The position numbers and the translations under genes were made by a program. A stretch of 49,380 nucleotides of DNA, taken from contig NZ_JADEXQ010000041.1 in assembly GCF_015207035.1 (NCBI RefSeq), forward strand, positions 1 to 49,380. The letters are read 5' to 3'. This stretch comes from Romeriopsis navalis LEGE 11480 (GTDB taxonomy: Bacteria; Cyanobacteriota; Cyanobacteriia; Leptolyngbyales; Leptolyngbyaceae). This document shows positions 1-49,380 of this stretch, in pieces. The notes under the pieces were generated by a model. That model did no database searches and was not told where the DNA came from. It saw only the letters and a list, made by a program, of their open reading frames with translations. Positions within the stretch are counted from its first letter, which is position 1; every line of letters begins with the position of its first letter.

Positions 1-1
1 C

Positions 2-367
2 TCCCGGATATTTGATCAACCCCTGGCCATTCTTTCTACGTCTTCTTACCGAGGTGAGAGTCACGAACGATCGACCCTCGTTTTTGCCGATGACTTAACG
101 AAAACGACACAGCATCTCGGCAGTCATATCCTCCTTGTGGATGATCTGGTTGATTCCGGTATCACCCTGCAAAAAACCTTGCCTTGGCTTAACCACAAAT
201 ATGGGTTTTATGTCGAGGAAGTGCGTACTGCAGTGCTTTGGTACAAAGATTGCGCATGTATTAAGCCGGACTACTATGTAAAGCATTTACCGAATAACCC
301 TTGGATTCATCAGCCTTTTGAAAGATACGAACAAATGCAACCGCAGGCGCTGGTGAAGTTAGATTGA
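2..367 (+). CDS. Phosphoribosyltransferase family protein (5'-truncated by window edge)
   Basis: The reading frame is open from the first bases of the window and ends with TGA at 365-367, so only the C-terminal 121 residues are present. It contains the type I phosphoribosyltransferase PRPP-binding loop: a hydrophobic strand followed by LLVDDLVDSGITL, encoded around 131-169. The two adjacent acidic residues contact the ribose hydroxyls in this fold. The tail after the loop (VRTAVLWYKDCACIKPDYYV) resembles the C-terminal half of purine-type (hypoxanthine/xanthine) phosphoribosyltransferases. The base specificity cannot be read because the N-terminal part and hood are outside the window. A shorter GTG-initiated version from 137 would cut the PRPP loop, so the longer partial frame is preferred. 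Confidence 0.8.
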   Translation, partial: SRIFDQPLAILSTSSYRGESHERSTLVFADDLTKTTQHLGSHILLVDDLVDSGITLQKTLPWLNHKYGFYVEEVRTAVLWYKDCACIKPDYYVKHLPNNPWIHQPFERYEQMQPQALVKLD

Positions 368-412
368 TTTGTTAGAATCTAAGTAAATTCCCGTGCATCA
401 CTCAAATTCTTG

Positions 413-460
413 ACGGTTTCGCTACGACGAGACCGTGATCTCCCGGAGTGTGATCTCCGG
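413..460 (+). terminator. Tandem hairpins downstream of the phosphoribosyltransferase
   Basis: Two consecutive inverted repeats are visible. The first is ACGGTTTCG (413-421) with CGAGACCGT (428-436), 9 bp with one G-U pair. The second is CCGGAG (443-448) with CTCCGG (455-460), 6 bp. The segment GTGATCTCC(C)GGA is also directly repeated. No T-tract follows either hairpin, so a classical intrinsic terminator is only one possibility. Confidence 0.35.
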
Positions 461-531
461 AACTTTACGGAATCCAATTCCATCTAGTTGTATCTAGTCT
501 CGTATCGCTCGTTCAAATCCTCGCTCATTGC

Positions 532-1023
532 ATGATGCAAACACCAGAAATCAAACGGTTAGGCAGTTACCTCGTCGATGCGGGCTTAGTCAGTCCGGCT
601 CAAATCGATGTGGCACTCAATGACCAGGAATTTATGGATAGCATGCGCATTGGTGACATTTTGGTCACGCGCGGCTGGATTAAGCAGCAAACGCTGGACT
701 ATTTGGTTGATAAGATCATTGAGCCAGAACAGCAGATCGCGCGGCAATCCGGCTTAACCGATTCGCTACTCGTGCAATCTGGTGCGGTATCGCAAAATAA
801 TGTGCATGCGCCCCCATCGGTGACACCCAGCGTGACATCCCGTCAACCGCAGCAAACGGTGGCCCATGCGCGCTCCCTGGATGGTAATCGCATTATCGAA
901 ATTACGAAGCCCCATGTGACCCAGGCTCCTCAGGAGTCACCCACTGATCCCGGTAGTATCAATGAGCGGAAACCGCTTGCTTCTGTTCCTGGTGATGACG
1001 ACGATATGAATTGGGTCGGATAG
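532..1023 (+). CDS. Small protein with type II secretion ATPase N-domain-like (MshEN-like) head
   Basis: A 163-residue soluble protein without signal peptide or membrane segment. The first ~75 residues (LGSYLVDAGLVSPAQIDVAL...RIGDILVTRGWIKQQTLDYLVDKI) read like the helical N-terminal repeat of GspE/PilB-type ATPases, where 'LG.LLV..G.is..ql..AL..Q....LG..L...g.i....l...l' is typical. Residues ~85-155 are Ser/Pro/Gln-rich and probably disordered, and the end is acidic (DDDDMNWVG). No ATPase domain is attached, so an adaptor or nucleotide-sensing role is possible but is inference. Short proteins of this kind are common as hypothetical proteins in cyanobacteria. The start is the first ATG of an ATGATG pair. 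Confidence 0.75.
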   Translation: MMQTPEIKRLGSYLVDAGLVSPAQIDVALNDQEFMDSMRIGDILVTRGWIKQQTLDYLVDKIIEPEQQIARQSGLTDSLLVQSGAVSQNNVHAPPSVTPSVTSRQPQQTVAHARSLDGNRIIEITKPHVTQAPQESPTDPGSINERKPLASVPGDDDDMNWVG

Positions 1024-1076
1024 CGCGCCATCCCACTGCGCTGCTTTCACCTAGCGGATTTCACCGTTTGGCATGA

Positions 1077-2012
1077 TTATCCCAGTAGGCCCGTTAGCCA
1101 TAACCAGAGTGGCAGGGTGAATAGTAAGCCGCCGGTGCCGGTGGCAATGAGTGCAACTGCAAATTCAGGATCCAGACTATAGCTTTCGGCTAAGACTAAT
1201 GTGGCAAAAGCTGGTGGCATCGCGGTTTGGAGCACGATGACTTGTTTGGCGATCGTTGGTATTGGCAGCGGTGCCGTAATCCCCCATATAAGCAGCGGCA
1301 ACAGCAACATTTTGAGTCCCAGGGGGATCGCCGTCTGGCGGATTTGGTGGAGTGAGGTGAGTTGGCCAAGGCGCATACCAATGAGGATTAAGGCCAGACT
1401 GATGGCACCCCAGGCAATGCTCCTCAATCCCTGCTCGACGAATTCTGGCAGTGGATCCTGATAGATCAAGGCCAGCATAAATGTCCAGAGCGTGGGATTT
1501 TGCCAAATACGCGGCAATGTTGAGCTGCTGCCGGGTTTTCCTGGGCCATAGCGGCTAGCAATCATTGCCCCGACACCATAGGCGCCGAGCGTGGTGCCCA
1601 ACAAGTCGTAGAACAAGGCCCAGGCAAAGCCGGTATTGCCAAATAAGCTCAAGGCAATGGGTAGACCTAAATAGCCGGTATTACCCACCATGGAAGCCAG
1701 TAGTATTGTGCCTTGGGTCGATCGTGCTGCAGTCAATCGATTGTGTTTGGGCTTACCCCAACGGAGCCACCAATACATTAGTCCCAAACCCGTCAGCATT
1801 GCGCCCCAAGCCGCCACCCCCGCGAGCCAAATTGAGTCGGATCGATCCGTCTGCCGCAGAAATACAAAGACACTAATCGGCACCCCAAATAAAAATAATC
1901 CTTTGCCTAAATAAACCGGAGTTTGTTTGGGTAGCCAATAACTGGCCAGCCAGCCGATCAATACACCCATCACTAAAGGCATGTATATTTGCACAAGCTT
2001 CGTTAATATCAT
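1077..2012 (-). CDS. AEC (auxin efflux carrier) family permease
   Basis: Integral membrane protein of about ten hydrophobic segments, typical of AEC/MdcF-like secondary transporters. Visible family features are the N-terminal LVQIYMPLVMGVLIGWL helix, a GNTGYLGLPIALSLFG segment in the middle, and a C-terminal half (LGLKMLLLPLLIWGI, VVLQTAMPPAFATLVLAE) repeating the first half, as expected for the 5+5 inverted repeat. The substrate is unknown; family members move organic acids or amino acid derivatives. The frame stays open to 2132, but the first 40 residues are charged and unlike the family, so the Met at 2012 is preferred. No clear Shine-Dalgarno precedes either start. It is divergent from the VanY-like gene at 2155. 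Confidence 0.85.
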   Translation of the reverse strand: MILTKLVQIYMPLVMGVLIGWLASYWLPKQTPVYLGKGLFLFGVPISVFVFLRQTDRSDSIWLAGVAAWGAMLTGLGLMYWWLRWGKPKHNRLTAARSTQGTILLASMVGNTGYLGLPIALSLFGNTGFAWALFYDLLGTTLGAYGVGAMIASRYGPGKPGSSSTLPRIWQNPTLWTFMLALIYQDPLPEFVEQGLRSIAWGAISLALILIGMRLGQLTSLHQIRQTAIPLGLKMLLLPLLIWGITAPLPIPTIAKQVIVLQTAMPPAFATLVLAESYSLDPEFAVALIATGTGGLLFTLPLWLWLTGLLG

Positions 2013-2154
2013 TGAGGGCAATTGGGGGCGGCAAAAATCTAAATTTAACGTTTCCGAACTGAAAAGATTTAGGTACAATCTTTTCCCAAGCCGCTTAATT
2101 CGCAATTTATCGACAACTACCCGATCGTTCACCCGCTAGCATGGGAGTCTATCC

Positions 2155-2970
2155 TTGAGTAACCCTGGCCTACCCAGAAAATCCTCATCCAGACGGCAGT
2201 CCTCCGAGTTTGCATCCTTTGATGATATTCCCGAGGCCGAACGGGAAGCAGTGGATCTGCCGTCTGGCCCATCAGCTAATAAGATGGCTTGGTTCGGGAT
2301 CACGGCGATCGGTCTGTTAATTGGTGGGATTGGCATCCTCACCTTGAGTCGTTTGGCTAGCGCACCGGCCAGTAATGCCGCCAAAGTCCTGACCAGTAAA
2401 CCGGCTTCCAAGGCGGAGTTGGCAAAAGCGAAACCAGCGCCCGATGGCCGAGTCTTAAATCACTATCCCTACAAAGAGGCCGCGCAGGGCAACCTGGACC
2501 CCGTGACGGCCGACAATTCGATTCAGCTGCACTATAAAGCGGCTAAGGCCTATAAGCAAATGGCTGCCGATGCCCGTGTTGATGGTGTTTTGTTAGTGCC
2601 ACTGTCGGGGTTTCGCAGTACCCAAATTCAGGAAGATTTATTTTTCAATGTCAGTCGTGAACGCAATCAGCGGCCCCAAGAGCGGGCGAGTGTGAGTGCG
2701 CCTCCCGGACATAGCGAACACCATACTGGGTATGCGATGGACATTGGTGATGCAAATGTCCCAGCGGTGAATCTCAGCCAAAACTTTGAAAGTACCGCTG
2801 CTTTCCGTTGGTTACAGGCGAATGCTGCCCGCTATAGCTTTGAGTTGTCATTTCCGAAGGGGAATGAGCAGGGTGTGAGCTACGAACCATGGCATTGGCG
2901 GTTTGTCGGGGACTCTGAGAGTCTGGCAACATTTTATAAGGCGCGGGAAGTTAAGCCTCAGGCAAACTAA
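2155..2970 (+). CDS. VanY/LdcB-like D-Ala-D-Ala carboxypeptidase (peptidase M15B)
   Basis: Predicted zinc peptidase that trims peptidoglycan stem peptides outside the cytoplasmic membrane. The order is a cytoplasmic, charged N-terminus (1-43), one membrane helix (44-68), a linker, and the M15B domain (~100-265). Metal and catalytic motifs are complete: SGFRSTQIQ (151-159), SEHHTGYAMD (187-196; Zn ligands H189 and D196), and EPWHWR (244-249; catalytic E244, Zn ligand H247). The start is TTG at 2155, preceded by GGGAG at 2143-2147; the nearby ATG at 2141 is out of frame and stops at once. A single membrane anchor with an extracytoplasmic catalytic domain is the usual architecture. Confidence 0.9.
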   Translation: MSNPGLPRKSSSRRQSSEFASFDDIPEAEREAVDLPSGPSANKMAWFGITAIGLLIGGIGILTLSRLASAPASNAAKVLTSKPASKAELAKAKPAPDGRVLNHYPYKEAAQGNLDPVTADNSIQLHYKAAKAYKQMAADARVDGVLLVPLSGFRSTQIQEDLFFNVSRERNQRPQERASVSAPPGHSEHHTGYAMDIGDANVPAVNLSQNFESTAAFRWLQANAARYSFELSFPKGNEQGVSYEPWHWRFVGDSESLATFYKAREVKPQAN

Positions 2971-2984
2971 GCCTCAGGCAAACT
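2953..2984 (+). repeat. Perfect tandem duplication of 16 bp across a stop codon
   Basis: The unit AAGCCTCAGGCAAACT occurs at 2953-2968 and again immediately at 2969-2984. The stop codon of the peptidase gene (TAA, 2968-2970) lies on the junction, so the first copy encodes the last residues and the second copy is untranslated. Confidence 0.9.
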
Positions 2985-3217
2985 AGGCCTGATTGAAGAC
3001 CGTGACTTTTGGTCTGCGAAAAATTTGGTTACGACAAATTTGCCTGCGACAAGCGAGTTGACTTTGCGGCTTGGAGCGTCCTGCTGCTTGTGCCCAGGTG
3101 GCCGGTGATCGAGCTATAAAAGGCGCAACCGACGGCTAATATAACGCCGATCCATTCGACTTCGTTCGTCTACGGGACTACAATGAAGAGAAGTGTTGCG
3201 AAATGTAAAGCGTCCCT

Positions 3218-4732
3218 ATGTCTACTGCGGCTTCCCATTCTCAGGCTCAAACCGTCGTTGTTGTTGGTGCGGGTATCGGTGGACTAACGGCCGCAGCGTT
3301 GCTGGCCCATCGTGGCTATCAGGTAAAGGTATTTGACCAAGCGATCGTCCCGGGTGGTTGTGCTTCGACCTTCAAGCGCCAGGGATTTACCTTTGATGTG
3401 GGGGCAACCCAGGTTGCGGGGTTAGAGCCGGGCGGAATTCACCAGCGGATTTTTGCGGAGCTGGGGATTGACTTACCGGAATCAGTGCCCTGTGACCCGG
3501 CTTGTGCGGTGATGTTGCCGGGTGAAACGACGCCAATTAATGTGTGGCGTGATCCGGTGAAGTGGCAAGCGGAGCGTGAGCGCCAGTTTCCCGGCAGTGG
3601 GCCATTCTGGCAACTGATGGCGGATTTGTTTAAGGTTAGCTGGGAGTTTCAGGGACGTGATCCAGTCTTGCCACCGCGCAACCCGTGGGATTTGTGGCAA
3701 TTAATCCAGGCGTTACGACCTGCCACGTTGATCACACTGCCCCATGCCTTCTCGACGGTGGGTGATGTGTTGCGATCGCTGGGACTAGATGGTGATCAAC
3801 GGCTCAAAACTTTTCTGGATATGCAGCTCAAGCTCTATTCCCAAGTTGATGCTGATGAAACGGCTATGCTCTATGCTGCAACGGCCATGGCCGTTTCCCA
3901 GGAACCCTGTGGGCTATATCACTTGCAGGGCAGCATGCAGGTGCTGAGCGATCGATTAGTGGAAGCGTTGGTGCGTGATGGTGGCAGTCTGGCTATGCGT
4001 CATACGGTGACTGCAATGTCGGTTAACCAAGATCGTGTGACGAGCGTTACAGTTCGCAATCAGAAAACCAACGAAACTTGGGTAGAAAAAGCTGATCATG
4101 TGGTGGCAAACGTCACAGTTCAGGACTTAATGCGCCTTTTGGGAGAGCAAGCCCCCGCTGGATATCAGCGGCGCGTTGACAAGTTGTCTCCCGCTTCTGG
4201 CGCATTTGTGCTGTATCTCGGGGTAGACGAAGCTGCTGTACCAGACGATTGCCCGCCCCATCTGCAGTTTCTCTACGATCCGACTGGACCGATTGGCGAA
4301 AACAATTCACTGTTTGTTTCGGTTAGTCATAACGGTGATGGTCGTGCTCCCGTGGGCAAAGCGACGATTATCGCCTCGTCATTTGTCGAAACTCAAGCAT
4401 GGCGCGGAATGTCATCAGAGCAATATGCGCAAATGAAGCAGCAGTATACCGATGAAGCAATTGCAAAGCTGGGGCAGTACTTCAATTTAGATGGCACGAT
4501 CGTTTGCCAAGAAGCGGCAACACCCCGGACTTTCGCCCATTTTACGGCCCGCGAAGCGGGCGTTGTTGGGGGCGTGGGAATGCGGTTGAGTACGTTTGGG
4601 CCGTTTGGTTTTGCCAATCGCACCCCAATTCGTCAACTTTGGTTGGTAGGAGATTCGACTCATCCGGGAGAGGGAACTGCGGGCGTAAGTTACTCCGCAT
4701 TAACTGTCGCGCGGCAGATTGCAGAATCCTAA
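3218..4732 (+). CDS. crtD: C-3',4' carotenoid desaturase CrtD (myxoxanthophyll branch)
   Basis: FAD-dependent desaturase/isomerase of the phytoene desaturase superfamily, 504 residues. The N-terminal dinucleotide-binding segment is VVVVGAGIGGLTAAALLAHRG (13-33), followed by PGGCAST. The C-terminus carries the second FAD-contact region LWLVGDSTHPGEGTAGVSYSALTVA. The segment GLYHLQGSMQVLSDRLVEAL is a strong match, from memory, to the cyanobacterial CrtD subgroup, which introduces the 3',4' double bond during synthesis of myxol glycosides. CrtH (cis-trans isomerase) and CrtO are the main alternatives; length and motif spacing favour CrtD. The start ATG at 3218 has no obvious Shine-Dalgarno. The next gene is a membrane glycosyltransferase, but that alone does not show it glycosylates a carotenoid. 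Confidence 0.8.
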   Translation: MSTAASHSQAQTVVVVGAGIGGLTAAALLAHRGYQVKVFDQAIVPGGCASTFKRQGFTFDVGATQVAGLEPGGIHQRIFAELGIDLPESVPCDPACAVMLPGETTPINVWRDPVKWQAERERQFPGSGPFWQLMADLFKVSWEFQGRDPVLPPRNPWDLWQLIQALRPATLITLPHAFSTVGDVLRSLGLDGDQRLKTFLDMQLKLYSQVDADETAMLYAATAMAVSQEPCGLYHLQGSMQVLSDRLVEALVRDGGSLAMRHTVTAMSVNQDRVTSVTVRNQKTNETWVEKADHVVANVTVQDLMRLLGEQAPAGYQRRVDKLSPASGAFVLYLGVDEAAVPDDCPPHLQFLYDPTGPIGENNSLFVSVSHNGDGRAPVGKATIIASSFVETQAWRGMSSEQYAQMKQQYTDEAIAKLGQYFNLDGTIVCQEAATPRTFAHFTAREAGVVGGVGMRLSTFGPFGFANRTPIRQLWLVGDSTHPGEGTAGVSYSALTVARQIAES

Positions 4733-4908
4733 TTTTCCTCGACAATGGCAAATGAAAGTTGATCAATCGATGTTCGACCAAGTGCAGTGCTCAGTGCCTG
4801 CGCAAGGGACGTTGCGTTGATTGGTGTGTTGGACTGGATTTCTGCGGCCTGCTGGGCAATCACGCATCAATCACCTTCACGAATTGCCCTGCCTGAGGCT
4901 TTACTGCA

Positions 4909-6138
4909 ATGTATTTCGTGCTGCTTAAGAGCATTACTTTACTGCTCACTGGTTTGAGCGGTTTTTTATTATTACTTTGTCTGTTGCTATTGCTCGAAAC
5001 GATTGCGTTCTTGCTACCACCGCGCGCAGTTCAGCATCAATCTCTAGGGCCACAGCCACGGGCGGCGATCGTTATTCCGGCCCATGATGAAGAAGCGGTT
5101 TTGGCGGAGACGTTAGCGCCATTAACCCAGCTACCTTATCCCATCGTGTTGGTGGCAGATAACTGTAGCGATCGCACCGCAACAATTGGGCGAAATTTTG
5201 GCGCGTTGGTGATTGAGCGGCATAATCCATATCTGTTGGGGAAGGGCTATGCCATGGATTTTGGCATTGATTTCCTCAGTAAGACTCCCCCCGATGTTGT
5301 ATTGTTCCTCGATGCTGATTGTCAGGTGCCGAATGCCGAAGTCATGCAGTTGATTGACTATGCGATCCAGTTTCAGCGACCGATTCAATCCGCCTATGTG
5401 ATGCGGTTGCCGAGTGAACCAACCTCGAAACATCGAGTATCTGTATTTGCCTTTAAGTTTAAGAATCAAGTGCGGATGCACGGTCTGTCACGTTTGGGCG
5501 GTCCGACAGTATTGGCCGGCTCCGGGATGGCGTTTCCCTGGCATACGCTGGAAAACGTCAATTTAGCCAGTGGGGCGATTGTGGAAGATATGAAGCTGGG
5601 GATTGATCTGGCCATATCATCACGGCCCGTTTTGTTTTATCCCCATGCCACAGTCACGAGTGTGCTGCCCCAGAAAACAACCGCTGTGAATAGTCAGCGG
5701 ACGCGCTGGGAGCATGGTCATCTGCAATCGATCGGCACCTATGTACCGAAGTTGCTAGTTGCGAGTTTGCGGCAACGTCGAGGCGATTTACTGTTATTAG
5801 CCTGGGATTTATGTATTCCACCGCTATCACTCATGGTGATGCTTTGGGCAATGAGTTTAGGGGTGATTACGCTAGCCTATAGCTTTGGGATGGCCGAGTT
5901 GGCCTTTAACTTGATCCTCATGGCGGGGGTGATGCTGCTATCGGCGATTCTGCTCGCTTGGCAGCGGATTGGCCGGACAGACTTGCCGCTTCGGGATTTG
6001 CTGCGAATTCCCTTCTATGTTTTGGGTAAGGTGCCGTTGTACCTGCGCTTTATGACTGACCGGCAAGAAGCCTGGGAGCGGACCGAACGCGATCGCGTCG
6101 AATCATCCTCATCCATCTCGTTATCATCAAAAAACTAA
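4909..6138 (+). CDS. Membrane-bound family 2 glycosyltransferase
   Basis: GT-A fold glycosyltransferase with an N-terminal membrane helix (~8-38) and at least two C-terminal helices (~300-350). The catalytic domain shows IVIPAHDEE (54-62), the metal-binding FLDADCQ (DAD at 135-137), an acidic VEDMKLG catalytic-base region and the QRTRWEHGH motif corresponding to Q/RxxRW of processive GT2 enzymes. It would transfer a sugar from a nucleotide sugar on the cytoplasmic side, probably to a lipid or polysaccharide acceptor. It lies 176 bp downstream of crtD. CruG, the myxol glycosyltransferase, is also GT2, but I cannot separate CruG from exopolysaccharide enzymes by eye, so no symbol is given. Confidence 0.85.
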   Translation: MYFVLLKSITLLLTGLSGFLLLLCLLLLLETIAFLLPPRAVQHQSLGPQPRAAIVIPAHDEEAVLAETLAPLTQLPYPIVLVADNCSDRTATIGRNFGALVIERHNPYLLGKGYAMDFGIDFLSKTPPDVVLFLDADCQVPNAEVMQLIDYAIQFQRPIQSAYVMRLPSEPTSKHRVSVFAFKFKNQVRMHGLSRLGGPTVLAGSGMAFPWHTLENVNLASGAIVEDMKLGIDLAISSRPVLFYPHATVTSVLPQKTTAVNSQRTRWEHGHLQSIGTYVPKLLVASLRQRRGDLLLLAWDLCIPPLSLMVMLWAMSLGVITLAYSFGMAELAFNLILMAGVMLLSAILLAWQRIGRTDLPLRDLLRIPFYVLGKVPLYLRFMTDRQEAWERTERDRVESSSSISLSSKN

Positions 6139-6250
6139 ATCGCGCGGTTTGCGATCCGGTGCTAGGGTTGGCTGTAGGGCGGTTGATTGCATGTTATGTC
6201 GATCACATTTGCCCGCTGTAGCCCCTGCTTAGGAAGACTGTGAACCCGCG

Positions 6251-7315
6251 ATGCAGATCGACTTTCACCATGCTGTAACCTACGTTTGTGCCAGGCTTGC
6301 CGGGTTTGCCGATGCGGAAGCGGCGACGGTGGCCTATGCCGCGCAGTACGTGGATGACGCCACCAATAGCGGCGTGGTCCGATTTGATAATGGGGCCCAG
6401 TTTAAGCGGATGAGTTCGGCGCACAAGCTGTTTGACTATCGGAATTTTCAGAATCTTGCCAATTCCCAGGTCTGGATTCCGTTTCACTTTTTGCCAGGAA
6501 ATGGTGGGATGCCGGCTGATCGTTCGCCCAGTGGGGGATTTATTGAGAAGTTGATCTGTCGGGCCAATAGTCCGATCGCCCAGGATATGGTGCGGGAATG
6601 TATTGTGGAGCGCCATTCGCCCTATGCGCTCCAACGATTAGGGATTACGATGCATGTCTATGCCGATACCTGGGCGCATCAGGGGTTTGTCGGGGTGAAT
6701 CACCGCGTAAATGAAGCGCGAAATCTGGTGGATGGCCAGGGGCAAGTTGATCGGCGTTTGCTCGATCGACTCAAGGGTTACTTTATTGGTGAAGCCTTGC
6801 CCTTGGGCCATGGTGCCGTATTGGGTAATCCGGATAAACCATTTTTGCGTTGGGGCTATACCAACGGCCGGGGCGAGCGCATCCAGCGGGATAATCTCCG
6901 TGACTTTGTGGCGGCGGCCGTCGCGTTATGCGATGCAATGAAACGGTTTCATTTGGGCGAACCAGCCGGGGTGGTGTCACCAATGTTGGAGGCTGATCGC
7001 CAAATGATCGCGGCCCTATTTGCTAACGTGACCGAACATAGTAGCCATCGGCGGCATAAACAATGGGCGACAGCCATTGCCGCAGGGAAATTTTCCTTTG
7101 GACCCGCTAATATTACCTATATTCCTAAGGGTAAGGGATCGTGGAAGCATCAGGCGCTCGGAACGGAAAAAGCTCTCGATCGTAGCAGTGATATCTTTCC
7201 CTATCGCGATAGCTTTTTGACCAGTGACTGGAAGCGGTTTCATGATGCCTTACAAGCTCACCATTTCTATGTAATTCATGAGTTGCTACCGCAATATGGC
7301 ATTTGTGTTGCTTAG
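6251..7315 (+). CDS. DUF6765-like protein with metal-type His/Asp motifs
   Basis: A 354-residue soluble protein without signal peptide. It has a pattern of metal-binding residues: D4-F-H6-H7 at the extreme N-terminus, D35-D36, and H135-V-Y-A-D139-T-W-A-H143 in the middle. The arrangement recalls HD-type or zinc phospholipase C/S1-P1-like helical hydrolases, whose N-terminus itself can ligate metal. From memory it resembles the family called DUF6765; no substrate is known. The start ATG at 6251 puts the His pair at residues 6-7, which supports it. Hydrolase activity is inference from the residues only. Confidence 0.7.
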   Translation: MQIDFHHAVTYVCARLAGFADAEAATVAYAAQYVDDATNSGVVRFDNGAQFKRMSSAHKLFDYRNFQNLANSQVWIPFHFLPGNGGMPADRSPSGGFIEKLICRANSPIAQDMVRECIVERHSPYALQRLGITMHVYADTWAHQGFVGVNHRVNEARNLVDGQGQVDRRLLDRLKGYFIGEALPLGHGAVLGNPDKPFLRWGYTNGRGERIQRDNLRDFVAAAVALCDAMKRFHLGEPAGVVSPMLEADRQMIAALFANVTEHSSHRRHKQWATAIAAGKFSFGPANITYIPKGKGSWKHQALGTEKALDRSSDIFPYRDSFLTSDWKRFHDALQAHHFYVIHELLPQYGICVA

Positions 7316-7892
7316 TTTTCTGACATTGTGACGGATGAATCCAGATCTTTTATCTAGTGTGATTTTACTGAATCTATTTCTGCTTCTATTTTCGTTGATT
7401 TTATCGTTCTGCATATCTTTATGTGAGTTGATCGCGATGTGTTTATCTTGACTTGGCCGATGAAAAGCGATCGAAACTTTCTGGCAATCGGTCAAAAAGT
7501 CCAGCTGCAAGTTTTGGTGGCAATTCCCCTGGATGTTGACGCAGGATAAATGTTTTGTGCGATCGCTGTCGGTGAATGAGCCGTTCTACCTGTAGCTGCT
7601 AGTGGGGATGATTTACTCGGATAATTATTGGATTATCGCTGCGGGGCATTGTGCCTTATTAAGAAAGAAATCGAGAACGCCTTCGGAATTAATGCGCCGG
7701 TTACAATTTTTCCATAGCCTGAAAAACACCTGCCAACATTGGATTAGAGCGATTGCGCCTGGGCGGGCGGAGGGTAATATTCACGAGAGGTATAAAACAA
7801 CACATCAAAAGCTTTTCGAGAGGCTGTAGATTGGCTTTACCCAAGACGTGTTTTCCTGTTGTTTCTGATTACAGCCACCAACAGACATAGCC
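7316..7892 (+). other. Intergenic stretch, 577 bp, with a weak hydrophobic micro-ORF
   Basis: No convincing gene. A 38-codon frame at 7335-7451 (plus) encodes a strongly hydrophobic peptide (LLSSVILLNLFLLLFSLIL) that could be a single membrane helix, but it has no Shine-Dalgarno and the DNA is T-rich, which favours hydrophobic codons by chance. A 75-codon frame at 7602-7829 lacks any recognisable feature. A HIP1 octamer lies at 7559-7566. Confidence 0.4.
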
Positions 7893-8147
7893 ATGATTTA
7901 CGACAGCCACGGTGATCCCTATACCGATGTTACGGATATTTTGTACGCGTTGTTCGAGTGCAACAACTATGACATGACGATTCCCAAGCTAATCCATGCG
8001 GTGGCGGAGATTGCGGCGGAAACGACGATCGATGATTTTGAATCATCGGAGTACATTGCGCTGACAAACCAGGCAGTTGAACATCTGCGAATTGCCCGCA
8101 CCGCAAGCCATCTGGCGGATTTAACACCAATGCATCAGGCTGGTTGA
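7893..8147 (+). CDS. Small acidic hypothetical protein
   Basis: An 84-residue protein I do not recognise. It is acidic and helical in character (DVTDILYALFECNNYDMTIPKLIHAVAEIAAETTIDDFESSEYIALTNQAVEHLR), without membrane segment or signal peptide. Composition and the absence of low-complexity sequence suggest a real gene, but no clear ribosome-binding site precedes the ATG. It is convergent with the A-T gene on the other strand, with about 50 bp between them, so it is not part of that cluster. Confidence 0.5.
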   Translation: MIYDSHGDPYTDVTDILYALFECNNYDMTIPKLIHAVAEIAAETTIDDFESSEYIALTNQAVEHLRIARTASHLADLTPMHQAG

Positions 8148-8198
8148 CCTCGCTGTAAAACGGCTGCTTCTTCGTTCTACACCGCCACATGTTCGATA

Positions 8199-10139
8199 TC
8201 ATTTGAGCTGTTGGCTGACCTCGTCGTCGGCTAACTCTTCTAGGCTATCCAATAAGGTCATCATTTGTTCATAATCAGTATGCTTAATCTGACTTGCATC
8301 CTGAACTCCAATGAGTAATGTGATCTCGATCGTGAGCGCTGCAATCGTTGGTGCGGCAAAAATCTTTGATAGGGGGAGTTCAACCTGAAACTCCTGCCGA
8401 ATCATCGAAATCATTTGTGTTGCCAGGAGTGAATGTCCCCCGAGCATAAAGAAGTTGTCGTTGATGCTCACTTCCTCAAGTTTTAACAGTGTGCACCAAA
8501 TCTGGCTCAGTTGGGTTTCCATCGGTGTTCGCGGTGCGACGCAATCAACGGCGCGATCGCGCTGGGACCAATTCACGGCTGGGAGGGCGCGGCGGTCAAT
8601 TTTGCCGTTGGGTGTCAGCGGTAATGCTTCCATGGGGACGAAAGCCGCAGGCATCATATAGTCTGGCAGTTTGTCTTGTAAATCATGGTAGAGCTGATTG
8701 GATAATTGGGGCTGAGGTACTGTTGGCACAACATAAGCAATCAGTCGCGGATCTTGTGCATTTTCCGTATCGGCAATCACCACCGCTTGCTGCACAATAT
8801 CGCATTCAAATAAAGCCGTTTCGATCTCCGAAGGCTCCACCCGGTAGCCGCGAATTTTGAGCATAAAATCTTTGCGACCCAGATATTGAAGACAGCCATC
8901 TGATCGCCATTGCCCTAAGTCACCCGTACAGTAAATCTGGCTTTGGGCATCCTCTGGGTCTGGGAGAAATTTCTGGCGCGTGAGTGCTAGATCGCGCCAG
9001 TAACCGGGTGAAAGATAGCGACTTCTGACGGCGATTTCGCCAGGACCATTGTGCGTCACTGGCTGGCGGTGCTCATCTAACAAGAGAATTTCCTTATCCA
9101 GCACTGGATAACCCACTGGGACAATGGGATCAGGCAATTCGGTCTGGGGACTAATCAATAACCTTGTTGCCATCGTCGTTTCGGTCGAAGAAAAGCGCTG
9201 CACTAAAACGCAAGGCGCGGCAAAGTATTTCCAGAACCGTTCGACATCGCGGCGGTATAGTCGGCCCGAGGGATTAACCTGACGCAAATGCGGAAATTGC
9301 TTAGGGCTACTGTTTGCCATGGTGTCAAGCCACTGTTGAAACACGGCGACGGGCAAATGGAACATGCTAATTGCTTCCTGCTGTAGCCAAGTTGTCAGGT
9401 TGGCGATTCCCCCTGTTTTAAAATCATAGAGACAGAGTGTTGCACCATTGAGCAGCGCATTGAAGATATCGCTAACTGATGTGCCAAACCCACAGGAATA
9501 GAGCAATGCGATTTTGTCACCAGCCTGAATTTGATAATCGTTCGTTTCTAACCAAACCCGATGTAGGACACCTTGATGACTGCGTTTGACACCCTTGGGT
9601 TGACCGGTTGAACCAGAAGTATAGAAAACGGCGGCTAAAGCCTCGGGGGCGATCGCTAAGTTCAAATTACGACTGTCAATCGTTTCATTTAATGCCTCGA
9701 GATTAATAATTTGGCAATCGCGACTCGATACGTTAACGGCTAAGTCCCAATGTTGATGATTGGTGATAATCAGCCGGGGTTGGAGATCCGCAAGAATGCG
9801 ATTGAAGCGCCCAGTTGGTAAGCTGGGTTCAAGCACAACGTAGGCTTTCCCAGCTTTCAAGATGCCTAGAATCGCGATCAAGAGTGGCGCATCGTGATTC
9901 AGCAGCACAACGACGGGTGTTTGATCCGTTGTCGCCCGTTGTTGTAGGCTCCGGGCCAAACGATTAGCGATTTGATTGACGGTGTTATAGGTAATGCAGT
10001 TGCCCTGACTCGTGAGCGCAATCCGTTGGCCAAATCGCTGGGCAATCCGGTCAAACCGAGCACTAATCGATTGCTCAATTTCCGATCGTTGGAACCCCAC
10101 ATATTGATCGGTGCATGACTCGATCGAATGCATATCCAT
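8199..10139 (-). CDS. Stand-alone NRPS-like adenylation-thiolation (A-T) didomain protein
   Basis: A 646-residue protein that would activate a carboxylic acid as acyl-AMP and load it on its own carrier domain. A-domain motifs: A3 YTSGSTGQPKG (173-183), A7 YCTGDL (403-408), A8 GRKDFMLKIRGYRVEPSEIE (421-440) and A10 NGKIDRR with catalytic K513. The carrier motif DNFFMLGGHSL has phosphopantetheine serine S570. There is no condensation, reductase or thioesterase domain. A4 reads GFGTS instead of FDxS, so the Asp that binds the alpha-amino group is Gly218, and A5 reads RFSSTET instead of YGPTE. A non-alpha-amino-acid substrate is therefore inferred. It lies 79 bp downstream of the transporter lipoprotein gene, and both share the leader GGAGATAAATTA, suggesting one transcription unit. 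Confidence 0.9.
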   Translation of the reverse strand: MDMHSIESCTDQYVGFQRSEIEQSISARFDRIAQRFGQRIALTSQGNCITYNTVNQIANRLARSLQQRATTDQTPVVVLLNHDAPLLIAILGILKAGKAYVVLEPSLPTGRFNRILADLQPRLIITNHQHWDLAVNVSSRDCQIINLEALNETIDSRNLNLAIAPEALAAVFYTSGSTGQPKGVKRSHQGVLHRVWLETNDYQIQAGDKIALLYSCGFGTSVSDIFNALLNGATLCLYDFKTGGIANLTTWLQQEAISMFHLPVAVFQQWLDTMANSSPKQFPHLRQVNPSGRLYRRDVERFWKYFAAPCVLVQRFSSTETTMATRLLISPQTELPDPIVPVGYPVLDKEILLLDEHRQPVTHNGPGEIAVRSRYLSPGYWRDLALTRQKFLPDPEDAQSQIYCTGDLGQWRSDGCLQYLGRKDFMLKIRGYRVEPSEIETALFECDIVQQAVVIADTENAQDPRLIAYVVPTVPQPQLSNQLYHDLQDKLPDYMMPAAFVPMEALPLTPNGKIDRRALPAVNWSQRDRAVDCVAPRTPMETQLSQIWCTLLKLEEVSINDNFFMLGGHSLLATQMISMIRQEFQVELPLSKIFAAPTIAALTIEITLLIGVQDASQIKHTDYEQMMTLLDSLEELADDEVSQQLK

Positions 10140-10218
10140 TGCTTAATTTATCTCCCTGCCATTGTTCAATCTAACTCTTTGCCTGTCACTTACTGCGTAA
10201 TCCAATGTTTATCGTGGT

Positions 10219-11262
10219 TTAGGGGTTGGCTAACTGATCGATAAACCCACTATCGTTAAGATCTTGGATGATTCGACGATCGGCAATATCCGTTGGTTTG
10301 ACCTTGGCGGCGGCGGGGTTTTTGGTGGCTAAATTTGTGAGTATGGCTTGAATCCCATCAAGGGTGGGATAAGGTTTGTTCGATAAGGCTTTGTCGATCA
10401 GCCGCGTATAGGCTTCGTCCAGAGCTGCCGCATCATCTTTGACATCCAGCAACATATACTTGGCCATGACGGCTTTTGTCCCCGCTGGGTCTTGTTTCAT
10501 CCGGACGATCGCTTCGACATTAGCTTTGACAAAGGCTTGACTCACGTCCGGGTGTTTCGCTAAATAAGCCCGGGTCGTAGCCAAGCTGGTATGTTGAAAC
10601 GGTAAATTGAGCGATGCCAGATCGAGTAATTCACGATATCCGCGTTTTCGCGCGGTGAGGGTATTGGGCGGACTTACGACGGTACTAGCGATTTGGCCAC
10701 TTTCCATCGCTACCATCCGCGCGCTTTGGCCCCCGACGGCAAGCACGGTGACATCTTTATTTGGCTTGAGTCCGAGGGATTTTAACGCGATGCGCACTTC
10801 GGTATCTGAAGCACCACCGGGTTTACTGATGGCAATGGATTTACCCCGTAAATCGTCAACGGTTTTGATCTCAGGTCGGGCAATCAAGGTTGTGACATAG
10901 GTATTAAATAAACCAGCAATAATGACTAAGTCCTGTTCTGCTACTACGGCATTGACGATCGCCGGGCCGGAAATTTGGCAGAAATCCATTTCGCCTGCGA
11001 TCATTGCGGCGGCGGCAGAAGAACCACCGGTAATTGCCGTGAGCTTAACGTCTAGCCCATATTTTTTAAATAGACCTTTATCTTGGGCGTACCAAACCAC
11101 CGCCTGATTGCCAGAATTTCCACTAAAACAAACATTGGCTTGGGTTAGGTCAGAATTGCCTGGAGCGGTTGCTGATTTGGGGGTACAGCCACTACTGAAG
11201 CAAGTGAGACTAAGCAGGATGGCGAATAAGCGGGATTTAGTATTCATATATTTAGCATTCAT
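10219..11262 (-). CDS. ABC transporter substrate-binding lipoprotein (SsuA/TauA/NMT1-like)
   Basis: Extracytoplasmic binding protein for a taurine/sulfonate/nitrate-type importer. The N-terminus is a lipoprotein signal: a short basic start, a hydrophobic stretch and the lipobox FSSGC, followed by a Pro/Thr/Ala linker. The mature domain shows family features: GNQAVVWYAQDKGLFKKYGLDVKL, GGSSAAAAMIAGEMDF, LRGKSIAISKPGGASDTEVR. The frame is open to 11319, but ATG at 11262 is preceded by GGAG with 9-base spacing; another ATG lies five codons on. The ligand cannot be read from sequence; SsuA, TauA, NrtA-like and thiamine-precursor binders share this fold. It follows the permease gene closely in the same operon. 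Confidence 0.88.
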   Translation of the reverse strand: MNAKYMNTKSRLFAILLSLTCFSSGCTPKSATAPGNSDLTQANVCFSGNSGNQAVVWYAQDKGLFKKYGLDVKLTAITGGSSAAAAMIAGEMDFCQISGPAIVNAVVAEQDLVIIAGLFNTYVTTLIARPEIKTVDDLRGKSIAISKPGGASDTEVRIALKSLGLKPNKDVTVLAVGGQSARMVAMESGQIASTVVSPPNTLTARKRGYRELLDLASLNLPFQHTSLATTRAYLAKHPDVSQAFVKANVEAIVRMKQDPAGTKAVMAKYMLLDVKDDAAALDEAYTRLIDKALSNKPYPTLDGIQAILTNLATKNPAAAKVKPTDIADRRIIQDLNDSGFIDQLANP

Positions 11263-11322
11263 ATAATTTATCTCCAGTACATTCGTGTTTGAATCGTATA
11301 TTGACTGACGTCGATGCAATTT

Positions 11323-12177
11323 TTATGTGGGTGGTTTAGGTCGCCACCGTTCAAAATATCGTTCTACCAATTTGAGTAATTCCGTCAGGATATATCCCGT
11401 GCTTGACAGCACAATGATACCCACAAAGACTTTGTCGGTTTGAAATGTGGCACCAGCAACGCTGATCATATGTCCCACACCAGCCGTTGAGGCGATTAAC
11501 TCACCGACTACCACGCCGACTAATCCCCGCCCAATGGCCAAACGCATACCGGCGATGATGTAAGGGATAGAAGCGGGAATTGCGAGGGTGGTGAAGACCT
11601 GACGATCGCTCGCACCAAAGGAACGTGCGCATTTTAGCAGCAGTGGATCGAGGGTTTTAATGCTCGTGATGGTATTAATTAGAACCGGGAAAAATGCCCC
11701 GAGGAAGACAACGGCAATTTTGGAATTAATGCCAATCCCAAGCCACAGGATTAACAGCGGGAGCAGTGCGACTCGTGGGGTAGCGTATAGGGCCGAAATA
11801 AATGGGTCAAACAGCGCATAGAGCCGCCGATACCAGCCTAAACTAATGCCAGCCGGGACACCGAGTAAGATCGCGAGGATAAATCCGGCACTAAACTCGA
11901 TACTACTGACCCGAATATCATTTAAGAACCCGTTGGCAAATAACCACTGAGCGGCCCGCCAAATCCGGCTCGGTGAACTGATAAAAATTGGTTGAATCAG
12001 TCCCGATCGGGAGATCGCTTCCCAGGCGAGCAGAAAACTAATGACCGCAAGTAGCGACAAGAGTTTGTCTTCATATGCCTTGAGCCATTGATGGTGGCGG
12101 AACGATCGCTGGCCACTGGCTAAATTAATTCCAGACTTGTCTGGTTTGACATGATGCGTAGATTTCTTGGGCGGCAT
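11323..12177 (-). CDS. ABC transporter permease (SsuC/TauC-like)
   Basis: Inner-membrane permease of the BPD_transp_1 family, 284 residues with about six hydrophobic segments. The EAA cytoplasmic loop that contacts the ATPase is visible as KCARSFGASDRQVFTTLAIPASIPYIIAGMR in the second half. The N-terminal ~30 residues are basic and His-rich, probably cytoplasmic. Its start codon overlaps the stop of the ATPase gene by one base (TAATG), which indicates translational coupling. It works with the ATPase at 12177-12983 and the lipoprotein at 10219-11262. Confidence 0.92.
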   Translation of the reverse strand: MPPKKSTHHVKPDKSGINLASGQRSFRHHQWLKAYEDKLLSLLAVISFLLAWEAISRSGLIQPIFISSPSRIWRAAQWLFANGFLNDIRVSSIEFSAGFILAILLGVPAGISLGWYRRLYALFDPFISALYATPRVALLPLLILWLGIGINSKIAVVFLGAFFPVLINTITSIKTLDPLLLKCARSFGASDRQVFTTLAIPASIPYIIAGMRLAIGRGLVGVVVGELIASTAGVGHMISVAGATFQTDKVFVGIIVLSSTGYILTELLKLVERYFERWRPKPPT

Positions 12178-12983
12178 TACATCGGACCTCGCAGCGGGCT
12201 CGGCGTCGGCAATGGGGCCGATGTCGGGGGCATGAGCAATTGCCAGATTTTGTCTTCAATTGCCAGAAAGTCCGGTTGACGTTTTAGACTGAGGGGGCGT
12301 GGCCGGGCAAAGGGAATGGGGATGACTGAGCGGATTTGGCCCGGACGCGGTGACATAACAATCACCTGATCGGCGAGAAAAATTGCTTCGCTAATTTGAT
12401 GCGTAACGTATAGAGCGGTGTTGCCGGTTTCGAGCCAAATGCGTTGGATTTCGCCTTGCATATACTCCCGGCTTTGGGCATCGAGGGCGGAAAGGGGTTC
12501 GTCGAGCAGTAGGAGGCTCGGACTAATCGCCAGGGCACGGGCTAAATTAACGCGCTGCTGCATTCCCCCGGATAGCTCATGGGGAAAGCTTTCCTCAAAT
12601 CCTTGAAGCCCGACTAAATCGATAAAATACTGGGCTCGTTGACGGGCTGTTTGGCGATGGCAACCCTTGATTTCGAGGCCATAGATGACGTTATCGACGA
12701 TCGTCCGCCAGGGGAGTAGGGCTGGCGATTGAAATACCATGGCACAGTCATGGCCGGGCTGGCGAATGACTTGCTCATTCCATGAGATTTGGCCCGATGT
12801 GGGCGATCGAAGTCCGGCAATCAAATTTAGCAGTGTGGTTTTGCCACAGCCGCTTGGCCCGACAATCGCGACAAAGCGGCCTGCTTCAATGCTGAAATTA
12901 ATTTCTTGAAGTGCTGGGACAGGTTGGGAATGACGTTTTTGCTGATACTCCTGGGAGACATTACAGACATCAAGTTTTGGCAT
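12177..12983 (-). CDS. ABC transporter ATP-binding protein (SsuB/TauB-like)
   Basis: Cytoplasmic ATPase of the importer, 268 residues. Walker A is GPSGCGKTT (42-50); the signature is LSGGMQQR, Walker B LLLLDEPLSALD, and the switch histidine lies in LYVTHQISEA. The motif spacing is that of nitrate/sulfonate/taurine ATPases. It is the first gene of the minus-strand cluster ATPase-permease-lipoprotein-A-T protein. The region upstream (12984-13281) has no gene and should hold the promoter. Confidence 0.93.
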   Translation of the reverse strand: MPKLDVCNVSQEYQQKRHSQPVPALQEINFSIEAGRFVAIVGPSGCGKTTLLNLIAGLRSPTSGQISWNEQVIRQPGHDCAMVFQSPALLPWRTIVDNVIYGLEIKGCHRQTARQRAQYFIDLVGLQGFEESFPHELSGGMQQRVNLARALAISPSLLLLDEPLSALDAQSREYMQGEIQRIWLETGNTALYVTHQISEAIFLADQVIVMSPRPGQIRSVIPIPFARPRPLSLKRQPDFLAIEDKIWQLLMPPTSAPLPTPSPLRGPM

Positions 12984-13281
12984 ATCAAGACAAGTTCTGG
13001 CGCGCAGGATGTTGAATAATAGTCCGCTGTAAAAATATGTTTTTGATTTGATAATTGAACGGAAAAGGGGGCTTGTTCAATTCAAAATCGTGGGCATTGC
13101 CCCATTATTAAAGCATTATTTTTTAACTAGACCATATTTGCTCTAGGCGTCATCTGGAATCTTCACTGTGGTTTTGCACGGGCGATCGACCAACTTGGCA
13201 ATTCATCATGACGAATGTGCTGTCGATCGATAAAAACAAACCGCCAGCATCGACCTTCCAGAAATACCCGTAGATACAACA
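12984..13281 (-). other. Intergenic region upstream of the ABC/A-T cluster
   Basis: About 300 bp between the ATPase gene and the terminator of tRNA-Pro. It is AT-rich near 13020-13140 and is the likely promoter region of the minus-strand cluster. No convincing boxes, operators or small genes were identified by eye. Confidence 0.4.
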
Positions 13282-13305
13282 AAACCCCCTGCTATGAGGA
13301 GGTTT
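13282..13305 (-). terminator. Intrinsic terminator of tRNA-Pro
   Basis: Read on the minus strand, a 9-bp stem (AAACCTCCT paired with AGGGGGTTT, one G-U pair) with a 6-base loop is followed by TTTTG-type sequence. It lies 7 bases downstream of the tRNA. Confidence 0.75.
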
Positions 13306-13310
13306 CATAT

Positions 13311-13386
<76 letters not shown>

Positions 13387-13556
13387 AAATCTAACGCTTA
13401 GAAATGATAGCACAGGAAACCAACGGATGCCCCCTCAGCTGAGGATTTTTTTGGGACAATCCTCCACTCTGATCCAACCCGGCCCCGCAACTTGTTAAGA
13501 TAATTAACCTCAAGCCAACTTCCGCATATCTAGAGAAACAGAGAGGCAGCAGCGCC

Positions 13557-14453
13557 GTGGTCGTCAAACCTGATTGGTTAAGAGTCAAAGCCCCCCAATG
13601 GGAACGCGTCGGCAGCGTCAAAGACGTGCTACGTGACCTCTCGCTCAATACCGTCTGCGAAGAAGCCTCCTGCCCCAACATCGGCGAATGCTTCAGCGCT
13701 GGCACCGCCACATTTTTGATCATGGGTCCCGCCTGCACCCGCGCCTGCCCCTACTGCGACATCGACTTCGAGAAAAAGCCCGTCGCCCTCGACCCGACCG
13801 AACCCGATCGCCTCGCCGAAGCCGTCCGCCGCATGAACCTCAACCATGTGGTGATCACCTCCGTTAACCGCGACGACCTGCCCGACGGTGGCGCATCGCA
13901 ATTTGTACAGTGCATCGAGAAAACCCGCAAACTCTCCCCGAATACGACGATCGAAGTCCTGATCCCCGACCTCTGCGGCAACTGGGACGCCCTCACCACG
14001 ATTCTGGCCGCTGACCCAGAAGTGATGAACCACAACACCGAAACCGTCCCCCGCCTCTACAAACGCACCCGTCCCCAAGGCGACTACCAACGCTCCCTCG
14101 AAGTCCTCAAGCGTAGCCGAGCGATCGCACCCTGGGTCTACACCAAAACCGGCATCATGGTCGGCCTCGGCGAAACCGACGCAGAGATGCGCCAAGTCAT
14201 GCGCGACCTGCGCGAAGTCGACTGCGACATCATTACGATCGGGCAATACCTCCAGCCCACCCAAAAACACCTCGGCGTCAAAGAATTCGTCACCCCAGCT
14301 CAATTTGATGCCTGGCGCGAATACGGCGAATCCCTCGGTTTCCTCCAAGTCGTCTCCTCCCCCCTCACCCGCAGCTCCTACCACGCCGAAGAAGTACGGC
14401 GACTGATGCAAGAGAACCCACGGGAGAAAGGCGAGCTGTGCATATCACCGTAA
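13557..14453 (+). CDS. lipA: Lipoyl synthase LipA
   Basis: Radical SAM enzyme that inserts two sulfur atoms into protein-bound octanoyl chains to make the lipoyl cofactor. Both iron-sulfur sites are complete: the auxiliary cluster motif with C34, C39 and C45 ([12 protein letters not shown]) and the radical SAM motif CX3CX2C with C60, C64 and C67 (CTRACPYC). The C-terminal RSSYHAEE motif, which supplies the serine ligand to the auxiliary cluster, is present. The length (298) is normal. The start is GTG at 13557 with GAGAGG upstream. The last 16 bases overlap gpsA, implying translational coupling. Codons in both genes are rich in C at the third position. Confidence 0.96.
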
Positions 14454-15370
14454 TTGGGGCCGGAGCTTGGGGCAGCACCCTCGCCGCCCTCGCCGCCGAA
14501 AACGATCACCAAATCACCCTCTGGTCACGTCGTCTCGGGACTCCATTACTTGAAGCGGTGAGTCAAGCCGACGTGATTCTCTGCGCGATCTCCATGCAAG
14601 GAGTCCGCGAGATTAGCGCCCAACTCGCGGGTCTTGCCTCAGATGTGATTATTCTGTCAGCCACCAAAGGATTAGACCTCGCAACAGCGACAGTCGATAC
14701 CCTACCGCTACTCCCGTCCCAGCTCTGGCAAGCGGCATTTCCCGATAACCCGATCGTCGTCCTCTCCGGCCCCAACCTCGCCACCGAAATCCAGCAAGGT
14801 TTGCCCGCCGCCACCGTCGCCGCCAGTGATAATCTCGCAGCCGCAAAGACGATGCAATCGATCTTCTCCTCCCATCGGTTTCGAGTCTATGCCAACCCCG
14901 ATCGAATCGGTGTCGAACTCTGCGGTGCCCTGAAAAACGTGATTGCGATCGCCGTCGGCACCTGCGACGGACTCAACCTCGGCACCAACGCCAAATCTGC
15001 CCTGATCACCCGTGGCCTGGCCGAAATGACCAAGCTCGGCAGTCTGTGGCAGATTGAATTCAGCACCTTTTACGGTTTAGCCGGACTCGGTGACTTGATG
15101 GCCACCTGTAGCAGTGCCTTCAGTCGGAATTACCAAGTGGGTTATGCTTTAGGCCAAGGTCAAACGATCGAGCAAATTTTGCACAACCTCCAAGGCACCG
15201 CCGAGGGCATCAACACCACCGCCGTCCTATTGCAATTGGCGAATCAACAGCAAATCGAACTGCCGATCGCCCAGCAAGTCGGCCAATTGCTCAATCACAC
15301 AACGACGCCACAACTGGCAATGCAAACCCTGATGGAACGGCAAGTCGGGATTGAGCATTCACCGGATTAG
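14438..15370 (+). CDS. gpsA: NAD(P)-dependent glycerol-3-phosphate dehydrogenase GpsA
   Basis: Reduces dihydroxyacetone phosphate to sn-glycerol 3-phosphate for membrane lipid synthesis. Rossmann motif GAGAWG at 7-12; SATKGL with K77; GPNLATEI at 111-118; and GALKN with catalytic K166 followed by the conserved [15 protein letters not shown]. At 310 residues it is somewhat shorter than enterobacterial GpsA, because the loop after strand 2 ([13 protein letters not shown]) is short; this looks like the compact cyanobacterial form. The start is GTG at 14438, inside the end of lipA, with purine-rich GGGAGAAAGG upstream. Confidence 0.95.
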
Positions 15371-16971
15371 AATCCCAAATTCCCAAACACAACGCGGTAC
15401 ACTTTGCTGCCATTGGGGTTGTTCGTCACTTTCACATGCCGCACCTGCCCCGTAAACAAGTGGGGCCGAATGCTGTTGTTATTGGGTCGTTGCTCAAACG
15501 CATAGAACAGTCGAATATTCTTCTGTTGTAGCTGCGATGTGGTGATGTAGCCAAACAACGCATGTTCCATTGAGTGATAGCCATTTTTCCAAGCCCAGGC
15601 TTTCGGTAGACCGATCGGCTGATTGCTCCCCGCCGCGATATTTGTCCACACTTCGCCTTGATTTTTATCGACAAATCGATTCAGCCAATAGCGATAAGTC
15701 TGCGGCAAATACTGCGCCTGCGCTGGATCTTGCAGCGCCAATACACTGCCCAGTTGGTCTAGCTCCGCATGAATCCACCAGCGTTTCGATCGATCAATCG
15801 ATCCACCAGCATTCACCCCGACCGCCCAAGCACCTTCCTGGGGTAAATACGCTCGTTGCAGCAGTTTCGGCCCATTTCGATCGGCAAAATCAATCCAATT
15901 TTGCTGATTCAGCAAGCGCCCCGCTAACCGAATCGTCCAAAACCCCTTGGCCGTATGTCCAAAATCCGTACCAACTTGATTAATGTCACGATCGCGCGGT
16001 GCATTTGCATTCAGGAAAAATAGATTATCTTGGGGCGCATAAAAGTCACGCAACATCGCGTTGACCACCCGCTCAATATCCCGCTTCCAAGACGTTTGCA
16101 AAGGCTCTGGCAAATCCGGAGTCACTAAAAACAAGTAGGAAAGCTGATCAACCTGGGCCTGAAAGCGTTTATCCCTGGCCCGATCGCCATTGCCATCCTG
16201 AAGTTGCCACTGCAATGCCTGGAGTGAGGAATTGTAATACCGGCCAAAAATATGATTTTTCGCTGCTTTAATATTAGCCAATACCGCCGCATCACGGGTG
16301 AGATAGTAGTAAAAGCTCATCCCCAGCAGCGCATAGGATAGCTCCTGAGGATTCCGTAATCCCGTCGCTGGCCCCCAAGCCTGACTGCGATTATCAAAGT
16401 AACCGTGGGTGCCACCGTTCTGCCGATCGAAGGCGTTATTGCGGAGATAATCCACCCCCGCCTTGGCATATTTCAGATACTCCGGATTGCCCGTCAGGTG
16501 AAACGCCACACCATACGTATAAACCTGCCGCGACATCGTTACTACGTAGTGACGATTCTCCAGCAGATAACCATTACCCGCCACTTCCGGACAGGGATTG
16601 CTGTAATTCACCGCACTCCCGTCATTGCAACGCACCGAGGGAAACTTGCCGATCGGATTACCGAATGCACCGGGCTTTGTGTAAAACGGAATCAAATCAC
16701 GTTTTGCATGACTAATCCAACGTCCCCGACTCGGCAGATTAGCGGGCAACGCTTGGGCAATTGGGGTCGCCGGATTCAGTTCAACAGTCGCTCGGGTCTG
16801 AAAAATTGCAGCGGTTGTCTCAGCGACAGGTGCGTTACTACCAAGTTCTAGCGTTGCCGCGATCGCTCGTGCTGACATTGTGGTTAAACCCACTGCCGCG
16901 ATCGCCCCACAACGCAAGATCAATAAAAAACCAGCAGGAACTGAAGCCGAGCGAAAAACACGTGACTGCAT
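15367..16971 (-). CDS. Exported AGE-family (N-acylglucosamine 2-epimerase-like) protein
   Basis: Predicted (alpha/alpha)6-barrel protein of the AGE epimerase/isomerase superfamily, 534 residues from the preferred ATG at 16971. It starts with a signal peptide (basic MQSRVFR, hydrophobic core, ARAIAA cleavage-like end), so it should act outside the cytoplasmic membrane, unlike most AGE enzymes. Barrel landmarks include RQVYTYGVAFHLTGNPEYLKYA, FGHTAKGFWTIRLAG, WWIHAELDQLGSVLAL and KNGYHSMEHALFGY, with histidines in the positions typical of the active-site cleft. Substrate unknown; isomerase activity on an extracytoplasmic sugar is inference, and a glycan-binding or lyase-like role is possible. 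It is convergent with gpsA, overlapping it by 4 bases. Confidence 0.8.
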   Translation of the reverse strand: MQSRVFRSASVPAGFLLILRCGAIAAVGLTTMSARAIAATLELGSNAPVAETTAAIFQTRATVELNPATPIAQALPANLPSRGRWISHAKRDLIPFYTKPGAFGNPIGKFPSVRCNDGSAVNYSNPCPEVAGNGYLLENRHYVVTMSRQVYTYGVAFHLTGNPEYLKYAKAGVDYLRNNAFDRQNGGTHGYFDNRSQAWGPATGLRNPQELSYALLGMSFYYYLTRDAAVLANIKAAKNHIFGRYYNSSLQALQWQLQDGNGDRARDKRFQAQVDQLSYLFLVTPDLPEPLQTSWKRDIERVVNAMLRDFYAPQDNLFFLNANAPRDRDINQVGTDFGHTAKGFWTIRLAGRLLNQQNWIDFADRNGPKLLQRAYLPQEGAWAVGVNAGGSIDRSKRWWIHAELDQLGSVLALQDPAQAQYLPQTYRYWLNRFVDKNQGEVWTNIAAGSNQPIGLPKAWAWKNGYHSMEHALFGYITTSQLQQKNIRLFYAFEQRPNNNSIRPHLFTGQVRHVKVTNNPNGSKVYRVVFGNLGF

Positions 16972-17161
16972 GGTGAGCCCAAAATGAACGTTCCCCTGAA
17001 GTATGGCAACGTTCAAACAGCGACTTCATCTATCGCAAGTAACGACCTAAAACCGCGGAAAATCTACCGTAGAGTGGAGACAAGCCTGATTTTGGGTGAG
17101 ATTTCGAGGGCGTTTGCCACAAGGCTACATTTAGTCATGCGGGCCATACCACGGCATCGTG

Positions 17162-17737
17162 TTAGCCTTTGATTTGCGATGGCAACAGATCGATCGCCGC
17201 ACTAGGGCAAAGCCGACTATGACAAGTCTTGCCGATCGCCATATTGGGACCCCGTTTGCATTCCTTCAAGCAGCCCGTTTTCTCCAGGGTGACTTGATCG
17301 CCTAAATTGCGATCGCTAACGGCTTGCTTTAGCTGCTGATAAATCTTTTGGGAGCCACGTTTGCGGCAGGTGCCACGATCGCAGACCCGAATCTTGGTCT
17401 TTTTCGATCGGCTCGCACTGCTACTACTGCTGGGCAATTCAATTTGCGTTGATTCTGCTGCCGCCGCAAGGATCTGCAGATCATAAACCTTATATTTCAC
17501 GGCTCCATCGTCATGCTTCTGCTCAACGGCAAGAGACAGCAGTGTCCCCGGTGTTAGAGGAGTTTCCGCCGTTAACCGAAATAAACAAGCGCGGGCTTCT
17601 TTCGTCAGCTTCACTGACTGCAAGCCATCACCCGTGAGCAGATTCATGCGTTTGACTTTATAACCATCTTTTACTTCGTAGCTAACAAATTGACCAACCA
17701 GATTTGTGCGTTGCTTCGGGGGGTGCTTGAGCTTCAT
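17162..17737 (-). CDS. Thioredoxin-like [2Fe-2S] domain protein
   Basis: A 191-residue protein with two parts. Residues 1-90 form a beta-rich domain I do not recognise. After a poly-Ser linker (~103-110), the C-terminal domain (115-185) is a thioredoxin-like ferredoxin. Ligand cysteines are C119 and C124 (CDRGTC) and C156 and C160 (CLKEC), followed by GPNMAI. The same fold occurs in NuoE and in Azotobacter-type [2Fe-2S] ferredoxins. An electron-transfer or redox-sensing role is likely; no partner is visible nearby. The next minus-strand gene upstream starts 325 bp away and ends 17 bp from this start, so co-transcription is plausible. Confidence 0.85.
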   Translation of the reverse strand: MKLKHPPKQRTNLVGQFVSYEVKDGYKVKRMNLLTGDGLQSVKLTKEARACLFRLTAETPLTPGTLLSLAVEQKHDDGAVKYKVYDLQILAAAAESTQIELPSSSSSASRSKKTKIRVCDRGTCRKRGSQKIYQQLKQAVSDRNLGDQVTLEKTGCLKECKRGPNMAIGKTCHSRLCPSAAIDLLPSQIKG

Positions 17738-17753
17738 GACATGAATCGATAAT

Positions 17754-18062
17754 TTACATCGAGGATTGTGCGGCTTCTAGATTCCAGCAGTCTTCCAAAC
17801 CAGCCGCAAAGGCTAATCGATCGCCCGCCTGGAATACCGCCGATCGCATCACGCTCCAACAGAGCAAGACATCCTGCGGCGAATCAATCCGGACTTGCAA
17901 TGGCGCACCACATTGGCATTTACAAGTCAGACCCAGCTCTTGGAGTCGCCGATGCATCACCCAGCGATCGATACCTTCCACTTCGATCCAATAATCCGAT
18001 TGCGCCATGACAGGCGATTCAAGATTCATTTCAAGCTGGGGGCGCGAGTGATTCAATTCCAT
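17754..18062 (-). CDS. Asr1405/Asl0597-like small protein
   Basis: A ~102-residue soluble protein. The core DYWIEVEGIDRWVMHRRLQELGLTCKCQCGAPLQVRIDSPQDVLLCWSVMR resembles, from memory, the cyanobacterial Asr1405/Asl0597 family, which has a short 'W.ev...DRW.vy.RLqeL.i.c.C....pL.v.i..p....q.Ws' pattern. Function unknown. The frame opens at 18083, but the Met at 18062 is preceded by AGAGG at suitable spacing and is preferred. It probably shares a transcript with the [2Fe-2S] gene 17 bp downstream. Confidence 0.7.
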   Translation of the reverse strand: MELNHSRPQLEMNLESPVMAQSDYWIEVEGIDRWVMHRRLQELGLTCKCQCGAPLQVRIDSPQDVLLCWSVMRSAVFQAGDRLAFAAGLEDCWNLEAAQSSM

Positions 18063-18134
18063 GACAACCTCTGGAGAAAACAATTAAAAAAATACATATC
18101 TCGACTAATCAGAATGAATATTTCTACTAATTAG

Positions 18135-18509
18135 TTAATGGCCGGATGGCGACGATCGCGGCGGTGGATTTTTCTGGCTGTACAACGACGTTATGAAATG
18201 GCTGGACTGATCGGCCTCCGTAGTTTCTGGGTCGTCAACCATGTCAAGCGACATTTTGCCCGTACTTTTCGCTTGCTTAACCCAATTGATAATCGTGTTA
18301 TAGCTAATGCCCGTATAGCGTCCGATGGCTTTGGCCTCTAACCCATTGCAGTACATCTTCACGCAAAGTTCACGCACTGGTTGCGGATAACCTCGATCGC
18401 TCTTCTCACCCAGCCACTGACGACCACATTCCTTGCAAATGTACTTTTGCTTACGATTGTGGAAGCCATTTTTACTGTAGTAATCCGATTTGCAACGCGG
18501 ACATTTCAT
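18135..18509 (-). CDS. Orphan IS1 InsA-like zinc-ribbon/HTH protein
   Basis: About 124 residues from Met at 18509 (frame open to 18551). The N-terminal zinc ribbon is MKCPRCKSDYYSKNGF...YICKECGRQW, with the two CxxC pairs of InsA. It is followed by a helix-turn-helix segment, AKAIGRYTGISYNTIINWVKQA. IS1 transposase is made by frameshifting from insA into insB; here nothing like InsB (the catalytic part) follows, because the next gene downstream is the Asr1405-like gene. I also see no IS1-type terminal repeats. It is either an IS remnant or a domesticated DNA-binding protein. It is divergent from dps. Confidence 0.75.
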   Translation of the reverse strand: MKCPRCKSDYYSKNGFHNRKQKYICKECGRQWLGEKSDRGYPQPVRELCVKMYCNGLEAKAIGRYTGISYNTIINWVKQAKSTGKMSLDMVDDPETTEADQSSHFITSLYSQKNPPPRSSPSGH

Positions 18510-18571
18510 AACATGATTGTTCAGCAGATTTGGCAACAGTAAATTATTCATTCAAATCGACTTTTAGACAA

Positions 18572-18586
18572 TGAAAATGATTCGCA
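18572..18586. promoter_or_regulatory. Fur/PerR-box-like site between the InsA-like gene and dps
   Basis: TGAAAATGATTCGCA matches 12 of 15 positions of the 7-1-7 Fur-type consensus TGATAATNATTATCA. It lies 142 bp upstream of the dps start and 63 bp upstream of the InsA-like start. The identity is by inspection only. Confidence 0.4.
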
Positions 18587-18680
18587 TTTAGTACGTCCCT
18601 ATGGGGCATACATGCCATTTGCATCTCCCGAAAATCTTGCTAGAGTGGGCGCAGGCACGGAGAACACTTTTACTTTTTGT

Positions 18681-18699
18681 GAGTCATATTTTTTGACTC
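18681..18699 (+). promoter_or_regulatory. Inverted repeat directly upstream of dps
   Basis: GAGTCA (18681-18686) and TGACTC (18694-18699), separated by 7 bases, lie 29 bp upstream of the dps ATG. A dimeric regulator site or a leader hairpin are both possible. The downstream AGGAG before the ATG is a good ribosome-binding site. Confidence 0.45.
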
Positions 18700-18727
18700 G
18701 TTTGATTTTGACTTAGGAGCAGACGCG

Positions 18728-19261
18728 ATGAGTACGGCAACATTAGTCCAAGCATTTAATACGGTGTCAGAAAACCCAGTTGGGTTAGAGCATTCAATCA
18801 CTGAGCCAATCTGCGAAGGCATGAATATTGCTCTAGCGAGCTTCCAAGCCCTGTATTTGCAATACCAAAAGCAACATTTTGTCGTCGAAGGCGCAGAATT
18901 CTACTCCGTACATGAGTTTCTTGACGAAAGTGCCGGGGCGGCCAAGGGCTACGTGCACGAAATCGGTGAACGACTCAATGGCTTAGGGGGCGTTCCCGTG
19001 GCCAGCTTTAGCAAACTGGCCGAGCTTTGCTGCTTTACACCGGAAGAAGACGGAATTTTCAACTGCCGCAGCATGCTGGAGCATGACATGGTGGCCGAAA
19101 AAGCGGTAATCCAGATGTTGCGCCAATTGGCGGCTCAAGCAGAAAGTCTTGGCGATCGTGCCACCCGCTATATGTACGAAAAGATGTTGCTGGAAACCGA
19201 GGATCGCGCATTCCACGTCGATCATTTCCTCGCCTCTGACACACTCGTGCAACGCGGCTAA
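18728..19261 (+). CDS. dps: Dps-family ferritin-like protein
   Basis: A 177-residue four-helix ferritin-like protein of the Dps family, which oxidises and stores iron and protects DNA. Recognisable parts are the helix ending [27 protein letters not shown], matching Dps helix A and the start of helix B (in E. coli Dps: LH.YHW.V.G..F...HE.lde), and a C-terminal helix with [21 protein letters not shown]. The usual H/D ferroxidase pattern on helix A is altered: YQKQHF replaces WxxxG around the His. AGGAG precedes the ATG. A Fur-like box and an inverted repeat lie upstream and a strong hairpin downstream, consistent with a monocistronic, iron- or peroxide-regulated unit. Confidence 0.85.
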
Positions 19262-19323
19262 CTGACGCACAAAACTCAAAATCTGTTGGTTCACCACCTC
19301 CCGATCCCCCTCTAATACCTGAC

Positions 19324-19353
19324 ACAAAGCCCTCTGACAACAGGGGGCTTTGT
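19324..19353 (+). terminator. Strong hairpin downstream of dps
   Basis: A 13-bp stem (19324-19336 paired with 19341-19353, one G-U pair) with loop ACAA, starting 62 bp after the dps stop. No T-tract follows on either strand, so it may terminate weakly or protect the 3' end. Confidence 0.6.
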
Positions 19354-19999
19354 CGTATGCAAATCTCTTCAAAAACTATAACCTTAGATGAGAGTCTTTG
19401 TCATCTGTTTTGCCATCTATTTTCATTAATCATCACTAGCGATGATCCGACCTATTTGGTTGAACTTCTTTAAAGTCTTTCTCTACATGGGTTTCAAGGC
19501 TTTGAAGCGGTTGCCAGTGGGGGCAGATAGCTGCAATCATTTGGCAATTCTAGTGTTTTCACTCGGGTGATAGAAACTCTCAACTGCTTGATGCGATGTG
19601 TGGCGGTGGCTGAGCCTGCCTGAATGCCTGAGCAATCACACTAGTATGAGCAGGATGAGCAATTTGACCGTCCTGAATGATGTGGACTTGTATCCGCACG
19701 ATAAGTCGCCACTATGTGAGATGCCACCTAGGTTCGATGACCTAGCAACTATTATCCATACTGGCTCGATCACACTGGACAAATCGCACTGCTAAAACTT
19801 ATTGCTAAATTAAATCAATAATTCTCTAGAGGCTGATCTATCTAAATTCAGATAGATTCTTATTAAGTAGAGTCAACTAAGCGCAGCAGTAAAATTACTT
19901 GCAACGTTTATATAGACCAATAAACCGTGCTGAAATTCAATCAGCCAACGAAAATGACGGTTGCAACAATTCAATTAATGAGATTAAATCCTATTTGTA
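19354..19999 (+). other. Gene-poor AT-rich stretch
   Basis: About 650 bp without a supportable gene; the 65-codon frame at 19598-19795 has no protein-like features. An 8-bp perfect inverted repeat ATCTATCT/AGATAGAT with a 6-base spacer lies at 19836-19857. Confidence 0.5.
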
Positions 20000-20030
20000 T
20001 TGACAAGTCGGCAGCAGTCCATGTTAGGAT
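20000..20030 (+). promoter_or_regulatory. Candidate sigma70-type promoter
   Basis: TTGACA at 20000-20005 and TAGGAT at 20025-20030, 19 bp apart (slightly long). A transcript from here would have a ~370-base leader before the alpha/beta hydrolase gene. Confidence 0.35.
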
Positions 20031-20086
20031 ACGCGAGGTTGTTTATTGAAATTAAAAGTCATTAAGCTGAAATTGGTATTCGGTAA

Positions 20087-20327
20087 ATGAATCGTGCAGT
20101 GCAACACGATTTCATTATTTCGGTCCGGTGCTTTGGTTTCAATCAAGTCGCAACCTTTTCATCCAGGTCATGCCTTAGCAAGCTCCTCTCTCGCTTGTGA
20201 ACAGCACAGCCTCTCTAAAGTGGTCTGCGATTGAGACATATTGCAGACCCTTTCCCAACAATCAAGATTGCCAGAGGTAATTGCGGTAAGCACCTAGACA
20301 TATCGGTAAGTCACATCTCTGGCTTTT
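20087..20327 (+). ncRNA. Structured leader or small RNA candidate
   Basis: Three successive inverted repeats: AATCGTG/CACGATT (20090-20096, 20105-20111); GGTCTGC/GCAGACC (20222-20228, 20243-20249); and GCCAGAG/CTCTGGC (20270-20276, 20317-20323), the last followed by TTTTCT. Inside the third loop CGGTAAG is directly repeated at 20284-20290 and 20304-20310. The layout suggests a regulatory leader with a terminator-like end, or a separate small RNA. I do not recognise a known riboswitch class. Confidence 0.3.
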
Positions 20328-20406
20328 CTCATGACATTAGTTGAGCGTCATTAAACCCCAACTATCCCTAACTTCCAACCTGATTTATCCAACTAAGGAG
20401 GACCGC

Positions 20407-21156
20407 ATGTCCGGTGATTTTGATGTGTTGTGGCTGAATGTTAGCCCCCGTCTAAAACGGCTCGATCAACCATTAATCAAAGCGCTGAATCCGTCGGCAC
20501 GCATTGGCTACTGGGAATATATCCAAACCTTAGATGAAGGCAGCTCGTTGGAAAAAGCCGTGCGGGTTTTGCATGAATGCTTGCAAGCCAGGGATCGTCC
20601 CGTGCATTTGATCGGGCATGGTCTGGGTGGGGTCGTGGGATTAATGTATGCCAAATGCTATCGCCGTTGGGTGAAATCGCTCACCTTGCTCTCCGTCGGG
20701 GTTCAACCAGCACTGACTTGGCACGCCCATTATTACACCCAGCGTCTACTCGTACCCTGTAGTCAAACCCGCATTCTGGCTCAAGCTGTCCACAGTATAT
20801 TCGGCAAGCAACTCCCAGCTCCGATGAAAACTATGATTCAAGCCTTAGCGCACGATTTGGATAATGCGCCTGTCCCGCATTCACTGTTCAAGCTGGGCAC
20901 GGTGCCCCAAGGTGGCATCGCAGCACCCCTGATGATTTGTGGTAGCCAAACTGATGCGATCGTCACGCCCCCGATGCAGCGTCAGTGGACAGCGCATTTT
21001 AAGCCCGGTGATACGCTTTGGCAGGCTCCCAGTGGTCATCACTTTTTCCACTACCATCACCCTGAACTCGCCGCCCAGCAAATCACAAAATTTTGGCATC
21101 AGACGCGTCAACGTCAACCCGCAACCCCGTTAAATCAAACTTTAATTGCCCGCTAA
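20407..21156 (+). CDS. Alpha/beta-hydrolase fold protein lacking the nucleophile (pseudo-hydrolase)
   Basis: A 249-residue cytoplasmic alpha/beta-hydrolase fold protein. The start is ATG at 20407, preceded by AAGGAGG at ideal spacing; an upstream TTG at 20341 has no such site. The nucleophile elbow reads LIGHGLGG (68-75), so the residue that should be Ser, Asp or Cys is Gly72 (codon GGT). The other triad positions look intact: the acid in GSQTDAIVTP (D183) and the His in SGHHFFHYHHPE (H211). Ordinary ester or amide hydrolysis through an acyl-enzyme is therefore unlikely; a binding or non-hydrolytic role is inferred. It is followed by a Cys-rich membrane protein gene and a Crp/Fnr gene on the same strand. 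Confidence 0.85.
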   Translation: MSGDFDVLWLNVSPRLKRLDQPLIKALNPSARIGYWEYIQTLDEGSSLEKAVRVLHECLQARDRPVHLIGHGLGGVVGLMYAKCYRRWVKSLTLLSVGVQPALTWHAHYYTQRLLVPCSQTRILAQAVHSIFGKQLPAPMKTMIQALAHDLDNAPVPHSLFKLGTVPQGGIAAPLMICGSQTDAIVTPPMQRQWTAHFKPGDTLWQAPSGHHFFHYHHPELAAQQITKFWHQTRQRQPATPLNQTLIAR

Positions 21157-21240
21157 TCGCCCTAGCAATCGCATTTTAATCTGTCCTAACAATCCCAAAT
21201 ATTCATCAACAGCTTTGTCCTTTCCCATGCCTCAGTTGCT

Positions 21241-21534
21241 ATGTGCATTATTTCTGGACTGATCATTAGCGGATTATTTGCCCTATGTACAACGTATTTC
21301 TGGAACGGATTTTGCCAAGGCTTGCATCAACTCAAACAGATGCATCAAGTGCCCTGTCATCACTGCGCTTATTTCACTGGTGATTTAAATCTCAAATGTA
21401 CTGTTCACCCTTGTCATGCCTTTACCTCACAGGCAATTGAATGTCGCGATTTTGAAGCACGCTCGAGCCACGATCAACCGCTTATGGCGATTCCGATCAA
21501 ATCAGTTGATCGATCGCATCGTTGGAACCATTAA
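21241..21534 (+). CDS. Small membrane-anchored Cys-motif protein
   Basis: A 97-residue protein with an N-terminal membrane helix (~3-20) and a conserved-looking Cys region: C39-H-H-C42 ... C53 ... C58 ... C68 (HQVPCHHCAYFTGDLNLKC, then AIECRDFE). The spacing suggests a small metal- or cluster-binding knuckle. I remember similar short proteins in other cyanobacteria as hypothetical, without function. It lies 84 bp after the pseudo-hydrolase and 26 bp before the Crp/Fnr gene, so the three may be co-transcribed. Confidence 0.7.
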   Translation: MCIISGLIISGLFALCTTYFWNGFCQGLHQLKQMHQVPCHHCAYFTGDLNLKCTVHPCHAFTSQAIECRDFEARSSHDQPLMAIPIKSVDRSHRWNH

Positions 21535-21560
21535 CACACTGACATATCAGGTCATTTTTT

Positions 21561-22187
21561 ATGTTAAAGCTTCTGCCATCCCAAACAGTTACTAACCAAG
21601 ACCCCCAGCCTGAAGTGGCGGTTACCGTTACTCAACCCCGTCGCATCCATCCCTGGAAACCCAAAACTTATCGGTTTAACCGGGGTGATCAGCTTCCGGA
21701 TTATGGGGATCTGCTGTGGCAGATTACCGATGGTTACGTGCGCAACATCACGTGGACTAAGGATGGAGAAATGACGACGCTTGGAATCTGGGGCGAATAT
21801 GACTTCCTCGGTCATGCCTTATCGATCGTTACACCTTATTGCCTTGAATGCATCACACCGGTCACGGCAGTGCTTTGTGCCTATCCGATTAATCGCATGC
21901 ACGAGATTTTGCTCCATAATGCGCAGCAAACGGAAAAGCTCCTGGCCATTTCCCACGAACGCCAAGTTTATGAACGACTACGATCGTTGCTCACTTGGCT
22001 AGCGCGCCGATTTGGGGAATCCGCACCCGCTGGTCGAATGCTCAAAATTGGTTTGACGCATCAACAACTGGCGGATCTTGCTGGCACAACTCGTGTTACT
22101 GTCACCCGTTTTATGCAGCAGCTTGAACGAGATGGCTGGATTAAGCGATTGCCCAAGCGCCAAATATTGGTTTACCCCACGTCCTAG
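21561..22187 (+). CDS. Crp/Fnr-family transcriptional regulator
   Basis: A 208-residue regulator. The N-terminal ~120 residues form the cyclic-nucleotide-binding-type beta barrel (FNRGDQLPDYGDLLWQITDGYVRNITWTKDGEMTTLGIWGEYDFLG), followed by a dimerisation helix and a C-terminal winged helix with LTHQQLADLAGTTRVTVTRFMQQLERDGWI (~168-197). There is no FNR-type N-terminal Cys cluster. The cAMP phosphate-binding signature (GE.ALL...PR.A) is not recognisable, so the effector is unknown. NtcA is similar in the HTH but differs elsewhere. Its target may be the neighbouring genes, which is inference. Confidence 0.88.
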   Translation: MLKLLPSQTVTNQDPQPEVAVTVTQPRRIHPWKPKTYRFNRGDQLPDYGDLLWQITDGYVRNITWTKDGEMTTLGIWGEYDFLGHALSIVTPYCLECITPVTAVLCAYPINRMHEILLHNAQQTEKLLAISHERQVYERLRSLLTWLARRFGESAPAGRMLKIGLTHQQLADLAGTTRVTVTRFMQQLERDGWIKRLPKRQILVYPTS

Positions 22188-22210
22188 AGGTGAATAGTCC
22201 ACGCTTAAGA

Positions 22211-22501
22211 TTAGATGTTGTTTGCTTGTGGACTGATCGCAATACATTTTGTCAGTGCCTGGTTCAATGCCACATGCTCACCCGATGCGAGCTGAACAAT
22301 TGCCGAACCGCGGGCTGACAAGCTCATCACTTCAACAATCGTACCCATCATCAAGCCAGAATGGCTTAACTGCATATCCGCTGCGCCCAAACTCACAACC
22401 GTTCCGATCGTGCCAACCGTTGCTTGAGTCAGAGCAACTCGTTCTGGAACGATCGTGGGTGAAACCGTTGTGACGAAATCAACCGAAGACTGGAATGCCA
22501 T
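22211..22501 (-). CDS. FeoA-domain protein, no FeoB nearby
   Basis: A ~96-residue protein with an SH3-like FeoA domain: LTQATVGTIGTVVSLGAADMQLSHSGLMMGTIVEVMSLSARGSAIVQLASGEHVALNQALTKCI matches the family pattern of G..G.V, a leucine-rich turn, 'G..pG..v.v', and a terminal 'l....a..I'. FeoA helps FeoB import ferrous iron. The frame is open to 22546; Met at 22501 is preferred. No feoB is present in this window. It converges on the Crp/Fnr gene (24 bp apart). Confidence 0.75.
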   Translation of the reverse strand: MAFQSSVDFVTTVSPTIVPERVALTQATVGTIGTVVSLGAADMQLSHSGLMMGTIVEVMSLSARGSAIVQLASGEHVALNQALTKCIAISPQANNI

Positions 22502-22529
22502 TTCACACTTGAGGAATGAAGTTAGAAAA

Positions 22530-22554
22530 TTGCAATTAATTAGCAATATTGCAA
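22530..22554. promoter_or_regulatory. Nested TTGCAA/GCAAT repeats upstream of feoA-like gene
   Basis: TTGCAA occurs at both ends of this 25-bp segment, ATTGC pairs with GCAAT inside it, and GCAATATTGC is a perfect 10-bp palindrome. It lies 29 bp upstream of the preferred start. It could be an operator; it does not match the Fur consensus well. Confidence 0.35.
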
Positions 22555-22886
22555 GCTATTCTCACAAATTTACCGGCATAAATCAAGTGATCCCCGCGGC
22601 CTGGTGCGACAGAGCCACCGTCTGCTATATGGAAGTTGCATGCTCAGAAATATTTCGATCCTGGCTCAGAAGGTAACTTGAGCTGCTTTCTAAGCCTATC
22701 CCCAAAGGCTTTGGCCAGTTAATTACCCTCGCTAATGATGCGCTCGGCAAGCCGGTTATCAATTAGCATCGCTTATGTTTATTGATAAGTAGTTTCAATA
22801 TCTTATCGATGAACTGTGATCCTGTTTAGCGCTTCTGCCAGGGCGATCAGCTGGCCCCATCAATATCTACAAAACCATAAAAATAA
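22555..22886. other. Intergenic stretch between feoA-like gene and hetR
   Basis: About 330 bp without a supportable gene or clear regulatory site apart from the flanking palindrome and the hetR terminator. Confidence 0.5.
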
Positions 22887-22912
22887 GCGGCCCTTAGCAA
22901 CCTAAGAACCGC
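22887..22912 (-). terminator. Intrinsic terminator of hetR
   Basis: On the minus strand GCGGTTCTTAG pairs with CTAAGGGCCGC (two G-U pairs) around a GTTG loop and is followed by TTATTTTTAT, 35 bases after the hetR stop. Confidence 0.85.
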
Positions 22913-22946
22913 ATTATTCTGCTTACGTAACGTCTGGGTTAGAAAA

Positions 22947-23876
<930 letters not shown>

Positions 23877-23880
23877 TCAG

Positions 23881-23893
23881 CATACTGAGTATG
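23881..23893 (-). promoter_or_regulatory. Perfect palindrome upstream of hetR
   Basis: CATACTGAGTATG is a 6-1-6 palindrome 35 bp upstream of the hetR ATG. It is a candidate operator, possibly for autoregulation. It does not resemble the HetR site described for the Anabaena hetP promoter as I remember it. Confidence 0.4.
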
Positions 23894-24329
23894 GCATTTT
23901 GACCGAATAGTAGTGATGGCAGACCTTACAAATGCAAGGTGGTGCAACCCCCTATGGGCCAAATTGCAGTCCCAGCTTATACCAGTTCCCAATGATCGGC
24001 AAACCTAATTTTCCATAAAGAAAACCATAGGTATTTCCCTTGATTGGAGAACTACCCTAGTATGCCCAATAATCTGCCTTGGTATCGATCTAAAACCTAA
24101 TCTTCTCGATAAAAAATAGGAATTGGCAACATTCCCCAAAAAGTATCCGTAGAACTAACTAAGTTTGTTGGAGAAGTTGCCAATTTGGATCAGTCGATTG
24201 ACGAGTTTCACGGTTCGTTTGAAGTCTATCTACAGTAATCAGAATTTTTCTTTGGATCCGCTGCAAAATCTAGGCTAAGACCAGACCAGCGCAGCTTGAC
24301 ATCGCAATTAAAAATATGGAGTTAAAAGC
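23894..24329 (-). other. hetR upstream region with a long-spaced inverted repeat
   Basis: About 440 bp without a gene. AATTGGCAAC (24121-24130) and GTTGCCAATT (24176-24185) form a perfect 10-bp inverted repeat around 45 bases. Other short repeats (ACCTT/AAGGT near 23930) also occur. Long, multi-promoter leaders are known for hetR in Anabaena, so this is probably regulatory DNA or leader. Confidence 0.45.
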
Positions 24330-24443
24330 ATGATCGACTTAACGATTGCCGACCAATGTCGTCTTGACTCGCTTTCAGATGTCAGTGCGTGCGATAGAAC
24401 GCAACTTGGGATAAACGACGCAACTCAGCCGCCGAAGGGATGA
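24330..24443 (+). CDS. Micro-ORF between hetR and the RGSGR gene (uncertain)
   Basis: A 37-codon frame on the plus strand, ATG at 24330 with GGAG 8-9 bases upstream, encoding a hydrophilic peptide (begins MIDLTIADQCRLDSLSDV). I do not recognise it. The ribosome-binding site is the only support; it may be chance. Confidence 0.25.
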   Translation: MIDLTIADQCRLDSLSDVSACDRTQLGINDATQPPKG

Positions 24444-24498
24444 TTTTGCCCTGAGGGTAAATCTATCTAATGGCTGAGGCGAAATCCGATTCTGCGGC

Positions 24499-24663
24499 CT
24501 ACCACTCGAATCGGCCACTGCCACGGTAGGCGACGATCGTTGCTGCAGAATTTTCGGTTTTTGCTTCCGTCGTCGAGCTCTGGATTAACGCTGCAGTGCC
24601 CAATACGGTCGACAGAACCAGGCCGAATGCGGCCAAAGAGATTTGATAGCGCATAGTAGTCAT
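24499..24663 (-). CDS. patX: PatX-like exported RGSGR peptide precursor
   Basis: A 54-residue protein. Residues 1-28 form an export signal: MTTMRYQ, then the hydrophobic ISLAAFGLVLSTVLGTAALI. Residues 29-46 are a polar linker (STTEAKTENSAAT), and the C-terminus is AYRGSGRFEW with RGSGR at 47-51, three residues before the stop. RGSGR is the active pentapeptide of PatS that binds and inhibits HetR; a signal-plus-C-terminal-RG[ST]GR protein encoded near hetR is the definition of PatX in filamentous cyanobacteria. Location (same strand as hetR, 652 bp upstream) and architecture agree. No clear Shine-Dalgarno precedes ATG 24663; ATG 24654 is an alternative. Chance occurrence of RGSGR here, in such a frame, beside hetR is very unlikely. 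Confidence 0.9.
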   Translation of the reverse strand: MTTMRYQISLAAFGLVLSTVLGTAALIQSSTTEAKTENSAATIVAYRGSGRFEW

Positions 24664-24694
24664 GAAAAAGTCTGTGTTGGTGTGTAACTAACTA

Positions 24695-24722
24695 CTCATA
24701 CGAGGTCTACGTAGACTGTCAG
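24695..24722 (-). promoter_or_regulatory. patX promoter with palindromic operator in the spacer
   Basis: On the minus strand CTGACA (-35, at 24722-24717) and TATGAG (-10, at 24700-24695) are 16 bp apart. The spacer contains GTCTACGTAGAC, a perfect 12-bp palindrome at 24705-24716. A protein bound there would block or remodel RNA polymerase. The boxes match the consensus at 5/6 and 4/6. Confidence 0.45.
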
Positions 24723-24810
24723 GACAATCAACTCAAAAATCTCTTGCTTTATTTGGCCGCGGCAGAATGAAACTCGCTATACAGGCTGATTCAAAAGCTC
24801 AAAAGCGATC

Positions 24811-26646
24811 TTAGGGGCTATGGAAATCATGAATTTGCGTCACCAGGATCCATTTTCCTGCGAAATTTTGCTGACCAGACAGGGTGATTTTTTGTTCGTT
24901 TAGACACATAGAAAGCTGATCTTGGACGGTGCTACTGAGGCTAATAAGCTGCCATTCCGCACCATTGAGTTCGAAGCTATATTTTTGCGCGGCTAAACGT
25001 CGGAATATGCCTTGGAGATGCAGCGTATCCTCCCTTGGGTGGATTGTGTCAGATACTGTTTCCGAATGAATTGTCGGGGCATTGCCATCATTGGGATAGC
25101 TTTCTGGATGATCCAGGTAATAATTTTGCCAATGTGCCCATTGATGATCGCGAATTCTCTGGTTCAGCAGTGGAATAACGCCTGCTGGCGCCTGTTTATC
25201 TTGCAATAAAGCCGTTTGAACGTCGCGGGGTGCAAGTTGACGTGGCTGGCACTGCTGTTCCACGCAGAGTGCCGCGGCCATGCCAGCGGCTTGACCGATA
25301 CCTAAGACCAACGGTTGTAAGCGGGTTGCACCGTTCGCAAGATGGGTAACCGCAATATTTTTTTCGCAAGCCAGGAATCCATCGATCGACTGGGGCACAA
25401 GACTGCGGTAGGGAATCGTAAAGGGTGTCCCCGTCCAACGCCCGCCCCATTGCATCGATTTTTTCGACAGTGCAATATCGCCACTGGGGTAGTGATGATC
25501 CAGCACGTAGTTCCCCATGGCGATCGCATCGCAGTCAGCCTCGACATTTTCACAGCCAGAAGCACTGGTCGCAATCGGTAGCGCCGCCACCTTCTGAGCC
25601 TTGCCAACGGGGAGTAAATCCTGTTCGCGTACCGTCTTCAGACCGACGATCCGACGGCTCTCACGATGATACGGATGCAGCGCAAAGGCTGAGAGTAATT
25701 CTGCGGGGAGATCGTATTGCTGTTGCTGCTGAACGCTCCAAGGAAAACTCCCCAGTGCCAGACCATAGCGTTGATCGATCGTGGTTTGAATGAGGTGCGC
25801 AAAGCCCAAGCTATGCCAAAGAGCTTCTTGATGAAATGCTTGGCGATCGGTCGGATTGCCCAACAAACGATCGACCCCTTCGCCATAGTCATTGCCATGA
25901 ATTGGCCAATTGATCATGAACCGATCTCCCGGCAGCCGACCGTAGTTCAGAAATGTCTCACCGCCATAGCAGGACCAGGCATCATGGAACCGCGCCGGAT
26001 TATAGTTCAGGGGAGCGGGAATCGGTGGCGCTTGATTCCCTTCACCAAAGTCCTGCATCACCACGACCCAAGTCGGTACTTGAATCGGATAGGTCGCGGT
26101 TAATTGATTCCAAGTATCTGGTGCACTGGGTTCATTAAATTCGGATTTGAGTTCCCAGCCCCAGCGATGGGGAATATCACCGAGGGCTAAAAGTTCACCG
26201 AGTTCCGTGCCGTCGATCGTCACATCCGCTTGGATCGCATAATCCGGAAAGGTCACCCCTGTAATGCGTTGTTCAACGCTGGATACGGCTTGGGGGCGCT
26301 GACCTGTAATCCACCGCAGATTGGGGAGAGCGGCCACCCATTCCGCAAAGATTGCGGCACCAACTTTGGCATCATAGGTGAAGCAGCTGACCCAGGCATT
26401 GTCGAGGCCACCGGGTTGTCGATCGCGTAAGGCTCCAAGAAAGGCACCCCAAATCCCAGTTTGCAGGGCTTCTAGCTCATTGCCATCGGGCGCCGTTACC
26501 CCCGCACTGGTCAACATTCCCCCTAACCAATCAAACTCACTGACCAAAACAGTCTGGGCACCGCGCCGCGCCGCTTGAATCGCCGCGGCTGTCCCACCCG
26601 TTCCACCACCAACGACCAGGACTTCGGTTTTGATCGGTTCTACCAT
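24811..26646 (-). CDS. FAD-dependent oxidoreductase
   Basis: A 611-residue flavoprotein of the FAD_oxidored type. The N-terminal FAD-binding motif is EVLVVGGGTGGTAAAIQAARRG (residues ~8-29), followed by WLGGMLTSAGV. A C-terminal FAD-contact region reads NGATRLQPLVLGIGQAAGMAAALC. A second mid-protein motif, VTIDGTELGELLALGDIP, is typical of the family. There is no signal peptide. Substrate unknown; relatives include enzymes acting on small polar metabolites. The upstream gene (26658-27104) ends 11 bp before this start, suggesting an operon. patX lies 147 bp downstream on the same strand but has its own promoter-like sequence. Confidence 0.85.
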   Translation of the reverse strand: MVEPIKTEVLVVGGGTGGTAAAIQAARRGAQTVLVSEFDWLGGMLTSAGVTAPDGNELEALQTGIWGAFLGALRDRQPGGLDNAWVSCFTYDAKVGAAIFAEWVAALPNLRWITGQRPQAVSSVEQRITGVTFPDYAIQADVTIDGTELGELLALGDIPHRWGWELKSEFNEPSAPDTWNQLTATYPIQVPTWVVVMQDFGEGNQAPPIPAPLNYNPARFHDAWSCYGGETFLNYGRLPGDRFMINWPIHGNDYGEGVDRLLGNPTDRQAFHQEALWHSLGFAHLIQTTIDQRYGLALGSFPWSVQQQQQYDLPAELLSAFALHPYHRESRRIVGLKTVREQDLLPVGKAQKVAALPIATSASGCENVEADCDAIAMGNYVLDHHYPSGDIALSKKSMQWGGRWTGTPFTIPYRSLVPQSIDGFLACEKNIAVTHLANGATRLQPLVLGIGQAAGMAAALCVEQQCQPRQLAPRDVQTALLQDKQAPAGVIPLLNQRIRDHQWAHWQNYYLDHPESYPNDGNAPTIHSETVSDTIHPREDTLHLQGIFRRLAAQKYSFELNGAEWQLISLSSTVQDQLSMCLNEQKITLSGQQNFAGKWILVTQIHDFHSP

Positions 26647-26657
26647 GAGGCCAATTG

Positions 26658-27104
26658 CTATCCGTTAAAAACTTCTAGCAGCTTACGGCAGAAGCGTTTG
26701 AGTTGAAATTGAATCTCTTCGCTGGGGATTTTTTCACCTTCGAAGTCCCACGCCTGAATGGTTGAGAGTTGCCACTGTTTGCCCGCATGGGTAAATCCGA
26801 CGACTTCTGCCCCGATCGACTTGGGCACTGGTGCGGCCACATCCATACTTTCCGGATCTTGGAACAAGCGAATCTGCACCAGAATACTTCGACTCTGGAA
26901 CCGGGGACTCCAGCCCGGAAAGTGAAACCCAATATCGATTGAATCCGGATCCACGAGTTCCCGTGTGTCTGGATCATTCACCCAAGGTTTGAGGTCAGCT
27001 TTAGCATCGGGAAATTCTTGTTTGAACAGATTAACGATTGCAGCTATCTTGCTCGTGGTTTCCAAAGATGTGGCTCGCTCCGCTGCATTCATTGCTAAAA
27101 ACAT
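26658..27104 (-). CDS. Conserved-looking hypothetical protein
   Basis: A 148-residue soluble protein I do not recognise. It has an N-terminal helix (NAAERATSLETTSKIAAIVNLFKQEFPDA), a beta-rich middle with several Trp/Phe residues (DIGFHFPGWSPRFQSRSILVQIRLF) and a C-terminal amphipathic helix (SEEIQFQLKRFCRKLLEVF). GGAGGA directly abuts ATG 27104; ATG 27092 is the alternative start with long spacing. It is 11 bp upstream of the FAD oxidoreductase and probably in the same transcript. Confidence 0.7.
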   Translation of the reverse strand: MFLAMNAAERATSLETTSKIAAIVNLFKQEFPDAKADLKPWVNDPDTRELVDPDSIDIGFHFPGWSPRFQSRSILVQIRLFQDPESMDVAAPVPKSIGAEVVGFTHAGKQWQLSTIQAWDFEGEKIPSEEIQFQLKRFCRKLLEVFNG

Positions 27105-27270
27105 TCCTCCAACGCTTTAGTTTTAAGATTACACGTTTCCCTAGTTTCGAGGGTAGCTTCAGCCTAAGCAATATTAAGGATGCAAGTTGTATTTCGCGAG
27201 ACGGTTCAACCAGTTCAATTTGGTGCGTAGAAAGCGTTATTCGCACCATTGCGAAAAAACTCAAATTTGT

Positions 27271-27301
27271 TTGACACATTTCGAGGAAATGCTGGTAACA
27301 T
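27271..27301 (+). promoter_or_regulatory. Candidate tRNA-Gln promoter
   Basis: TTGACA (27271-27276) and TAACAT (27296-27301), 19 bp apart, place a transcription start about 10 bp before the tRNA. Confidence 0.4.
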
Positions 27302-27320
27302 TAGTTTTGTCGGAAAGAGA

Positions 27321-27392
27321 TGGGACGTCGCCAAGTGGTAAGGCAGCGGGTTTTGGTCTCGCCATTCCTAGGTTCGAATCCTAGCGTCCCAG
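27321..27392 (+). tRNA. tRNA-Gln (anticodon TTG)
   Basis: A 72-nt cloverleaf: acceptor TGGGACG/CGTCCCA, anticodon stem GCGGG/CTCGC with loop TTTTGGT (anticodon TTG), and T arm CTAGG-TTCGAAT-CCTAG. CCA is not encoded. Confidence 0.95.
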
Positions 27393-27531
27393 TTTAAATA
27401 TTCCAAAGGTGTCTGTTTCCTTTGCAGTGTGGGAAGAGTTGAACTATCTCTTCCCATTCTTGTATCTGGGTCATGACAATTTAGGTTCGCCGTTACATCG
27501 AGTTTTATTGCTTCAGCAGCAGGTGTCTCAA

Positions 27532-28293
27532 GTGTCCAGTCAGCCAGAACTATTAGCCTTAGATTTTGATGGCGTCTTGTGCGATGGTCTGCGGGAGTAT
27601 TTCCAAACAGCTTGGCAGGCTCACTGCGAATTATGGATTGCGTCGAGCTGTCCTACACCACCGGATGGTATTACGGAGGCGTTCTACCGCTTACGCCCGA
27701 TCGTTGAAACGGGCTGGGAAATGCCGGTGATTATTCATGCACTACGATCGGGCTTTTCGGAAGCAGAAATCCTCCAAGATTGGGCGAATATCTCGATCGA
27801 ACTTTTACAGCAGCAGCAACTTTCACCACAGACCGTCGGTGCTGTGGTTGATCAAGTCCGCGATCAAGCGATTCAGCATCGGCTCAGCAATTGGTTAGGC
27901 CAGCACCGGTTTTATCCCGGCGTGATCGATCGACTGCAGCAGGTTGAGAATTTCGTCATTATCAGCACGAAGGAAGGCCGATTTATTCAGCAACTCCTGG
28001 CGGATGCGGGAATTGCGATCCAACCCAAGCAGTTGTTTGGGAAAGAACAAAAGCGCCCCAAATATGAGATTCTCCGGGAACTAAAGCACCAGTACCAATC
28101 AATTTGGTTCATTGAAGATCGTTGCAAAACCCTGCATAAAGTGATGCAGCAGGATGACTTAAATGATGTGGTGCTATTCCTCGCGGATTGGGGCTATAAC
28201 CTTGCCGAGGAGCGCGATCAGGCAAATACATCCGATCGCTTACATTTGATTGGTCTAGAGCAATTTGCAGCGCCGTTTGAGCATTGGCTGTAG
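27532..28293 (+). CDS. HAD-family hydrolase
   Basis: Haloacid dehalogenase-type phosphatase-like protein, ~253 residues from GTG 27532. Motif I is LDFDGVLCDG right at the N-terminus (nucleophile D11, acid/base D13), motif II serine/threonine is in VIISTKEGR with the motif III-like lysine, and motif IV is IEDRCKTL. The helical cap lies between residues ~20 and ~130. The frame is open to GTG 27409, but the extra 41 residues have no counterpart in HAD proteins and would cover DNA just after the tRNA; the start is therefore uncertain. Phosphatase substrate unknown. Confidence 0.8.
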   Translation: MSSQPELLALDFDGVLCDGLREYFQTAWQAHCELWIASSCPTPPDGITEAFYRLRPIVETGWEMPVIIHALRSGFSEAEILQDWANISIELLQQQQLSPQTVGAVVDQVRDQAIQHRLSNWLGQHRFYPGVIDRLQQVENFVIISTKEGRFIQQLLADAGIAIQPKQLFGKEQKRPKYEILRELKHQYQSIWFIEDRCKTLHKVMQQDDLNDVVLFLADWGYNLAEERDQANTSDRLHLIGLEQFAAPFEHWL

Positions 28294-28471
28294 TGGAAAT
28301 ATTGGCTGTAGAGAGATATTAGCTACACGATGGTGTTGCTGATTTAGCGCAGTCTCAATCTGACAGTAACCCTAGGCGAGGGATCGGTCACTTAATGGTT
28401 GAAATCATCACTGGTCACGCCCTCTAACCGCGAAGCGACAGCCGTCAGGCAATAATAACAGCCAGTAAAAA

Positions 28472-28496
28472 GGGGTAACTTTTGAAAAGTTACCCC
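28472..28496 (-). terminator. Intrinsic terminator of ftsH
   Basis: On the minus strand GGGGTAACTT pairs with AAGTTACCCC around a short loop and is followed by TTTTT, 37 bases past the ftsH stop. Confidence 0.85.
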
Positions 28497-28532
28497 AATA
28501 AGCCTATGAGTTAGTTGGTATGCACCCAAGCT

Positions 28533-30428
28533 TTAGATACGCTGAAGCTGCTCCTTTTCAGGAACATCGGCATATTCTGAAACGATCTGCCGTAGCTCAT
28601 CGCCATCAATTGTTTCACGTTCGACGAGCAAATCAACCAGGCGGTCAATTACTTCACGATGGTCACGCATAATCTGACGTGCGTCATCATAGCAATGTTC
28701 CACAATCTGACGGACCTGAGCATCAATGCGAGCTGCAATCTCTTCGGAATATTCCGAACGAGTTGTCCAATCACGACCGAGGAAAACTTCGCCTTGCTGA
28801 CTTTCAAGGGACAACGGACCAAGATCCGACATACCGTAGCGAGTCACCATCTGACGGGCCATGCCAGCAACTTGCTGCAAGTCACCACCGGCGCCAGTTG
28901 TCACTTCTGCATCACCGAAGACCGCTTCTTCCGCCGCACGGCCACCCAAAGCACCAGTAATCCGGGCTTTGATTTGGGCACGAGAAATCAAACCTTGATC
29001 TTCTGAAGGTACAAACCATGTCAAGCCTTGAGCCTGACCACGGGGCACTAGAGTGACTTTCTGAACTGGATCATGATCCTTGATCAGGGTTCCAACGATC
29101 GCGTGACCAATCTCATGATAAGCAATCAAGCGCTTGCTCTTGCTATCAACCAATGGGGTACCTTCCATACCCGCAACAACGCGGTCAACCGCATCATCAA
29201 TTTCCGCAATCGTCACCGCTTCTTTGCGACGACGGGCAGTGAGGATAGCGGCCTCATTCAACAAGTTCGCCAAATCTGCACCAGAGAAACCGGGTGTCCG
29301 ACGGGCGATCGCATCAAGGGAAATCTCATCCGCCAGCTTCTTATCGCGAGCATGGACTTGTAGAACTTCCAGACGACCCTTGATATCCGGCACATCAACC
29401 ATCACCTGACGGTCAAAGCGGCCCGGACGTAGCAAGGCTTGATCCAGCACATCGACGCGGTTTGTCGCAGCGATGATAATAATCCCACTATTGCCTTCAA
29501 ACCCGTCCATCTCCGTCAAGAGCTGGTTGAGTGTCTGCTCACGCTCATCATTACCACCACCGATACCAGCACCACGCTGACGACCGACGGCGTCAATCTC
29601 ATCAATAAAGATGATGCAAGGCGAATTCTCTTTGGCCTTCTTGAACAAGTCACGGACACGGGAAGCACCCACACCCACGAACATTTCGACGAACTCCGAA
29701 CCAGAGATGCTGAAGAACGGTACGCCAGCTTCACCCGCAATTGCCTTAGCAAGCAGCGTTTTACCGGTTCCCGGAGGACCAACTAGCATTGCGCCTTTTG
29801 GAATGCGGGCGCCAACAGCAGTGAATTTCTCCGGCTGCTTCAAGAAAGTAACAACCTCTTGTAGCTCTTCCTTCGCTTCTTCAATCCCTGCAACATCGTC
29901 AAACATGACGCCTGTCTTAGCTTCCATTTGGAAGCGCGCCTTGGATTTACCAAAGTTCATGGCCTGCCCAGGCCCACCAGGCATATTGTTCGAGCGACGG
30001 AATAAAAGGAATAGACCGGCGAGCAACAAGACCGGGAAGAGTAAGTTACCCAACAGGCCCCAAACAGCGCCATTGTTTTGCGCGGGATGCACGTCAAGTG
30101 CAATGTTTGGCTTATTCAAGCGCGTCATCAATTCCGGCGCAACGCCTGGCAAATCAACGCGTAAACGCTGAACACGGCTTTCTAGCTCGGGATCAGTCGC
30201 TTCGACCACAGCCGTCCGGCCATTATCGTAAATATCAACGCTCTTAACGCGACCGTTGTCCAAATACTCCAGGAAGCGACCGTAGGTCATACGGGTGCTC
30301 GCGGCATTACGAGCGGCGGCGCCGCCATTACTATTCGCCATTGGCGTCATTGTGCTCTGCCAGATGAAAATACCTACAACGATGGCAGGTAAGGCCCACA
30401 ATAAAGCATTTCTCCAGGTCGGTTTCAT
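28533..30428 (-). CDS. ftsH: ATP-dependent zinc metalloprotease FtsH (FtsH2/FtsH4 type)
   Basis: Membrane AAA+ protease, 631 residues, closely resembling Synechocystis Slr0228-type FtsH, which degrades damaged photosystem II subunits at the thylakoid. The order is a first membrane helix (~8-23), a lumenal domain, a second helix (~122-144), the AAA domain with Walker A GPPGTGKT (217-224) and Walker B FIDE (274-277), the arginine-finger region LRPGRFDR, and the zinc-protease motif HEIGH (438-442). The N-terminus [27 protein letters not shown] is characteristic of the cyanobacterial group. FtsH2 and FtsH4 cannot be separated by eye. It is monocistronic with a strong terminator. Confidence 0.96.
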
Positions 30429-30676
30429 AAAGCTGGCAACCTCGCCACTAAGGAAAACAGGACAACTTACTCAAGGCTTATCAAGATTAGCTTTCACTAA
30501 TTCTGAGGAAACATCTGCCGCTGATCGTCACATATAAGTGCGAAATTCGGGTGATGCAACTTCAATGAGAAGATTTGTTAACTTATCTTAACGTAAATAT
30601 TAACGTAGCGGTTCAAGATTGATCAAGATGGGTCAGATTTTTGTTCTGTGATCCAGGCGGGGCCTGGCACAAAAAA

Positions 30677-30700
30677 TCCAGGAACCTGATGATCCCTGGA
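30677..30700 (-). terminator. Intrinsic terminator of the secreted-protein gene
   Basis: On the minus strand TCCAGG pairs with CCTGGA around a 12-base loop, followed by TTTTTTG; 28 bases after the stop of the gene at 30729. Confidence 0.75.
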
Positions 30701-30728
30701 ACATAATTAAAACCGCAAATTGTGAAAT

Positions 30729-31229
30729 CTAGCGGGTTTCCGAAATTTTGAGGACGTAAGGAACCGCTTTTGTTTTGCTGTAACTCCCAACCCAAACGTC
30801 ATAACCGCCGGGTAACCATTCACCGGAAATCCCTGCATTTTTCTCATCATAATCATCGTTACACCAGACACCGCCCGGTCCTTTGATAATCATTGTGGTG
30901 TCGGTGGAACTGGTTGCCATAATGCTGAGATAGCGAAAGCGCTGTTTCAGCTCTAGCCGGTGATAGGGCTGTTTATCCATAAATCCGAGGCAGGCACCGG
31001 TCTCAGTTTCAGCAGTGCCTGCAACCGCTTTCGCAGTTGACTTACCGCCGGTCACCCCTTTCAACTGCATTGGGTCAGGGGCGAATTTCGGACGAATAAC
31101 AGCACTTTCAAAGGTACTTGAGTTCTGCGCCTGGGCCGCAGGACTCAAAGCCATAATGCCGATCGCCGATAATGCACCGATCGTCACAAAGGGAAAAATT
31201 CGTTTCAGCATAACGGCAAATACTCGCAT
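30729..31229 (-). CDS. Secreted protein with C-terminal PPC-like beta domain
   Basis: A 166-residue protein with a Sec signal peptide (KRIFPFVTIGALSAIGIMALSPAAQAQ, cleavage after AQA). The mature part ends in GPGGVWCNDDYDEKNAGISGEWLPGGYDVWVGSYSK, a pattern like bacterial pre-peptidase C-terminal or jelly-roll domains, in which an Asp-rich loop is followed by 'pGtYdVwVgs'. Two cysteines (CLGF and WCND) could form a disulfide. Periplasmic or outer-surface location is inferred; function unknown. Met at 31229 or 31211 are both possible starts; neither has a good Shine-Dalgarno. Confidence 0.75.
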   Translation of the reverse strand: MRVFAVMLKRIFPFVTIGALSAIGIMALSPAAQAQNSSTFESAVIRPKFAPDPMQLKGVTGGKSTAKAVAGTAETETGACLGFMDKQPYHRLELKQRFRYLSIMATSSTDTTMIIKGPGGVWCNDDYDEKNAGISGEWLPGGYDVWVGSYSKTKAVPYVLKISETR

Positions 31230-31361
31230 TCAACTGGTCAAATTCAACATCTGGTCATCAGAGAACAAGCACTGACTGACCGGTAATCAGGTGCTCCCCT
31301 AGACATTATGCTCTGTCTAAAGGTTCCCAGTTCAATTTGAGAATTGCGATTCGGGCCGCAA

Positions 31362-32804
31362 TCACCCCTGCGCGATCGCCTTAGTCAACCGTTGCTTGGC
31401 CCAGCCTTTCTGGGTCAGCAGCAGAATTGACTGCATCAGATCGGGGCCTTTGAGCGAGTGCGTTAGTCCAGCCCGCAGTGATTTCATCACTAAGCCCTTC
31501 TTCACACCTTGGGCTTTAACAACATCACTAATAATTGCTTTGGCTCCATCTTCATCAACGGCACCGTCGGGTAATCTTTCCAGCACAGCCTGCAAAGCCG
31601 GGATAACGCCATCTTTTTTCAGGTGGCTGAGAGCCTCTTCGGTAAACTCAATTTCCGGCACAAAGAGATAGCGGGTCATTTCAACGCATTCTGGCAAAGT
31701 TGCGAGGCTTGGTCCAATCACCGTCGTGATTTGCTCCAGCCAAGGGCGATCAGCCAACGCATCAAAGGTATAACCCGCAGCTTGCCAGTAAGGCACTAAT
31801 TTATCAGTCAACTCACCGACGGGCATGGCATGCAGATACTGGCTATTAATCCAGTTGAGTTTATCCCAGTCAAATTTGGCGCCCGCTTTGTTAACTCGAT
31901 CGAAGCTAAATACCTTCCCTGCTTCTTCAAGGCTAAAAATTTCTTCCATGCCTTCGACGGGAGACCATCCCAGCAATGTCATATAGTTACTGATCCCTTC
32001 AGCGGTATAACCCTTTTCCTGAAAGTCAGAAATTGAAGTAACACCATCACGTTTAGAGAGCTTGGCCCCGCGTTCATTCAAAATCAGCGGTGTATGCCCA
32101 AATTCTGGGACAGTTTCGCCAAGGGCTTCGTAGAGCAGGATTTGCTTTGGTGTATTACCAATATGGTCTTCACCCCGAATCACATGGCTAATTTTCATAT
32201 CCGCGTCATCGACCACAACCACAAAGTTATAGAGCGGTGCGCCGATTTCTTGTGGGTCAGTGGCGCGGGCGATAACCATATCACCGCCCAGGTCACTGCC
32301 TTTCCAGGTAACTTTGCCACGCACCATATCAGTCCAAGAAATCACCCGATCGTCATCAATCTTGAACCGGATCACTGCTTGGCGACCTTCGGCTTCAAAG
32401 GCGGCAATTTGCTCCGGGGTGAGATTGCGGTGGCGGTTATCGTAACGCGGGGCTTGCTTCCGAGCTTGCTGCTGTTCACGCATTACCGTCAATTCTTCCG
32501 GCGTATCATAGGCCCGATAAGCTAAGCCTTGATCTAATAGTTGCTGAATTTTTGGGCGATATAGGCCAGTCCGTTGGGTTTGATAAACCGGCTCCTCGTC
32601 CCAATCAAGACCGAGCCACTTGAGGCCGGACATGATGTTTTCCGTATGTTCCGGCTTGGAACGTTCGAGGTCAGTATCTTCAATGCGCAGAATAAATTGA
32701 CCGCCTTGGGCGCGGGCAAATAGCCAATTAAACACCGCCGTACGAGCGGTACCAATGTGGAGACTACCAGTGGGGCTAGGCGCGATGCGAACTCGAACGG
32801 ACAT
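31362..32804 (-). CDS. gltX: Glutamyl-tRNA synthetase
   Basis: Class I aminoacyl-tRNA synthetase, 480 residues, charging tRNA-Glu for translation and for tetrapyrrole synthesis through the C5 pathway. The HIGH-type motif is [12 protein letters not shown] (9-20) and the KMSKS-type motif is KLSKR (248-252). [16 protein letters not shown] and [10 protein letters not shown] are typical of bacterial-type GluRS. The length and the C-terminal anticodon-binding helical part are normal. Start ATG at 32804 is supported because the HIGH motif would begin at the usual residue number. Confidence 0.97.
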
Positions 32805-33135
32805 AGATTAAAGCCAGTATTGGAAAAATTGTGCAGAGTCCATTCTAACGGTTGAGTTGTCGGGATTGATGTTGTCTGCCTGAATATCGATCAGCCGACT
32901 TTTCCATTCAAGCGCGATTACAGCACCACTGCTTGAAATTGCTCGAACGAGATGGCGGCATAGGCTGACTCAAGCGATCGTTGGTTCATATACCCAAATC
33001 GAATTACGGCAATCTCTACAGCCTTAGGAGAGGCTTTCGGCTAGGCCAGATCAAGATTGGCGATTATCGTGCTTAGTAGCGTATCGACAGCAATGCTGAC
33101 TGCCGCAATGTAATTTCCCTGTGAGTCACGTGACC
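32805..33135. other. Intergenic stretch upstream of gltX
   Basis: About 330 bp that should hold the gltX promoter on the minus strand. No convincing site seen. Confidence 0.4.
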
Positions 33136-33330
33136 ATGCATCAACCGATCGAACTTCTCAAACAAATCCGCTGGCGCAAGTTTGCCTGCAAAGCGGCCAC
33201 CGTTGTGGCGACTGAAGTCCTCCTCAATAGCGCTGGTTTGGATACGATCGGCAACTACGCAGAATTTCTGATGGAACATCGCAGCACGGTCATGGAAGTT
33301 GTTGCAACTGTGATTACGACCTGTGGCTAA
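33136..33330 (+). CDS. Small hypothetical protein (uncertain)
   Basis: A 64-residue frame from ATG 33136 (GTG 33121 possible). The peptide is helical in character (IELLKQIRWRKFACKAATVVATEVLLNSAGLDTIGNYAEFLMEHRSTVMEVVATVI), protein-like, with no membrane segment I would call. No Shine-Dalgarno and no family recognised. It is co-directional with the esterase gene 61 bp downstream. Confidence 0.4.
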   Translation: MHQPIELLKQIRWRKFACKAATVVATEVLLNSAGLDTIGNYAEFLMEHRSTVMEVVATVITTCG

Positions 33331-33391
33331 CGTTGAAGCATCGCTACTTCGATAATCTATAACTAGAAAAGTCGATCGAGGCCCATCGTTC

Positions 33392-34210
33392 ATGCACAAT
33401 CAGCCTTATTTTTCGGGATTTGCGCCATTGCCGACGGGGAGCGATCGCTGGTTGATGTCCGATGCACAACCGCATTACCTGAATCCAGACGCGGATACGC
33501 TCGTCATTTGCATTCATGGGTTTACCGGTACGACCTATGAGGTTTATCCCGCCGCGCAGGCGATCGCGCAGCAAGGATATGCCGCTGTTAGTCCCCTCTT
33601 GCCCGGTCATGGTTACAAAGATCTCGCTGAACAAAAACAGCAGTTTGCCAGGATTACGAAGGACGGCATGCTGATGGCTATGCGATCGGAAATTCGCCAG
33701 GCGCGGCAAAAACACCAGCGTGTGGGACTTTTTGGGTTTTCGATGGGTGGGGCAATCGCCCTCACAATGGCCGCTGAGGGCTTAGTCGATGCAGTCGCAG
33801 TCGCGGCCCCCGCACTGCAACTGCCAACGCGCGCCGAAGTCTTAATTCCACTCTTAAGTGGCGCGAAGTTTTTCCTTGATGCCCCAACCCAAGTTGATTT
33901 TCCGACTTCGAATTATAAATTTCATCACTCCCGCGCCCTAAGAACGCTCTGGCAACTGGCGCGACACGGACGAAAACAGCTGCCGAAGATTCAATGTCCC
34001 GTTTTTGCGGTGCATTCAGAAAATGACCCCACTATTCCGGCAACGGTCCTCCCACTGATGCAGCAAAAGATTCCGACTAAAATTCAAACGGCTTGGTTCA
34101 ATGACTCCGGCCACATTATGTTGCGGGATGTGAGTGGGGCGGAAGTTGCGGCGGCGATCGCGGCTTTCTTCACGATGGAGTTTGGGAATACCACAGCAAT
34201 ATTGAACTAA
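33392..34210 (+). CDS. Alpha/beta-hydrolase (carboxylesterase/monoacylglycerol lipase type)
   Basis: A 272-residue cytoplasmic serine hydrolase. The oxyanion region is VICIHGFTGT, the nucleophile elbow GLFGFSMGGAIAL has the expected Ser, the acid is in AVHSENDPTIPA and the His in NDSGHIMLRD. This arrangement, with LLPGHG in the first third, is typical of bacterial carboxylesterases like Est30 and of monoacylglycerol lipases. Substrate unknown. Unlike the protein at 20407-21156, its triad is complete. Confidence 0.88.
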   Translation: MHNQPYFSGFAPLPTGSDRWLMSDAQPHYLNPDADTLVICIHGFTGTTYEVYPAAQAIAQQGYAAVSPLLPGHGYKDLAEQKQQFARITKDGMLMAMRSEIRQARQKHQRVGLFGFSMGGAIALTMAAEGLVDAVAVAAPALQLPTRAEVLIPLLSGAKFFLDAPTQVDFPTSNYKFHHSRALRTLWQLARHGRKQLPKIQCPVFAVHSENDPTIPATVLPLMQQKIPTKIQTAWFNDSGHIMLRDVSGAEVAAAIAAFFTMEFGNTTAILN

Positions 34211-34285
34211 GGCACAAAATTAAGACTTTCAGCGACTCTAGAAACACATCTAGTCGTAGACGATAGGATGAACACATCGGGTAGG

Positions 34286-34298
34286 AGTGAAATTCACT
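34286..34298 (+). promoter_or_regulatory. Palindrome upstream of microprotein gene (distal)
   Basis: AGTGAAATTCACT, a 6-1-6 inverted repeat, 126 bp upstream of the ATG at 34425. Confidence 0.35.
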
Positions 34299-34342
34299 TC
34301 GATTGCTCCCCCGTTGCTAGCCGTCACGTCAGGCAGTATTTT

Positions 34343-34358
34343 GCGTCATCGATGACGC
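34343..34358 (+). promoter_or_regulatory. Perfect 16-bp palindrome upstream of microprotein gene (proximal)
   Basis: GCGTCATCGATGACGC is perfectly self-complementary and lies 66 bp upstream of the ATG at 34425. Its position suits an operator. Confidence 0.5.
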
Positions 34359-34424
34359 TGTGACCGATAGCTTCGGACAGCACCCAGTTCGTCAGCCGTT
34401 CGCACAAACAACGAGGAAAGTTTT

Positions 34425-34577
34425 ATGAAACCGATGATTTGGCATCCAGAAGCCAACGATCAACAGGTCCGTGCTTACTTCAATGAAGTTAATCATGCCC
34501 CTTATCAAACCATCGTTGCAGTTGGAGTTGTGGGATTTTGCCTGTTTACGCTCATGGTCTTACTCGCTAGCTTCTAG
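34425..34577 (+). CDS. Single-pass membrane microprotein (50 aa)
   Basis: A 50-residue gene below usual length cut-offs. It has a hydrophilic N-terminus (MKPMIWHPEANDQQVRAYF), one membrane helix (TIVAVGVVGFCLFTLMVLLA) and ends right after it. GAGGAAAG precedes the ATG, two palindromes lie upstream, and a strong intrinsic terminator starts 29 bases after the stop, so this is a complete stand-alone transcription unit. It resembles the size and topology of small photosynthetic-membrane subunits and HLIP-like proteins but lacks the chlorophyll-binding ExxNxR motif. Function unknown. Confidence 0.75.
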   Translation: MKPMIWHPEANDQQVRAYFNEVNHAPYQTIVAVGVVGFCLFTLMVLLASF

Positions 34578-34606
34578 CTGAACGAATTCCAGATCGAGTT
34601 GCTTCT

Positions 34607-34638
34607 AAAGCTCAGTCATTGAATGGCTGAGCTTTTTT
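34607..34638 (+). terminator. Intrinsic terminator of the microprotein gene
   Basis: AAAGCTCAG (34607-34615) pairs with CTGAGCTTT (34627-34635), with further CAT/ATG pairing inside, followed by TTT (six Ts in a row at the stem end). Confidence 0.88.
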
Positions 34639-34785
34639 CATTGAACATAATCACAGCAACCAGACAAGCGAGAATTAGGCGATCGCACAAAGTCCAAACA
34701 GATATGACACAACGCCTCGAACGGCTTTTTTTCGCGCCGCATATTGAGCGCGCAAAAAGTACGCGCGCAAAAGCGGATTTTAGAG

Positions 34786-35481
34786 TTATGCAACGTCAAC
34801 CCTGAAGAGCACCGTATCCTCATCAGCGAACTCAACGCAGTTACTCAACTCCTGCGGATAGTTAGGACAATGGGTTTTCAGCCTGAATACGGCATCCTCG
34901 ACTTCCAACCCCGGTGCAATCAACAGAAAAAAGTCAGACAGACCATCATCAGTTGGATACGCCAATAATTGCAGGATAATCTCAGACTCACTAATACTGG
35001 CAACCTGCATCGCATCGATCGTGCAATTGAACTGCTTTAGCAGCGCCTGCCACAGAACTCGTTGCCGGGATGTCCAACGATGCTCCTGGGTCTGATAAAC
35101 CGCACATTGTTGCTCGATAATATTGGGCATGGTGAGCGTTTTCGGCTCAGACTTAGCAGAAAGGTGGCCTGTAATCGCAATCACCACGCTATCCGCCATA
35201 TATCGAATTGTATTGCCAAAATCATATTGATCATCAACATAACGTGACTGGAACCATTCTTTCACTCGACGCGGCTGAATATTGGGCTCCAAGAAGACAT
35301 AGAAGTTCCAATACTGCCATTTACTGTTGTGCAGACATTTATGTAAGACATAGAAGTCACGGTCTTGAAAGACTGGTTGCATGTTCTCCAACCCCAGCCC
35401 AAATTCCTTGCGGAAAGCCTCAAGAATCGACGTTTCAGCCGCAGTCCATTGGTATGTTTCGAGATCAAATGCGAGAGACAT
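34786..35481 (-). CDS. Hypothetical protein, 231 residues
   Basis: Soluble protein I do not recognise. It is rich in aromatic and acidic residues with no signal peptide. Two segments look related: TAAETSILEAFRKEFGLGLENMQPV near the start and TSRQRVLWQALLKQFNCTIDAMQVASI near residue 137, each followed by beta-like segments, suggesting an internal duplication of a ~100-residue unit. The ATG at 35481 has no strong Shine-Dalgarno. A long perfect hairpin lies 41 bp upstream, possibly in its leader. Confidence 0.7.
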   Translation of the reverse strand: MSLAFDLETYQWTAAETSILEAFRKEFGLGLENMQPVFQDRDFYVLHKCLHNSKWQYWNFYVFLEPNIQPRRVKEWFQSRYVDDQYDFGNTIRYMADSVVIAITGHLSAKSEPKTLTMPNIIEQQCAVYQTQEHRWTSRQRVLWQALLKQFNCTIDAMQVASISESEIILQLLAYPTDDGLSDFFLLIAPGLEVEDAVFRLKTHCPNYPQELSNCVEFADEDTVLFRVDVA

Positions 35482-35521
35482 AGTTTGCTGTAGCGGCTCG
35501 CTAATAGCGTATGGGAAGACC

Positions 35522-35563
35522 GCAAAACAGTGAGCACCGTTGATGAATGGCTCACTGTTTTGC
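35522..35563. repeat. Long perfect hairpin (14-bp stem)
   Basis: GCAAAACAGTGAGC (35522-35535) and its exact complement GCTCACTGTTTTGC (35550-35563) enclose 14 bases. No T-tract flanks it on either side. It lies upstream of the minus-strand gene at 34786. Confidence 0.7.
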
Positions 35564-35990
35564 CGTTTCTGATGAAACTTTGACTAAATCGATCTAATGC
35601 ACCCGACTATCTGATTGAAGCGATATTTTCCGCTGAGTCGGATTCCCGCAAATTGCCCCAAAACAACGCTAGGCTCAACAGCTTTAGCAAGAAGCAACAC
35701 TCAGACCAATTACAGCTAACGCCAGCATAACAATAGTGCACATTCTGAGCCGACTCGAAAATCTTGCCACCAGAATATAACAATATTCTTCCAACATTTC
35801 TACCCACAGGCTAAGCGGTCAGAAACCACGATGCAAATCCCGGATTGCCACAGTTATACGCAACAGGGATAAAACTCAATCACAATTGAGCAACTCAAAG
35901 GCTTGGAACTCGGGTGACTCAGTCACAAAACTAAAATCACCGGTCATATCGAAAAATACAACCTCAACTGAAGATATTCTAGAAACAAAA
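35564..35990. other. Intergenic stretch
   Basis: About 430 bp between the hairpin and tRNA-Asp. No gene, repeat or clear regulatory site seen. Confidence 0.5.
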
Positions 35991-36064
35991 CGGGACTGAC
36001 GGGATTCGAACCCGCAACTTCCGCCGTGACAGGGCGGTGCTCTAACCAATTGAACTACAGTCCC
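35991..36064 (-). tRNA. tRNA-Asp (anticodon GTC)
   Basis: A 74-nt cloverleaf on the minus strand: acceptor GGGACTG/CAGTCCC with discriminator G, anticodon stem CCGCC/GGCGG with loop CTGTCAC (anticodon GTC), and T arm GCGGG-TTCGAAT-CCCGT. CCA not encoded. Confidence 0.95.
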
Positions 36065-36263
36065 ATGCGCTGCGTGGGATTTCCCAACGCGCAAGATTTA
36101 TTATGCGGACTTTACTGCCATTTGTCAAACCTTCCCGAAAAGAAGTTTTGAACCCTTAAATGGATCAGGCGGAAATCAAGAATTGCCGCAGTGGAGTGTC
36201 ACGATTGAGCCGGAGAATTTACTCGGATCTCGCTTTTCCAACTGCATTTCCAATGACTGTCTC

Positions 36264-37457
36264 ATGCGATCGATTGCCCAAATCAACGAGAAAATCCAAG
36301 CTCAGACCGCCACAGTTCTCACCGTTACAGAGCTGAAGGCCCGCGTCCGGCAAGTCGGCATTCACCAAACAGCTCAAGAAGTGGATGTGATTACGACCGG
36401 CACTTTCGAACCGATGGAGTCCTCCGGGGCGATTTTGAACCTGGGACAAACTGATCCACCGATCAAAATCCGTCAATGTTGGCTCGATCAGGTTCCCGCC
36501 TACGCCGGATTTGGCGCGGTTGACCTCTACATCGGCGCGAGTCAAATGCCGGATTATCCCGGCGCAGCGGAGGGCGGTGATCACGAGCTCAGTCGGGAAC
36601 GAGGCGGTGGCCATGTAATTGCGGATTTGATTGCGGGACGGAACGTGAAGCTGCGGGCGATCGGCCAAGGCACTGACTGCTATCCCCGGGTAACCTTGGA
36701 AACGACGATTAGCAAAGCGACGATTAACCAATTTTATTTGTTTAATCCACGGAACCTCTACCAAAATTTTATTGTGGGGACAAATGCTGGTGATCGGCCA
36801 CTGTATACCTATCTCGGCATGCTCCAACCTCATCTGGGCAATGCAGTTTATGCCAATCCGGGGGCCCTTTCCCCGCTTCTCAATGACCCGGAGCTGAATG
36901 TAATTGGGGTCGGTACCCGCATCCTCTTGGGCGGTGCACCGGGCTATATCACCTGGGAAGGCACACAGCATTTCCCGTTGCAAAAGCGACTACCCAATCA
37001 GACGCCGATCGGGCCGGCAGCGACGGTCGCGTTGATTGGCGATGCGAAGCAAATGGACCCCAAATGGGTGCGTGGTTGCTATTTCAAAGGCTATGGTGCG
37101 TCGATCATGCTGGGCGTGGCCGTACCTTTAGCCGTATTAAACGAACGCGTTGTGGAGCAGGCCGCCGTGGAAGATACAGACCTAGTGGCACCGATCGTCG
37201 ATTTTTCAATTCCCCGGCGGGTCAGGCCAACATTCGGCCTCGTCAGCTATGCCCAACTTAAATCGGGCAAACTCGTCATTGATGGCAAAGTTGTGCGCGT
37301 CGCACCGTTAGCCAGTCTCTACCGTTCTCAGGCGATGGCCCAAACGCTCCAGCAGCAAATTCAAGCCGGCACATTTCTGTTATCGGAAGCTGTGGCCCCC
37401 CTACCGAACGATCGCCTGTTCCTGCCGCAGGATATTCGCGGTGGGCAAGCCGATTAA
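36264..37457 (+). CDS. DUF39/HcyBio protein (homocysteine formation, sulfur transfer)
   Basis: A 397-residue protein of the HcyBio (DUF39) family. In methanogens its relatives take part in making homocysteine from aspartate semialdehyde and a sulfide source, bypassing free sulfhydrylation; in cyanobacteria the role is less clear. Family landmarks are RSIAQINEKI at the start, IRQCWLDQVPAYAGFGAVDLYIGA, and GTDCYPR containing a conserved Cys that is a candidate persulfide carrier, then GVGTRILLGGAPGYITWEGTQH. The frame is open to TTG 36183, but family proteins begin near MRSIAQI, so ATG 36264 is preferred. The S33 hydrolase gene follows 70 bp downstream. Confidence 0.85.
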   Translation: MRSIAQINEKIQAQTATVLTVTELKARVRQVGIHQTAQEVDVITTGTFEPMESSGAILNLGQTDPPIKIRQCWLDQVPAYAGFGAVDLYIGASQMPDYPGAAEGGDHELSRERGGGHVIADLIAGRNVKLRAIGQGTDCYPRVTLETTISKATINQFYLFNPRNLYQNFIVGTNAGDRPLYTYLGMLQPHLGNAVYANPGALSPLLNDPELNVIGVGTRILLGGAPGYITWEGTQHFPLQKRLPNQTPIGPAATVALIGDAKQMDPKWVRGCYFKGYGASIMLGVAVPLAVLNERVVEQAAVEDTDLVAPIVDFSIPRRVRPTFGLVSYAQLKSGKLVIDGKVVRVAPLASLYRSQAMAQTLQQQIQAGTFLLSEAVAPLPNDRLFLPQDIRGGQAD

Positions 37458-37527
37458 TTACGCTTAGCAAGTTGAGGCTTGGCAAGCGTAAGAACAAAAA
37501 TCATGCGAGGAATTTGAGGAGAAATTG

Positions 37528-38397
37528 ATGCGGGCAAGAATTCGGGACACAGAGCTATTTTTTGACGTCGACGGTGCAGGGCTCGTGATTGATGGAGCGC
37601 AAATGCGCCAACGCCCTGTCGCGTTCTTATTGCACGGTGGGCCGGGAGCCGATCATACGAGTTATAAACCCGCATTTGAGTCGCTGACACAGCAGATGCA
37701 GTTGGTGTATATCGATCACCGGGGACAGGGCCGATCGGCAAGAAGTAATCCGGAAACGTATACCCTGGATAACAATGTTGAAGATCTCGAAGCCCTACGG
37801 GAATATCTCGGGCTAGAACAGATCGTAGTGATTGGCGGTTCCTACGGTGGCATGGTCGGATTGACCTATGCCAGTCGTTATCCCGATCGCGTCGCGAAGC
37901 TCATCGTCTATGCGACGGCTGGGAGTCACCAATTCCTGCCCCGAGCCCAGGCCATTCTGCGCGAGCGGGGTACGCCCGAACAACAGACGATCGCCCAGTT
38001 TCTCTGGGATGGTAATTTTCAATCGGAAGCCCAGCTCAACGCATACTTTCAACAACTTGGGCCACTGTATTCACTCACGTTCAAACCGGAGCAAGCCTCC
38101 CAGGCCTGGCAACGTACCAGATTATCGATCGATGCGATCAATCAAGCCTTTGGCGGCTTCTTGCGCACCTACAATGTCATGCCCCAACTGAAACATATCA
38201 CAGCGCCCAGTCTGGTGATTGGCGGGCGTCACGACTGGATTTGTGCGCCAGAATTTTCGGCGGAAATTGCGGCGGCCATTCCCCAGGCCGAGCTCATGAT
38301 CTTTGAACAAAGCGGCCATAGTATCCGATCCGATCAGTTAGAAGACTTACTCAATGCCATCAGACAATTCGTCGGGAATACAACAGTTGATGATTAG
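37528..38397 (+). CDS. Alpha/beta hydrolase, prolyl-aminopeptidase-like (S33)
   Basis: A 289-residue serine hydrolase. The motif HGGPGADH at the oxyanion strand, DHRGQGRS, nucleophile elbow GGSYGGMVGL, acid GGRHDWICAP and His QSGHSIRSD match peptidase S33 (proline iminopeptidase-like) enzymes. Substrate is unproven; esterases and C-C hydrolases share these motifs. ATG 37528 is preceded by GAGGAG; the TTG just before it is not needed. It probably forms one transcript with the DUF39 gene. Confidence 0.88.
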   Translation: MRARIRDTELFFDVDGAGLVIDGAQMRQRPVAFLLHGGPGADHTSYKPAFESLTQQMQLVYIDHRGQGRSARSNPETYTLDNNVEDLEALREYLGLEQIVVIGGSYGGMVGLTYASRYPDRVAKLIVYATAGSHQFLPRAQAILRERGTPEQQTIAQFLWDGNFQSEAQLNAYFQQLGPLYSLTFKPEQASQAWQRTRLSIDAINQAFGGFLRTYNVMPQLKHITAPSLVIGGRHDWICAPEFSAEIAAAIPQAELMIFEQSGHSIRSDQLEDLLNAIRQFVGNTTVDD

Positions 38398-38533
38398 CTA
38401 TTAGATCCACTGAAAATGTCAGTTAACGGATCAACCTGTGGTTGATCATCACCAATCCATCACTTTTCATCATGAGTTGAACAATCATCATGGGTTGAAC
38501 AAATCGCCTCGGCGGCGTCCCGTAAACAAACTA

Positions 38534-38561
38534 AAGAGCGCACCCAACTGAGTGCGCTCTT
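38534..38561. terminator. Bidirectional terminator hairpin
   Basis: AAGAGCGCAC (38534-38543) and GTGCGCTCTT (38552-38561) form a 10-bp perfect stem between convergent genes (the hydrolase on plus, the RGG-tailed gene on minus). T-rich sequence follows on the minus-strand side. Confidence 0.7.
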
Positions 38562-38670
38562 CGCCATACCCTCAAATTTTACGAGCCAACTCATCCTGTT
38601 AACAGTCAAACAACGCTCAGTTGTACGTTCTCTCACTCAGGGCAAGACTGACTCACGCACAGCGGCAATG

Positions 38671-39735
38671 CTAGCTCTCGCTAGACGCTGATGGTGCAAC
38701 TTCCGTCGCAGCTTCGGCCACAACGGGTTGTTGCTCGCGCTTTTTGACTGGCTTTGGTGCACCGCTTGCGCCCTGGGGACGCGGACGGGCACTGCCACCA
38801 CTGGGACGACCAGGGGGGCGGCCACCCGGACGGCGACCACCACCCGGACCGCCAAACCGCTTCTTCTTAAATGGATTCTTCTGCGGTGGAACGATCGCAA
38901 TCACGTTACCATCTTTAATCGTTAAAGCCTGGTCAACGCGGACGACATTGAGATTCCAGAAATAGCCGATCGTTTTATGACCAGGCAAGACGCCTTCAAG
39001 GTTGAGCTTGAACATCTTGGCCTCAGTTTCCTGCTTCTTACGCACAGTCTGCTGAATCTTAACGACCGTTTTCTTCTCTTCCTCAGAGTAGAAAATAATC
39101 TCGCCGCGAATTGAGAACTGGTTTCCTTCAACTTCACTTGAAGGCTGATAGACCACATCCGATTCCGCCGCATCATCGGCATCATCATCGTTCGTGGACT
39201 GACTCAGATTTTCCGGCTCCCAAACTCCAACGACCTGTAAATGCAAAGTGCCTTCACGATCGCGGGTGCGGGGATAAACTACCCAAAGGTGCTGATCGGC
39301 AAGTGAGAGATGGTTCTTCACCAAACTCATCACACGTCCCAACAATACGGCCTCAACCACAGAGCCATCATCCGTCAGCATTTCGCCGCGGGTGAACTGC
39401 TCGTCGGAAGGCGTATAGGTACCGCGCACCAAACCGATCGCCCGATATTGCATCGGCTCACTCGGCGCGGGAATTGGACGTTGAACCAGATCAAGCGGTT
39501 CAATTTCTTTCGGTTCTGCCTCAGCTGCGGGTGCAGCGGGCGCAGCCGGTGCCGGCGGCTCAGGGGCCGGCGGACGGGCAATGGGTCGCTTCAGTTGACG
39601 CGACTCAGATTCCGACGCAGCGTCAGCAGCAGCTTCGGGAGCCATTGCTTCGGTATTTTCTGCATCGACTGACAAGGCAGTCGTCTTAGACGACTTAGGA
39701 GGGCGATTTGGCACGGGACTCATAGGCGACATCAT
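38671..39735 (-). CDS. Protein with disordered Pro/Ala N-terminus and RGG-like basic C-terminus
   Basis: About 354 residues from Met at 39735 (39732 and 39723 also possible; frame open to 39759). There are three parts: a Pro/Ala/Glu-rich disordered N-terminus with short AAP repeats; a folded centre (~95-280) containing IGLVRGTYTPSDEQFTRGEMLTDDG and HLWVVYPRTRDREGTLHLQVVGVWEPE; and a C-terminal tail KKNPFKKKRF followed by many Gly/Arg/Pro repeats of the GGRRPGGRPPGRP kind. Such tails bind RNA in other proteins. No catalytic motif seen. A role in RNA or ribosome biology is inference from the tail. Looks cyanobacterial; function unknown. Confidence 0.75.
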   Translation of the reverse strand: MMSPMSPVPNRPPKSSKTTALSVDAENTEAMAPEAAADAASESESRQLKRPIARPPAPEPPAPAAPAAPAAEAEPKEIEPLDLVQRPIPAPSEPMQYRAIGLVRGTYTPSDEQFTRGEMLTDDGSVVEAVLLGRVMSLVKNHLSLADQHLWVVYPRTRDREGTLHLQVVGVWEPENLSQSTNDDDADDAAESDVVYQPSSEVEGNQFSIRGEIIFYSEEEKKTVVKIQQTVRKKQETEAKMFKLNLEGVLPGHKTIGYFWNLNVVRVDQALTIKDGNVIAIVPPQKNPFKKKRFGGPGGGRRPGGRPPGRPSGGSARPRPQGASGAPKPVKKREQQPVVAEAATEVAPSASSES

Positions 39736-39759
39736 GTTGATTCTGAGGGCAATTTGCAA

Positions 39760-40337
39760 TCAGTGTGCTCATTTTACTGAATGCAGGCATAACCAAGGGA
39801 AATCCGAACAATTTCTATCAAAATCTAAAAAAAGTATTTGACAGAAACCTGAAAAACATGCTTCAGATGAACCATATTCTCTCAGAAAAGCCCACTGGGC
39901 AAGGTCATTGGCAAACCAATTTAAGTGATCGGTAACCAATTAAATGATTGGTTGACGATGGCGGGGTGTTTAGCTCGGACAATGAACGAACACCGATGCG
40001 ACAACGTCTAAACCAACATGAACCCAAAATTGAAATTCAGGCTCAAGCGCAATTAGCCTCTAGCATATCCAGTTTCAATGATACTGAGCTTCTGACAGTT
40101 TGCCCGGATTTCCCGTCGGACTCACGCTCCTGAATCTGATGCAGACGATACCCCAACCGCAGTTGGTCGTTATTTTATGATTGGTTTACAATAGTTAACC
40201 TAATCGCTGTCCGACTTTATTGACGTCGAAATTGTCTGGACACCTTGATATTCATGGCGCGATCGGTATCAATTCAAAGCTGACTCGATTACCGCCCTGA
40301 ATCCTGCGATGCATTACCACTTTTAAGCCTAGCCCCC
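39760..40337. other. Divergent intergenic region with an imperfect tandem repeat
   Basis: About 580 bp between the RGG-tailed gene and the exporter operon. AACCAATTTAAGTGATCGGT is followed at once by a near copy, AACCAATTAAATGATTGGT (about 39914-39953). The 61-codon frame at 39948-40133 looks spurious. A promoter for the exporter should lie near 40160-40330. Confidence 0.5.
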
Positions 40338-41867
40338 ATGCAAATTCCGCTGTTACAGCCCGTCGTGAACAATGTCACCCAGAAACCCAAGACCTGGCTG
40401 ATTGGATTATTGGCGGTTGGTTTGGTGGGAGGCGTCATTGGCTTCCAAGGCATCCGACGACAGCGCGAATCCGAAGACAAGCTAACCGCCTTGACAGTGC
40501 CAGTCCAATCCTCGGATGTGGCGCTGCAAGTTCAGGGCACAGGGACAATTCAGCCCATTCGGAACGTGAACGTCAGTCCGAAAGTGGCGGGCCGGGTACA
40601 ACAGCTATTTTTCGATCAGGGCGATCAGGTGCGGAGCGGGCAAGTGATTGCCAAAATGGATGACCAAGATGTGCGCGCCGAAGTCGCTCAAAGCACAGCT
40701 AATCTCCAATCAGCGCGGGCCAGGCTGCTGACCCTCCGCAGTCCCAGTCGCTCGGAAGCGGTCGCCCAAGCCCGTGCCGGCGTCGTCCAGGCCAATGCCA
40801 GTGTCGATCAAGCTCTCAGTGAAGCCCGGCGGACACAAAGTGAGGTCACGAGTGCCCAGAGCGAAGTGATTCGGGCCAATGGGGCGGTGGCCGATGCACA
40901 GGCAAAGTTAGATTTAGCGAAGACAAAACTCAAACGTCAACGTCAGTTAGCGGCCGCTGGCGCAATTTCCCAAAACAGCCTTGATGAGTTTGTGCAACAA
41001 GCCAAAAGCGCTGAAGAAAGCATGATTCAGGCCAAGGCACAGCGATCGCAGGCCCAATCCCGTGTCGCCCAGGCCCAAGCACAGGTAAAACAGGCCGCGG
41101 CGCGTGTGGCGCAGGTGCGAGCCCAACGCGATAGTGCCCAGGCCCAACGTAATCAACAAAACACCCTGGGCAGTGCCGGTGAAATTAGCCAAGCCCAGGC
41201 CCAGGTTGATGTCGCGGCCGCCCAGCTCCAAGCCGCCCAGAACCGGCTGAATGAAACAGCAATTCGGGCACCGTTTGATGGGGTGATCACGCAGCGATAT
41301 GCCACCGTCGGCGCCTTTGTCACGCCGACGACCCAGGCTTCCGCCGCAGGTTCGGGGGCCACAAGTACCTCAATTTTTGGTCTCGCCAATGGCTTGGAAG
41401 TCCTCGCACGGGTGCCGGAAGTTGATATTGCCCGGATTCGGGCGGGGCAGGTGGTTGAAATTCGCGCGGATGCCTACCCCGATCAGAAATTTGAGGGAAC
41501 CGTGCAGCGGATCGCCCCGGAAGCGGTGAATGAACAGAGCGTTACCTACTTTCAGGTAAGGGTGAAGATCCAAACGGGTTTAGACAAGCTGCGATCGGGC
41601 ATGAACGTTGATCTGAATTTCACTGGCGATCAGCTGAATAACGCGACTCTGGTGCCCACTGTGGCGATCGTCACGAAGAAAGGCCAAGCCGGTGTTCTAG
41701 TGCCCGGCAAAGACAACAAACCCGAATTTAAGCCGATCGAAATTGGGGCTTCGGTCAAGGATCAAACTCAAGTTTTGAGTGGCATTGCGGAGGGCGATCG
41801 GATCTTCCAGGAACTTCCACCGGGTCTGAAACTCGACCAAATCTTGAAAAAGGACGAGAAGAAATAA
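40338..41867 (+). CDS. Periplasmic adaptor of a MacA/HlyD-type efflux system
   Basis: Membrane-fusion protein, 509 residues, bridging an inner-membrane ABC exporter and an outer-membrane channel. One N-terminal membrane helix (~19-37), a split lipoyl/barrel-sandwich domain (VSPKVAGRVQQLFFDQGDQVRSGQVIAKMD and IRAPFDGVITQRYATVGAFVT), and a very long Ala/Gln-rich coiled coil (~115-300) with repeated AQAQ/SAQ units. A C-terminal beta-barrel domain follows. The length of the coiled coil is greater than in MacA. It is the first gene of adaptor-permease-ATPase, the same order as devBCA, but sequence favours the MacAB type. Confidence 0.92.
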   Translation: MQIPLLQPVVNNVTQKPKTWLIGLLAVGLVGGVIGFQGIRRQRESEDKLTALTVPVQSSDVALQVQGTGTIQPIRNVNVSPKVAGRVQQLFFDQGDQVRSGQVIAKMDDQDVRAEVAQSTANLQSARARLLTLRSPSRSEAVAQARAGVVQANASVDQALSEARRTQSEVTSAQSEVIRANGAVADAQAKLDLAKTKLKRQRQLAAAGAISQNSLDEFVQQAKSAEESMIQAKAQRSQAQSRVAQAQAQVKQAAARVAQVRAQRDSAQAQRNQQNTLGSAGEISQAQAQVDVAAAQLQAAQNRLNETAIRAPFDGVITQRYATVGAFVTPTTQASAAGSGATSTSIFGLANGLEVLARVPEVDIARIRAGQVVEIRADAYPDQKFEGTVQRIAPEAVNEQSVTYFQVRVKIQTGLDKLRSGMNVDLNFTGDQLNNATLVPTVAIVTKKGQAGVLVPGKDNKPEFKPIEIGASVKDQTQVLSGIAEGDRIFQELPPGLKLDQILKKDEKK

Positions 41868-41924
41868 ATTTCCGCCACACCCAGTCAGCCTGAAAACCGT
41901 CTTAACCCTAAAGCAACTTGCCCT

Positions 41925-43142
41925 ATGGATTGGTCAGAAAGCATCAAAATGTCGGTCAAGACCCTCACGGGCAACAAACTCCGCAGCAGCTTGACCATGC
42001 TCGGCATGATTATTGGCAATGCCTCGGTAATCGCAATGATTGGGATTGGTCAAGGTGCCCAACGTTTGGCCTCGGAGCAGTTTGAGTCCCTCGGGCCCAA
42101 CGTCTTGTTCGTCACCCCGGGGTCGCGCGAAGCCCGTCGCCGCACCAATACAGTGGTGCAAACCTTAGTGTGGGAAGATGCGAAGGCAATCGCTGCCCAA
42201 GTCCCAGCCGTTTCTGGGGTTGCCCCCCAGCGCCAATCCCAGCAACCGATCGTCTACGGCAATGTCAACAAACCGACATTAGTGATTGGCACTACCCCGG
42301 CGTTCCTCCCCGTCCGTGACTTCGATGTGGCCAAAGGCCGATTCATCAACGATACAGATGTTGAAAGCAGCAAACGCATCGTCGTGATTGGCGCGGATGT
42401 GGCCAAAGGCTTCTTCGCGGGCAAAGACCCGATTGGGGAACGACTACGAATTCGGAATACCAGCTTTGAGGTCGTGGGGGTACTAGCACCCAAAGGCAGT
42501 TTCCTCGGCAATAACCAAGACGATGTCGTGATGGTACCACTGACGACGACCACGAGCGTCCTCAGTGGCCGCACCTCGCCCTATGGACTGGATCTAACCT
42601 TTATCTCGATCTCCGCTAGGGACGAAGCCAGTATCCCCGCCGCCGAATTCCAAATCACCAATCTTATGCGTCGCCGCCACAAAATCGTCACTGATGATGA
42701 TTTCACCGTGGCCACCCAAAGCGATATTTTGCGGATTGTCGGCACGATTACCGGCGGTCTGACGGCATTGCTGGCGGCGATTGCTGGGGTTTCGCTACTG
42801 GTTGGGGGGATCGGCATTATGAATATCATGTTGGTTTCCGTCACCGAGCGGACCCAGGAAATTGGTCTACGTAAGGCGATCGGCGCATCGCAGCGGGATA
42901 TTTTGGTGCAGTTTATGATTGAGGCCGTGTTGCTATCAGCGGCCGGGGGCGTGATTGGGACGATCGTCGGCATTAGCGGCATCTATCTCGTCGGGGCTGT
43001 TTCACCCTTGGAAGCGGCGGTTTCACCGGTGGCGGTCACCCTCGCCGTTAGCGTTTCCGGAACGATCGGTCTGGTATTCGGCGTGATTCCGGCCAAACAA
43101 GCGGCGAAGTTAGATCCAATCGTGGCGCTACGCAGTGCCTAG
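41925..43142 (+). CDS. MacB-type ABC transporter permease
   Basis: Inner-membrane permease, 405 residues: an N-terminal helix (MSVKTLTGNKLRSSLTMLGMIIGNASVIAMIGIG), a large periplasmic domain (MacB_PCD, ~45-270), and three C-terminal helices of the FtsX domain with GGIGIMNIMLVSVTERTQEIGLRKAIGA, the hallmark of this family. Unlike E. coli MacB, the ATPase is a separate protein, encoded next. It follows the adaptor gene by 57 bp. Likely exports a lipid, peptide or siderophore-like compound; the cargo is unknown. Confidence 0.93.
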   Translation: MDWSESIKMSVKTLTGNKLRSSLTMLGMIIGNASVIAMIGIGQGAQRLASEQFESLGPNVLFVTPGSREARRRTNTVVQTLVWEDAKAIAAQVPAVSGVAPQRQSQQPIVYGNVNKPTLVIGTTPAFLPVRDFDVAKGRFINDTDVESSKRIVVIGADVAKGFFAGKDPIGERLRIRNTSFEVVGVLAPKGSFLGNNQDDVVMVPLTTTTSVLSGRTSPYGLDLTFISISARDEASIPAAEFQITNLMRRRHKIVTDDDFTVATQSDILRIVGTITGGLTALLAAIAGVSLLVGGIGIMNIMLVSVTERTQEIGLRKAIGASQRDILVQFMIEAVLLSAAGGVIGTIVGISGIYLVGAVSPLEAAVSPVAVTLAVSVSGTIGLVFGVIPAKQAAKLDPIVALRSA

Positions 43143-43185
43143 AGTCGGAACGATTAATCAATCAAACGCATCAAAGGAACTGACC

Positions 43186-43902
43186 ATGGCGGAAACCATC
43201 ATTCAACTCGAAGGGATCACCAAGCAGTACAACATGGGCGAAGTCACTGTACATGCCCTTGCTGGAGTTGATTTGACCGTGGAGCAGGGAGAATATTGCT
43301 CAATTATGGGTGCGTCGGGTTCGGGTAAATCCACCATGATGAATATCATTGGCTGCCTCGATCGCCCCACGGCTGGACGCTATTACTTAGATGGCGTCGA
43401 AGCGGCATCCGTCCCGGACGATGACTTAGCCCATATTCGGAATCAAAAGCTGGGCTTTGTGTTTCAGCAGTTCCATTTGCTGCCACAGTTGACAGCCCTA
43501 GAAAATGTCATGTTACCGATGGTTTATGGAGGAATCCCCACCGCCGAACGCCAAGCGCGCGCCACAGAAGCGCTGACGAAAGTCCGACTAGCCGATCGGA
43601 TGAACAACAAACCAACTCAGCTCTCTGGCGGTCAACAGCAGCGGGTGGCCATTGCCCGAGCGATCGTCAATCGGCCGGTGTTGTTGCTAGCCGATGAGCC
43701 AACTGGTGCCCTGGACTCGGAAACTACGAACGAAATTCTCAACATCTTTACCGAACTGAATCAGTCCGGCATGACCGTCGTCATGGTGACGCACGAATCG
43801 GAAGTGGCCAAGATTACCAAGCGGGTAATCTGGTTTAAAGATGGTCGTGTACTGGAGCCGAATATGAAACCGGAGGAAGTTGGGGTTGTCGCAGTGGGGT
43901 AA
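43186..43902 (+). CDS. MacB/LolD-type ABC transporter ATPase
   Basis: ATPase subunit, 238 residues from ATG 43186, which follows AAAGGAAC at good spacing (the frame is open from 43135 inside the permease gene). Walker A GASGSGKST (42-50), Q-loop FVFQQFHLLP, signature LSGGQQQRVAIARA, Walker B LLLADEPTGALDS, switch His in MVTHE. It belongs to the LolD/MacB/DevA group that partners with FtsX-type permeases. Confidence 0.95.
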   Translation: MAETIIQLEGITKQYNMGEVTVHALAGVDLTVEQGEYCSIMGASGSGKSTMMNIIGCLDRPTAGRYYLDGVEAASVPDDDLAHIRNQKLGFVFQQFHLLPQLTALENVMLPMVYGGIPTAERQARATEALTKVRLADRMNNKPTQLSGGQQQRVAIARAIVNRPVLLLADEPTGALDSETTNEILNIFTELNQSGMTVVMVTHESEVAKITKRVIWFKDGRVLEPNMKPEEVGVVAVG

Positions 43903-43953
43903 GGGAGTTAACCCATCATCCACATCTGCCGATCGCCGGACTCAACGCCCAAC

Positions 43954-44565
43954 TCAACGCAATCGACCAAACATCGGCTTAATCCGGTTCGATCGAGAAT
44001 ATTCCGCATTAATCGCCCATTGCCAGATTTTATTTAGGGGCCAATAGAGTACCGGCGCCCAGAGACTACTCAAAATCGCCGAACTGAGGGCGATTTTCGG
44101 GTGATAGCTCCAAATTTCCGCGAGTGATGGCCCGTCTTTAATAAACCCAAACTGAATGGCCATGATGGTTTCCCCAATCATCGCCATCGCAAACACGACG
44201 ATCGCCACCGTAATAAAATCCTCTTGAACAAACCGTTCTTTCTGTAGCCGCGCAGTCAAAACACCCACAATCACAAGTGGCAAGACATGGGTCGGCTCCG
44301 GCGTCGTCAAGCCATCTTGAATCATGCCCAACACCAAACCCGCTGCGGCCCCCATCCAGGGCGATCGCTTCAAGCTCCAAATGACAACCCACACGAGCAG
44401 CCAATTGGGGCCAATGCCCGCAATCGACATACCTGGCAACCGCCCAAACGACAGCAGACTACATAGCAAAACTGAGACGATCGTCACCACCACACTGGTG
44501 GCAAACGGGGAGAGCAACAACACCTGACCAAACGGATTAAAGTTGAGTTTTGGCACACGTTTCAT
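43954..44565 (-). CDS. mreD: Rod shape-determining protein MreD
   Basis: A 203-residue membrane protein with about five hydrophobic segments. MSIAGIGPNWLLVWVVIWSLKRSPWMGAAAGLVLGMIQDGLT is the typical MreD pattern (P.w.L...v.w.l.r....g...g...Gl..D). It follows mreC by 11 bp, as expected for mreBCD. It is part of the elongasome that directs lateral wall synthesis. Confidence 0.92.
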   Translation of the reverse strand: MKRVPKLNFNPFGQVLLLSPFATSVVVTIVSVLLCSLLSFGRLPGMSIAGIGPNWLLVWVVIWSLKRSPWMGAAAGLVLGMIQDGLTTPEPTHVLPLVIVGVLTARLQKERFVQEDFITVAIVVFAMAMIGETIMAIQFGFIKDGPSLAEIWSYHPKIALSSAILSSLWAPVLYWPLNKIWQWAINAEYSRSNRIKPMFGRLR

Positions 44566-44576
44566 TAATTGCGCCC

Positions 44577-45449
44577 CTAGTTCGATGAGTTGGAGGGAGT
44601 CGCTTCAGGCACGCTGAAAGCCGGATCGATATTTGGCGCGGGCGTATTCGTCGGTTTAGCTTCCGGGGCTGGATCAAGCACCGGTGGGCTGGGATAGATA
44701 ATCACCCATTCCAGGGAACTAATCGGTGCGGAAAGCTCAATCCGGGCTTCGGGAGCCGGACTTTTATCCAGTTCGATCGATTCGATCCGGCCAACGGGTA
44801 AGCCCTTTGGATATTTCTTACTCAAATTGGAGATGGCGACCGCATCCCCCACGCGCACATCGGGCACCTTCTGGAAAAATTCCATCACCGCCCGGTTATC
44901 ACCAATGCCTTTCATATAGCCCGTCGCCCGACTACGGCTCACCACCACACCCGTCTTACTATTGGTGTCACTAATTAGCAGCACACGACTGGTATTCGGC
45001 GTCACACTTTCAATAAAGCCCACTACCCCACCCGGGGCCATCACAATCTGATTGGGTTTAATGCCGTTTTTACTGCCCAGCCCCAGCGTCGCCTGCTGCC
45101 ACCAGTGATCACCACTGCGACCCACCACCGGCGCCGTAATCCCTTGCCCCTTTGTTTTGGTTTTCAAGCCTGCTAGCTGTTGGAGCCGCTCATTTTCGGC
45201 TTCGAGTTCCACAAGCCGCTGCTGAATCTCTAAAAATTTTGCCGATGCCAGTGCGGGTTGTTGCGGCACCGTCTCCGGCTGCACCGAATTGGCCTGATCG
45301 GCTTTGATAAATGGCCGACTCAGCCAGACCCATATCTCCGATAGCGGTGCCGCCTGAGTTTGTCGCACCACAACCCCGGACACAATCGCCAAAGCAATTA
45401 GTCCCGTTATCACCCCATATCGCTCCCACCAGCGTCTCACAGTAACCAT
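44577..45449 (-). CDS. mreC: Rod shape-determining protein MreC
   Basis: A ~290-residue bitopic protein: one N-terminal membrane helix (~12-30), a coiled coil (AKFLEIQQRLVELEAENERLQQLAGL), then the beta-barrel MreC core with VVGRSGDHWWQQATLGLGSKNGIKPNQIVMAPGGVVGFIESV and a C-terminal Pro/Ala-rich tail. ATG 45449 is chosen; a GTG lies one codon before. It links MreB on the cytoplasmic side to periplasmic wall synthases. Confidence 0.94.
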   Translation of the reverse strand: MVTVRRWWERYGVITGLIALAIVSGVVVRQTQAAPLSEIWVWLSRPFIKADQANSVQPETVPQQPALASAKFLEIQQRLVELEAENERLQQLAGLKTKTKGQGITAPVVGRSGDHWWQQATLGLGSKNGIKPNQIVMAPGGVVGFIESVTPNTSRVLLISDTNSKTGVVVSRSRATGYMKGIGDNRAVMEFFQKVPDVRVGDAVAISNLSKKYPKGLPVGRIESIELDKSPAPEARIELSAPISSLEWVIIYPSPPVLDPAPEAKPTNTPAPNIDPAFSVPEATPSNSSN

Positions 45450-45629
45450 CACGCCTAGTTTGTATATTTTGCAAAGGTTTTAACCCTTCCGCCCCATCCG
45501 TGAAGACATCAGGATGCTCAGAGAATAATTAACCCTTGCACCAAGCAGTGACTCACAATCCATCCGTGGGCCACCACCCGATCGCTATATGTCACGCCAG
45601 ACAATCCCAAGCCGACTCACGCAGCGCAA

Positions 45630-46658
45630 TTAGTTGCGATTTTGGAACACGCGCTCAAGCTGCTTGAAGTTTTCTAGCACTCGACCGGTCCCAAGCACCA
45701 CACAGCTCAACGGATCAGCAGCCACATGCACGACGATCCCCGTCTCATGGCTAATCAGCGTATCGAGGCCACTTAATAAAGCTCCGCCGCCCGCCAGCAT
45801 AATACCGCGATCGATAATATCCGAAGCCAATTCTGGCGGCGTCCGCTCAAGGGTCCGCTTCACCGCATCGACAATCACTGACAAAGGCTCCGCCATACTT
45901 TCACGGACTTCGGTCGCCTTAACCACAACGGTTTGCGGCAAGCCCGAAAGCAAATGTCGCCCCCGGACTTCCATAGTTTGCTCATCCATCTCTTGATTGG
46001 GATAAGCCGAACCAACCTGGATTTTGATTTCTTCCGCCGTGCGCTCACCAATCACCAAGTTGTGAATCTTCTTCATGTACTGCATGATTGACTCGCTCAG
46101 CTCATCCCCCGCGACGCGGACCGACTCGCTCAGCACCGTCCCTTGCAAACTCAAAACGGCAACTTCCGTTGTCCCACCACCGATGTCAACAATCATGTTG
46201 CCCGTCGGCTCCGCCACTGGCAATCCCGCACCGATCGCGGCGGCCACCGGCTCATCAATCAAATGCACTTCACGGGCACCGGCCTGCATTGCTGCTTCTT
46301 TCACCGCGCGACGCTCTACACCCGTCACACCACTGGGAATCCCAATCACCACCCGGGGCGCGACCAATTGCTTCCCTTCATTCACCCGAGTAATAAAATA
46401 CTTCAGCATGATTTCTGCGGTATCAAAGTCCGCAATCACACCATCACGCAAAGGCCGCAGGGCGACAATATTACCCGGCGTCCGGCCTAACATCCGCTTG
46501 GCATCTTCACCCACGGCCAGGGGTGTACGCTCATTTTGGTCGATCGCAACAACAGATGGCTCCTGGAGCACAATCCCTTTGCCCGATACATAGACCAGAG
46601 TATTGGCCGTACCCAAATCAATACCCATGTCCCGCGATAAGCGTTCAAAAAAACCCAC
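45630..46658 (-). CDS. mreB: Rod shape-determining protein MreB (actin homologue)
   Basis: A 342-residue bacterial actin. Phosphate-1 motif [13 protein letters not shown] (~12-24), phosphate-2 region [14 protein letters not shown], adenosine motif [14 protein letters not shown]. The N-terminus [10 protein letters not shown] is the amphipathic membrane-binding helix. It polymerises under the membrane and guides cell elongation. It lies 177 bp upstream of mreC on the same strand; the gap is long enough for a separate promoter or processing. Confidence 0.97.
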
Positions 46659-46975
46659 GAGTTAGCTCCCGCTTGTGAATCATCAAGGAAGAATTAAATT
46701 TTGCTAGCATCTAACTAGCCGATAGATTCTATTACGATTTGTACATTGCGTCTATAACATCGGCGTCAGAACCCGATTTAGGGGATCAACCGATGCTTGC
46801 TCGATGGTGGCAAACTGGAAGTTCAGCATCAAGCACGATTGCTGATGCTTATACGTTGTCATAATCCAGGTCGTAATCCAGAAAATTCACCGACACAATT
46901 CGGCATTTGCGGCTAAACTTTTACAGCACTTCATAACCGCGACGGTTGTACCGATCCCCCCAAGGAGGCTGAATC
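46659..46975. other. Divergent promoter region of mreB and ssb
   Basis: About 317 bp between divergent genes. It must hold promoters for both. No clear operator or RNA structure identified; the ssb side ends with AAGGAGG before the ATG. Confidence 0.45.
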
Positions 46976-47359
46976 ATGAGCTTAAACGTAGTGACATTAG
47001 TGGGTCGAGTCGGCGGCGATCCCGAAACCCGGCGGTTTGAGTCTGGCAATATGAAGACTAACGCCACCTTAGCAGTGAACCGTCCCACCAAATCTGATCA
47101 GCCGGATTGGTTTAACCTGGAATTTTGGGGTAAACAGGCAGGCGTCGTCGAGAATTATGTCCGTAAAGGCAGTCTGATTGGCATCAAGGGATCGCTGAAG
47201 ATCGAAACCTGGAATGATAAAAATACTGGCGCACTCCGATCGAAGCCAGTCATTTTGGTCGATCGGTTGGATTTGTTAGGTTCTCGCCGGGATAATGAAG
47301 CACCCATGTCGGGTGGCAGCAGCGGTGGTGGGAACAGCAACTATGACGATGATTTCTAA
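46976..47359 (+). CDS. ssb: Single-stranded DNA-binding protein (short form)
   Basis: A 127-residue OB-fold protein. MSLNVVTLVGRVGGDPETRRFESGNMKTNATLAVNR is the typical N-terminal OB strand region, then WFNLEFWGKQAGVVENYVRKGSLIGIKGSLKIETW. The C-terminal tail is short, Gly/Ser-rich, ending in DDDF, the acidic protein-interaction tip (canonical DDDIPF, here shortened). Start supported by AAGGAGG. Binds ssDNA in replication and repair. Confidence 0.94.
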   Translation: MSLNVVTLVGRVGGDPETRRFESGNMKTNATLAVNRPTKSDQPDWFNLEFWGKQAGVVENYVRKGSLIGIKGSLKIETWNDKNTGALRSKPVILVDRLDLLGSRRDNEAPMSGGSSGGGNSNYDDDF

Positions 47360-47396
47360 GCATTAACGCCAGACATAGCCGCTCACCACGACTAGC

Positions 47397-47436
47397 AGAC
47401 AAAACCGGCACCGCAATTGCGGTGCCGGTTTTGTCT
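47397..47436. terminator. Perfect 40-bp palindrome, bidirectional terminator
   Basis: A fully self-complementary 40-bp sequence centred on AATT (47415-47418): arms of 18 bp plus the palindromic centre, GC-rich core and T-run ends. It separates the convergent ssb and YqgF-like genes. Confidence 0.88.
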
Positions 47437-47479
47437 ATGCGTAGAACCGTACTATCCCAGAATTTTGGGAATCAGAGCT

Positions 47480-47893
47480 TTAGGCTTCATCCGCCATCGT
47501 CGCCAATTGGGCCAAGTAACGCTCCACCAGCAAAATCGCCACAATATCGTCCACTGGCCGAGGCGGTTGCCGTAAACCCTGGGGTAGGAGCTGCACCAAG
47601 CCATGCGCAGGATACATTTGCCAATAACGATCGCGTGCCTCAAGCGAACTATAGCGCTCATCAACCTGATGAATCGCTAACTCCGGAAATGCCGCTTGAA
47701 TCTTTGCCCGCCAGTGTTTTGACGCGGTCTGGTCGCCCATCACTAAACACACCACATCGTGCTGCTGCTGTAAAACCGCCAATTTCTCCAACACTGCCGC
47801 CGATTGAACCACTTCATGCCAAACCGGCTGTTGGTGGGGATCAACGATCGCCACTCCACATTTATCTTTACCTGGGTCAAACCCTAAGTACAT
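47480..47893 (-). CDS. YqgF/RuvX-like RNase H-fold nuclease
   Basis: A 137-residue protein with the RNase H-like fold of YqgF/RuvX. The first strand has the acidic MYLGFDPGKDKCGVA (D6), the middle has VDERYSSLEA, and DDIVAI near the C-terminus supplies the last acid. These family members act in rRNA processing or Holliday-junction-like cleavage. The sequence is more divergent than standard RuvX, so I give no symbol. It starts 3 bp after the stop of the DUF3084 gene; they form an operon. Confidence 0.78.
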   Translation of the reverse strand: MYLGFDPGKDKCGVAIVDPHQQPVWHEVVQSAAVLEKLAVLQQQHDVVCLVMGDQTASKHWRAKIQAAFPELAIHQVDERYSSLEARDRYWQMYPAHGLVQLLPQGLRQPPRPVDDIVAILLVERYLAQLATMADEA

Positions 47894-47896
47894 GGC

Positions 47897-49315
47897 TCAA
47901 TTCCTCTGCTCCGTGCGTAAAGTGACTTCCCCGGCCTCAACCACGACAAATTCTAATTTCAGTGGGCCCGCCGTAAAGGTATCCTCGGCAGCGACAATGC
48001 GCACTTCTGCCGATGTGGTCGATTGCTTGAGTTGTGTCACTACCGCTTCTACCGACTGAAATCGGACAGTACTGGTGTTCGACCATACCCCCTTCTGACG
48101 CGCCCGGAAATTTGCTTGGTTAATCAATTGCGTCACCCACTCTTGCAGCTCATCGCTACTGCGCTCCGCTGGATTCGTAATCAATTGAGCACTGACGATC
48201 GCATTGGAGGAGAAGATGATGCGATTCGGCACAACTTGGATAAAGACCCGCACTCCCCGCCGCTCCGTCAGCGGTTCACCCAAAAGGTAATTTGCTGCGG
48301 CTAAAACCCGCATCACGTAGGGTGAACCATCTGCAATCCGCGATAACAGGCGATCGATTTCTGCACGTTCAATCTGAATAATCTGCTGATCGGTCACATT
48401 ACTGCCGGGACGAATCCGCTGAACCGCTAAGCGGTTAGCCTGTCCAAGCACAACATCAATCGCCTGACGCGCCTGACTCGGGCCTTGGGCCTGAACGACC
48501 GCTAGAGCCAACGTCTGGTCCCGCACAATCGCCGGCACACCCACCCGCAACTGCGCCGATTGCTGGGCGATTTCGGCTAACTGCGTCAGCTCAGTTTGGA
48601 GAAAGACTTGTTGCTGCTCTAACTCCTTCAGGCGCTGTTCGCGCTGGTTAATCACTTGATCACGATTTTTAATCTCTTGATCACGCTGCTGGACTAATTG
48701 ATTCCGGCGACTGATTTCTCGGTCACGTTGAGCAATTTGTTGGGCTACTTGGTTGCGCTGTTGCACCAAGACCTGGCGATCGCGCTCCAATCGGCCAATA
48801 TCCGATCGCAGCTCTAATGCTTGGCCTGAGACCTGGGTCAACTGCGACTGAATTTGATTGCGTTGGCGCTCAACCCGCTGCCGTAACGCCTCAGTTTTCT
48901 GCTGTCGCGCCACCGCACCTTGAAGCGATTGATTGATCCGATTCAGTTGGGTTTGAACCCGCACACGCTCCAGTTTAAAGTCCTGCAGCTGATCTTCCAC
49001 CTTCGATTTATCGGTATTCGCTTTTTCGAGTTCCACCTGCGCCGTTTCAACATCGCGTTGAAACCCGCGCCGAATCTTATCGAAGTTCAATAATCGATCG
49101 CGAATCCCTCGACTCACCAACAACAACAGCCCCATCGTCGAAGCCGAGATTACAATGCCCGTCAAAATCGTAATTAATACTGCCGTCTTCTTCGGGCGCA
49201 GATTAAACAGGCTCAGACGGGCCTTACCGACTTTTGTGCCAATACGATCGCCCAGCGGTGCAATTGCACCGCCTAAAGCCAAGACCAACAGAATCAGAAA
49301 AAACTCAAGCGACAT
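47897..49315 (-). CDS. DUF3084 protein (membrane-anchored coiled coil)
   Basis: A 472-residue cyanobacterial protein. Two N-terminal membrane helices (~3-20 and ~45-68) flank RIGTKVGKARLSLFNLRPKKTAV; a long coiled coil (~85-265) rich in Gln/Arg follows; then a globular C-terminal domain (~270-470). This is the DUF3084 architecture as I remember it. Function unknown; the coiled coil and membrane anchor suggest a scaffold. The neighbouring wall-shape genes (mre) are suggestive only. Confidence 0.85.
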   Translation of the reverse strand: MSLEFFLILLVLALGGAIAPLGDRIGTKVGKARLSLFNLRPKKTAVLITILTGIVISASTMGLLLLVSRGIRDRLLNFDKIRRGFQRDVETAQVELEKANTDKSKVEDQLQDFKLERVRVQTQLNRINQSLQGAVARQQKTEALRQRVERQRNQIQSQLTQVSGQALELRSDIGRLERDRQVLVQQRNQVAQQIAQRDREISRRNQLVQQRDQEIKNRDQVINQREQRLKELEQQQVFLQTELTQLAEIAQQSAQLRVGVPAIVRDQTLALAVVQAQGPSQARQAIDVVLGQANRLAVQRIRPGSNVTDQQIIQIERAEIDRLLSRIADGSPYVMRVLAAANYLLGEPLTERRGVRVFIQVVPNRIIFSSNAIVSAQLITNPAERSSDELQEWVTQLINQANFRARQKGVWSNTSTVRFQSVEAVVTQLKQSTTSAEVRIVAAEDTFTAGPLKLEFVVVEAGEVTLRTEQRN

Positions 49316-49380
49316 TCACACTCCGACAATCACAACTCCGGCCCACGGACTCCGGATCGTTGCAGCGATGCTTCACATCC

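Follow-up and report, generated by a model that had tools for sequence, protein, structure and literature searches.

A conserved patX gene upstream of hetR in Romeriopsis navalis LEGE 11480, and PatX precursors with up to nine peptide units

A 49,380-nucleotide stretch of the Romeriopsis navalis LEGE 11480 genome (hereafter the window) carries, on the minus strand and upstream of hetR, a short gene that its conservation marks as a real patX, as had been proposed from a sequence-only reading of the same DNA. We consider it likely (roughly 0.8) that this gene encodes an exported precursor that would be cut to the peptide YRGSGR and restrain HetR much as in Anabaena. A PatX beside hetR is already published and is expected in a filamentous cyanobacterium; the parts worth specialist attention are a gene with tandem peptide units elsewhere in the genome (on contig C4) and a paired difference in the peptide and in HetR.

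The window gene and its conservation beside hetR

The window sits on contig C41 of the 6.47-Mb genome (99.5% complete), and the features discussed are collected in Table 1. The patX frame translates exactly to MTTMRYQISLAAFGLVLSTVLGTAALIQSSTTEAKTENSAATIVAYRGSGRFEW*, reproducing the 54-residue minus-strand protein ending in AYRGSGRFEW that the sequence-only reading had described, with RGSGR at residues 47-51 and three residues before the stop. Relatives align to the second ATG (MR..., 51 residues), and the promoter distance of 61 or 70 nt is compatible with either start; by eye, no Shine-Dalgarno-like stretch was seen before ATG 24663 or ATG 24654, in keeping with the earlier remark that no ribosome-binding site was obvious. 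An N-terminal export signal had also been assigned: a hydrophobic stretch is indeed present (best 17-residue Kyte-Doolittle mean of 2.06, residues 11-27, after Arg5), and the signal peptide itself is a prediction from hydropathy alone. Of the marks of PatX in the usage of Khudyakov and Elhai, the gene has the RG(S/T)GR motif in a genome with hetR and, judged by hydropathy, the hydrophobic part of a Sec-type signal. The HetR protein scores 564.8 bits against NF009718 (cut-off 489) and is the genome's single HetR match; the gap between the two genes came to 652 bp when re-measured, the distance previously given, with patX upstream on the same strand.

Table 1. Features of the window and the second PatX-like gene on contig C4
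Feature	Position	Strand	Details
patX ORF	24499..24663	-	54 codons from first ATG (24663), 51 from ATG at 24654
RGSGR codons (CGT GGC AGT GGC CGA)	24511..24525	-	Tyr before, Phe-Glu-Trp-stop after
TCCTGA, DIF1-like -35 element	24719..24724	-	61 nt before first ATG; one base off TCCGGA
GTATGAGTAGTTAG, second conserved promoter block	24688..24701	-	GTA 17 nt after TCCTGA
hetR	22947..23846	-	299 aa; NCBIfam HetR equivalog NF009718
FeoA-domain protein	22211-22546	-	just downstream of hetR
CRP-family regulator	21561-22187	+	just downstream of hetR
Second PatX-like gene	G000:C4:66493-66795 (L119, 2494-2799)	+ (L119)	six tandem R[G/A]SGR units

A search of 42 family genomes (that of Romeriopsis navalis included) found hetR in 41, and 40 of these were read upstream of it; in the remaining one, G001, hetR lies at the edge of a contig. 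In 38 of the 40 stretches, an RGSGR ORF on the strand of hetR, with an ATG over 20 residues ahead of the motif, lies 231-912 bp upstream of hetR; G017 (L204) and G056 (L206), both of genus g18, have hetR and no RGSGR ORF in the 2.5 kb upstream, and their patX may lie elsewhere in the genome or have been lost. As a control for chance, the same 40 stretches held four other ORFs with R[GA][STA]GR, none of which had an ATG that far ahead of it. All 52 motif copies in the 38 genes read RGSGR, in a search open also to Ala in the second and Thr in the third position, and two to five synonymous codons are used at each of the five positions; this restriction to synonymous change indicates selection on the motif at the protein level. 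The sequence-only reading was to be given up if close relatives lacked the frame or if the RGSGR codons bore no sign of selection, and both results went the other way.

Behind the motif, the next residue is I, R, V or F in 33 of the 38 family genes and the one after it E, Q or D in 34; the FE of the C-terminal FEW, a tail singled out earlier for comparison, is thus ordinary in the family, and the EW ending is also present in G043. The closest named relative by HetR (92%) is Alkalinema sp. RU_4_3 (G009), which comes out as sister with weak support (87/67). With the motif removed, the N-terminal part of the window PatX matches its counterpart there with a score of 66 (z 9.5 against shuffles), the runner-up among 37 family proteins reaching 32 (z 3.4).

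The position, motif and promoter of hetR-linked patX are conserved in other families as well. From 329 named hetR loci 80 were kept, some of them the same contigs as family genomes, and patX is linked to hetR in 52; the remaining 28 include Nostocales (e.g. L097, L099, L100, L102), Planktothrix (L077, L080, L082) and Laspinema (L092, L093), and some of them have a short upstream stretch (e.g. L106).

The patX promoter and the NCBIfam PatX model

In Anabaena, the DIF1 hexamer TCCGGA at -35 is described as driving patS, hetR and patX in a HetZ-dependent manner (PMC7377430). The hetR-linked patX genes read here have one common promoter hexamer, nearly always TCCTGA: it lies upstream of 38/38 family genes, in 37 of them between -68 and -58 relative to the ATG; in the exception, G042, it stands at -26 when counted from the frame's first ATG and, in the counterpart record L047, at -56 from a later ATG. 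None of the 38 has within 150 nt upstream the form TCCGGA, whose presence in the -35 region is among the marks of PatX in the usage of Khudyakov and Elhai, and the 15 exact copies in the window (13.4 expected) include none near patX. A GTA or GAA follows TCCTGA in all 38 genes, 18 nt on in 34 and 17 nt on in four, the window gene (GTA) among the latter. As a background rate, TCCTGA stands at -70 to -50 of 116 of 11383 ATGs (1.0%) from 62 sources, patX genes included. Every one of the 52 hetR-linked patX genes in the 80 named loci has TCCTGA or TCCGGA at -72 to -50, and 79 of 110 non-family rows have a linked R[G/A][S/T]GR ORF, with TCCTGA at -75 to -48 in 78 of the 79 (exception L333). The longer pattern TCCKGA-N18-GTA-N7-WTAG matched seven times over four genomes and not once in the reversed control; the matches are the C4, G023 and G040 genes and four places with no RGSGR ORF seen behind them, and the pattern missed the window gene (spacer 17) and that of G009. 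A literature search found no paper linking TCCTGA to patX or to cyanobacterial DIF1.

A profile of known PatX proteins, the check suggested by the sequence-only reading, left the window protein under its cut-off: against the NCBIfam heterocyst_PatX equivalog NF047413 (cut-off 30 bits) it scores 18.2 bits, or 18.8 in the 51-residue form. Of the 38 family PatX proteins, 22 reach E ≤ 0.05 against this model, the best of them 5.7e-5; E ≤ 9e-7, by our extrapolation about 30 bits, is reached by none. Searching the Romeriopsis navalis genome with the NCBIfam PatX model put the window gene fifth (E 8.6) and the C4 gene nowhere, and also gave matches in 12 of 14 control genomes; we discarded this search as useless. 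In a published survey based on Pfam and NCBI models with trusted cut-offs, one class, for which a Leptolyngbya is cited, has hetR and lacks patX, and the complete patP-patX-hetR pattern is assigned to Nostocales, Gomontiellales, Spirulinales and Oscillatoriales (PMC12756182). Since the NCBI model misses all 38 family proteins tested, the published class may in part be a cut-off artefact, taking the profile used there to be such a model.

A tandem-unit gene, multi-unit precursors and the HetR pocket

The second PatX-like gene of the genome is unlinked to hetR, which is on C41. Its product has a signal-like N-terminus, MKTQSSLCAAIALGFTASVLAIAGAVNHKSTAEVQT, followed by six units, in order AYRASGRFE, AQRASGRFE, ANRGSGRFE, ANRGSGRLE, ANRGSGRFE and AYRASGRFG, so that three are RASGR and the residues preceding the motif are Tyr, Gln, Asn, Asn, Asn and Tyr; the units differ by many synonymous changes in addition to Gly/Ala, Phe/Leu and Glu/Gly. 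The promoter has TCCGGA (C4:66410) 83 nt before the ATG and GTA 18 nt on. With the motif removed, the likeness of its N-terminus to that of the window PatX is weak (score 34, z 3.0), and the case for common descent is therefore made by the motif and the promoter type. At the DNA level, a loose RGSGR pattern gave 248 matches over the genome, fewer than the 493 of its reversed control, and is uninformative alone; extended by codons for a hydrophobic and an acidic residue, it gave seven (the window gene, five of the C4 units and one place in C45, taken as chance) against 14 in the reversed control, the count again being uninformative and only the clustering telling; by this pattern the C4 gene is the genome's one further cluster.

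The C4 gene stands between Ccs1-like and VanZ-like genes (both named by eye). In G009 these two adjoin with nothing between them, the Ccs1-like frame being split in two; the G023 Ccs1-like gene has a different neighbour and no RxSGR ORF, and G040 gave no match. At E ≤ 0.001, a search of the 42 family genomes with the C4 protein matched, apart from the protein itself, just the G023 and G040 tandem genes, no tandem second gene being detected in G009. By this comparison the gene was either gained in the lineage of the window or lost in G009, and the comparison supports the assignment of contig C4 to the Romeriopsis navalis genome.

In the family, 34 hetR-linked patX genes carry one unit, and the others carry two (G042), three (G014), five (G040) and eight (G023). 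G041 (L184), counted as single-unit, has a decayed unit reading RGSDR besides its intact RGSGR, as though unit loss were under way. Our non-family sample of 110 rows consists of 80 taken among 110 listed non-family places (the best of a longer list, ranked by likeness to the window HetR, with most f32 rows left out as guessed heterocyst formers), 28 loci from 26 genomes, several of which were chosen as matches to a tandem-protein query, and L218 and L037. Of the 104 rows that reach 1 kb or more upstream, 78 have a linked patX preceded by TCCTGA, and 27 of those have many units. Family and non-family rows together thus give 31 many-unit hetR-linked genes among 116, with up to nine units, which is a count and not a frequency, the set being non-random and rich in close relatives. 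Nine RGSGR units, the highest number seen, occur in the hetR-linked genes of L299 (G349) and L300 (G189), whose HetRs are identical. In the class sample, 33 of 388 genomes match the G023 tandem protein at E ≤ 0.001; of 30 loci fetched (L137-L166), 29 (not L166) contain an ORF with two or more R[G/A][S/T]GR units and 23 contain a HetR match. A literature search found no text on multiple RGSGR units, and the founding paper of Elhai & Khudyakov 2018 may already describe them.

Units reading RASGR are hetR-linked in G377, and unlinked behind TCCGGA in G033 and G097. The G377 gene (L308) has four RASGR units (ERASGR three times, ARASGR) with no RGSGR seen; those of G033:C74 (L219) and G097:C162 (L220) lie behind TCCGGA-N18-GTA and encode signal-like proteins, each with five YRASGR and three YRGSER units, and no hetR was found in the stretch fetched for either.

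In the structure of the HetR Hood with PatS6, the peptide is described as held by E253, E254, D256, D270 and D278, with R223 by its C-terminus (PMC4649674). The window HetR keeps R223, E253, D256, D270 and D278, as do 40/40 family HetRs and 98 of 110 outside the family, and has Ala in place of E254. Seven family genomes, among them that of the window, have Ala or Thr at residue 254, and 33 have Glu; in a tree built with this residue masked, the seven group as a single clade (the window clade) with support of 100/99. Tyr precedes the first RGSGR in all seven, and His does so in 30 of the 31 other family genomes with patX, the exception being G046 (Tyr with Glu254); G023 has His before three of its eight units despite its place in the clade.

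Across the class, Ala254 occurs in 12 of 150 rows and, by eye, in three lineages, namely the window clade (Tyr), G088 (Tyr) and f11; on a quick tree it needs four label changes, of which firm branches, with long ones among them, force only two. For the f11 hetR genes with Ala254, the 234-3514 bp read held no linked patX, and two of the five f11 genomes, G033 and G097, have the unlinked YRASGR genes mentioned above. G097 encodes two HetRs, one with Glu254 and a linked HRGSGR and one with Ala254. Single-unit genes with Glu254 have His in 63 cases, Tyr in 5, Asn in 5 and Asp in 2, Thr254 outside the window clade is paired with His, Glu, Arg or Ala, and G031 combines Val254 with Tyr. The three His units of G023 weaken the pairing of Tyr with Ala254, as does the combination of Tyr and Glu254 in G046 and in four non-family genes, and the pairing suggests, from this comparison of sequences, co-change in a few independent events and no more. 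Two further ties did not hold up: RASGR with Ala254 is ruled out by G377, where HetR has Glu254, and multi-unit precursors go with a changed residue 254 inside the family only, 22 of the 27 such genes outside it having Glu254. Elsewhere, HetR of genus g53 (L330, L333, L335, L336, L338, L339) has Asn at 256 and 278, both peptide-contact positions; a linked RGSGR ORF is present in five of the six, L338 having only 357 bp upstream.

For Anabaena HetR, the E254A change is reported to weaken PatS6 binding about eightfold (12 to 91 nM), with DNA release still occurring (PMC4649674); such weaker binding would fit, short of proof, a need for more peptide. A tentative reading, to which we give less than even odds, is that the HetR ligand was rebuilt in the window clade as a dosage-expanded system, with many-unit precursors, a change from His to Tyr together with Glu to Ala/Thr at residue 254, and a co-adapted receptor, in a filament without heterocysts. 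Under a different reading, which we hold to be unlikely, the six-unit C4 gene with its canonical promoter is now the main peptide source and the window gene a fading copy; multi-unit hetR-linked genes in four of the seven clade genomes, the window genome not among them, would fit this, but the window gene has kept its frame, motif and promoter, its G009 counterpart also has one unit and no detected tandem companion, and three of the C4 units are RASGR, putative HetR ligands only.

Proposed role and comparison with known systems

In Anabaena, PatX is described as being exported and processed by PatP, with HRGTGR binding to HetR (PMC12756182). By analogy, the pre-protein of the window patX would be exported by means of its hydrophobic N-terminal segment and then cleaved, outside the cytosol, by a PatP-like peptidase to the hexapeptide Tyr-Arg-Gly-Ser-Gly-Arg, which would move from cell to cell and inhibit HetR; each precursor from the C4 gene would supply this pathway with up to six units, of which three are RASGR. 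The sole nif gene sought, nifD, gave no match over the cut-off in the 99.5%-complete genome (one match, 50.9 bits vs 653.55), so the patX/hetR pair probably does not serve heterocyst patterning and the role of the window patX is probably in filament growth or breakage (necridia), as proposed for non-heterocystous strains (PMC12756182).

The transcriptomes of the non-heterocystous Leptolyngbya BL0902 argue, by analogy, against simple HetR inhibition by PatX: the effects of patX are presented by their authors as largely independent of HetR and, for those groups of genes on which patX and hetR had opposite effects, deleting patX alone or together with hetR gave like results, contrary to deleting hetR (PMC11298460). 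Thus, of the complete HetR/PatX activator-inhibitor pair put forward by the sequence-only reading, the conserved hetR-linked patX stands, and the pairing is drawn by analogy only, with a second, multi-unit PatX-like gene elsewhere in the genome. That a real patX would act mainly on a non-HetR target in non-heterocystous filaments, its proximity to hetR being shared history, is the reading towards which the BL0902 double deletion points, but we regard it as quite unlikely given that the five contact residues from R223 to D278 are kept throughout the family, including a genome with no nifD over the cut-off, that peptide residue and HetR 254 both differ in the window clade, and that RGSGR is invariant in 52 copies. 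A chance ORF containing RGSGR, short, with no ribosome-binding site seen and under the NCBIfam cut-off, is a negligible prospect against a position, strand, motif, synonymous change and promoter conserved in 38/40 family stretches and in other families.

Nor is it credible that the gene is a relative of PatS or HetN, with which it has RGSGR in common: Pfam and NCBIfam scans of the window protein gave no PatS or HetN similarity outside that motif, the only Pfam match being weak (E 0.1), to an unrelated family and under the cut-off. PatS has RGSGR at its C-terminus and no known export signal, and HetN is a larger, enzyme-like protein, whereas the window PatX, at 54 residues, has a hydrophobic N-terminus, runs on for three residues beyond RGSGR and is encoded in the hetR-linked position of PatX. 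The 17-residue product of PatS is thought to be cut in the cytoplasm (PMC12756182), and HetN carries its RGSGR internally (PMC7761841).

Akin to PatX of Anabaena/Nostoc PCC 7120, the window gene encodes a short protein of exported type with RG(S/T)GR, a companion of hetR with a putative DIF1-type -35 element (PMC7761841, PMC12756182); it differs in having YRGSGR and not HRGTGR, TCCTGA and not TCCGGA, a place physically beside hetR, a score below the NCBI PatX cut-off, and a host with no nifD over the cut-off and a second, tandem-unit gene. Likened by description, the predicted patX of Leptolyngbya BL0902 (GFS31_32390) is also from a non-heterocystous strain, directly upstream of hetR and behind a predicted DIF1 promoter, but is apparently co-transcribed with hetR, in contrast to the 652 bp gap here (PMC11298460). 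An origin of PatX and HetR early in filament multicellularity has been suggested (PMC7761841, PMC12756182), and the present data form a compact, testable set on this pair without heterocysts, with natural precursors of one to nine units and, in the window clade, a paired natural difference in the first residue of the ligand and in HetR contact residue 254. The nearest counterpart, patX of Alkalinema sp. RU_4_3 (L039, G009:C253), has the same place, a similar start (MRYQIS/MRAHIS), AYRGSGR, TCCTGA and a HetR with Ala254; it differs in a longer tail after RGSGR (IDPMGETSPSNI) and in that no tandem second gene was detected. Yeast alpha-factor is a multi-copy peptide precursor, and like it the C4 gene, G023 and the f13 PatX have a signal-like segment followed by repeated peptide copies; they differ in being bacterial, with short units, an intracellular receptor and only putative cleavage of the repeats. 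If the tentative reading of the window clade is true, its dosage-expanded HetR ligand would parallel, in a bacterium, the multi-copy peptide prohormones.
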